35,935 bases of DNA from a virus, in IMG/VR virus record IMGVR_UViG_3300036886_000393, positions 1 through 35,935 of that record, one strand, 5' to 3'. Shown one piece after another: positions 1 to 35,935 of the stretch; position 1 is the first letter of the stretch, and the number at the start of each line of letters is the position of its first letter. Both the position numbers and the translations under genes were made by a program. Under the pieces are notes generated by a model that searched no databases, was not told the origin of the DNA, and was given only the letters and a program-made list of their open reading frames with translations.

Positions 1-139
1 TCATGGGAATCTTTGCTCCCGACTTTCTTGCTTGGTTCAGGGCAGCTGCGACAGCTTGCTTCTTTTGGTGGCCTGACTCCTCCATTTCTTTAATGTTCGT
101 ACCGATCGTGCTTTTGGATGTTCCTCTAAGCAGTGGCAT
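1..139 (-). CDS. Small basic phage protein (DUF6496-like), cut by window edge
   Basis: The visible 46 codons start MPLLRGTSKSTIGTNIKEME and continue with a Lys/Gln/Ala-rich stretch (KKQAVAAALNQARKSG). This matches the pattern of a widespread family of short phage proteins that I recall as DUF6496-like, of unknown role. The reading frame is still open at position 1, so the C-terminus is outside the window. Its ATG lies inside the last codons of the upstream minus-strand gene (14-nt overlap), which points to translational coupling. Family assignment is from memory of the motif; the frame and start are directly visible. Confidence 0.6.
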   Translation of the reverse strand, partial: MPLLRGTSKSTIGTNIKEMEESGHQKKQAVAAALNQARKSGAKIPM

Positions 140-344
140 GTTCTTCTCCTGGTATAATTTGTCTAATTCCTAAATTAACTATCTGATCGTCCATCTCGAA
201 TAGGGACGATACGATCTTCTTTTCTTCGAGTAGCCGAAGATCTTTCTTGTTGAGGACAATCTCCAAATAGATCTCCTCTTCCAATGTCTCGTATATCACT
301 TCCATCTTGTCTAAGATCCGGTCTAAAATTGTTACTATCTGCAT
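126..344 (-). CDS. Small acidic protein overlapping the rusA 3' end
   Basis: A 72-residue acidic, Glu/Leu/Ile-rich protein (for example YETLEEEIYLEIVL) with no family I recognise. It overlaps the 3' part of the RusA frame by about 170 nt in another frame and overlaps the next gene by 14 nt. I chose ATG 344, which has a weak AGGA close upstream. A GTG at 371 and an ATG at 305 are alternatives. Its amino-acid composition looks like a real protein, whereas the overlapping RusA tail looks like out-of-frame sequence, so I think this frame is the one under selection here. Confidence 0.5.
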   Translation of the reverse strand: MQIVTILDRILDKMEVIYETLEEEIYLEIVLNKKDLRLLEEKKIVSSLFEMDDQIVNLGIRQIIPGEEHATA

Positions 345-738
345 AGATCCTGATGACAGTTCCTGGTACACTGCTGTAAATTTTCGTGCCCCTTATGTCA
401 TCTATCTGCGAATCATCGACATACACAAGACCATTCATGCAGTCAAGATAAAATTTGAGACAGTTATCGACATCAGGCTTCTTCATATATCTGACAACTC
501 CATGAATCATTTGCTTCTGCATAGATTTGGAGGCAGATTTTGGTATTGGCATTCGGAACAAAAGAGCAATGGAAAGCGGGATAGTGAAAGGGTCTTCCTT
601 GAATTGCGACCGCATCTGCCATCGCACTAATTCCTTCTCATGTCTTTGCCTGTCATAGACAACATTGGAATTTTTTATTCTCATTATGCCAGGTCTCATC
701 CAGGATATTGGCTCTCCTTCGATCTCTATCTGTATCAT
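175..738 (-). CDS. rusA: RusA-like Holliday junction resolvase
   Basis: Homodimeric endonuclease of the RusA family that cuts Holliday junctions during phage recombination and replication. The signature is residues 87-112: KPDVDNCLK followed by a second acidic pair in VYVDDSQI. D89, D91 and D108/D109 match the family's metal-binding aspartates and K95 matches the conserved lysine. The family is usually about 120-140 residues; this frame gives 187. The last 50 or so residues (from about NFRPDLRQDG) are rich in Asp, Arg and Ser and overlap another plausible gene, so the tail may be dispensable. ATG 738 has GGAGA eight bases upstream. It is divergent from the exonuclease gene across a 123-nt promoter region. 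Confidence 0.85.
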   Translation of the reverse strand: MIQIEIEGEPISWMRPGIMRIKNSNVVYDRQRHEKELVRWQMRSQFKEDPFTIPLSIALLFRMPIPKSASKSMQKQMIHGVVRYMKKPDVDNCLKFYLDCMNGLVYVDDSQIDDIRGTKIYSSVPGTVIRIYADSNNFRPDLRQDGSDIRDIGRGDLFGDCPQQERSSATRRKEDRIVPIRDGRSDS

Positions 739-792
739 TTCTTCTCCAATATATGTCTTGCCAACACATAGGATATGAACAAATATTTCACA

Positions 793-820
793 ATGACTTT
801 TTATCGAAATCTGCTATTGT
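793..820 (+). promoter_or_regulatory. Sigma70-like promoter for the recombination genes
   Basis: ATGACT (793-798), a 16-nt spacer, then TATTGT (815-820) preceded by TGC, an extended -10. The same TGnTATTGT occurs at 1513-1520 and 29323-29331. It sits about 40 nt before the exonuclease ATG. The rest of 739-861 presumably also drives rusA leftwards, but I see no clear -35/-10 pair for that direction. Confidence 0.5.
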
Positions 821-861
821 TCTTTCGCAAACAATGCAAATAAGACGTTTAAGGAGAGAAA

Positions 862-1431
862 ATGGATGAGATAAAACCAGGCTATACTAGAGTGTCAGAC
901 ATTCTTAAGCCTTGGACGAACTTCGATAATATCCCACCTGAAATTCTCGAAAGAAAGAGAAAGATCGGCGAGGAAGTCCATGAAGCAATACATATGTTCA
1001 ACTGCTGTATTCCTGTCACATATGAAGGTGAGGGCATTTCCTACTTTGAAAGCGCTCTCAACTGGATGCAGAAGTTCAAGGTGATGATCGATGTGGATCA
1101 TAGTGAGACTAGGCTGTACGATGATGAGTTAATGATAACGGGCAAGATCGATGCCCTGGTGAAGTTTCCACATGAAGATGAAATGGTCATGGTGGATTGG
1201 AAAACCTCAGCTTCTGCAAATAAGAAAACCAAGCTCCTATGGCAGCTTCAAGGCACTTTGTACCATTATCTTCTTATGAAAAACGATTACCCAAATCTCT
1301 CCGACAGGTTTCTTTTCATTCAACTTGACTCAGATAGCGGACTTCCCAAAATTCATGAGTTCACTTATTCTTCTGACGTCATGAATGTAGCAGCTTCCCT
1401 CATTGCTGCTCATCGATACTTCAATCCTTAG
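862..1431 (+). CDS. PD-(D/E)XK exonuclease, RecB/YqaJ-like
   Basis: A 189-residue nuclease of the PD-(D/E)XK superfamily, probably the 5'-3' exonuclease that makes single strands for the ERF annealing protein downstream. The core is visible: H40 in GEEVH, D97 in GKIDALV, then D112-W-K114 in MVDWKTS, followed by Q130-GTL-Y134, the QxxxY motif typical of RecB-family nucleases. ATG 862 has a GGAGAG Shine-Dalgarno site. The gene is followed by a strong terminator at 1450. The exonuclease/annealase pairing is the usual arrangement of phage two-component recombination systems. Confidence 0.8.
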   Translation: MDEIKPGYTRVSDILKPWTNFDNIPPEILERKRKIGEEVHEAIHMFNCCIPVTYEGEGISYFESALNWMQKFKVMIDVDHSETRLYDDELMITGKIDALVKFPHEDEMVMVDWKTSASANKKTKLLWQLQGTLYHYLLMKNDYPNLSDRFLFIQLDSDSGLPKIHEFTYSSDVMNVAASLIAAHRYFNP

Positions 1432-1449
1432 CTTCCTGTTCTCCTTCCT

Positions 1450-1479
1450 AGCCCTCGTTCAGAGGGCTTTTTCTTTTTC
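1450..1479 (+). terminator. Rho-independent terminator after exonuclease gene
   Basis: Perfect 7-bp stem AGCCCTC/GAGGGCT with a GTTCA loop, followed by a T-rich run (TTTTTCTTTTTC). It lies 19 nt after the exonuclease stop. Confidence 0.85.
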
Positions 1480-1491
1480 TCATCTTTGTGC

Positions 1492-1520
1492 TTGCGCAAT
1501 ATTCCAAACTCTGATATTGT
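1492..1520 (+). promoter_or_regulatory. Sigma70-like promoter, extended -10
   Basis: TTGCGC (1492-1497), 17-nt spacer, TATTGT (1515-1520) preceded by TGA. It lies directly after a terminator and 30 nt before the next ATG, so the genes from 1550 to 3176 form their own transcription unit ending at the terminator at 3183. Confidence 0.6.
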
Positions 1521-1549
1521 TATCTCGTAACGTAACAAAGGGAGGTATC

Positions 1550-1747
1550 ATGGCCACGCGTTCAGTGAGAGTTAGGATAAGAGAATACAGAGGAACAACG
1601 ACCTATCTTCCAGATTGCAAGTTTGCAGAAATGATCTGTGCTGTATCTGGAAGAAAGAATTTGTCAGAGAGAATGGTCAGGACATTGAAGGAACTTGGAT
1701 ATAAAGTAGAGGGCTCACAAGAAAAAAGAAGGGCTTTAGAAGAATAA
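1550..1747 (+). CDS. Small basic protein, unknown function
   Basis: A 65-residue Arg/Lys-rich protein starting MATRSVRVRIREYRG. I do not recognise a family. ATG 1550 is chosen because GGGAGG stands six bases upstream and the promoter at 1492 lies just before it; the frame is open further upstream but runs back through the terminator. It is the first gene of the unit that encodes the ERF annealase, so a DNA-binding or recombination-accessory role is possible but not shown. Confidence 0.65.
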   Translation: MATRSVRVRIREYRGTTTYLPDCKFAEMICAVSGRKNLSERMVRTLKELGYKVEGSQEKRRALEE

Positions 1748-1751
1748 AAAT

Positions 1752-1784
1752 GCCCCATGGCAGGATTGGAGCCCGCCATGAGGC
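1752..1784. other. Hairpin between small ORFs
   Basis: Ten-pair stem with one mismatch (GCCCCATGGC / GCCATGAGGC) and a 13-nt loop, not followed by T residues. It is not a classical terminator; it could be an mRNA processing or stability element. Confidence 0.4.
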
Positions 1785-1814
1785 CAACAGTAACAAACAA
1801 GAAACAACCACAAA

Positions 1815-2018
1815 ATGGTGAAAATTATGGTTGCCCCTCACACTTTATCACGACCGTCTGTTTTACATCCCAGTGAAATCTATGATCAATTGACGATTAT
1901 GTCCTTAGAAATGGACAAATTGAAGCTTGAATATCAAGTTGAGTGTCTCAAGAATTCATTGTCTATGTATAAGGAACTTTATTTGAAAACGAGAGGTGAG
2001 TTATATGGAAAAAAATAA
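1815..2018 (+). CDS. Small hypothetical protein, coiled-coil-like
   Basis: A 67-residue protein, MVKIMVAPHTLS at the N-terminus, then a heptad-like helical C-terminal half with regular Leu/Met spacing (EMDKLKLEYQVECLKNSL). No family recognised. No strong Shine-Dalgarno site precedes either ATG 1815 or ATG 1827, which lowers confidence. Its 3' end overlaps the next gene by 14 nt and contains that gene's GAGGTGAG ribosome binding site. Confidence 0.45.
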   Translation: MVKIMVAPHTLSRPSVLHPSEIYDQLTIMSLEMDKLKLEYQVECLKNSLSMYKELYLKTRGELYGKK

Positions 2019-2526
2019 CGAAATAATGGTCCTCGATGCCATGTATCAGATTGCGCAGTACAAAGAAGGTGTGCGGCAGGTAGTAGAGCATGTCAAAGAG
2101 ATAGAGATTGAGACCAAAGAGGATGCAGAAAACGCTCTTGACATAGCTGTAGAGGCTATCAATCTCAACGAGAAGATAGAAGAAAAGAGGAAAGAAATCA
2201 TAGAGCCATCGAGGCAGTTCCAGAATGAGATCAATCGATTGGCTAAGGAATTCACTACCAATCTTGAAGAAGTCAAGACAACTGTCATCGATGGGATTGA
2301 GGAATGGAAGTTAAGAAGTCCTCAAGTAGGGGAGTTAGGAACTCCAAAAGCCTCTACTTATGAAGGAGTAGAGTTCTCATACGAAGTTCTGGATATCGCA
2401 TCGATCCCTCGAGAATTCCTGAAGGTCGATGAAGGGATGATCAAACTCGCCATGAAGCAGGGGATGAGGAAGATCCCTGGGCTTGAGATTTGTAAGAAAA
2501 CTAAAACCATGTTGAGAAGGAGATAA
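2005..2526 (+). CDS. Coiled-coil recombination-associated protein
   Basis: A 173-residue protein. The first 100 residues are strongly helical and charged (EEKRKEIIEPSRQFQNEIN). The C-terminal part has the pattern IPREFLKVDEGMIKLAMKQG then IPGLEI, which I associate with phage proteins of unknown function encoded beside recombinases. ATG 2005 is chosen over the upstream in-frame GTG 1996 because GAGGTGAG fits it. It ends two bases before the ERF gene, whose AGGAG site lies in its last codons, so the two are translationally coupled and probably work together. Confidence 0.7.
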   Translation: MEKNNEIMVLDAMYQIAQYKEGVRQVVEHVKEIEIETKEDAENALDIAVEAINLNEKIEEKRKEIIEPSRQFQNEINRLAKEFTTNLEEVKTTVIDGIEEWKLRSPQVGELGTPKASTYEGVEFSYEVLDIASIPREFLKVDEGMIKLAMKQGMRKIPGLEICKKTKTMLRRR

Positions 2527-2528
2527 CC

Positions 2529-3176
2529 ATGAAAGAGATAAGCAAAGCAATGTCTGAGGCCTTCGTAGAGATTGAGGGTGCTGTTAAGGACAAGATGAAC
2601 CCTTACTTTAATAGCATGTATGCTGATCTAGGCAATGTCATAAATGCAGTCAAACCAGCTCTAGCTAAGCACGGTCTTTGGTTCATCCAGACAGTCCATA
2701 ATCAACCAGGATTCGCAGCTGTCGAGACGATCATTCTGCACTCATCAGGAGATAGTTTGTCATGTGGCATAACATCTGTTCCTGTATCAAAGAACGATGC
2801 TCAAGGTTATGGATCTGCTCTTACCTATGCTCGGAGATATAGTTTGTCTGCGGCATTTGGTGTAGCTCCTGAAGATGACGATGGCAATGAGGCATGCAAA
2901 ACTCCTGAAAAGAAGAAAGAGGAAGTTAGGAAGGTAGAAAGTTCTGAATTTCCTAATTTATCTCAGGAAACCATGATGAATAAGGATCAGATTAAGGCAT
3001 TGGCTAAGAAAGTGGCTGATGTTCTGCATCTTGAAATAGATCCTGTTGTCAATTTCCTTACGATGTGGCAAAATAAAGGGTCTCCGCTTTTCCCAAGGGT
3101 TGAATACTTGCTCACAAATAAGAAAGAGGAGCTCCTCAAGTCATTTGGGAGATGGCAAGAGAAACAGTCTACTTAG
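2529..3176 (+). CDS. erf: ERF-family single-strand DNA annealing protein
   Basis: Recombinase of the ERF superfamily (P22 Erf type), which anneals complementary single strands made by the exonuclease. The signature is at about residues 86-120: PVSKNDAQGYGSALTYARRY, then LSAAFGVAPEDDDGNEA. The N-terminal part (MKEISKAMSEAFVEIEGAVKD, NPYFNSMYADL) also fits the family. The C-terminal third, after a Lys/Glu linker, is a helical domain of unknown role. ATG 2529 has AGGAGAT eight bases upstream. A terminator follows directly. Confidence 0.88.
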   Translation: MKEISKAMSEAFVEIEGAVKDKMNPYFNSMYADLGNVINAVKPALAKHGLWFIQTVHNQPGFAAVETIILHSSGDSLSCGITSVPVSKNDAQGYGSALTYARRYSLSAAFGVAPEDDDGNEACKTPEKKKEEVRKVESSEFPNLSQETMMNKDQIKALAKKVADVLHLEIDPVVNFLTMWQNKGSPLFPRVEYLLTNKKEELLKSFGRWQEKQST

Positions 3177-3182
3177 AATTTT

Positions 3183-3223
3183 GGGCCTCACTCGGTAATT
3201 GGTGATGAGGTCCTTTTCTTTTT
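3183..3223 (+). terminator. Rho-independent terminator after erf
   Basis: Eight-pair stem GGGCCTCA/TGAGGTCC (one G-U pair) around a 15-nt loop, followed by TTTTCTTTTT. It ends the recombination transcription unit. Confidence 0.8.
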
Positions 3224-3297
3224 GGGCTCCATTAGAACGCACATCGATATCTCTTCGGGCGGTCCGGAGAGGTTCTGGGATGGAGCCCTTTTCCCTT
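3224..3297 (+). ncRNA. Structured RNA element ending in a T-rich tail
   Basis: Nested helices: outer 9-bp stem GGGCTCCAT (3224-3232)/ATGGAGCCC (3280-3288); middle AGAAC (3234-3238)/GTTCT (3272-3276); inner 8-bp hairpin CTCTTCGG (3251-3258)/CCGGAGAG (3264-3271) with a GCGGT loop and one G-U pair. A 12-nt bulge (3239-3250) separates middle and inner helices. A TTTTCCCTT tail follows. It is too elaborate for a simple terminator, so it is a candidate small RNA or a structured second terminator. No family recognised. Confidence 0.5.
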
Positions 3298-3347
3298 CCA
3301 ATTCCATTGACTACATAGATCTTTCGGTGGTATCAGTCTGACGAGTC

Positions 3348-3380
3348 AAAAAAAAGCCAGAGAGCTTCAACTCTCTGGCT
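3348..3380 (-). terminator. Minus-strand terminator upstream of initiator gene
   Basis: Perfect 10-bp stem AGCCAGAGAG (3355-3364)/CTCTCTGGCT (3371-3380) with a CTTCAA loop. The eight A residues on its left become a T8 run when read leftwards, so it would stop leftward transcription coming out of the replication gene. Confidence 0.7.
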
Positions 3381-3392
3381 AAGTTGACATAA

Positions 3393-3408
3393 CCTTGTTA
3401 GCCCAAGG
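3393..3408. promoter_or_regulatory. Inverted repeat before initiator gene
   Basis: CCTTG-TTAGCC-CAAGG, eight bases before ATG 3417, overlapping the AAGG that serves as the Shine-Dalgarno site. A TTGACA at 3384 lies just left but has no well-spaced -10 before the ATG. The repeat could be a protein-binding site or an RNA hairpin that hides the ribosome binding site. Confidence 0.35.
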
Positions 3409-3416
3409 CTATACCT

Positions 3417-4583
3417 ATGAATGGATGCGTTGAGAAGTTTAGCAAGCTCAGACATTCTATTGCAAGTGATAAATCACTCACCTACGCACAAAAAATAATC
3501 CTCTCAGTCATCGAGAACTATTCCCGAGGATTAGATGGCTGTTGCACGGCGTCGTTTCGTCAAATCCTTGAAGACATTGGATCAGGGGATGGAAATGAAC
3601 GTTGGTTGCATGATTTACTTCTTGGATTAAGAGATCAAGGACATATTCGAATTGAAGGAGTGAGTAGGTCAAGGAAAATCTATCCTGTTTTCAAAGAAAT
3701 AATACCGGGCGAAAATAACCCAGTAGATTCTCTAGTAAAAAATCCTCTACTGGGTGAAATTCACCCAGTAGATTCTCTAGTAAAAAATCCTCTACTGGGT
3801 GAAATTCAGCATGAAGTACTGGGTGAAATTCAGCAGCCCCCCCTTATACCCCCTATATATGTTAATAAGAGTATTAGAAAAGAAGAAGAAGAAGAGAGTA
3901 TATCTAAGCTTCCGCCCGCACGCGAGGATGTCTTTGTATCTGAAAAGAAAAAAGAAGAGCCTTCGGCCAAAGATCCAGTCGTCGCTCCGCTCCTTCTTCC
4001 ATCTTCTTCTTTATCTAAAAAATTTAGAAAATACAAAAACATAGAACTCACTGAACAACAATACGAACAGATTTGCAAAGAATATGGCGAAGAATTCGTA
4101 AAGAAAAAAATGTCTGATTTTGATAATTATCCTGAGAAAAGCGCAGAAGCTCGCGAGAAGTTCAGTCATTATGAAGGGAAGCATTATGAAACTATTCAGG
4201 TTTGGTGCGAGAAGGATTACAAAAATTCAGTAGCTCGGTCTGAAGAAAAGAAGAAAATTTATGAGGCAGCGGGGATAGAAAAACCACTTCCGCCATCAGC
4301 AATGATAGAATGTGTTCAGACAAGAAATAGAAACAAAAAAATATGCGATCAAATTATATCAAGATACAAAGAAATCGAACAGTATATTGAAAAGCAGTCA
4401 ACAATTGTCTTTATAAATGCTCCCGGAAGAAAAAGATTTAGGGCAGATTTTAGCGACGTCGCTTTTGGGGAATTGTTTGAGAACGAGTGCAGAAAAGCCC
4501 TTTCTCCCGGCTCTTATGATCTTAATAGATTTGGAATGATGGCGAATCCGCAGGCGAAACAGGGATGCCAGAATATTGCATAG
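3417..4583 (+). CDS. Replication initiator-like protein (lambda O-type organisation)
   Basis: A 388-residue protein. Residues about 15-92 look like a winged-helix DNA-binding domain (SLTYAQKIILSVIENYSRG, then FRQILEDIG and LRDQGHIRIEG), as in phage replisome organisers. Residues about 96-139 are a repetitive segment (PVDSLVKNPLLGEI twice) encoded by iterons, followed by a low-complexity acidic linker and a basic C-terminal region (from about residue 205) that may bind a helicase or loader. Insulating terminators lie upstream and a noncoding region downstream. The initiator role is inferred from the domain and the embedded iterons; sequence similarity to a named family was not testable here. 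Confidence 0.65.
   Translation: MNGCVEKFSKLRHSIASDKSLTYAQKIILSVIENYSRGLDGCCTASFRQILEDIGSGDGNERWLHDLLLGLRDQGHIRIEGVSRSRKIYPVFKEIIPGENNPVDSLVKNPLLGEIHPVDSLVKNPLLGEIQHEVLGEIQQPPLIPPIYVNKSIRKEEEEESISKLPPAREDVFVSEKKKEEPSAKDPVVAPLLLPSSSLSKKFRKYKNIELTEQQYEQICKEYGEEFVKKKMSDFDNYPEKSAEAREKFSHYEGKHYETIQVWCEKDYKNSVARSEEKKKIYEAAGIEKPLPPSAMIECVQTRNRNKKICDQIISRYKEIEQYIEKQSTIVFINAPGRKRFRADFSDVAFGELFENECRKALSPGSYDLNRFGMMANPQAKQGCQNIA
3703..3832. repeat. Iterons: putative replication origin inside the initiator gene
   Basis: TACTGGGTGAAATTCA occurs exactly at 3748-3763, 3793-3808 and 3817-3832, with a degenerate copy at 3703-3718. The first three copies are spaced 45 bp apart and lie within a 45-bp tandem repeat (3719-3763, 3764-3808). 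Each 45-bp unit also contains CCCAGTAGA with its perfect inverse TCTACTGGG. Just downstream, 3841-3900 is a pyrimidine run, CTATATATGTTAATAAG and then a purine-rich stretch, suitable as a melting region. Lambda and relatives place the origin in the middle of gene O in the same way. Confidence 0.65.
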
Positions 4584-4662
4584 AATCGACCTACACTGAA
4601 CGATCGCAGGCTTGCTAGTAAAACCATACTAACCATGACATAAAATTGATTATAGGGCAGAT

Positions 4663-4725
4663 TAGGCGCCTAGATTTCGATTTATGTACAAAGGTACATA
4701 TTCTTCGAGGCAGTTGTTCGAAATC
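4663..4725. promoter_or_regulatory. Nested inverted repeats in noncoding gap
   Basis: Palindrome TAGGCGCCTA (4663-4672); outer arms GATTTCGA (4673-4680) and TCGAAATC (4718-4725); inside them TATGTAC-AAAG-GTACATA (4683-4700). This dominates the 225-nt gap between the initiator gene and the next gene. It looks like a cluster of operator sites or a structured RNA. No protein-binding partner is identifiable in the window. Confidence 0.5.
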
Positions 4726-4808
4726 ACCGTACGACTGATCCCCAAAAATTTCTGTCGCCAAAAAATCCATGTCTTCCTATCTTGTTTTTGCCAACAAAAG
4801 GAGGGCAT

Positions 4809-5159
4809 ATGTTCAGGCTAGCGCTTTTTCTCTTTTCTTTTCCTGCAATCTGTCTGTGTTCAGACCAGCCTATTCCAAAATCATGCATTCGTAAGACCAA
4901 ACACAAGGCTTACTACTTCAAGGAGGGAGATGGGATAGCTCTTTACAATGGGGAATTCTGCATTTATATCTCGAGTTCTTCACACAAAAATGACACCAAA
5001 GATGTGGTTCATACGAGAGTACTTAGGTCATCATGGAAGGGGATTTATTTTAGGAAAGACGATATTAGGCATATAGAGCACATTCCTAGGATAGACAAAC
5101 CATTTCCTCACTCTACAGTTCCGGCAAGAGATCCATACAATGAACTTGAATTAAACTAA
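4809..5159 (+). CDS. Small secreted protein, unknown function
   Basis: A 116-residue protein with a typical Sec signal peptide: MFRLALFLFSFPAICLC, then SDQPIPKSC. No clear lipobox precedes either cysteine. The mature part is Lys/His/Tyr-rich with several Arg-Lys pairs and has no family I recognise. ATG 4809 is chosen because GGAGGG stands just upstream; an in-frame upstream ATG at 4782 lacks one. Export from the infected cell suggests action on the envelope or superinfection control, but that is a guess. Confidence 0.65.
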   Translation: MFRLALFLFSFPAICLCSDQPIPKSCIRKTKHKAYYFKEGDGIALYNGEFCIYISSSSHKNDTKDVVHTRVLRSSWKGIYFRKDDIRHIEHIPRIDKPFPHSTVPARDPYNELELN

Positions 5160-5186
5160 ACTATTTCTTTACAAATGGAGGTTATT

Positions 5187-5381
5187 ATGAAAAATTTTAA
5201 TAAAGAAATGGATGAAAGAGTAATGCATTTCCTTGAAGGATTTCAGAATTACATGCGACAAACAAGGCAACAAGTTCTTCAAGAGCCAGAACCAAAGAAA
5301 CTTCTTTTCTATCACGATTCTGAAGATGAAGAAGATGAGGCGGTACGAAGTTATACCGCCTCAAGAGAAAATCTTATCTGA
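5187..5381 (+). CDS. Small hypothetical protein, acidic C-terminus
   Basis: A 64-residue protein beginning MKNFNKEMDERVMHFLEGF, helical at the N-terminus and ending with an acidic segment (HDSEDEEDEA). No family recognised. ATG 5187 has GGAGGT six bases upstream. Its 3' end contains a 10-bp hairpin. It lies 27 nt after the secreted-protein gene and probably shares its transcript. Confidence 0.65.
   Translation: MKNFNKEMDERVMHFLEGFQNYMRQTRQQVLQEPEPKKLLFYHDSEDEEDEAVRSYTASRENLI
5336..5363. other. Stable hairpin at a gene 3' end
   Basis: Ten-pair stem TGAGGCGGTA/TACCGCCTCA around an 8-nt loop, inside the last codons of the preceding gene and between converging genes. There is no T run on either side, so it may protect a transcript end or act as a weak terminator in both directions. 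Confidence 0.45.
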
Positions 5382-5394
5382 TTCTGGGGAGGGG

Positions 5395-5610
5395 TTAAAT
5401 GCCTCTCCCTCTGTAATCCTCATAGATGATCACTTCGTGGCCAAGTTTTGTTAGCCAGTCGAATATCCTATCCATGTCATATTCCGAGATTTCGTATTCC
5501 GACATTTTCATAAATTCTAGGACATCTTCTGCTTCTTGGCTTTCAGGGGCGTAATGAAGCTTGCCTGAGTGAAGATAGTGTTCTCTGAAGACGATTGGTG
5601 CTAATGACAT
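5395..5610 (-). CDS. Small hypothetical protein
   Basis: A 71-residue protein from ATG 5610 (MSLAPIVFREHYLHSG), with an acidic middle (ESQEAEDVLEFMKMSEYEIS) and a C-terminus ending EDYRGRGI. No family recognised. I prefer ATG 5610 because GGAG is well placed; upstream in-frame ATGs at 5622 and 5661 have poorer ribosome binding sites. It converges with the gene ending at 5381. Confidence 0.6.
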   Translation of the reverse strand: MSLAPIVFREHYLHSGKLHYAPESQEAEDVLEFMKMSEYEISEYDMDRIFDWLTKLGHEVIIYEDYRGRGI

Positions 5611-5662
5611 ATTGTTCTCCATTTCTTGCTTAATATCGGTTTGCTGACTTTTTTTCAACATC

Positions 5663-5680
5663 TAGGCCCTGCATGGCCTA
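5663..5680. other. Inverted repeat TAGGCC-ctgcat-GGCCTA
   Basis: Six-pair inverted repeat with a 6-nt loop, followed on the plus strand by TTTCCTTTCT. It lies upstream of the minus-strand gene at 5610 and could be an operator for it or a weak plus-strand terminator. Confidence 0.35.
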
Positions 5681-5763
5681 TTTCCTTTCTATACCAATCA
5701 CTATATCCCCAACCTCGCAATATTGCAAGCTTATTAGATCAAGAAAGATGAAAAAAGAATCTC

Positions 5764-5791
5764 TTGACAATATCTTTTGAAATGGTATGGT
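5764..5791 (+). promoter_or_regulatory. Promoter upstream of terS-like gene
   Basis: TTGACA (5764-5769), 16-nt spacer, TATGGT (5786-5791). The duplicated right-hand copy keeps TATGGT but has TTATTC where TTGACA should be, so the left copy is probably the working one. Confidence 0.5.
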
Positions 5792-5813
5792 GGAGATATA
5801 TGTGTGGAGGCAT

Positions 5814-5933
5814 ATGCCTGAAGAAGAAAAACAGAAGAGGAAAGCCGGATCCGCACCCTCGCAATATTGCAAGCTTATTCGATATCTTTTGAAATGGTAT
5901 GGTGGAGATATATGTGTGGAGGCATATGCCTGA
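5814..5933 (+). pseudogene. 39-codon duplicate of the terS-like start
   Basis: The left copy of the duplication keeps the same ribosome binding site and first 11 codons (MPEEEKQKRKA) as the terS-like gene, then runs on through the repeat for 28 more codons and stops at TGA 5931-5933, overlapping the true start codon at 5926. It is a by-product of the duplication, but it could act as an upstream peptide coupled to translation of the real gene. Confidence 0.45.
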
Positions 5934-6318
5934 AGAAGAAAAACAGAAGAGGAAAGCCGGTCGACCTCATAAAGAACTCGATCTTGAGCAAATCCGAGAA
6001 TTAGCAATGATCCAATGTACTAATGGCGAGATTGCTGCTGTCATGAGATGCTCTGTCGATACTCTACACGACAATTATTACGAAATTATCAAAGATGCAA
6101 GAGAGGCTGGCAAATGCTCTCTACGTAGAGCACAGTGGAAAAAAGCTGTGGTAGACGGCAATCCCGCGCTCCTCATTTGGCTTGGCAAGTTCATCCTCGG
6201 ACAGAAGGATGAGATGATTATCAAGAGCGAAGAGCCTGCTGTTAGACAGCTTCTTGAGCAATGGGAGAAGTTTGCGAAGTCTAAGGCCTCGAAGATCCCA
6301 TATAAAGACAGGGTCTAG
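5926..6318 (+). CDS. Terminase small subunit-like helix-turn-helix protein
   Basis: A 130-residue protein. After a basic start (KQKRKAGRPHKELD) it has a helix-turn-helix of the kind seen in phage small terminase-like proteins (CTNGEIAAVMRCSVDTLHDN), then SLRRAQWKKAVVDGNPALLIWLGKFILGQKD, a helical segment common in such proteins. The role would be recognising packaging sites for the large terminase. ATG 5926 follows GGAGG closely; an in-frame ATG at 5899 has no such site. The expected large-subunit gene does not follow, so the assignment rests on the helix-turn-helix and the position left of the portal. Confidence 0.6.
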   Translation: MPEEEKQKRKAGRPHKELDLEQIRELAMIQCTNGEIAAVMRCSVDTLHDNYYEIIKDAREAGKCSLRRAQWKKAVVDGNPALLIWLGKFILGQKDEMIIKSEEPAVRQLLEQWEKFAKSKASKIPYKDRV

Positions 6319-6346
6319 CGAACTTCAGAACTTCCTAACTTTCCAA

Positions 6347-6418
6347 CTCCAGATGCAGGATTCGAACCTACGACCAATTGATTAACAGTCAACTGCTCTA
6401 CCACTGAGCTAATCTGGA
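6347..6418 (-). tRNA. tRNA-Asn (anticodon GTT)
   Basis: Full cloverleaf on the minus strand: acceptor TCCAGAT/ATCTGGA, D-arm TAGCTCAGTGGTAGAGCA, anticodon stem TTGA/TCAA around loop CTGTTAA (anticodon GTT), and T-arm GTAGGTTCGAATCCTGC. The discriminator base is G, as expected for tRNA-Asn. CCA is not encoded. Its first ten bases overlap the 3' end of the upstream minus-strand gene, so it is probably processed from that operon's transcript. Confidence 0.92.
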
Positions 6419-6663
6419 ATATATTCTTCTGTCATTCTGTATATCTTTTGATCGCCCTCTGAGAGCGCATAGACAAGATATTCCAGAGCCTTCTCTGCTT
6501 CGCCTTGTGTCATGTAGGAACATAGACTATTCAACTCTTCTTCCATTGCGCCTGACCATCTTGCCATTATTACATAGCTATGACCATCGTAATCTTTGTC
6601 TATGAAAAGCTCATGGAATTTGTCAGAAAACAGGTACTTCCCCTTCTCAGTTCTTATCAACAT
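6409..6663 (-). CDS. Small hypothetical protein
   Basis: An 84-residue protein from ATG 6663 (MLIRTEKGKYLFSDKFHELF) with a hydrophilic, acidic C-terminus. No family recognised. In-frame ATGs at 6684 and 6678 are alternatives; none has a strong ribosome binding site, and the start overlaps the end of the preceding gene, so coupling is likely. Its TAG stop lies inside the tRNA-Asn gene. Confidence 0.6.
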   Translation of the reverse strand: MLIRTEKGKYLFSDKFHELFIDKDYDGHSYVIMARWSGAMEEELNSLCSYMTQGEAEKALEYLVYALSEGDQKIYRMTEEYIPD

Positions 6664-6979
6664 TTTCTTTCTTTGCATCCTCATCTTCTTTCACATTGAG
6701 ATACGTCATGAGATTTTGGCAGTGAAGATTGTAGAGCACGATCGAGTCTAGGCCAGTTCGTTGCAGTGCCGCGATGATATTGGCCGAAATTACGCACGCA
6801 GCCCGCATTAGAGCCTCGATCTCGATGGCAAGGTCTTCTTGGCCAGTCAAGGTCTTTGCGGCGATTCTCTCCATGCCCTCGTTGAACATATTGAAGATCT
6901 CCATTGTTCGATCTTCGCATTTCTTCCTGGCTGCGTCACTCATGAGATATGGTTGCTCTTCTTTTTTCTCTACTTCCAT
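6647..6979 (-). CDS. Hypothetical helical protein
   Basis: A 110-residue mostly helical protein (EIFNMFNEGMERIAAKTL, then LAIEIEALMRAACVISANII) with a Lys/Glu-rich C-terminus. No family recognised. ATG 6979 has GGAGGGG about ten bases upstream and overlaps the end of the membrane-protein gene before it by ten bases. It is the middle gene of a three-gene minus-strand operon that ends with tRNA-Asn. Confidence 0.65.
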   Translation of the reverse strand: MEVEKKEEQPYLMSDAARKKCEDRTMEIFNMFNEGMERIAAKTLTGQEDLAIEIEALMRAACVISANIIAALQRTGLDSIVLYNLHCQNLMTYLNVKEDEDAKKENVDKN

Positions 6980-7176
6980 TTTCTAAGCCCCTCCAGAGCT
7001 AACATTAGATATACCAAAAACAACAATGCCAAAGCATATTGTCCGACTAGCCAATTTATGGCAAGCAGTCCTGTGTCGCTGACTGCCCACCAAATGAATC
7101 CCTCTTTCTCTTTCTTGAGATTGAGCCATGTACCATATAAGGCACAGCCTACGAAGATGCCTGTTAAGAATTGCAT
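6970..7176 (-). CDS. Small membrane protein with two hydrophobic segments
   Basis: A 68-residue protein from ATG 7176. Hydrophobic stretches at about residues 2-18 (FLTGIFVGCALYGTWL) and 38-62 (LLAINWLVGQYALALLFLVY) suggest two transmembrane helices, with a Lys-rich loop and tail. GGAG stands well before ATG 7176; the in-frame GTG at 7194 has none. It is the first gene of the leftward operon. A holin-like role is possible but not supported by any specific motif. Confidence 0.6.
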   Translation of the reverse strand: MQFLTGIFVGCALYGTWLNLKKEKEGFIWWAVSDTGLLAINWLVGQYALALLFLVYLMLALEGLRKWK

Positions 7177-7337
7177 GCTATCTCCAGCTTCCACATTGCC
7201 CTAAGAAGATGAAGTGTATATAACTTCTCTTCTTCTTCAGGAGCTGTGGATCTTGTTCATAACACCTTTTGGACCCTCGCATTTTATGCTAATTTTGGCA
7301 ACCTCAAAATGCCTTAGTGGTTAGAAATTCATGAATA

Positions 7338-7346
7338 TGCTACAAT
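7338..7346 (+). promoter_or_regulatory. Extended -10 promoter before HNH gene
   Basis: TGC-TACAAT, a near-consensus extended -10, without an obvious -35. It lies 32 nt before the HNH endonuclease ATG. The rest of 7177-7377 shows no other clear element. Confidence 0.45.
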
Positions 7347-7377
7347 AAACCAATCATCCATTTCAGTGAGATAAAAC

Positions 7378-7974
7378 ATGGAAGAGCCATCAAAGACCAT
7401 TGTCTACAAAAATCGTGTGTACCACCTAAATGCTGGGTACTACATAAGAAATGATCGACTACATCAGCGTATATGGGAAGAGCATTATGGGGAGATACCA
7501 CAGGGATACGTAATTCATCATAAGAATGGAATCACTTGGGACAATCGAATTGAAAATTTGGAATGTTTAACAAAACATGATCATCACATGCTTCATTTTT
7601 GTTGTGAGAAACAACTTAAACATCTTCATTCAATTAGATCAAAAGCTGCGGCAGCTCATCGAACCCCAGAAGCTAGAAAAAAAGCATCTGAGCAGAAAAA
7701 AAAGATGTGGTTGACAGTGGGATTTAATGATTATTTATGCACAATTTGTGGACAGCCTTATAAAAGCAGAAATAAAGCTCGCCCAAAATATTGTTCTCAG
7801 AAATGCCGAACCAAAGCAGGACATAATAATTATAAACAAAAGTTGACATGTGGTATATGTGGTGAAGAATTCGTAACTGCCAAAGGTAAGCGTGCTGCCA
7901 CATTGTGTAAAATTTGTAGAGCAGTTGCAAGATGGGATAAAATTCATGAAGAAAGAAACAGGAGAAAAATGTGA
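7378..7974 (+). CDS. HNH homing endonuclease with zinc ribbons
   Basis: A 198-residue free-standing HNH endonuclease. The core is GYVIHHKNGITWDNRIENLE, then LTKHDHHMLH (H47-H48, N56, N60, H68-H70), typical of HNH_3-type phage homing endonucleases. The C-terminal half carries two Cys4 zinc ribbons: C121-C124 with C139-C143, and C158-C161 with C177-C180. It sits directly before the portal gene: its TGA overlaps the portal GTG start, and the portal gene holds an endonuclease-free group I intron 126 nt further on. That suggests it drives mobility of that intron or of this locus. Confidence 0.85.
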   Translation: MEEPSKTIVYKNRVYHLNAGYYIRNDRLHQRIWEEHYGEIPQGYVIHHKNGITWDNRIENLECLTKHDHHMLHFCCEKQLKHLHSIRSKAAAAHRTPEARKKASEQKKKMWLTVGFNDYLCTICGQPYKSRNKARPKYCSQKCRTKAGHNNYKQKLTCGICGEEFVTAKGKRAATLCKICRAVARWDKIHEERNRRKM

Positions 7975-10258
7975 CACTATTTCCACAATTGAGTGATACA
8001 TATTACGTAGACAATGACCATAATATCTTGAAGATGATGGACAATACTTACGCTAAGTACATCACGATCAACCAGAGCTTCTGGAGCGAGTCTGACATTT
8101 AAAATATAGGTGTCAATAAACCTTTTCTGATTGACTCGGACGTCTCTAGTAGATTACGAGGGGCAAGGGTAAAGCTAGCCTGAACGACTAAGCGAAGAGG
8201 GCGAGTAAAATCGTAAGCAATAGTCTGAGCATCATGGCGACATGATGAGAGAGTCTCGAAGAAGCTCTCCGCCCAGTAATGGGTCACAAAAGTAACAGAA
8301 TGGATAATAGATTCTGCGCCGGGGACCAAACCCTTTATAACGATATCTATGGCAATCTACCTGCTTTTCGTAAGCGGCAATTTAGTTTCAATAGGATTCG
8401 TAGGGTTGTTAACATGATCTGTGGTTACCAGAGACAGCATAGAAAATCTACAACTGTCACGCCTGTTGAGTCAGCAGCTCAAGCCACAGCAGATCAGTTC
8501 ACAAAGCTGCTATATCATGTCAATAGCCATGGCAATGTGTTGGAAACTATATCCGAAGCGTTCGAGGGTGCTGTCACTTCAGGGATGAACTTGTTGAGTA
8601 CCTGGATCGACTACACTCGCGATCCTGTCAATGGGGACATCAAGGTAGATAATGTCTCTTATAACGGCTATCTCATCGATCCTTACTTCAAGAAGAAGGA
8701 CATGTCCGACTGCAATTCCTTATGGACGCGCAAGTATCTCACAAGGAATCAAGTCATGGCGTTGCTTCCAGGGAGAGAGGATGAGATTAAGGGATTGTCT
8801 GGATGGGGCAACCGTGATGGCAAGTTCCAGTTCCAGCCAGAGGCTTACAATTATGGACAACAAGATCTCATTATCTATGACGAATTCTGGTACAACTCTT
8901 CCCGCACTCAGCAAGTCATTGTAGATACAGAATCAGGAGAGACTATTGAGTGGAGGGGAGCAGACGATGACCTCAACGATTTCTTGCATATGTATCCTCA
9001 GACAATCGTTGTAAAGAATGAAATTCCTTCTGTAAAGCTCGCTATCGTGGTCCAGGGAAAGGTCATGTATCATGGACCTAATCCTATGGGCATAGACTCC
9101 TACCCATTTGTACCAGTTTGGTGCTACTACCATCCCGAAATCCCCTACTTCCCATGGCGTATTCAAGGTGTGGTGCGAGGCATTCGTGATGCACAATATC
9201 TTTATAACCGCCGCATGATCACTTCTTTAGACATATTGGAGAGCCAGATTACCTCTGGATGGAAATATAAAGAAAACGCTCTTGTCAACCCCAAAGATGT
9301 GTACCTTCAAGGACAGGGGAGGGGATTGGCAATAAAGGCTGAAGCTCAGATGACAGATGCTGAGCAGATTATGGCTCCACAAATACCACCAAGCATGATT
9401 CAGTTGAGCGATATTCTGGGAAATGAGTTAGCTCAGATCTCTGGTGTGAACGAAGAACTTCTCGGGAGCAGTTCGGATGACAAAGCAGGGATCTTGTCTA
9501 TGCTTCGTCAAGGAGCTGGTCTTGTCACGTTACAAACCATCTTCGACAACCTAGATCAGTCCCAAAAGATGCTGGGCAAGCTTCATCTTGAGATGATACA
9601 GGCCAGTTGGACACCAGGAAAAGTAGCGAGGATTATTGGCGAAGAACCTAGCCCAGAGTTCTACAACAGGGCGTTTTCGAAGTATGATGCTGTAGTCGAA
9701 GAAGCACCATTGACATCCACTCAGAAGCAGATGGCATTGCAACAAGCCCTCTATCTTAAAGAGCTTGGCGTGCCCATCCCAACAGAATACATCCTCGAGA
9801 ACATGCAACTGCCCAATAAGGACGAGCTTATTCAGAAGATCATTCAGCAAGAGGGTGAGCAGCGAGAGCAACAGCAGCAGATGGCTCAGCTTCAAATGCA
9901 GCAGCTCCAGGTAGATAATGAGACGAAGCTTAGCTATGCGGAAGGACAGAAGGCTTTGGCAGCAGAACGGATCAATAAGACGAGGCTTGACGCAGCATTG
10001 TCAGCAGAGAGAATGCAAAGAGCCGATGAAGATAGGACAGGAGCATTCCTCAATCTTGTCAAGGCAGTGAAAGAAATCGAGAATATGGACGTAGAGCAGA
10101 TCGCCCAAGCTGTCCAGATTATGAAGACAACTCAAGAGATGCATGGGATGAATCAGGAGATGCAACAGCCTATGGCTCCACAGCCCATTTCTCAAGAACA
10201 GCCTCAGCCTCAACAAGCTCCTTCTCAAAATGTTCCTGAAACTGCTAGTGTCGGCTAA
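7971..10258 (+). CDS. Portal protein, P22-type, split by a group I intron
   Basis: Exons 7971-8099 and 8303-10258 join to a 694-residue protein (P22 portal is 725), the dodecameric ring through which DNA is packaged and ejected. Exon 1 encodes 43 residues ending FWSESDI; exon 2 continues DNRFCAGDQTLYNDIYGNLP, and the join restores the typical N-terminal pattern of these portals, including RRVVNMICGYQRQHRKS. The C-terminal 160 residues are Gln/Glu-rich and helical, like a portal barrel. GTG 7971 is the start, with AGGAG upstream, overlapping the HNH stop. Without splicing, translation stops at the intron's first codon (TAA). Confidence 0.85.
8100..8302 (+). ncRNA. Group I intron in the portal gene
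   Basis: A 203-nt self-splicing intron without an ORF. P1 is explicit: exon TGACATT (8093-8099) pairs with GGTGTCA (8109-8115), leaving the required U-G at the splice site. P7 is GACTA (8186-8190) with TAGTC (8221-8225). A P9-like hairpin with a GCGA tetraloop follows. It ends in AGTAACAGAATG, with G as the last base. The insertion lies between codons (Ile|Asp). Confidence 0.88.
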
Positions 10259-10276
10259 TTTGACAAAGGAGTTTAT

Positions 10277-10630
10277 ATGGAAGTCGAATGGTACGACGCT
10301 GAGAAGACCGAACCTCCTGATGATATGCCGGTATTGGCATCATTAAGAGCTTGTATTACTCCATTTACTACTCGATTTGTTTGCTTGACTGTTATGTACG
10401 TTCATCATGGCGAATGGAGATTTCACGATTCTTCACAAAGGATCTTCACGCCGAATCATTATGTAGACCATTGGATGCCACTTCCAGAGCCTATGTGGAT
10501 TGATGACGAAGAAACAGCTCACGTTCATCAGGAGCCAGTTAAAGCCCATAGTCTTATGGAAGATATCGCTGATGCTTTAGGGGCTGAGATGATTCCTATG
10601 AATGATGGTAGGATTATACTAAGAACGTAG
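10277..10630 (+). CDS. DUF551-like protein
   Basis: A 117-residue protein with the pattern of DUF551: a Trp near the N-terminus, Pro-Val-Leu in PDDMPVLA, a Gly-Trp-type strand (HHGEWRF) and the closing DHWMPLPEP. Function is unknown; such proteins are common in phages. About 35 residues follow the domain. ATG 10277 has AAGGAG upstream and sits 18 nt after the portal stop. It converges with a minus-strand gene one base after its own stop. Confidence 0.65.
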   Translation: MEVEWYDAEKTEPPDDMPVLASLRACITPFTTRFVCLTVMYVHHGEWRFHDSSQRIFTPNHYVDHWMPLPEPMWIDDEETAHVHQEPVKAHSLMEDIADALGAEMIPMNDGRIILRT

Positions 10631-10631
10631 C

Positions 10632-11030
10632 TCAGCCTCGGCAAGCCTTGAATCTCTTTAAGGATGAATCTGATGGCTTATCTCGCAAGTCATAGAACAT
10701 CTGCATTGAGAGATTCTGTCTTTTTCTTTTAACAGGCTTTTCGTTGACCCATTTCTCTATATTCTTCTTTCCTGCTTGGATATCTTTGCAGTAGTTAGAG
10801 CAGAATTTCTCTTTGTAAGTGGTTGTTCTAAATTCTTTTTTACATTCTTGACAGGTCTTGGTGATTATAGGATGATCTTGCTCTCTTCTGATTTTTTGAT
10901 CACGTGCATATGATGCATATCGGCATTTATCAGAGCAGAATCTTGCCTGACTTGTTCTTCCAATAAAATAATCACCGCAGTATTCACACTCGTTTCTTTG
11001 TTCTGCATTCCATAACCAATCCTTGACCAT
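10632..11030 (-). CDS. Protein with two Cys4 zinc ribbons
   Basis: A 132-residue protein with two treble-clef-like zinc motifs: CEYC paired with FCSDKC, and CQEC paired with FCSNYC, followed by a basic C-terminus (KPVKRKRQ). The motifs resemble the C-terminal ribbons of the HNH endonuclease at 7378, but no HNH core is present. It may be a remnant or relative of a homing endonuclease, or a nucleic-acid-binding regulator. ATG 11030 is chosen because AGGAG stands seven bases upstream. Confidence 0.65.
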   Translation of the reverse strand: MVKDWLWNAEQRNECEYCGDYFIGRTSQARFCSDKCRYASYARDQKIRREQDHPIITKTCQECKKEFRTTTYKEKFCSNYCKDIQAGKKNIEKWVNEKPVKRKRQNLSMQMFYDLRDKPSDSSLKRFKACRG

Positions 11031-11045
11031 TATTTTCTCCTGCAT

Positions 11046-11155
11046 TCAAGGCAAGAACATAAATATTCATCATAAATTTGTCTATACACAAAAATTAGTT
11101 GATCAAATAGACTGCGAATTGTAAAAGAAAAATATTCCTATGGAGGGAATTAGAT
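11046..11155. promoter_or_regulatory. Divergent intergenic region, probable promoter
   Basis: A 110-nt AT-rich gap between divergent genes. It contains TTGATC at 11099 and CTGCGAATTGTAAAAGAAAAA, which resembles the -10 and leader of the promoter at 29303 (CTGCTATTGTAAAGAAAAA). The spacing of -35 to -10 is not consensus, so exact positions are uncertain. GGAGGG precedes the next ATG. Confidence 0.35.
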
Positions 11156-11347
11156 ATGTCAAAGTCAATGAAAGATTTCGGCCACGATAAAACATCGCAT
11201 TCAAATATGCCTCAAGAAGTACATATGAGCGACTATCCTCGCCAAGAGACCTATGGCGAAGAGCTTGATGATACCATCACTGGTATTGATGAAACAGTGG
11301 CTCATGGAAAAGGCAAAGCGAAAAAATATATTTCAAACCAAAAATAG
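11156..11347 (+). CDS. Small hydrophilic protein, unknown
   Basis: A 63-residue hydrophilic protein (MSKSMKDFGHDKTSHSNMPQ) ending in a basic tail (HGKGKAKKYISNQK). No family recognised. ATG 11156 follows GGAGGG. It is the first of six short genes packed between the portal and the scaffold. Confidence 0.55.
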   Translation: MSKSMKDFGHDKTSHSNMPQEVHMSDYPRQETYGEELDDTITGIDETVAHGKGKAKKYISNQK

Positions 11348-11360
11348 GTTCGACGTGGTA

Positions 11361-11486
11361 ATGATTCGGCCTGGGGGGAAGCCTCAGAAAATTGCTGAAA
11401 AAGTCATGAAAAGTAAGGGCGTGAAGCTTCCTAAGAAAAAGAAGATGGAAAAGACCGCCCTTACTGGACCGTACTTACAACATTAA
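11361..11486 (+). CDS. Very small basic protein
   Basis: A 41-residue Lys-rich protein (MIRPGGKPQKIAEKVMKSKG, then KLPKKKKMEK). No strong ribosome binding site; an in-frame GTG at 11355, with AGG upstream, is an alternative start. Its stop codon overlaps the AAGGTG ribosome binding site of the next gene. Existence rests on composition and tight packing. Confidence 0.45.
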   Translation: MIRPGGKPQKIAEKVMKSKGVKLPKKKKMEKTALTGPYLQH

Positions 11487-11493
11487 GGTGAAA

Positions 11494-11673
11494 ATGCGCG
11501 GACATTCAGACGAAGCAGAAGATAAGAAGTTGTTCGGTAAGATGCTGAAGAAAGCTATGCCAGGTCATAAGGTCACTTCGCATCTTAAGAAAGATATCAA
11601 GGAACAAAAGAAAGGGATTCGTGAGGATAAAAAGCTCATGAAATCCGTCAAGAGCAGGGGGAGAGGCTATTAA
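11494..11673 (+). CDS. Small basic protein
   Basis: A 59-residue Lys/Arg-rich protein (MRGHSDEAEDKKLFGKMLKK, ending KSRGRGY). No family recognised. ATG 11494 has AAGGTG just upstream. Its TAA overlaps the next ATG (TAATG), so the two are translationally coupled. High basicity suggests nucleic-acid binding, perhaps in the virion. Confidence 0.55.
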   Translation: MRGHSDEAEDKKLFGKMLKKAMPGHKVTSHLKKDIKEQKKGIREDKKLMKSVKSRGRGY

Positions 11674-11858
11674 TGGCTAAGATGTGGATTCAAAATGCGA
11701 TTAAGCATCCTGGAGCTTTAAAGAAAACCCTTGGTGTCTCAAAAAAGACAGGCACTATCCCTGCCAAGAAACTTGCTGCTGCTGCCAAGAAAGGTGGGGT
11801 AACAGGTAAGAGAGCTCGCCTAGCAGAGACATTAAAGAAAATGCATCATGGTCGATGA
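11673..11858 (+). CDS. Small basic phage protein
   Basis: A 61-residue protein (MAKMWIQNAIKHPGALKKTL, then a Lys/Ala-rich middle, then GKRARLAETLKKMHHG). I recognise the pattern W-I-Q-x-A-I-K-x-P-G-A-L plus G-K-x-A-R-x-A-x-T-L-K-K-M from short phage proteins of unknown function. It starts in a TAATG overlap with the preceding gene and overlaps the next by 11 nt. Confidence 0.6.
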   Translation: MAKMWIQNAIKHPGALKKTLGVSKKTGTIPAKKLAAAAKKGGVTGKRARLAETLKKMHHGR

Positions 11859-12042
11859 TTCCTGGTTCAATCTTCAGGATAAGATGCCTAAAGCAGGCCA
11901 TATGATCATCGCTGAGGTTCTCGGCTATAAGATAATGCCTTTCATAATCAAGTTCGTCAAGGTAGGAGAAGATCTTGGTCATATTACGAGATGGCGATAC
12001 GCTCCCAAATCAACTGCCTTCCCAAGAGAAGTATGCCTATAA
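11848..12042 (+). CDS. Small protein, possibly DUF551-related
   Basis: A 64-residue protein with WFNLQDKMPKAGHMIIAEV near the start and GHITRWRYAP towards the end. The Trp, Met-Pro and closing Trp-x-x-x-Pro pattern resembles the DUF551-like proteins at 10277 and 12534, but the similarity is weak. It overlaps genes on both sides; the downstream overlap is 68 nt. Confidence 0.45.
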   Translation: MVDDSWFNLQDKMPKAGHMIIAEVLGYKIMPFIIKFVKVGEDLGHITRWRYAPKSTAFPREVCL

Positions 12043-12532
12043 TCGCTTCGGCAAGAAAGGTACGAGGGTTGGACAGGCTGTTGTAGACATTCTATCCCAG
12101 CAGCAAGCATCCCAAACGGTGGGCGATGTCCTTGATGGCTATGGGCCAGACTACGCTCGGCAGATAGAAGAATGCGTCGAGCAGAATCAATCCAAGTATA
12201 AATCTCCATTTTACATCTTCGTTTTGACTAAGAAAGAGTTCTGGGCCAACAATCTTGTCCGGAACTGGTTTATCGCTCGACAAACGCCACCTCATGCCTT
12301 TGATATGATGGAACAGTATTCAAACTATACTAAGACATTGTATATCGTTGATGCAGATCGAGGCAAGTTAGAAATTGTTTGGTCATTGCCTGGATTTGAT
12401 GATTGCATTGCAGTGGCAAAGAATCCTGGGGCTTATGATCCGCAATTGGTCAAGTGGATAGAGGATTGCTTCACTCGTGGGCTGGATAAAGAAAAGTTCA
12501 CGTTTGATGGTCTGGTTGCTAGTGCGGGTTAG
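11975..12532 (+). CDS. Hypothetical head-region protein
   Basis: A 185-residue protein conserved-looking in the middle (PPHAFDMMEQYSNYTKTLYI, then DADRGKLEIVWSLP and DPQLVKWIEDC). I have seen similar proteins between portal and scaffold in related phages, always of unknown function. TTG 11975 is the likely start because AGGAG stands nine bases upstream; no in-frame ATG occurs until far inside. The 5' end overlaps the preceding gene by 68 nt. Confidence 0.6.
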   Translation: MVILRDGDTLPNQLPSQEKYAYNRFGKKGTRVGQAVVDILSQQQASQTVGDVLDGYGPDYARQIEECVEQNQSKYKSPFYIFVLTKKEFWANNLVRNWFIARQTPPHAFDMMEQYSNYTKTLYIVDADRGKLEIVWSLPGFDDCIAVAKNPGAYDPQLVKWIEDCFTRGLDKEKFTFDGLVASAG

Positions 12533-12533
12533 A

Positions 12534-12740
12534 TCATGGTGGTGTAGGAACAGGCATCCAATATTCGAAATCAATTTCATCACCAGGAGTGTGATGATCT
12601 CCATGACAGCATTCGGTATGATTCCATGAACCATAATCATAATAAGCTACATGAGGACTTCCACATTTTCCAAAAACTAGTATTTTTTCTAGATTTGGAT
12701 TAGGTTCATCACCGACTTCTTTTCTTTTTATCCATTCCAT
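12534..12740 (-). CDS. DUF551-like small protein
   Basis: A 68-residue protein with W3 near the N-terminus (MEWIKRKEVGDE), ILVFGKCG, a central YGSWNHTECC, and the closing FEYWMPVPTPP, which fits the DUF551 pattern (Trp-Met-Pro-x-Pro at the end). The Shine-Dalgarno site is weak (AGGGG upstream). It stands on the opposite strand, one base after the preceding gene's stop. The 205 nt upstream (12741-12945) are AT-rich and show no clear element. Confidence 0.55.
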   Translation of the reverse strand: MEWIKRKEVGDEPNPNLEKILVFGKCGSPHVAYYDYGSWNHTECCHGDHHTPGDEIDFEYWMPVPTPP

Positions 12741-12945
12741 TTTTTTCCCCTAGATTTTCCATCAATGTTGCCATGTTATTTTCTTAATGTCCAGCAATTT
12801 GACCATCTCGATGTCATTTTAGCCTTGTAATTCAACCAGAATATCCAATTTTCACGACATTCTGTGAGTTTTTGTTAAATCCCAAAATTCAGTTTGTTAA
12901 TTCTTTTCTCTCCAAAATGCCTATTCCACCTCAGAACATGTTAAA

Positions 12946-13305
12946 TCAATTCAGCGGAGTTTGCAAATCGTCTGGAAGAGATGCTAAACATACCGAGGGA
13001 TATTCCCCCATATCAATTTCGTCATCCAAAACACTATTATATTGAGTAGAGAATCTAAGTTTCGTTATGTGTTTGGTGTTAATATATAAATTCGCCCTTC
13101 TGGAAAGGTCTCTGATAATAAGAAAAACTGTATTTGTTTCCTCTACATAAATATAAATTGGCAATTCTTTTGAAAGAGTGCTGAAATCTTGCTTCGATCC
13201 AGGCCCATCCTTAAGTGTGAAATTGATGATGTAGATCATATGCCGCTCCAACTGTTTCCAAAGAGGAAAGCGTTCAGTTTCCATGAATTCGACGGAAAAT
13301 GTCAA
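12946..13305 (-). CDS. Hypothetical protein
   Basis: A 119-residue protein rich in beta-type residues (ELPIYIYVEETNTVFLIIRD). No family recognised. TTG 13305 has AGGA six bases upstream; ATG 13284 is an alternative without a ribosome binding site. It stands alone on the minus strand between noncoding stretches, so it may be a late insertion into the head operon. Confidence 0.55.
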   Translation of the reverse strand: MTFSVEFMETERFPLWKQLERHMIYIINFTLKDGPGSKQDFSTLSKELPIYIYVEETNTVFLIIRDLSRRANLYINTKHITKLRFSTQYNSVLDDEIDMGEYPSVCLASLPDDLQTPLN

Positions 13306-13674
13306 TCGTTTTCCTGGGATTGTTGCTGATGTTGTGCAAATTAACAGAACGATCGGGAAATTTTCGCATAGTATTTCTATAAATTACTTGTATTCAATGG
13401 CTTGTGACTTATTTTTCAAGGAAGATTAAGCAAAAAAAAGAGTGTTTTCAATCAGGATCACCTTTTCAATACGTTTAATTCCCTCTCTAGAAAGAGGTGT
13501 CTCAAGCTTTCTTTCTCAACACAACCCTTTTAAATGTTAAGTTGTGATTTGACATAAATCTATTTACTAAGTTATCAACCAAATTGTTGAAGCAAAATAT
13601 CTCGTTGACGATCGTTAGCGTCTTTGCTTCACATAAACAGCGTATAGGGGCTTCGCAAGCCCAAGGAATGTTTG
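13306..13674. promoter_or_regulatory. 369-nt noncoding gap with promoter before scaffold gene
   Basis: AT-rich gap. TTGACA (13549-13554), a 17-nt spacer and TTATCA (13572-13577) form the best promoter candidate for the scaffold and capsid genes. A short hairpin CCTCT/AGAGG lies near 13484 and GGGCTT-cgc-AAGCCC near 13650, the latter just before the AAGGA ribosome binding site of the scaffold gene. I see no RNA gene. Confidence 0.4.
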
Positions 13675-14397
13675 ATGACTGAAGAAGAAAATAAGAGCGT
13701 GACAACAGAGGAAGCCGCTCCCCCTCCTGAACCAGCACAAGAACAGGACGTTCGACAAGAAGAACCTCCTCAAGTAGCTCAAGAACATGTCATGGATGAT
13801 CAAGAGCGAAACTGGAAAGAAGCTCGTCGAAGGATGCAAGAGTTGGAACGTCGTACACAAGAACAAGACGAACTGATTCGTAAGATGCAAAGTCCGCAGA
13901 ACGGCCAATCAGAAGAAGATGACCTAGCAAAACTCGCAGATGACGATATTGTCACAGCTAAGCAGGCTCGAAGCCTTGCGCAAAAAATGGCGAGACAAGT
14001 TGCTGATGAGGCTATCAAGGCTCGTGAGGCCACAACTGTTGATGAGCGTGTTAAGAATCGATTCTCTGACTTTGATGACGTTGTAACAAAAGAAAATATT
14101 GACCTATTAAAACAACAAGATCCAGAACTTGCACAGTCTTTATATGCCTTGGCCCATGATCCTTACGCTCAAGCCGTGGCTGCCTATAAAATGCTTACAA
14201 AAACAGGAATAGCTAACATGGCAAAATCACAGCCTCAAAAAGCTAAAGCTTTAGAAAATTCTAAGAAGCCTGTTTCAGTCCAGTCGGTGACGAAATCAAG
14301 CGCAATAGGCAATGCCCATAGTTTTGAAAATGGCTTGACACCTGAGTTGCGTAAGCAGCTTCAGAAGGAAATGGACGAGGCTCGTAAGCTGGCATAG
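13675..14397 (+). CDS. Head scaffolding protein
   Basis: A 240-residue protein immediately before the capsid gene, highly charged and helical: an acidic, Pro/Glu/Gln-rich N-terminus, a coiled coil at about residues 45-80 (EARRRMQELERRTQEQDELI), a central helical part with DPELAQSLYALAHDPYAQAV, and a basic helical C-terminus (LRKQLQKEMDEARKLA). Composition and position are those of podovirus scaffolds, which guide capsid assembly and leave before packaging. ATG 13675 has AAGGA upstream; the preceding in-frame TTG is not needed. Confidence 0.8.
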   Translation: MTEEENKSVTTEEAAPPPEPAQEQDVRQEEPPQVAQEHVMDDQERNWKEARRRMQELERRTQEQDELIRKMQSPQNGQSEEDDLAKLADDDIVTAKQARSLAQKMARQVADEAIKAREATTVDERVKNRFSDFDDVVTKENIDLLKQQDPELAQSLYALAHDPYAQAVAAYKMLTKTGIANMAKSQPQKAKALENSKKPVSVQSVTKSSAIGNAHSFENGLTPELRKQLQKEMDEARKLA

Positions 14398-14427
14398 TTT
14401 TGGATCTCTTTTTAAGAGATTTAAAGA

Positions 14428-17400
14428 ATGTCTATTACAACTACGAGCACTTTGCCGGCGCCTGTCCAGCAGACGTTTTCGTTCAAGTTGCTATCAGTAC
14501 CCGTGCCGTACATGATCCACAAGATCCCGGCCGAACTGAAAGCAATGCCAAGAAATGGAGGTACAACCCTTCGTTTCAGGAGATATAATCCATTAGCAAC
14601 GGCCCCAGTGCCTCTTGGGAACAGTGGCGTCACTCCGGCTCCACAGAATCTGACGGCGCTGAATATTGATGCGAAAATGGATTTTTATGGAACGTATATC
14701 CTACTAAATGAACAAGTTACGCTCCAGAACCAAGACCCTGGCCTACAATATGGTATGGCGGCATAAGATTTGACTTGTTCTTAAATTACAGACCATGTAA
14801 CCTAGGTTCATAGCCAAGGAGGTTATATGGAAAATGAAGATATAGATATGTCATACATTGCAGGTGTAATGGATGGAGATGGAAGTTTCAGCTTATGTAA
14901 ACTTCAAGGATGTAGAAATACTCTCTATTTCCCACTCTTACAATGTTCGACATGGAGATCATTTATAGATTTTTTGAAAGAGAAGATTGGGGGCAACATT
15001 GTTACTGGTAAGGTCCATATTTGCAAAGACGGAACAGAAGGTCATGCTTTGAAGAGATGGAGACTACGTAGTCACGAAAATGTTCGTCCAGTTTTAGAAA
15101 AACTCATCCCCTTTCTTAGAATAAAAAAAGAAAGAGCACAGTTTTTATTAAATTATATTATCGAAAATCCTTTCAAAAGAGGTCATGTCCTTACTTCAGA
15201 AGATTTAGTGAGAAGGGAAAGAGCACATCTACAAATGGTCAATTTCAATGAATGGAAATCATGTGATAGTAATATATCGTTAAATTTAGCGAAGATAATG
15301 ACTGAGGATAAATTATTTTGGTCATATATTGCTGGATTAATGGATACAGATGGTTCTTTTTCCCTAAAACGACAGAAAATAAACAAGGGTACTGATGTAA
15401 AGAACCCTAGATATTTGCCTGTTATAGCTGTAAGCATGACAGATGTTCGATCTATAAATTATCTTCGAGAAAACTGTAATATCGGAAAATTATATATTCC
15501 TAAGAACAGTGATACAAGCGCCGGATATCATTATCAATTTGGTATATATACGAAATTAGAAAGTGTAGAGTTTTTAAAAAGAGTAATTCCTTTTTTGAAA
15601 TCCAAAAAAGAACAAGCAGAAGTCTTATTGGATTTCTGTATGAATTCAAAAAATACAAAATATTGCAAAATTGGAATTTCCGCTGATGAACTTGCTTTTC
15701 GTGAAGATTGTTACCAAAGAATGATACAACTTAATAAATACGGGGTCTTTAAACCTTCTTTAATTGGCTTGGAAACCCAAAACTGGGTTACAAGGCGCAA
15801 GCAGCGTGATGCGTGCAGCGTGATCGACTAAACAAGAAGGCACCAAAAGGTGATGTGATAGTCAGAACATGGCGTATAATTGAAGGTCATGAGGATGGGC
15901 CGAAGAGCCTGTCCCGCCTAGGAAACTAGGTCAAAAAAGTAACAGAATGGTATTAAACGAAGCAGCCCAGCGTTTGGGCGTGTCGCTGAGACAAACCGAA
16001 GACCAGCTCATGAGAGATATGCTGGCTTCAACAGCGACATTTGTGAACTGTGTAGGTGGATCAGATGGGGACAACCCAACTGAAATCACCCGCACTGACT
16101 GCGATTATGTGGTACGAACACTGCGTGGCAATAATGCCTACAGCTACATCACAGGCGTAGAAGGGGAGAATAAGTTCGGTAGAATGTGTGCCGAAGTAAA
16201 ATCTTGGGTAATTGACTTGGAACTCCTCGCTGCATAATGTAGAAGGACAACAAGGGGCAAGCGATGAAAAGAAAGGTTAAAGACCATATGTTGGTTTTTG
16301 ATGGAACTAATTTTTATATGAAAGAAATTGAATATGAAGAAACAGCGTATATCCTAAACGATCAGTGGATAATTAATTTAAGAAATAATCAATCGCAGCC
16401 TGAACGACTAAATCCTGAGACGCCTGAAAAAGGTGAAGTGATAGTCTGAGCAGCATGGAAACATGTTGAGGATGGGCCGAAGAGCCTGTCCCGCCACTAG
16501 TTTGTGGTCAAAAAAGTAACAGAATTGACAGCTCCCGTACGTGATGCCTATTTTGGGCTTGGTCATACCAACCTGATTGGGCAATTGGATAACGTTTCTG
16601 GCTTTATCCAGAAGTGGAACTATAAATTGTGTAGTTCTAAAACCGTCGATAATTACCAAGAAAACCTAAAGGCTGCATAAGCCCAAGGCAACTTGAGGGA
16701 AAATTGTTATAGTGAGTTTAAATGTTTAATTTGATTGATGATTTCTCTAATTTGATTAACTTGATCGAAAGAATAACTTTGATCTCTAATCTTTGTTTTT
16801 TTGATATTCAAAAATTCAATGAGAAGTTTGCATTGTTCTTTTTTAATGACCAAGTGAGGCAGAAGAGATTCGCAAGCAAATTCAGAGTCTTTTTGACAGC
16901 AGATCCACTTCCAAACTGGAAAATTACATCCAGTAGATATCGTTATCGACCCCTTTATCCTTCGTGCTGTGGTTATGATTGCACTGGGGAATATGTTAAA
17001 TATACCAATCCGGGAATAAAATATTCCTTTGTATTCATAAACGCAGAGATTTCCGTCCCCATCCAAAAAACCAGCAAGCCATTTAAAAAAATCTCTATCT
17101 GGAATTATGTCGGGCGAAATCCAAATTCGGGAATTGGACGTTGTTGGGGGTTCTTTAAGATTAGAAATTGCACGAATAAATTCATACCTATTCTGTCTTT
17201 TTTCTTTTCTAGTTTGTTCAAGATAACACCTAAGTTTGAGAAGTTGTTCTCCTTTTACAATGCAATGTTTGGAAATAGCTTCAACAAAGTCGATACAGGG
17301 TCCAGGGTTGGTTGCAAGCATCCACGACCATGTTTTTTTTCTTTTATCTCGTTGTTGGGTATATATTTTTCCTCCAAATTTTTCTTGAAAGAGATTGGGA

Positions 17401-18004
17401 ATTTCTTCATTGGCCATTTGTGTTCCTATGACAAAATGTCCATCTTTTACAAGGGAAACATAGCCCTCTGCGTCAAAAAGTCCAGCAAAATATTCCATAA
17501 CTCTCCATGGTTTGGTAAGTTACACTTTACCAAGACTCACAATTGCCCGCAACGACTAAATTCGATGGAACGAGGATCAATTCTTCGTTATGCCATAGTC
17601 TGAACAATGGACGAAAGCCATTGAGGATGGGCCGAAGAGCCTGTCCCGCCACAATTAAGTGGTCAGTAGGGGTAGAACCCGAAAGTAACAGAATGCCAAA
17701 TCAGCAATCCACACTCGATGCAGAGTGGGGAACGGTCTCCAACTTGAGGTTCTTACTGTCCTCAATTGGTTCTGTAACCCCCAATGCTTCGATGCTTGGT
17801 GCTGATGTATATAACATCTTCTGTTGCGGGCGCGAATCGTTTGCAGCAGTAGAGCAAGATGGATATTCTGCACAGTTTATCTATCGACCACCCATTTATG
17901 ATGGGCCGTTAGCCCTTAACGCGAGTGTAGGGTATAAATTCGCTGAGGTACCGCGTATCCTCAACGACCAGTGGCTTCTAAATCTTCGCTGCACCTTGGC
18001 ATAA
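14428..18004 (+). CDS. Major capsid protein (N4 gp56-like), four exons
   Basis: Exons 14428-14739, 15950-16180, 16528-16623 and 17696-18004 join in frame to 315 residues. The joined protein follows the N4-gp56 capsid pattern: GGTTLRFRRYNPLATAPVPL, then VTLQNQDP|VLNEAAQRLG across junction 1, RTLRGNNAYSYIT, KFG|TAPVRDAYFGLGHTN across junction 2, GFIQKWNY|PNQQSTL across junction 3, and the C-terminal FAEVPRILNDQWLLNLR. No single open frame covers the gene; each exon alone is a fragment. All three introns fall between codons. The position after the scaffold fits. Exon junctions come from protein continuity, intron core motifs and, for introns 3 and 4, explicit P1 pairings. Confidence 0.85.
14740..15949 (+). 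ncRNA. Group I intron 1 of the capsid gene, with LAGLIDADG ORF
   Basis: A 1210-nt intron between Pro and Val codons. P7 is GACTA (15826-15830) with TAGTC (15859-15863). The 28-nt block starting GAGGATGGGCCGAAGAGC is at 15891-15918, and the intron ends in AGTAACAGAATG. Unlike its relatives, I find no internal guide that pairs well with the exon end (AAGACCCT), so the 5' site rests on protein continuity. The exon frame runs 18 nt into the intron and then stops at GCG-GCA-TAA. Confidence 0.75.
14827..15831 (+). CDS. LAGLIDADG homing endonuclease, intron-encoded
   Basis: A 334-residue protein with two LAGLIDADG motifs, YIAGVMDGDGSF (10-21) and YIAGLMDTDGSF (167-178); D18 and D175 are the expected catalytic residues, so it acts as a monomer that cuts intron-free capsid genes. 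Conserved repeats of the fold are also visible (IPFLRIKKERAQFLL and IPFLKSKKEQAEVLL). It has its own AAGGAGG site. Its stop codon TAA is made from the intron's own P7 strand (GACTAA), so the ORF overlaps the ribozyme core. Confidence 0.92.
   Translation: MENEDIDMSYIAGVMDGDGSFSLCKLQGCRNTLYFPLLQCSTWRSFIDFLKEKIGGNIVTGKVHICKDGTEGHALKRWRLRSHENVRPVLEKLIPFLRIKKERAQFLLNYIIENPFKRGHVLTSEDLVRRERAHLQMVNFNEWKSCDSNISLNLAKIMTEDKLFWSYIAGLMDTDGSFSLKRQKINKGTDVKNPRYLPVIAVSMTDVRSINYLRENCNIGKLYIPKNSDTSAGYHYQFGIYTKLESVEFLKRVIPFLKSKKEQAEVLLDFCMNSKNTKYCKIGISADELAFREDCYQRMIQLNKYGVFKPSLIGLETQNWVTRRKQRDACSVID
16181..16527 (+). ncRNA. Group I intron 2 of the capsid gene
   Basis: A 347-nt intron between Gly and Thr codons. 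P1: exon TTCGGT (16175-16180) with GCCGAA (16190-16195), U-G at the splice site. P7: GACTA (16406-16410) with TAGTC (16442-16446). A P9-like hairpin CAGCATG-GAAA-CATGTTG follows, then the shared 28-nt block (16468-16495). It ends AGTAACAGAATTG, one T longer than the others. It holds a 61-codon ORF. The exon frame runs 48 nt in and stops at GCT-GCA-TAA. Confidence 0.85.
16264..16449 (+). CDS. Short intron ORF resembling the capsid C-terminus
   Basis: A 61-residue ORF inserted between core elements of intron 2. It has a plausible ribosome binding site (AAGGGGCAAG), although that sequence is probably also part of the intron core. Residues about 28-41 (TAYILNDQWIINLR) match the end of the capsid protein (VPRILNDQWLLNLR). 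The DNA in that stretch is clearly diverged (about 24 of 34 bases the same by my count), so this is not a recent copy. The last 15 codons run into the intron core. It may be a remnant of another capsid gene carried by the intron. Confidence 0.45.
   Translation: MKRKVKDHMLVFDGTNFYMKEIEYEETAYILNDQWIINLRNNQSQPERLNPETPEKGEVIV
16624..17695 (+). ncRNA. Group I intron 3 of the capsid gene, with antisense ORF
   Basis: A 1072-nt intron between Tyr and Pro codons. P1: exon GAACTAT (16617-16623) with GTAGTTC (16631-16637), seven pairs including the U-G at the splice site. P7: GACTA (17554-17558) with TAGTC (17596-17600). Then the hairpin CAATGG/CCATTG, the shared 28-nt block (17623-17650), and the end AGTAACAGAATG. 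The exon frame runs 48 nt in and stops at GCT-GCA-TAA. Confidence 0.88.
16707..17498 (-). CDS. LAGLIDADG homing endonuclease on the antisense strand of the intron
   Basis: A 263-residue protein with two LAGLIDADG motifs, YFAGLFDAEGYV (3-14) and WLAGFLDGDGNL (140-151); E11 and D148 are the expected catalytic residues. The reading frame is intact and ATG 17498 has GGAGAG upstream. It lies wholly inside intron 3 but is transcribed against the capsid gene. Its transcription must start from a leftward promoter inside or downstream of the intron, which I cannot identify. It differs strongly from the sense endonuclease in intron 1, so it was acquired separately. Confidence 0.9.
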   Translation of the reverse strand: MEYFAGLFDAEGYVSLVKDGHFVIGTQMANEEIPNLFQEKFGGKIYTQQRDKRKKTWSWMLATNPGPCIDFVEAISKHCIVKGEQLLKLRCYLEQTRKEKRQNRYEFIRAISNLKEPPTTSNSRIWISPDIIPDRDFFKWLAGFLDGDGNLCVYEYKGIFYSRIGIFNIFPSAIITTARRIKGSITISTGCNFPVWKWICCQKDSEFACESLLPHLVIKKEQCKLLIEFLNIKKTKIRDQSYSFDQVNQIREIINQIKHLNSL

Positions 18005-18018
18005 GGAGGTAAATAACT

Positions 18019-19038
18019 ATGAGTACACCTATTAATGCCATGTTGAATGGCACATTCACTTCAGATGCAAATAGAACACCTGTTTTCATCTCTTTGCCAT
18101 CAGGAGCGACGGAGATCAAGATTCGCAATGAGACCGACTACACGGCTCATGCAGCGTCAATTATCGAAGCTTCAGGCCAAGCGTCCTCAACTGCTAACAC
18201 AGCTGTTGTGTATACAGGAAGCGGCGCTAACCCGAACGTCATTACTACTACCAATCTCTTGACTGGTGGTTTTACTTTCGTTTCAGACAGCGCAGGACAA
18301 TCTCCTGGCCCAGCTATTGCGATATCAGGCATCAATCAACTCAACCACCCTCTGGCACTCTCTGCCACTACAGGTGCGATTGGTGATGTTGTGAGGGTAT
18401 ATGGGACGACAGGCATGTTGCAGATCGCTGGGATGGATTTCTCAGTAACTGCTGTCAATGGAGGCGTTTCTCAAACTCTTGGGTTCTTGGATTCTTCTGG
18501 GTTCTCAGCCCCAGCAACAGCTGGCTTTTATCGAAAACTTCCCTATGCGGGAATTTCGGTAACCAATCCTACTGTTTCTGTAGCGCCAAGATTCTATCCT
18601 CGCGCTCGTTACATCACTGGCATTACGGCCGCAAATCCTGCTGTCGTAACTATGTCAGTGGCTCACAATTTCCAAGTTGGGGAAAAGGTTCGAATTATCG
18701 TTCCTCCTGAATTTGGGATGGTGGAGATGAACAATCTCCTGGGCACTGTAACAGCAGTAGCTCATAGCGCGACTGTTAACTCAATCACGCTTGACATCGA
18801 CGCTTCGGCGTTTACTGCCTTTGCATTCCCAACTTCTGCTCTTGCAGCATTGGGGATTAAGTTTGCTCAAGTAGTGCCAGTTGGCGAAGCTGCAGTCAAT
18901 ACGATTGCTCTTCCCGTTGGCAATTCGCTTGATGATGCAACAAGAAATGCCTCTATCAATGGAGTCATTGTTGATACATCTGTCCTGGTAGCAAGCAAGA
19001 CCTATTCTTGGATTGCTAAGAAAGGCATAACGATCTAG
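18019..19038 (+). CDS. Virion structural protein, probable head decoration
   Basis: A 339-residue Ala/Thr/Val/Gly-rich beta-type protein directly after the capsid gene. Residues about 200-265 (ITAANPAVVTMSVAHNFQVG, then VRIIVPPEFGMVEMNNLLG) match the small beta domain often annotated in phage structural proteins as FCCH-like; related copies occur in the genes at 19723 and 21824. A decoration or head-completion role is inferred from position and composition. ATG 18019 has AAGGAGG upstream. A strong terminator follows, closing the capsid transcription unit. Confidence 0.65.
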   Translation: MSTPINAMLNGTFTSDANRTPVFISLPSGATEIKIRNETDYTAHAASIIEASGQASSTANTAVVYTGSGANPNVITTTNLLTGGFTFVSDSAGQSPGPAIAISGINQLNHPLALSATTGAIGDVVRVYGTTGMLQIAGMDFSVTAVNGGVSQTLGFLDSSGFSAPATAGFYRKLPYAGISVTNPTVSVAPRFYPRARYITGITAANPAVVTMSVAHNFQVGEKVRIIVPPEFGMVEMNNLLGTVTAVAHSATVNSITLDIDASAFTAFAFPTSALAALGIKFAQVVPVGEAAVNTIALPVGNSLDDATRNASINGVIVDTSVLVASKTYSWIAKKGITI

Positions 19039-19062
19039 TCATATCTTGATCTAGGTCTTTCT

Positions 19063-19095
19063 AGGCCCTCTTCATTCGAGGAGGGCCTTTCTTTT
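19063..19095 (+). terminator. Rho-independent terminator after decoration gene
   Basis: Perfect 8-bp stem AGGCCCTC (19063-19070)/GAGGGCCT (19081-19088) with a 10-nt loop, followed by TTTCTTTT. Confidence 0.88.
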
Positions 19096-19171
19096 GCCAA
19101 TAATTCAATTTTTTTCTTCCAGTTAAATTAAAATTTTGTATATTGCCATTGAACTCAAAAAAAGAGGTGAT

Positions 19172-19711
19172 ATGGCAAGACCTAGAAAGAATTCTTTAGA
19201 AGTTATAGATGAAAGTGTAGGAGAAGAGAATGAGATCGAGGAAAAGATCGAGGTCACTGATCCAGCAGACAATAAGAAAGAAATTATTGTAGTTACTGCG
19301 CCATCTAAGAAAGAATTAGGTAAAGAAAAATTAGATCAACTGATCAAAGAAGAGACCAGATTGGTCAAGGGAAGATTCGTAAATAAAGAAACTCCAGGTG
19401 GTTCATTAAGAGTACAGATTAGAAAATATCCTAATATTCCTCCATTTGATAAAGTAATGATGGATGGAGAGTCTTATGAAGTGCCTTTGTATGTCGCGAG
19501 ACATTTAAATGGCCTTGATGCGTCAGCTAAAGGTTGCGGTGGTAAAATTAACACTTGCTCTTGGCCAACGCATGGCTTCAAATGGGACCCTGACAAACCT
19601 ATGCCATCAAGCACCGAAGGCATGGGAGGCATTCCTGTACCTATTATCGGGGTGCAAAAATGGAATCGCCGCTTTGGCTTCGAAAGCTTGGAATTTGATA
19701 CGAGTATCTAG
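19172..19711 (+). CDS. Hypothetical virion-region protein
   Basis: A 179-residue protein. The N-terminal 75 residues are highly charged and probably disordered; the C-terminal 100 residues have a conserved look (ETPGGSLRVQIRKYPNIPPF, then YEVPLYVARHLNG and THGFKWD). Similar proteins sit between capsid and connector genes in related podoviruses; function unknown. ATG 19172 is chosen for its GAGGTGAT site over the in-frame upstream codon at 19136. Confidence 0.65.
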   Translation: MARPRKNSLEVIDESVGEENEIEEKIEVTDPADNKKEIIVVTAPSKKELGKEKLDQLIKEETRLVKGRFVNKETPGGSLRVQIRKYPNIPPFDKVMMDGESYEVPLYVARHLNGLDASAKGCGGKINTCSWPTHGFKWDPDKPMPSSTEGMGGIPVPIIGVQKWNRRFGFESLEFDTSI

Positions 19712-19722
19712 GAGAAAGTAGG

Positions 19723-20103
19723 ATGACAGCACCTGATTACTTCATTTGTGGTAACAGAACCATAGCCAATGTTGTTCAGGGCAATCCTACTATTGTCACA
19801 ACGTTAGAGCCTCACCTCTACCAAACTGGTCTCGTGGTGAGGTTCATTGTCCCTTTGACATCAGGGATGGTGGATTTAAACAATCTAACAGGCGAAATCA
19901 TCGTCTCAGATAATTTCACATTTTCTGTACCGATCGATTCCACTAACTTCCCGCCTTTCATCCCTGTTGTCAATCCTGCTGATTTACCATTCGTTCCTCA
20001 GGTGGTAGCAATAGCAGAAAACGCCCTCACACTTACTTGTGCAGAGGTTAATAATAATAACATACTTCCAGAAATTGTTGGTCCAATTCCCTTAAACCCA
20101 TAG
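19723..20103 (+). CDS. Small beta-domain structural protein
   Basis: A 126-residue protein whose main part (NRTIANVVQGNPTIVTTLEP, then VRFIVPLTSGMVDLNNLTG) is the same FCCH-like beta domain seen in the decoration protein at 18019. AGGAG precedes ATG 19723. It lies between a hypothetical gene and the connector gene with short gaps, so it is probably a minor head or connector component. Confidence 0.6.
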   Translation: MTAPDYFICGNRTIANVVQGNPTIVTTLEPHLYQTGLVVRFIVPLTSGMVDLNNLTGEIIVSDNFTFSVPIDSTNFPPFIPVVNPADLPFVPQVVAIAENALTLTCAEVNNNNILPEIVGPIPLNP

Positions 20104-20109
20104 GTAAAT

Positions 20110-21186
20110 ATGACAGCGCCGAGCTCTTTAGCAGACATTCGAAATAAAGTAAGAAGGATTACTGGAAGGCCATCGCAATCTCAGATAACAGATTCCCAAA
20201 TCGATGATTACATCAACACTTTCTATGTCTTCGATATGCCTGAGCATCTTAGGATGGAAAGTCTTCGTGTAAACTACCAATTCCTCACATCAGCCAACAT
20301 CCCAGTCTATGATTTCCCTACTGATTTCTATTTGACAACGATGCCTCCCATTTTCATTGCAGGATACCAATCCTACCTCACACAGTCTCGTGAAGCCTTT
20401 TTCAGGATCAATCCCGAACTTCAATTGAATCAAACTGTTGGTCAAGGTTCTGCAATTATCGGGGCTGGCCCATATCCATTTACACTCACTAATACTCCGA
20501 TTGTTCCAGGATTTAAGAGAAATCCTCCTGGAGCATATCATGTCATAGTCGCCGGAGATTCGGTTCCTGTAAATACCATCAATTGGAATGTGGTTGTCTC
20601 TGGCACATCTTCAGGGGCTTCAGTTTCTTTGGTTGATGATGGATTAGGAAATCTCTGGGATGTCAATGATACGATTGTGTTTGGGTCAATTCCAAGAGGA
20701 TCTATTGATTACGTAACAGGTGTTGGATCTGCGACTTTTACTTCGGCTTTGGATGCAGGTACGAATATAAACGTGCAATACGTACCATATGTTGCTTCAA
20801 GGTCTACAAGCGCTGTTTTCTATCAAGACCAGATTGCGCTATATCCTATCCCAGATCAGGTATATACGATCAGTCTCGAAGCATATAAATATCCTACAGC
20901 TTTTATAAGGTCCTCAACGAATCCTCCATCTGATCCTGATGCAACCAAATCACCTCAACTCAAGGAATGGTGGCAGCTCTTAGCCTATGGAGCAGCGGAC
21001 AAGATCTTCGCTGATAATGGCGATATAGAGAATATGCAGAAATTCCGCCCATTGCTTGATGAGCAGATGAGATTGATGGAAAGAAGGACGATTGTCCAGA
21101 TGACATCAGACAGAACGGCTACCATCTACACAGACCAGACAGGCACAATGGGACAGTTCCCATTCGGGAATAACTTTAACTTCTAG
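20110..21186 (+). CDS. Head-tail connector/adaptor protein (gp4-like)
   Basis: A 358-residue protein. The N-terminus (LADIRNKVRRITGRPSQSQI, then DSQIDDYINTFYVFDMPEH) has the start typical of connector proteins of P22 gp4-like position. The middle is beta-rich; residues about 270-335 are helical (LKEWWQLLAYGAADKIFADN, then MQKFRPLLDEQMRLMERRT). The order portal, scaffold, capsid, this protein, tail hub is that of P22-like phages. Assignment is by position and N-terminal pattern. Confidence 0.65.
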   Translation: MTAPSSLADIRNKVRRITGRPSQSQITDSQIDDYINTFYVFDMPEHLRMESLRVNYQFLTSANIPVYDFPTDFYLTTMPPIFIAGYQSYLTQSREAFFRINPELQLNQTVGQGSAIIGAGPYPFTLTNTPIVPGFKRNPPGAYHVIVAGDSVPVNTINWNVVVSGTSSGASVSLVDDGLGNLWDVNDTIVFGSIPRGSIDYVTGVGSATFTSALDAGTNINVQYVPYVASRSTSAVFYQDQIALYPIPDQVYTISLEAYKYPTAFIRSSTNPPSDPDATKSPQLKEWWQLLAYGAADKIFADNGDIENMQKFRPLLDEQMRLMERRTIVQMTSDRTATIYTDQTGTMGQFPFGNNFNF

Positions 21187-21236
21187 ACAATTTGAATTTT
21201 TTCTTATAGAGTAAAGAAAAAATCTTAGAGGTTAAC

Positions 21237-21824
21237 ATGACCTATCTTCCAGGTATTCCTAATGGAACAGATATTCCATCAAACACAGCTTCGCAGTTTA
21301 GAACCAACTTCACTGCTTTAGATAATATTTTTGCCAACAATCATTACAAATTCGATGATCCTACAGTAGCAAATCGAGGATTCCATAAGTTTTCTACCTA
21401 TGTAGAACAAGGTGCTGGTCCTGCGACTGCTGCTGGGATGATCGCTCTTTACTGCAAGTCTTACGGTTCACAAGATTGTTTGTACTTTAGAAGACCTGGT
21501 TCTGGCGCTGAGATTCTATTAACAGGACCTTCTGGTCCAGTACAAGCAGCAAATGGTTACACTTTTGTTCCAGGAGGAATATTAATTCAATGGGGCAAAT
21601 TGATAGCAGTACCAATCGCAAATACTAATTATTCTTTCAACATTCATTTTTCTGGGAATGTTTACCAAGTATTCGTTACTCCAATTAGCAATTCGGCAAG
21701 TAACCAACCTACTGTCTGCTGGACAGGTACTCCTGCTGCTGGATCTTTTAATGTTCGTAGGCCAGCGGGAACTTTAGAACCTGCAACAGTTGACGTTTCT
21801 TGGTTTGCAATAGGACCTGCATAA
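21237..21824 (+). CDS. Probable tail or head fibre protein
   Basis: A 195-residue protein. The C-terminal half (NGYTFVPGGILIQWGKL, then FNIHFSGNVYQVFVTPIS and FNVRRPAG) matches the small beta domain found at the ends of many phage fibres. ATG 21237 lies just after a possible promoter (TATAGA at 21205) and the leader AAAGAAAAA. It overlaps the next gene as TAATG. It lies where P22 has gp4/gp10 with no extra gene, so it may be an added receptor-binding or plug protein. Confidence 0.65.
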   Translation: MTYLPGIPNGTDIPSNTASQFRTNFTALDNIFANNHYKFDDPTVANRGFHKFSTYVEQGAGPATAAGMIALYCKSYGSQDCLYFRRPGSGAEILLTGPSGPVQAANGYTFVPGGILIQWGKLIAVPIANTNYSFNIHFSGNVYQVFVTPISNSASNQPTVCWTGTPAAGSFNVRRPAGTLEPATVDVSWFAIGPA

Positions 21825-24148
21825 TGTCATATCAACCACACTATATTGCCTCTTATGAGGATGATTCTGGTTTAAATACATACTATGAACCTTTCATTCT
21901 TCCAGAAAAAGCATTCCCTGTCTTACAAGATGCTTATTGTTGGAGAGGTAAAGTACAAAGAAGAAGGGGATTTGAACTTCTAGGCAGATTGAGAAGAGTG
22001 CTCGTAAATCAAGCTTTGACAAAATTTACCTCAGCAGGCCCAGGAGCTGTCGTTGAGAATATCTTCACAGACATGGCTCTTGCTGGCTTGCCTGAAACAA
22101 ATGCCACATTACAGCCAGGCACTGTTGCAAATCCCATAGTCGTTACGGTGGGAGCCCAGACGATAACAGACACGTTAGGTGATGGTACAACAACGGTGGC
22201 CGGAGCAGGGCCTATTACTTCAGCTACAATCAATTATAATACTGGAGACCTATCAATAGTCTATTCAGGAGCGATGGCCCCTACAGACGCGACTATATCA
22301 GTTGCTTATTGGCCTGGCTTTCCTGTGATGGGATTGAGAACTCAAGAAGAATTCGCCATAAATAACGAAAACCTGATCGCTTTTGATCAAAAATATGCTT
22401 ATAAATACGATCCTTCATCATCGCAATTTGTTGAGTTAGTTCCTGGAACAACATGGAATGGTTTAGATTATAATTTCTTTTGGTCAACAAATTACTATAA
22501 CGATCTTAGCTTAGACAATTTGTTCTGGGTAACAAATACTAGCATGGCAAGTTCGCCTAAAGATCCAATAAGATATTTTGATGGTTCTGCTTGGCATGAT
22601 TTTGCTCCTGTAATTAGTAATGATGGAGTTAATTCTCTTTCTTTATATCAATGTGAAATTATTCTTCCTTATAAGAATTGTTTAGTCGTAATGAATACAT
22701 GGGAAGGAAAAACAGGAAGTATAAATAATGCCAATAATTTCCCAAGAAGAATCAGGTGGAGCGCGCCCGCTGAAGATCCTAATGCTACAAATGCTTGGAG
22801 AGAGGACATTCCTGGGGAAGGAAGTTATCTTGATATCCCTTCTGCTGACGAAGTCATCGTATCTGCTGAATTCATCAAGGATGTTTTGGTAATTAAGTGT
22901 GAAAGGTCAACCTGGAAATTAGTCTGGACTAATATTTCTACCGATCCCTTCCTTGCTCAAATGATAAATACCGAACTTGGAGCTGAATCCAAATTCTCTC
23001 TCATTCCTTTCGATCGCGGTATTTTTTCTGTTGCTGATGTTGGCATTCTCACTGATGACAGTGTGAATGTTTCTAGAATTGATATGCAGATTCCTAATAC
23101 TGTATTCAATTTCAAAAATACAAATGAAGGTGTAGTAAGAGTTCAGGGGATAAGAGACTATTTCAATGAATTAGTGTATTGGACCTTTCCTTCTGATGAA
23201 TCTACAAGATATCCAGATCAAGTTTTAGTATTTAATTATAGAAACAATACTTATGCTTTATTCAATGATTCTTTCACTTGTTATGGATATTATCAAAGAC
23301 TTTCTTCCAAGAACTGGAATCAATTGTCTGACATAACTTGGAATCAATGGACAACGCCTTGGAATTCTCCCGTCACAGAGGCTTTATTTCCAAGTGTTGT
23401 TGCGGGAAATCAAGAAGGATTTGTAGAAATTGTTACACAAGATTCATTTGGAGTGAATGATCCTTCATTATTTGTCGATGCGATTGACTTTTCTTCTGAT
23501 CCATTAGTCTTTACTATTCCAAGCCATAATCTTTCAGTTGGAGAGGTGATAGAAATTGATGGGATAATTGGAACGTCGAGTTCATTAAATGGATTGGTTT
23601 ATAGAGTTGTGTTGATTCCTTCTCCTGATTTTGTTCAATTGGAATACTGGGATTCAGTAGCACGGGAGTGGAAAAACCCATTTCTTTTGGCTGGCACAGG
23701 AAGCACATATCTTGGTGGCGGGCTTGTATCTGTATATAACGGAATCAATATAACAACAAAAATCTTTGCTCCTTTTTATGATGCTGGTACTCAATGTAGA
23801 GTAGGATATGTAGATTTTCTATTTAACAAAACTGATTCTGGAGAAGTTACAAGCGACTTTTACATCAATGAAAACAACGCCATCTCTATCACAGATCCTA
23901 CGATTAACAGTGGTCTCAATGGAACAAATGCTGTTCTCACATCTCCTGAAAACACATCTTTAATTCCTTCCCAGGCCAATCAGATGAAGATTTGGCACCG
24001 ACAGTTCATCCAAGCAATTGCTCAGAACTTCCAGGTTGAACTTTCATTATCTCAAGAACAACTTGCTACTCCGACCATTAATGAGTCTGACATTGTCATG
24101 CATGCAATGGCCTTCTATTTATCTCCAAATGCCAGGATGACGCAATGA
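21824..24148 (+). CDS. Large tail hub/nozzle protein (gp10-like position)
   Basis: A 774-residue, Trp/Tyr/Asn-rich beta protein. The N-terminus (YYEPFILPEKAFPVLQDAYC, then RGKVQRRRGFELLGRL) and the central blades (RRIRWSAPAEDPN, IPSADEVIVSAEFIKDVLVI) look like the propeller-like tail proteins represented by P22 gp10 and T7 gp12. An FCCH-like insert is at about residues 550-610. P22 gp10 is 472 residues, so this one carries extra domains. It starts in a TAATG overlap and ends in an ATGA overlap. Function is inferred from position and fold impression. Confidence 0.6.
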   Translation: MSYQPHYIASYEDDSGLNTYYEPFILPEKAFPVLQDAYCWRGKVQRRRGFELLGRLRRVLVNQALTKFTSAGPGAVVENIFTDMALAGLPETNATLQPGTVANPIVVTVGAQTITDTLGDGTTTVAGAGPITSATINYNTGDLSIVYSGAMAPTDATISVAYWPGFPVMGLRTQEEFAINNENLIAFDQKYAYKYDPSSSQFVELVPGTTWNGLDYNFFWSTNYYNDLSLDNLFWVTNTSMASSPKDPIRYFDGSAWHDFAPVISNDGVNSLSLYQCEIILPYKNCLVVMNTWEGKTGSINNANNFPRRIRWSAPAEDPNATNAWREDIPGEGSYLDIPSADEVIVSAEFIKDVLVIKCERSTWKLVWTNISTDPFLAQMINTELGAESKFSLIPFDRGIFSVADVGILTDDSVNVSRIDMQIPNTVFNFKNTNEGVVRVQGIRDYFNELVYWTFPSDESTRYPDQVLVFNYRNNTYALFNDSFTCYGYYQRLSSKNWNQLSDITWNQWTTPWNSPVTEALFPSVVAGNQEGFVEIVTQDSFGVNDPSLFVDAIDFSSDPLVFTIPSHNLSVGEVIEIDGIIGTSSSLNGLVYRVVLIPSPDFVQLEYWDSVAREWKNPFLLAGTGSTYLGGGLVSVYNGINITTKIFAPFYDAGTQCRVGYVDFLFNKTDSGEVTSDFYINENNAISITDPTINSGLNGTNAVLTSPENTSLIPSQANQMKIWHRQFIQAIAQNFQVELSLSQEQLATPTINESDIVMHAMAFYLSPNARMTQ

Positions 24149-24627
24149 GCTTTTCTCCTGCAACTTCAGCTGGCCCTTTCTTACCTATATCTGAGGTATT
24201 TCCTGAAGATGCGGACGAATTTCTTGTAAAACTCACGAACCTATATACTCAAATTGCAATCTGTGTGAATGCAAGAGAGATCGGGGTATATTCTGTTACT
24301 CAATCTATAACAGGAAGCTTCTATCCCAACCCCACGAATCCTAGCCAAATGCTTCCTTCGTACAGAAAGATATTCGTCTTCGGAGCGATTCCAGCTGGCA
24401 CAGAAGTAGATATACCACATGGGCTTACAGGTACTTTCTTCTTGATTGCTCTAACAGGATCATGCCAAACTGACAATCCAGATCAAAGGCCATTGCCATA
24501 TCCAGGTGATCACGGAACAGATTCTGTTACATTATTCATAGATAGTGTTGATCTTGTCATTGCAAATGGTACTGACGGACCTAATTTGAACTATGGTCTC
24601 GTGGAGTTAGAGTATATCTATATCTGA
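24145..24627 (+). CDS. Hypothetical tail-associated protein
   Basis: A 160-residue protein with no family I can name. It has a helical N-terminus (DADEFLVKLTNLYTQIAICV), then YRKIFVFGAIPAGTEVDIPH and a C-terminal beta part. It overlaps the hub gene by four bases (ATGA), so it is coupled to it and probably part of the tail. Confidence 0.6.
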   Translation: MSFSPATSAGPFLPISEVFPEDADEFLVKLTNLYTQIAICVNAREIGVYSVTQSITGSFYPNPTNPSQMLPSYRKIFVFGAIPAGTEVDIPHGLTGTFFLIALTGSCQTDNPDQRPLPYPGDHGTDSVTLFIDSVDLVIANGTDGPNLNYGLVELEYIYI

Positions 24628-24669
24628 TTAAAATAATTACTGATAGACTAAGGAAAAAGTGAGGAAAAT

Positions 24670-25404
24670 ATGGCACACGACAAATCAATCAAGTTAAAAT
24701 ATGGCCACAAATATGCCAGGATGCAGCAATTTCCTATTGTTTCGCATCAAACTCAAAAAATTCTAGATAAATATGCTAAACATATTAAACCAGAAATGTT
24801 CAATGCACCTCAAGATTACACTAGGGGAATGGATATTTTAAGACAGGGAATGCAGCAGCCTCCTATCGCTCCAGTAGAAACGGGTGCTACTTCCTACTTA
24901 CAAAATATTTTGAGCCAAGATCCTGAGATGATGAAGCAATTTGAAGCCCCTTATATGCGACAATTCAATGAACAAATACTTCCAGATATTGCTAATAGAT
25001 ATGCAGGTGCTGGAGCAGTAAGTTCAGGTGGATTCAAGCAAGCAATGGCTCATGCTGCTACTGACCTACAAGAAAGACTAGCCGGCCTGCGTACAGGAGC
25101 GGGATTGCAAGCGGCTCAAGCTGCCTTACCTTATGCTCAAATGCCGCTTCAAAGACAACAACAGCAATTTAGTAACACCCAAAATGCTATGCAAGCTGCT
25201 CTATATCCTCAACAAATGCAAGAAGAATATAACAGATATGCACAAAACAGGCAGTTTCAGCAACGAAATCAAGTATTGGGAACGCCGACATTTCAATGGA
25301 ATCAACAGAAACCACAGCAACGTGATCCTGGATTTTGGAGATCTGCCCTTCCTGGATTTGCAGAAGGTTTTGTAAATCAATTTGCTTCATCCATGTTTGG
25401 TTAA
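24670..25404 (+). CDS. DNA ejection/internal virion protein (gp7-like position)
   Basis: A 244-residue Gln/Ala-rich helical protein. EAPYMRQFNEQILPDIANRY followed by AGAGAVSSGGFKQAMAHAAT is a pattern I know from podovirus internal virion proteins. P22 gp7, in the same place, is 229 residues. These proteins leave the capsid with the DNA and help it cross the envelope. A possible promoter (TGATAGACT with an AAGGAAAAAG leader) precedes it. Confidence 0.65.
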   Translation: MAHDKSIKLKYGHKYARMQQFPIVSHQTQKILDKYAKHIKPEMFNAPQDYTRGMDILRQGMQQPPIAPVETGATSYLQNILSQDPEMMKQFEAPYMRQFNEQILPDIANRYAGAGAVSSGGFKQAMAHAATDLQERLAGLRTGAGLQAAQAALPYAQMPLQRQQQQFSNTQNAMQAALYPQQMQEEYNRYAQNRQFQQRNQVLGTPTFQWNQQKPQQRDPGFWRSALPGFAEGFVNQFASSMFG

Positions 25405-25419
25405 AATAAAGAGATTAAT

Positions 25420-26949
25420 ATGTCATACGTAGTTAATGCGCCTGATTTTAACCGTCGAGTTGGAACATCAACTCTAGTTGGTCAGGCTGTAGGAAGAGCA
25501 GTAAGCAATGCAACAAGCATGCATCTGCAAGGCCAAATGCAGGATATGTTTGATCAGAAGAAGCAGGCAAGGGATTCAGAAAGAGAAAGTGCAGCTAGAA
25601 TGAAGTCTGCTGAAGGATTGACGAATTTTTTAGTCAGTAGCAAATATGCACCTAAAGAAGAAGCTTCGAGTATACGTTCTTTCTTGTCTCAACTATCACA
25701 GCCGGATCAAATGAAGTTTCTTGATCTTAGTATGAAGAATGGACCTGCTTTTCAATCTGCAAATAATGCAATGAGTGGAGGCAAAGTAAACTTAAATGAA
25801 ATATTTGGAAACAGGCCTCCATCATCAACACAGGGTCAACAAATTCAGCAACAACCTATTTATACTCAACAAGAGCAAACTAACCCACCAGCGCTCGAAA
25901 GAACTGGCAATCTAGGACAATATCCAGAATCACCTAATCAACCGACACAAATACCTTATCTTCAAGGTTATCAGCCTCAATTACAGCAGAATAAACCAAT
26001 TACTATGTCAGGTGGCGAAATACCCCCTCAGAGACAAACAGCCGGTCAGTTTGAACAACCGAAACAGGTTAATGAGAAAACTTTAGGTGAAATGACACCT
26101 GAAGAATTCGAGCAGTATAAAAAGCTAACACCAAGAACTGCGTGGAAAGGGTTGGCAGCGGCGAGAGATAGGCAGAAAAAAGTATCAGCTGTTGAAAAAG
26201 CAAATGTTTTAACAGAAACCAAAATTCCTAGAGAAGAAGAACAAAAAAATGTTCAAACTTTCATTACTGGATCACAAAACAGAATGAGTCAAATTCCGGA
26301 AGAAGAAGCTCTTTTAAACTTAGCTACAGAAAGTATCAATCAAAATCAATTTGGTTTATTATCACCTGATAATTTAGCTGATTATACAGGAGTTGAGCAA
26401 TTTAGGACAGCCACGGGAGAAGGATTTAGGACTGCTGTAAAGGATTATTTTCTAAAAGATATCAAACAAACTGGCGGTCGTCCTAATATGTTTATAGAGA
26501 AAATGCTATCTAGCATTTTACCTAATGTTGGCAAGTCAAAGCAAGCAAATATGGCTTGGATTGAAGTGCAAAAACTTAAGATTGATTTAGATAAAGAAAA
26601 ACAAAGACTAATAGAGCAATATTCACCTGATCATGTAGATGCAAATGGCAATATTAAAGGAAGTCTTATAAATTCAGTGAACAAGGACTTGGCTGAATTT
26701 GCAAACACGCGACAAGAAGCTACTGCATACGCTCTCCAAAAGAATAGAGAAGAAGGATCGTCATTGGGAGATTTACAAAGCCTAAAGAATTCGAAAGGCA
26801 CACCTCTTACAGAAGAAAGAGCAAAAGTACTGAACAAAATGGTCAATGGAGATCGTGAAAAATTGTTAAAAGTGATTAAAGAAACTGGATATGTAGTTCC
26901 TGATAAATCAATAATTGATCTTTATAAACAAAGTCATCAAAATGAATAA
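25420..26949 (+). CDS. DNA ejection/internal virion protein (gp20-like position)
   Basis: A 509-residue protein. A helical N-terminus with a charged segment (DQKKQARDSERESAARMKSA) is followed by a Gln/Pro-rich low-complexity region (about 130-225) and a helical C-terminal half (LSSILPNVGKSKQANMAWIE). P22 gp20 is 471 residues and lies in this order. Its start is 15 nt after the preceding gene and its end overlaps the next start. Confidence 0.6.
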   Translation: MSYVVNAPDFNRRVGTSTLVGQAVGRAVSNATSMHLQGQMQDMFDQKKQARDSERESAARMKSAEGLTNFLVSSKYAPKEEASSIRSFLSQLSQPDQMKFLDLSMKNGPAFQSANNAMSGGKVNLNEIFGNRPPSSTQGQQIQQQPIYTQQEQTNPPALERTGNLGQYPESPNQPTQIPYLQGYQPQLQQNKPITMSGGEIPPQRQTAGQFEQPKQVNEKTLGEMTPEEFEQYKKLTPRTAWKGLAAARDRQKKVSAVEKANVLTETKIPREEEQKNVQTFITGSQNRMSQIPEEEALLNLATESINQNQFGLLSPDNLADYTGVEQFRTATGEGFRTAVKDYFLKDIKQTGGRPNMFIEKMLSSILPNVGKSKQANMAWIEVQKLKIDLDKEKQRLIEQYSPDHVDANGNIKGSLINSVNKDLAEFANTRQEATAYALQKNREEGSSLGDLQSLKNSKGTPLTEERAKVLNKMVNGDREKLLKVIKETGYVVPDKSIIDLYKQSHQNE

Positions 26950-28546
26950 TCAATCTTCTTCAGCAAATGATTTTTTAGATGTAGCTCTAGGAACTGAGAC
27001 TAGATCTAAGTCGGCCACAACTTCTTCTGAAGATAAAAATGCGCGAACTAATGAATTTTTGGATTACGCTATCAATGAACCCGAGGCAAAACCAGTTAAA
27101 GGTTCTTGGAATGAATTCATTGCTCAGTTGAGCAAAGAGGCATATAAAAGAGGTGGTGGAGACATTGGATCTGCATGGGAATGGTTACATCAAATTCAAA
27201 AAGAACCTGGTGCTAGGTATTCAGGAGAACCTGAAACTACAAAGCCTTTTATATCCATCCCTGAATCACCTCTTCCAACAGTCCAGAGCCTGGGGGAAAG
27301 TGTCGGATATGAGGAACCAACCACGATGGCAGGAAGATATGGGAAAAGAATAGGGGGAAATATAGGAGCAGCAGCTCCTTTCATGGCGGTTAATCCTGTG
27401 TTGGCAGCCCCATTGGCTCTTTCTGGAGTTATTGGCGGAATTCTTGGGCAAACAGTTGAAGAACTCGGTGGTCCTGAATGGATGGCGACAGGTGCTGATA
27501 TTCTAGGCGGTATTGGCACGATGGCGGGGAAAGTTGGCAAGGTTGCTACCAAGCCTTCAGGAATCACAACTCGAGCATATGAGACTCTTGAGAAGACTAA
27601 AAAGATCACTCCTGAAGCCTATGAATCTCTTGTAGGAAAGATAGGCGAAGAGGCTAGAGATGTAAAAGATAAGATGTTTACTGGAAATAAGACTTATAAA
27701 GCCATCAAAGAAGACCCAGTTAAATTCAAACAAGAACTTGATAATGGATTGAATAGGGTTGGAACACTATTCGAGAACCACCCTGCGACCATAAATGGTA
27801 AAAGACTAAAGTCAAATATTACATTGCGAAAAAATCAATATAAAATAGCTCCTATCACATTGGGAGATCGAGATAAAGCGTTTATTAATAAAATTGATGA
27901 GATTTCTTCAACAATTAAGAATAGAAAAAAATATTCTGTAGGAGATTTTTTTAAACAATATAGATCGAATAACAAACAGATCGGCGAACTATTAAATATG
28001 ACTGAATCAAAAGGGGCAAACGCAGGAAAATTGGATGCTCTTCTTGAATATAATAGAGGAATTGCTGAAGAAATTAACAACAGAATCCCTATTACCCAAG
28101 TTAATGAGTTATTCAAAACAACAAATAAAACATACTCTGACGCTGCTAATATAAAAAAAATCGAAACATACATGAACGATGTGTTCACGGATAAAAAAAT
28201 CAATTATGATAAAGCACTTGGATATTTTGATGACAAGGAATTACAACGATCTGTTAACTCGACATTCGGTGATAAAAAAGAAAAAGAATTTAAGCAATTA
28301 ATGACAGATGTCGTGTCTCAGAAAAAAGGAATGGGAAAATTAAAGGTAGTTGAAGGAACTCGAGGTCATTTACTTGATCCAAGAACATACATATCACAGG
28401 CAAGATCGATCCTTTATACTCGTCCAAAACTAGAAAAAGGGATAGGGAAAAAGGCTGGACAACCGGCGATTGTGGGTATATCACAACTTCCTGCAAAAGG
28501 AGAAGAAAAACGCGGTCCTAGTCTCGAAGAACTATTATCAAGATAG
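26942..28546 (+). CDS. DNA ejection protein with hydrophobic segment (gp16-like position)
   Basis: A 534-residue protein, third of the ejection set (P22 gp16 is 609). A Gly/Ala/Pro-rich hydrophobic stretch at about residues 145-180 (GAAAPFMAVNPVLAAPLALS, then GVIGGILGQTV) could insert in the host membrane. The rest is helical and very Lys-rich. ATG 26942 overlaps the end of the previous gene and lacks a strong ribosome binding site, so translation is probably coupled. Confidence 0.6.
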   Translation: MNNQSSSANDFLDVALGTETRSKSATTSSEDKNARTNEFLDYAINEPEAKPVKGSWNEFIAQLSKEAYKRGGGDIGSAWEWLHQIQKEPGARYSGEPETTKPFISIPESPLPTVQSLGESVGYEEPTTMAGRYGKRIGGNIGAAAPFMAVNPVLAAPLALSGVIGGILGQTVEELGGPEWMATGADILGGIGTMAGKVGKVATKPSGITTRAYETLEKTKKITPEAYESLVGKIGEEARDVKDKMFTGNKTYKAIKEDPVKFKQELDNGLNRVGTLFENHPATINGKRLKSNITLRKNQYKIAPITLGDRDKAFINKIDEISSTIKNRKKYSVGDFFKQYRSNNKQIGELLNMTESKGANAGKLDALLEYNRGIAEEINNRIPITQVNELFKTTNKTYSDAANIKKIETYMNDVFTDKKINYDKALGYFDDKELQRSVNSTFGDKKEKEFKQLMTDVVSQKKGMGKLKVVEGTRGHLLDPRTYISQARSILYTRPKLEKGIGKKAGQPAIVGISQLPAKGEEKRGPSLEELLSR

Positions 28547-28613
28547 TTAATCAAAGAGAAGAAGTGATAGAACTCCACATATCAAAACGTAAATTAACAT
28601 AAACTAAATTTCC

Positions 28614-28826
28614 TTATTTAACCTGCCTATATTTCTCTTCAATCGCGCACAATCTCCCATGAAAGTCCTTCATGTCTTCTCTTATGGCATTGATAATTGC
28701 ATCAGTTTCTTTTCTTGAGCTTTCTAATCTTGCTTCTAATCTCACGAAGTCATCCTTTGAATCTTTTCTAAGATACCAAATGAAGACTGCTGTGGCTACA
28801 AGCTGTGACAATCCTTGCCAATCCAT
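28614..28826 (-). CDS. Small membrane-anchored coiled-coil protein
   Basis: A 70-residue protein: an N-terminal hydrophobic helix (LSQLVATAVFIWYLR) followed by a charged coiled coil (FVRLEARLESSRKETDAIIN, then IREDMKDFHGRLCAIEEKYR). AGAGGA precedes ATG 28826. It is the last gene of a leftward cluster of four tiny genes and could belong to lysis (holin- or spanin-like), but no diagnostic motif is present. Confidence 0.65.
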   Translation of the reverse strand: MDWQGLSQLVATAVFIWYLRKDSKDDFVRLEARLESSRKETDAIINAIREDMKDFHGRLCAIEEKYRQVK

Positions 28827-28829
28827 CTT

Positions 28830-29000
28830 CTAATCCTCTTTTTCCTTCCTCAATAACTCTTTTGCGTGCTTCTTGACCAATATTTCGGCGAATCTTTTCT
28901 CTGTACTATCTTCGGGTTCATTAGACCAGATCACTCGTATTTCATATTTTCCCTGATCATTAAATTCAGCTACAGTTCCTATAATCTTTGGTTCTCCCAT
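28830..29000 (-). CDS. Tiny hydrophilic protein
   Basis: A 56-residue soluble protein (MGEPKIIGTVAEFNDQGKYE) with a beta-like first half and a Lys/Glu-rich C-terminus. No family recognised. A strong GGGGAGGA precedes ATG 29000. Three bases separate its stop from the next gene's start. Confidence 0.6.
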   Translation of the reverse strand: MGEPKIIGTVAEFNDQGKYEIRVIWSNEPEDSTEKRFAEILVKKHAKELLRKEKED

Positions 29001-29084
29001 CTAATCCTCCCCTCTCACCGAAAAGAATAGCAGTCCAAGGTATAAAAACACAACCACAATCTCGAAAGCGATCACCTTATCCAT
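29001..29084 (-). CDS. 27-residue single-span membrane peptide
   Basis: A very short ORF, MDKVIAFEIVVVFLYLGLLF plus seven residues, essentially one transmembrane helix. It overlaps the upstream gene by eight bases and its last codons contain the ribosome binding site of the next gene. Support comes from packing and hydrophobicity; a short membrane peptide is plausible in a lysis cluster. Confidence 0.45.
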   Translation of the reverse strand: MDKVIAFEIVVVFLYLGLLFFSVRGED

Positions 29085-29253
29085 TTTTCTTCTCAAGCTT
29101 CTTGTTCAGGAGCGTGATCTCCATTTGCGTCATGTCTTTATAGAGCATCACTTCATGGTGTGTTTCTTCACACCTTCTATTGACAAAACTATATCCAAAA
29201 CCCAAAAATAATATATTCAGAAGAGCCAAACACGAAATAATAGAATCTTCCAT
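29077..29253 (-). CDS. Small membrane protein with helical tail
   Basis: A 58-residue protein: an N-terminal hydrophobic segment (ISCLALLNILFLGFGYSFV) then a charged helix (YKDMTQMEITLLNKKLEKKN). GAGGTG precedes ATG 29253. It is the first gene of the leftward cluster, divergent from the tail-fibre genes across a 112-nt gap that holds the promoter at 29303. Confidence 0.6.
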   Translation of the reverse strand: MEDSIISCLALLNILFLGFGYSFVNRRCEETHHEVMLYKDMTQMEITLLNKKLEKKNG

Positions 29254-29302
29254 TTTACACCTCTTTTTAGATCACTTATCACCATACTCTTGCAAATTAT
29301 TT

Positions 29303-29331
29303 TTGACACACTTTGTCATTCCTGCTATTGT
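29303..29331 (+). promoter_or_regulatory. Strong sigma70-like promoter for tail-fibre genes
   Basis: Perfect TTGACA (29303-29308), 17-nt spacer, TATTGT (29326-29331) preceded by TGC (extended -10), followed by AAAGAAAAA. It drives the seven tail-fibre genes that run to the window end. Confidence 0.75.
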
Positions 29332-29365
29332 AAAGAAAAATTTACCACTTAACTAAGAGGCATGT

Positions 29366-30187
29366 ATGGTAAAAACACTTCGCACTCAAGCTGAATCCCT
29401 GTATGGGCTTCCACAGCCTGTTGTCAATCAATTTCCCACCCCTGTTATCGCCCGACGCGCTCCTACCACTTCTGACTTAGGATATATCCTTGGTCAGATT
29501 TGGGTGGACAAAGTAGGCCTGAATATTTATGGCCTGGCTTCGAACGGTGGTGGAATCGCGACCTGGGCCATCATGGGTACAGTATCTTCCACTTTTACCA
29601 CCATAACTGCCACCAATTTTGTGACTGCTGCTGTTGCAACGGGCACGACTCTGACAGGTAATACCTGGTCTGCAACTGGTACTAATGCTGCCATTGACCT
29701 AAACCTTACTCCCAAAGGAGCAGCTGGGGATGTCAATATCACAGCAGGAGACCTTGCTATCGCGGGAGGCAATCTTGAAGTTCCAGCTGGCACTGTAACA
29801 GGCGGGACAGGCGTTATTGCAACCACAGGAGGCGTCACGGCCACTGCTGGTGGAGTAACTGCTACTGCTGGAGGCGTCACGGCCACAGCAGGCGATATCA
29901 CTGCTACGGCTGGTAATGTAATTATCGGGACTGCTGGAAGTGGGCTTGAGATCAAGGAAGGTGCCAATGCGAGAATGGGGCAGTCAGTCTTGGCTGCTGG
30001 AACCATTGTCGTTGTTAACACCTCTGTTACAGCCAATACACGCTCATTTATCTCTCGTGAGACTGTTGGTGCGGGAGCTCTTGGGAACCTAAGTGTCATA
30101 ATGAATCCAGGTGTGGGTTTTACTATCAATTCAGATGCTGCGACCGACATTTCCACTATTAACTGGCTTCTCATTGAGAAAATCTAA
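29366..30187 (+). CDS. Tail fibre protein with GGVTATA repeats
   Basis: A 273-residue Ala/Thr/Gly-rich protein. The N-terminus (residues 1-70, including GYILGQIWVDKVGLNIYGLA) is a conserved-looking attachment domain. The middle holds GGVTATA three times and GDITATA once. The C-terminus is beta-rich. Composition and repeats are those of trimeric fibre shafts. ATG 29366 follows AGAGG. It is the first gene after the strong promoter at 29303. Confidence 0.7.
   Translation: MVKTLRTQAESLYGLPQPVVNQFPTPVIARRAPTTSDLGYILGQIWVDKVGLNIYGLASNGGGIATWAIMGTVSSTFTTITATNFVTAAVATGTTLTGNTWSATGTNAAIDLNLTPKGAAGDVNITAGDLAIAGGNLEVPAGTVTGGTGVIATTGGVTATAGGVTATAGGVTATAGDITATAGNVIIGTAGSGLEIKEGANARMGQSVLAAGTIVVVNTSVTANTRSFISRETVGAGALGNLSVIMNPGVGFTINSDAATDISTINWLLIEKI
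29828..29911 (+). repeat. Four 21-bp tandem repeats in fibre gene
   Basis: Four in-frame 21-bp units encode GGVTATA, GGVTATA, GGVTATA and GDITATA; a degenerate unit (TGVIATT) lies just before. Such units form repeated shaft turns and allow length change by slippage. Confidence 0.75.
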
Positions 30188-30199
30188 AATAGGTGAGTT

Positions 30200-30532
30200 A
30201 TGAATTCTCTTAGTACGAGACTATTTTATTCCCCAATGCAGACGCTTGATACATCTGGACTTTTAGGGGCCTATGCGCCCCTTGGTAATCCCATTCCCGA
30301 TGCAGCTTCGATTATAAAGCTCGTTAATGGCAGCGACGTCCCAGTCACCATCTCAACTGATGGAACAACTGACATGGATATCTTGCCTGCTGGTTCATTC
30401 TATCTCTACGATCTGACGACAAATAAATCATTCGATGGGACAAGAGTAATTCCGGCTGGCACCCAATTCTATGTCAATGGTGTTGCTGGTTCTGGATTGG
30501 TCTATCTCGTGATTTTACATGCGGGGAATTAA
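30200..30532 (+). CDS. Small fibre-region protein
   Basis: A 110-residue beta-type protein (SIIKLVNGSDVPVTISTDGT, then PAGSFYLYDLTTNK and PAGTQFYVNGVAGSG). No named family, but the composition fits a fibre or receptor-binding accessory. TAGGTGAG precedes ATG 30200. It lies two bases before the next gene. Confidence 0.6.
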   Translation: MNSLSTRLFYSPMQTLDTSGLLGAYAPLGNPIPDAASIIKLVNGSDVPVTISTDGTTDMDILPAGSFYLYDLTTNKSFDGTRVIPAGTQFYVNGVAGSGLVYLVILHAGN

Positions 30533-30534
30533 CA

Positions 30535-31059
30535 ATGTCACAAGCTGGAACTTTAACAGCCGCTCCTCTCCCAGTTGTTCCCACAACCTATGTTGAAGAC
30601 ACAGGAGTTGCAACGCCAGCTCTTGGTTTGCTCAATGTAATAACGGGTGCCACTGATGGGATTGCTACTTCAGGAGCAGGAAATACAGTCACTATTTCCA
30701 TGCGGAATAGGGTGTACGGCGTAGGCACAACCATCGGCGCAGTGACAGGCGCACCCGCGACTTTCGTGATGAGTGCCACGACAGGAGGATCGTATTGCTG
30801 GGACATCTCTGTCTCCGGATATGATCCAACTAATAATTTGGTTGCTTCTTACACATTGGTAGGTGCCACCAAAACTGACGGCGCAGGGAATGGCGCTTTA
30901 GTTCCCGGCCAACAACTCGATGAGTTTGAAGATGCAGGAATGGCTGCCGCGACTGCCGCGATTGCAGTTGTTGGCAACACTGTCAATTTCAATGTAACTG
31001 GTGTTGCTGCGCATACTATTAATTGGAAGGTAGTTGGTTTTTATACACTAATAAACTAG
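30535..31059 (+). CDS. Tail fibre module protein
   Basis: A 174-residue Thr/Ala/Val/Gly-rich protein. Residues about 18-55 (TYVEDTGVATPALGLLNVIT, then GNTVTISM) recur as a module in the next gene (FTEDSGSATPAANNLDV). The rest is a beta domain (ATTGGSYCWDISVSGYD) found in metagenomic tail proteins. Function in adsorption is inferred from the module and the neighbourhood. Confidence 0.65.
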   Translation: MSQAGTLTAAPLPVVPTTYVEDTGVATPALGLLNVITGATDGIATSGAGNTVTISMRNRVYGVGTTIGAVTGAPATFVMSATTGGSYCWDISVSGYDPTNNLVASYTLVGATKTDGAGNGALVPGQQLDEFEDAGMAAATAAIAVVGNTVNFNVTGVAAHTINWKVVGFYTLIN

Positions 31060-31066
31060 GAATAAT

Positions 31067-32440
31067 ATGGCTGGATTTTCTAATGATCCAACTACTGGTG
31101 AGTCTTTAGTAAATGCCCAGAATTGCGACTTCAGCGGAGCGGCGATAAAGACAAGCCAAATCACTACAGATGGCGAGTTGCTGATTGGTTCATCGGTTGC
31201 TCCCCGCATAAGGGGTGGGAGCTTAGCATCATCTGGGTCAACTATTACCATAACACCAGGCCATGGCACAATCAACTTAGAGGCAGCAGCAAGCATACCC
31301 AATTCTTTCACAGAAGATTCGGGATCTGCGACTCCTGCTGCAAATAATCTGGATGTGAAGGGTGCGACATCCTCTGGCGGTGCAGCAACCAACATTAATA
31401 CCGTAGGTTCTGGACATCAGGTTTCTGTTTGTTTGAATAACAGTATCTCTCAGCCACATACAAATGCTGCCGCAACTACTGGTATGTATTCTCTTGGAGG
31501 AGTCCGATTTCTACATAATTATTCTTCAAATCAATTGAGTACTTTTGTAGGTAAAAACTCAGGTAATTTAACAAATACTGGACAAGAAAATTGCGGAATT
31601 GGAGCACAAAGCTTACTTCATTCAACCACAACAGAAGGCTGCAATGCAGTTGGTTATAACGCTCTTGCCGCCGTAACGACCGGAGTTTCAAACGATGCTC
31701 ATGGATGGGGTTGCCTTGGCAATCTCTCGACAGGTCAACAAAATTGTGGATATGGGGACAGTTCGGCAGGTGGCCTTATTACGGGAAGTTACAATATTTC
31801 AATCGGATCAGAATCCGGCCATTCTTGGGACGGTGCTGAAAGTTCAAATATATGCATAGGCAATTCTGGTGTTGATGAAGAAAACAATACCATCAGAATT
31901 GGAACACAGGGTTCTGGCGCAGGCCAACAAAATACTTGCTTTATCGCAGGAATAGAGGGCGTAACGGCCGCAAATCCACAGTTAGTAACCATCAATCCCT
32001 CAACTGGCCAATTGGGTTCGCAGGAATTTTATGCAAAAATCCCGATAACATCTGCCCAATTGAAAGATATAGTTGCAAATCCAATAACTTTAGTTGCAGC
32101 ACCCCCTGCTAATTCAATAATTAATGTTATTAAGATCGCTACTAGATTCAAATATGGCGGTAATAATGCCTTCACTTTAGGAGATAATGTTAATGCTATT
32201 ATTGGATCAAGCTTGTTAACTGATATTATTATGCCTCAAACGAATATGCAAGGGACTGCAGACTCATTCTCAAATAATGATGGATACATTTTTTCCACAG
32301 CAGGACTAGGGGCAGTTTCCTCGGGAGTAATTGATGGACAGCCATTGACCGCAACTTGTTCTGCTGATTTTACCGGAAATGCAGCAGGCGACAATTCTCT
32401 CATCATAGAAGTCATTTACTGGGTATCCACCCTCACTTAA
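31067..32440 (+). CDS. Tail fibre with YadA-head-like beta-solenoid repeats
   Basis: A 457-residue protein. Residues about 80-125 repeat the TEDSGSATPA module of the previous gene. Residues about 155-290 hold short repeats of the type N-x-x-x-x-G (NTGQENCGIGAQSL, EGCNAVGYNAL, TGQQNCGYGDSS, GSYNISIGSESG, NICIGNSG, NTIRIGTQG), like the left-handed beta-roll of trimeric autotransporter heads. The C-terminal 130 residues form another beta domain. It probably recognises the host surface as a trimer. Confidence 0.7.
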   Translation: MAGFSNDPTTGESLVNAQNCDFSGAAIKTSQITTDGELLIGSSVAPRIRGGSLASSGSTITITPGHGTINLEAAASIPNSFTEDSGSATPAANNLDVKGATSSGGAATNINTVGSGHQVSVCLNNSISQPHTNAAATTGMYSLGGVRFLHNYSSNQLSTFVGKNSGNLTNTGQENCGIGAQSLLHSTTTEGCNAVGYNALAAVTTGVSNDAHGWGCLGNLSTGQQNCGYGDSSAGGLITGSYNISIGSESGHSWDGAESSNICIGNSGVDEENNTIRIGTQGSGAGQQNTCFIAGIEGVTAANPQLVTINPSTGQLGSQEFYAKIPITSAQLKDIVANPITLVAAPPANSIINVIKIATRFKYGGNNAFTLGDNVNAIIGSSLLTDIIMPQTNMQGTADSFSNNDGYIFSTAGLGAVSSGVIDGQPLTATCSADFTGNAAGDNSLIIEVIYWVSTLT

Positions 32441-32448
32441 GGAGTTAG

Positions 32449-32922
32449 ATGCCTTCGCCTGCCTTCCAACTCCTAGCCAGAAATCTCGCAACCTATCCCT
32501 ACGTAAGAGCATTCGACCTTCTTGCTGGAGCAGGCACTACAATTACCTGGGCTCCCACAAGCGTAACGATTGGAACTGGTGGAGGGGGCGGTGTCACATG
32601 GACGCAGGTCGATAGTACGTCCAATCCAGTAACTCTAGTTCCTGGAAATGGCTATATTTGCAAGGGCCTGCTTCCTGTAGTGTTCATTCTACCTGCTTCT
32701 TCTGCCCAAGGAGACGTTTACAAGATCGCGGGGTACTCCAACCTATGGCAGGTCACGCAAAACGCTCTACAGTCAATTAATGAGGGAAATCAGACGTCCA
32801 CGCCTGGCATATTTGGTTCTATTGCGGCCACTCAGATCAGAGATTGTGTGGAGATGTTGTGTGTCACGGCCAATACAGAATTTCAATTGATAGATAGTAC
32901 TGGAAACATAACATTTATTTAG
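32449..32922 (+). CDS. Tail fibre-like protein, paralogue A
   Basis: A 157-residue protein whose C-terminal 110 residues (TWTQVDSTSNPVTLVPGNGY, then FILPASSAQGDVYKIAG and FQLIDSTGNITFI) are shared with the C-terminus of the next gene. The first 45 residues are a separate short N-terminal part with a GGGGG hinge. It looks like a fibre tip or a short companion fibre. Confidence 0.65.
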   Translation: MPSPAFQLLARNLATYPYVRAFDLLAGAGTTITWAPTSVTIGTGGGGGVTWTQVDSTSNPVTLVPGNGYICKGLLPVVFILPASSAQGDVYKIAGYSNLWQVTQNALQSINEGNQTSTPGIFGSIAATQIRDCVEMLCVTANTEFQLIDSTGNITFI

Positions 32923-32932
32923 GATTAGTTCT

Positions 32933-33523
32933 ATGGTTACAAATAACGCAATCAATCTTAATGCTACAGGAATTGCAAAATATGATGGGGCTGGGACTTT
33001 CAGTGCCATCACAACGACGATTCATCAACCTGTAGTTGGGGCTGCCGCCAATGGCCTGACTACTCTTGGTGCAATGACCAATGGCCAACTCATCATAGGC
33101 AGCACAGGTGCAGATCCTGCCCTCGCTGGCCTTACTGCTGGTACAGGGATAGGCATTGGGACAGGGGCGGGCACCATTACCATCAATGCCACAGGTGGTG
33201 GAATGACCTGGACTGTTGTGGCAGGCGACACAACTCTTGCTGTGAATAATGGATATGGGTCAAACAAAGCTGGTGCTATCGCATTCACTCTTCCTGCTTC
33301 TTCTGCTGTTGGAGACAGAATTTCGATCATCGGAATGCAGGGAAGTTGGAATATCGTTCAGGGCGCGGGTCAACAGATTCATATCTTTGGCTCTACTTCT
33401 GCATTAGGAGGAGGCGGTAGTCTGGCAAGTACGAATGCTGGCGATGCCATAACAATTGTGTGTCTTGTTGCTAATACAATCTGGTATACAGAATCTTGCG
33501 GTGGTAACATTACTGTAACCTAA
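32933..33523 (+). CDS. Tail fibre-like protein, paralogue B
   Basis: A 196-residue protein. Its C-terminal half (TWTVVAGDTTLAVNNGYGSN, then FTLPASSAVGDRISIIG and ESCGGNITVT) is paralogous to that of the preceding gene. Its N-terminal half has the fibre-type sequence NGLTTLGAMTNGQLIIGST, common in modular phage fibres. The two genes probably arose by duplication of the C-terminal domain with different N-termini. Confidence 0.65.
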   Translation: MVTNNAINLNATGIAKYDGAGTFSAITTTIHQPVVGAAANGLTTLGAMTNGQLIIGSTGADPALAGLTAGTGIGIGTGAGTITINATGGGMTWTVVAGDTTLAVNNGYGSNKAGAIAFTLPASSAVGDRISIIGMQGSWNIVQGAGQQIHIFGSTSALGGGGSLASTNAGDAITIVCLVANTIWYTESCGGNITVT

Positions 33524-33535
33524 TTTTGAGGCTGA

Positions 33536-35935
33536 ATGTCAACAAACAATGCAACCAATACTGGAATACTAGCTGTTACTGCTGATGTCAAGGCAGGGAC
33601 AAGTTCTCGTCTCGTTGTCAACCCTGCTTCTCTTCAAGGCTACATGGCAGATCTACTTCAGACGGGGTTTGAGTCATGGGCGGCTGGTGGCCCATATTGG
33701 TCTGTTGCGGGCACTACATTGACACTGCTGGCGGGGGGCACTGGATACATACAGGGTAAGCTGATTACGTGGGCTGGCAGTCAAAATACAGGGGCTCTTG
33801 CCGCAGGTGCGACATACTATGTGTACATTGACAATACTGGAACTATTGGAACTACTTCATCCAGGACAGATGCTCTCTTCCAAAATGATATTGTTTTGTT
33901 CGAGGTTTTTGTTGATTCAACTCCAGTCACGCCTGTTGTCACCGTAGTCAAGGAAAACCATCCATATTCATTTCCCACCACTGATTCAAACTATCAACAT
34001 GCCATTATCAATGCAGTAATTGCAAACTATAACAATGGCGCTAATATTGCCTTGAATGGCTCTGACTCACTTCAGATTAATGGAGATGATAAATTTGAGG
34101 ATCATGGACTTTCTACAGCAATTCCAGATAGCGCAAGTAGCGCTGTAACCTGGAATTTCTGCTATACAAATGCAGGAGGAAAGTGGATTGTCTCCTCGAG
34201 TGGGACAACATTCCCTGCGACCTACAATAATGCTGGCACACTGACAGCTCTGGTTTCTGGCCATGCTGTATTTAGATTATATGTTTCAAAAGATAATCTA
34301 AATACCACAACCCCAACCTACTATGCCATCTATGACACCTCCAAATATACAACCCAGACATTGGCAAATAATGCCATTACTGCCGGGACTCCTGCTGCTC
34401 CAACTAATGAATTACTTCAAATAGAACTTGCACAGTTAGGATTTATAACAGTAAAGCAATCAACTACGTCAATTACTAGTGTTGTAATCCAAAAATCAAC
34501 TGCAAGAGCACAAACAACAACTTCAGGAACAAACCAAGCCTCTCTTGTCACAACCAGCACTGGAACCTTCACTGGATGGTTGGGAGCTACTGATACAACA
34601 GTTCAGCAGGCCTTGAATGACCTGGATCAGGTATTGATTGGAGGGACGGCTGGACAGGTTGCGTTGAGTCAGGGAGCGGGTGCACAGCCAGTATATAAAA
34701 CCCCCTCAGCCACAGTTGGGGGGAATCTGGCTGTCACGACAAATGCCACTACTCTTTCTTATGGCATCTCTGCTCCTGTCACCATAGCCAATGGCGGGAC
34801 AAATGCTGTCTCAATGACCAACACTGATGGTGTTTGCTACTTCGATGGCAGTGCGATCAATACGACTGCCGTGGGATCTATTAATCAAATTCTCACATCC
34901 AATGGCGCTGGTGTTGCCCCCACTTTCCAGAATTTTACAGCCGCAGCCCTAAAAGTAAACATACAGGAATTTCACGCTAATGGTACCTATACTCCCACTT
35001 CTGGAATGCAGTATTGCATAGTCGAGGTTGTTGGTGGCGGTGGTGCTGGAGGAGGCGCTTCTGCTACAACTGGTTCGCAATATAGCATTGGGGGTGGAGG
35101 AGGTGCTGGTGGATATTCATGTGGATTCTTTAGCGCAGCAACCATTGGAGCATCTCAAAGCGTAACAGTACCAGCAGCAGCTACAGGTGTATCAGGAGGA
35201 ACAGGAAATACAGGAGGAACGTGCAGTCTCGGTGCTCTTATACAGGCGACTGGTGGTAGCGGAGGGGTTTCTGCTTTGTCTGCTCCATTAACGGGATTTG
35301 CAGCTGGTGGCGGGAATGCTGGCGTTGGCTCTGGAGGAACAATAAATATATATGGGAATCCAGGTGGTGAGGCATATTTTTTCTTGAATGCTTGGAGTGT
35401 TTCAGGCATAGGTGGAAATTCAAATTTAGGGGGAGGTGCTCAAGCAAATTTTGGCGCTTCTGGTGTTGGAAATAATGCCAGTGGTTATGGAGGGGGAGGA
35501 GGCGGCGCCTATAATGGTACTAGTCAGGCAGCACGCGTAGGTGGCTCTGGAGGTGTGGGAGAGGCCAAAATTACTGAGTATATTCTAAGTTCCACGCAAT
35601 TGACCTATCCTATTACTGTTCCTAATGGTGGGACGGGATTGACTTCAATTACAGCTGATGGAGTTCTGTATGGAAATGGTACTGCTGCGTGTGGTGTAAC
35701 AGCTGTAGGCACGGCCAAATATCCACTCACATCCAATGGCGCTGGCAATGCGCCAACCTTCCAACAGACCGATCTGACAGCTGGAGTTACGGGAATCTTG
35801 CCAATTGCCAATGGTGGCACTGACGCCTCGAGCTTTAGCACATCAAATGGGGTGGTGAAGTTTGATGGAACGAGGCTCGTGTCTTCATCGGCTGCGACTT
35901 ATAACGCAAGCAATGTTTTTAATAACACGGCCCAG
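33536..35935 (+). CDS. Large modular tail fibre, 3' end outside window
   Basis: An open frame of 800 codons from ATG 33536 to the window edge with no stop. The N-terminal 140 residues (including FESWAAGGPYWSVAGTTLTL) look like an attachment domain. The middle contains IANGGTNAVSMTNTDGV; then a Gly-rich domain at about residues 495-670 (GGGGAGGG, GGGGGAGGYS), a type used in receptor-binding adhesins; then further NGGTGL and LPIANGGTDASSF modules. The phrase LTSNGAG is repeated near 34890 and 35728. TTTTGAGG precedes the start. The missing end could hold the receptor tip or an intramolecular chaperone. Confidence 0.75.
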   Translation, partial: MSTNNATNTGILAVTADVKAGTSSRLVVNPASLQGYMADLLQTGFESWAAGGPYWSVAGTTLTLLAGGTGYIQGKLITWAGSQNTGALAAGATYYVYIDNTGTIGTTSSRTDALFQNDIVLFEVFVDSTPVTPVVTVVKENHPYSFPTTDSNYQHAIINAVIANYNNGANIALNGSDSLQINGDDKFEDHGLSTAIPDSASSAVTWNFCYTNAGGKWIVSSSGTTFPATYNNAGTLTALVSGHAVFRLYVSKDNLNTTTPTYYAIYDTSKYTTQTLANNAITAGTPAAPTNELLQIELAQLGFITVKQSTTSITSVVIQKSTARAQTTTSGTNQASLVTTSTGTFTGWLGATDTTVQQALNDLDQVLIGGTAGQVALSQGAGAQPVYKTPSATVGGNLAVTTNATTLSYGISAPVTIANGGTNAVSMTNTDGVCYFDGSAINTTAVGSINQILTSNGAGVAPTFQNFTAAALKVNIQEFHANGTYTPTSGMQYCIVEVVGGGGAGGGASATTGSQYSIGGGGGAGGYSCGFFSAATIGASQSVTVPAAATGVSGGTGNTGGTCSLGALIQATGGSGGVSALSAPLTGFAAGGGNAGVGSGGTINIYGNPGGEAYFFLNAWSVSGIGGNSNLGGGAQANFGASGVGNNASGYGGGGGGAYNGTSQAARVGGSGGVGEAKITEYILSSTQLTYPITVPNGGTGLTSITADGVLYGNGTAACGVTAVGTAKYPLTSNGAGNAPTFQQTDLTAGVTGILPIANGGTDASSFSTSNGVVKFDGTRLVSSSAATYNASNVFNNTAQ

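Follow-up and report, generated by a model that had tools for sequence, protein, structure and literature searches.

Candidate Degron-Encoding Group I Introns in a Phage Capsid Gene

The window described here is an entire viral sequence of 35,935 nt (IMG/VR record IMGVR_UViG_3300036886_000393), in which a capsid gene is split into four exons on the plus strand (14428..14739, 15950..16180, 16528..16623, and 17696..18004), the first of which ends in ..CAAGACCCT. When spliced, these exons form an intact ORF of 315 aa matching the major head protein of PHROG 1357 (E=2.9e-29), and precise removal of the introns restores the gene, as judged by an intronless relative that matches over all 315 residues at 93%. 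The splice sites are predicted ones, set by the protein (i.e., the joined ORF and the intronless relative) together with P1 pairing. Capsid intron 1 (14740..15949, plus strand) is of group I type, with P1, P10, and a terminal G; its P1 is formed by exon GACCCT and GGGGTC (15742-15747), and its P10 by ATAC (15738-15741) and GTAT at 15950. This guide (15738-15747) is located 3' of the endonuclease, a LAGLIDADG homing enzyme encoded on the plus strand (ORF 14827..15831; Pfam LAGLIDADG_1, E=2.8e-7), and the endonuclease therefore resides in the P1 loop, as does the read-through tail described below.

Capsid intron 2 (16181..16527, plus strand) has a terminal G and a P1 between TTCGGT (16175-16180) and GCCGAA (16190-16195). 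It matches the Rfam Intron_gpI model at 23.8 bits (E=0.0033), which is below the 50-bit gathering cut-off, and a P7-like GACTA..TAGTC was seen by eye on inspection of its core. The intron also contains a conserved hairpin holding GCTGCATAA (16214..16256, plus strand), built from CUUG/CAAG and CUCC/GGAC pairings and an inner stem, CUGCA/UGUAG. Capsid intron 3 (16624..17695, plus strand), another group I intron, has a terminal G and a P1 between AACTAT (16618-16623) and GTAGTT (16631-16636). A LAGLIDADG-like ORF lies within it on the minus strand, antisense to the capsid gene (16707..17498; Pfam E=0.0087, below cut-off), and a plus-strand frame of 293 aa is open across the same stretch. A fourth intron interrupts the portal gene (8100..8302, plus strand), with GACATT (8094-8099) and GGTGTC (8109-8114) as its P1. 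The second portal exon occupies 8303..10258 on the plus strand, and the ORF matching Pfam P22_portal (8279-10258, E=4.9e-77) starts within the intron. All four introns possess the exon-terminal U paired with G in P1 and the intron-terminal G of group I introns. At gathering thresholds Rfam called no intron within the window, and a search of INPHARED with introns 2 and 3 returned no match, while a relative's intron gave weak matches only. Directly 5' of the split portal gene is a free-standing HNH endonuclease (7378-7974); the portal intron contains no endonuclease, and the two may constitute a trans-homing pair.

It had originally been predicted that translation of the unspliced capsid message would carry each exon into its intron and end in GMAA, ELLAA, or NLKAA, and all of these tails and their coordinates proved correct, given the predicted splice sites. 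The plus-strand tails are GLQYGMAA for intron 1 (14740..14766, stop at 14764-14766), located 5' of the endonuclease ORF; RMCAEVKSWVIDLELLAA for intron 2 (16181..16237, stop at 16235-16237); and KLCSSKTVDNYQENLKAA for intron 3 (16624..16680, stop at 16678-16680). The counterpart of the last in relative L330 reads ..FDNFQENLRAA and stops at TAG. The Ala codons begin 18, 48, and 48 nt into introns 1, 2, and 3, respectively, and the portal intron, also as foreseen, adds no tail, its first codon being an in-frame TAA. The C-terminal Ala-Ala of an ssrA-type degron is present in three of three capsid tails, which extend 8 and 18 residues past the exon and, in length alone, exceed the benchmark of at least 5 residues set with GFP. 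Introns 2 and 3 share both their phase and their distance to the Ala codons, so those two alone could represent one inherited structure; relatives show otherwise. The word GCNGCATAA is not rare in the window (three or more copies in 7/100 shuffles), and its count there is uninformative by itself. Given that Ala-Ala is the ending of 59 of 2308 long ORFs, three of three capsid introns would reach it by chance with a probability of about 2e-5. What goes beyond chance in the window is the placement of GCNGCATAA in the exon frame, which a survey of relatives confirms.

For this survey, IMG/VR contigs were fetched by intron 3'-end patterns and the core motif AT[TA]GACTTGGA, none of the patterns covering the Ala codons. 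The 5' splice site belonging to each motif was predicted from its P1 pairing, and blastp of the upstream exon against the proteins of other loci gave the exon frame. The resulting set comprised 252 group I introns with a readable exon frame at about 116 insertion sites. The sequences are related, such that counts are not equivalent to independent events, although site-wise and stratified tests still hold. In this phage group, no fewer than 61 distinct sites of the capsid gene are occupied by related group I introns, and as many as five motif-bearing introns were seen on one contig (L495).

The core motif is in the exon frame in 187/252 introns and out of frame in the remaining 65, in nearly all of which translation ends before the hairpin. 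Ala-Ala-stop was found in the first hairpin of 66/187 in-frame introns versus 0/65 out-of-frame introns (P=1e-10), and the same count made by exon insertion site gave 26/75 versus 0/52 (P=1.6e-7). None of the in-frame introns that stop 5' of the motif has an Ala-Ala-stop hairpin. Likewise, the other two frames of the same RNAs yielded the ending in 2/111 and 1/113 cases (3/224) versus 78/165 in the motif frame, and permutation within subfamilies gave a mean of 52.7 and a maximum of 65 in 20000 rounds relative to the 75 observed. Related introns are therefore strongly enriched for Ala-Ala-stop, as the original prediction required, and its dependence on the exon frame means that it is not the frame-independent structural part of the intron that had been named as the finding to set against that prediction.

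One explanation to be weighed is nevertheless that GCNGC-URR serves the structure of the intron, as a hairpin stem whose loop contains UAA, and that Ala-Ala-stop simply follows from inheritance and insertion at phase 0. In its favor, a conserved hairpin does form in this region, some of its loops are GUAA tetraloops, and phase 0 together with a 30-nt spacing is common to 137/252 introns. This account is already contradicted by the lack of GCNGC-URR in all 65 out-of-frame introns, and it is at odds with the free variation of stop codon type and wobble bases: the 52 distinct coding arms use every one of the four GCN codons at both Ala positions, and their stops are TAA in 31, TAG in 15, and TGA in 6. 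The Ala-Ala arms pair in the hairpin, with paired bases differing at wobble positions only, and insertions in the arms are whole codons that preserve the ending (e.g., ELPLAA, EFLIAA, ELLAMAA, and DLLKAA). An apparent compensation between exon phase and spacing was dropped as evidence because misplacement of a splice site by one base mimics it; the frame is unaffected by such an error. Finally, the same ending appears elsewhere in the intron, at the P1 loop and the P7 junction, and in introns that lack this hairpin, making a purely structural origin very improbable. These sequence comparisons lend good support to selection for an Ala-Ala end on capsid fragments made by read-through, as opposed to selection on an RNA motif.

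The P7 junction is the second site at which the ending is found. When the hairpin contains no stop, translation reaches a conserved GCAGCSUGA that can be read as Ala-Ala-stop; its TGA is in frame in 22/31 introns with an open hairpin (20 of them ending in Ala-Ala) versus 24/77 of those that stop earlier, and tails such as AEQYALAA, AEQFALAA, and SVIAA result. Among interrupted capsid ORFs picked without regard to motif family, 102/177 end in Ala-Ala beyond residue 120 and 35/92 at residues 60-120; the control rates are the 59/2308 for ORFs given above and 7/220 for complete capsids. The ending also occurs in 44/102 interrupted capsid ORFs whose introns lack any family motif, including introns with an endonuclease in the P1 loop like intron 1 of the window (QLQLAA, RSIAA, QPKAA, and IMEAA). 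Different intron architectures thus reach Ala-Ala-stop at different places, whether the hairpin, the P1 loop, or the P7 junction, and the tail has evolved repeatedly. Two fresh sets are in agreement. In one, 13/21 translated tails end in Ala-Ala, and 1/16 untranslated introns has an Ala-Ala hairpin (L604, whose exon frame is doubtful). The other, drawn from MAG loci, gave the tails LLAA, LLAA, LLEAA, LLTAA, LLEAA, and ARFYALAA.

The tag is concentrated in the capsid gene past residue ~60, and introns at gene starts or in other genes mostly stop at once. Beyond residue 120, capsid introns comprise 81 with Ala-Ala, 50 with other endings, and 7 with an early stop, as opposed to 2, 6, and 17, respectively, in the first 60 residues; among non-capsid introns with at least 20 aa of upstream exon read, 3/43 have Ala-Ala. 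The window agrees with this distribution, its three capsid introns being tagged and its portal intron untagged. Roughly 40% of translated capsid introns have other endings (VVAFS*, EVVFN*, and YC*, for example), so the tag is common and not universal.

Could the stop alone be what matters, keeping ribosomes off the intron core and thereby letting it fold, with Ala-Ala incidental or an aid to termination? Early in-frame stops are known in group I introns, where they are attributed to protection of core folding (PMC3073962, PMC3984707), and most non-capsid introns in the survey do stop at once. However, such a role predicts neither Ala-Ala nor 8-30 extra codons ahead of the stop, nor does it account for the concentration of the tag in the capsid gene beyond residue ~60, and it is accordingly judged improbable. 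A further alternative, in which the tails are not waste tags and instead give purposely made short forms of the capsid protein a working C-terminus, draws on the length of some tails and the conservation of their type (IDLELLAA). Yet the 61 capsid insertion sites are spread along the whole gene and only the last residues of the tails are shared, rendering deliberate isoforms scarcely credible.

The best explanation, and in our estimation a likely one, is that the introns supply an ssrA-like degron in cis, to be recognized by ClpXP or a protease of similar kind. A ribosome translating the unspliced capsid pre-mRNA would produce a truncated fragment with an intron-encoded Ala-Ala tail, the cis-encoded equivalent of an ssrA tag, and the host's ClpXP or another AAA+ protease would then destroy the tagged fragment. 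The likely benefit would be clearance of long capsid fragments able to poison assembly, while introns located within the first ~60 residues, or outside the capsid gene, would mostly impose a plain translation stop. ClpXP recognizes the ssrA tag chiefly through its carboxyl-terminal Ala-Ala, and a five-residue YALAA tail suffices as a degron on GFP (PMC7652416). Across the introns, the tails are 8-30 residues, which in length is enough for engagement by a protease, and the tmRNA tags of three MAGs holding such loci end in ELMAA, EFLQAA, and (as called) LVAI, the last of which counts against the degron reading. Destruction of the fragments by ClpXP or a similar protease is, by inference, the best reading, and it would prevent dominant-negative assembly. 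As a weak hint of the hosts, relatives L495, L496, and L497 are on contigs binned with Parachlamydia, Chlamydiia, and Acidobacteria MAGs.

Like ssrA tags and other ClpXP degrons, the tails have a C-terminal Ala-Ala, usually as Leu-Ala-Ala, and some end in FYALAA, QYALAA, or YRLAA. Unlike the ssrA tag, they are encoded in cis within the intron and require neither ribosome stalling nor tmRNA. A tmRNA tag added in trans was rejected as their source, the tail being present in the intron DNA. The introns likewise resemble known phage group I introns (T4 td, nrdB, and sunY, and the capsid introns of Lactococcus phage Tuc2009 and mycobacteriophage LittleE) in their exon-terminal U:G in P1, intron-terminal G, homing endonucleases, and in-frame stop 3' of the 5' splice site. 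In those introns, however, the stop is described as protecting intron folding, and the literature found reports no coded C-terminal tag; literature searches found no degron-encoding intron. If the degron reading is true, a mobile intron pays its way by marking the damage it causes, with proteins made before splicing labeled for destruction from within the gene, and splicing, translation, and proteolysis would be coupled in bacteria in a new way. It would also explain why in-frame intron stops are not always immediate, and would open to experiment the question of why the phage gene with the highest expression, and one critical to assembly, tolerates group I introns.

The capsid genes of relatives also contain short insertions, 28-79 nt in 49 curated elements and too small for a ribozyme, that have, of the features of a group I intron, only P1, the P10 guide, and the final G, each following an exon U. 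Their guide sequence pairs with the exon (TACGGT/GCCGTA, with variants TATGGT/GCCATA and TTTGGT/GCCAAA), and the third base of the 3' exon is complementary to the facing guide base in 48/49 (permutation mean 15, maximum 28). These mini-introns are located at capsid residues ~80-92 (L009, L425, L448, L461, L029, L102, L496, and others), 26-91 nt upstream of a full intron, and a full-intron motif occurs within 140 nt downstream in 45/49 as opposed to 26/88 uninterrupted genes. A scan not conditioned on a downstream intron gave 30/30 for both P10 complementarity and a downstream full intron, although 13 of its contigs were already in the collection. An extra helix between the 3' part of the mini-intron and the micro-exon is seen at a higher frequency than with permuted exons. 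Translational bypassing was considered and rejected: the last triplet is never GGN in the 49 elements (the take-off codon being GGU), and the 3' exon pairs with the guide, so bypassing is unlikely given the lack of a landing codon.

As a hypothesis, the mini-introns may be cut out by the neighboring full intron's catalytic core. The combined picture is of a quality-controlled, multi-intron capsid gene, in which full introns would supply degrons to proteins made from RNA that still contains them and mini-introns would be removed by a core 26-91 nt downstream, as a natural counterpart of spliceozymes; this is judged somewhat more probable than not. Spliceozymes are group I ribozymes engineered to cut introns out in trans (PMC4094466). 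The two have in common that the intron is recognized through P1 and a second helix and has no core of its own; spliceozymes are man-made, whereas mini-introns are natural sequences with putative splicing. Ala-Ala tails are found in 16/49 mini-introns. In L497, L514, L070, L102, and L364, Ala-Ala-stop is read out of the 3' exon in another frame, for example TGC CGC GTA A as GCC GCG TAA and GGC TGC ATA A as GCT GCA TAA, so that in these mini-introns particular codon choices in the exon would be required.
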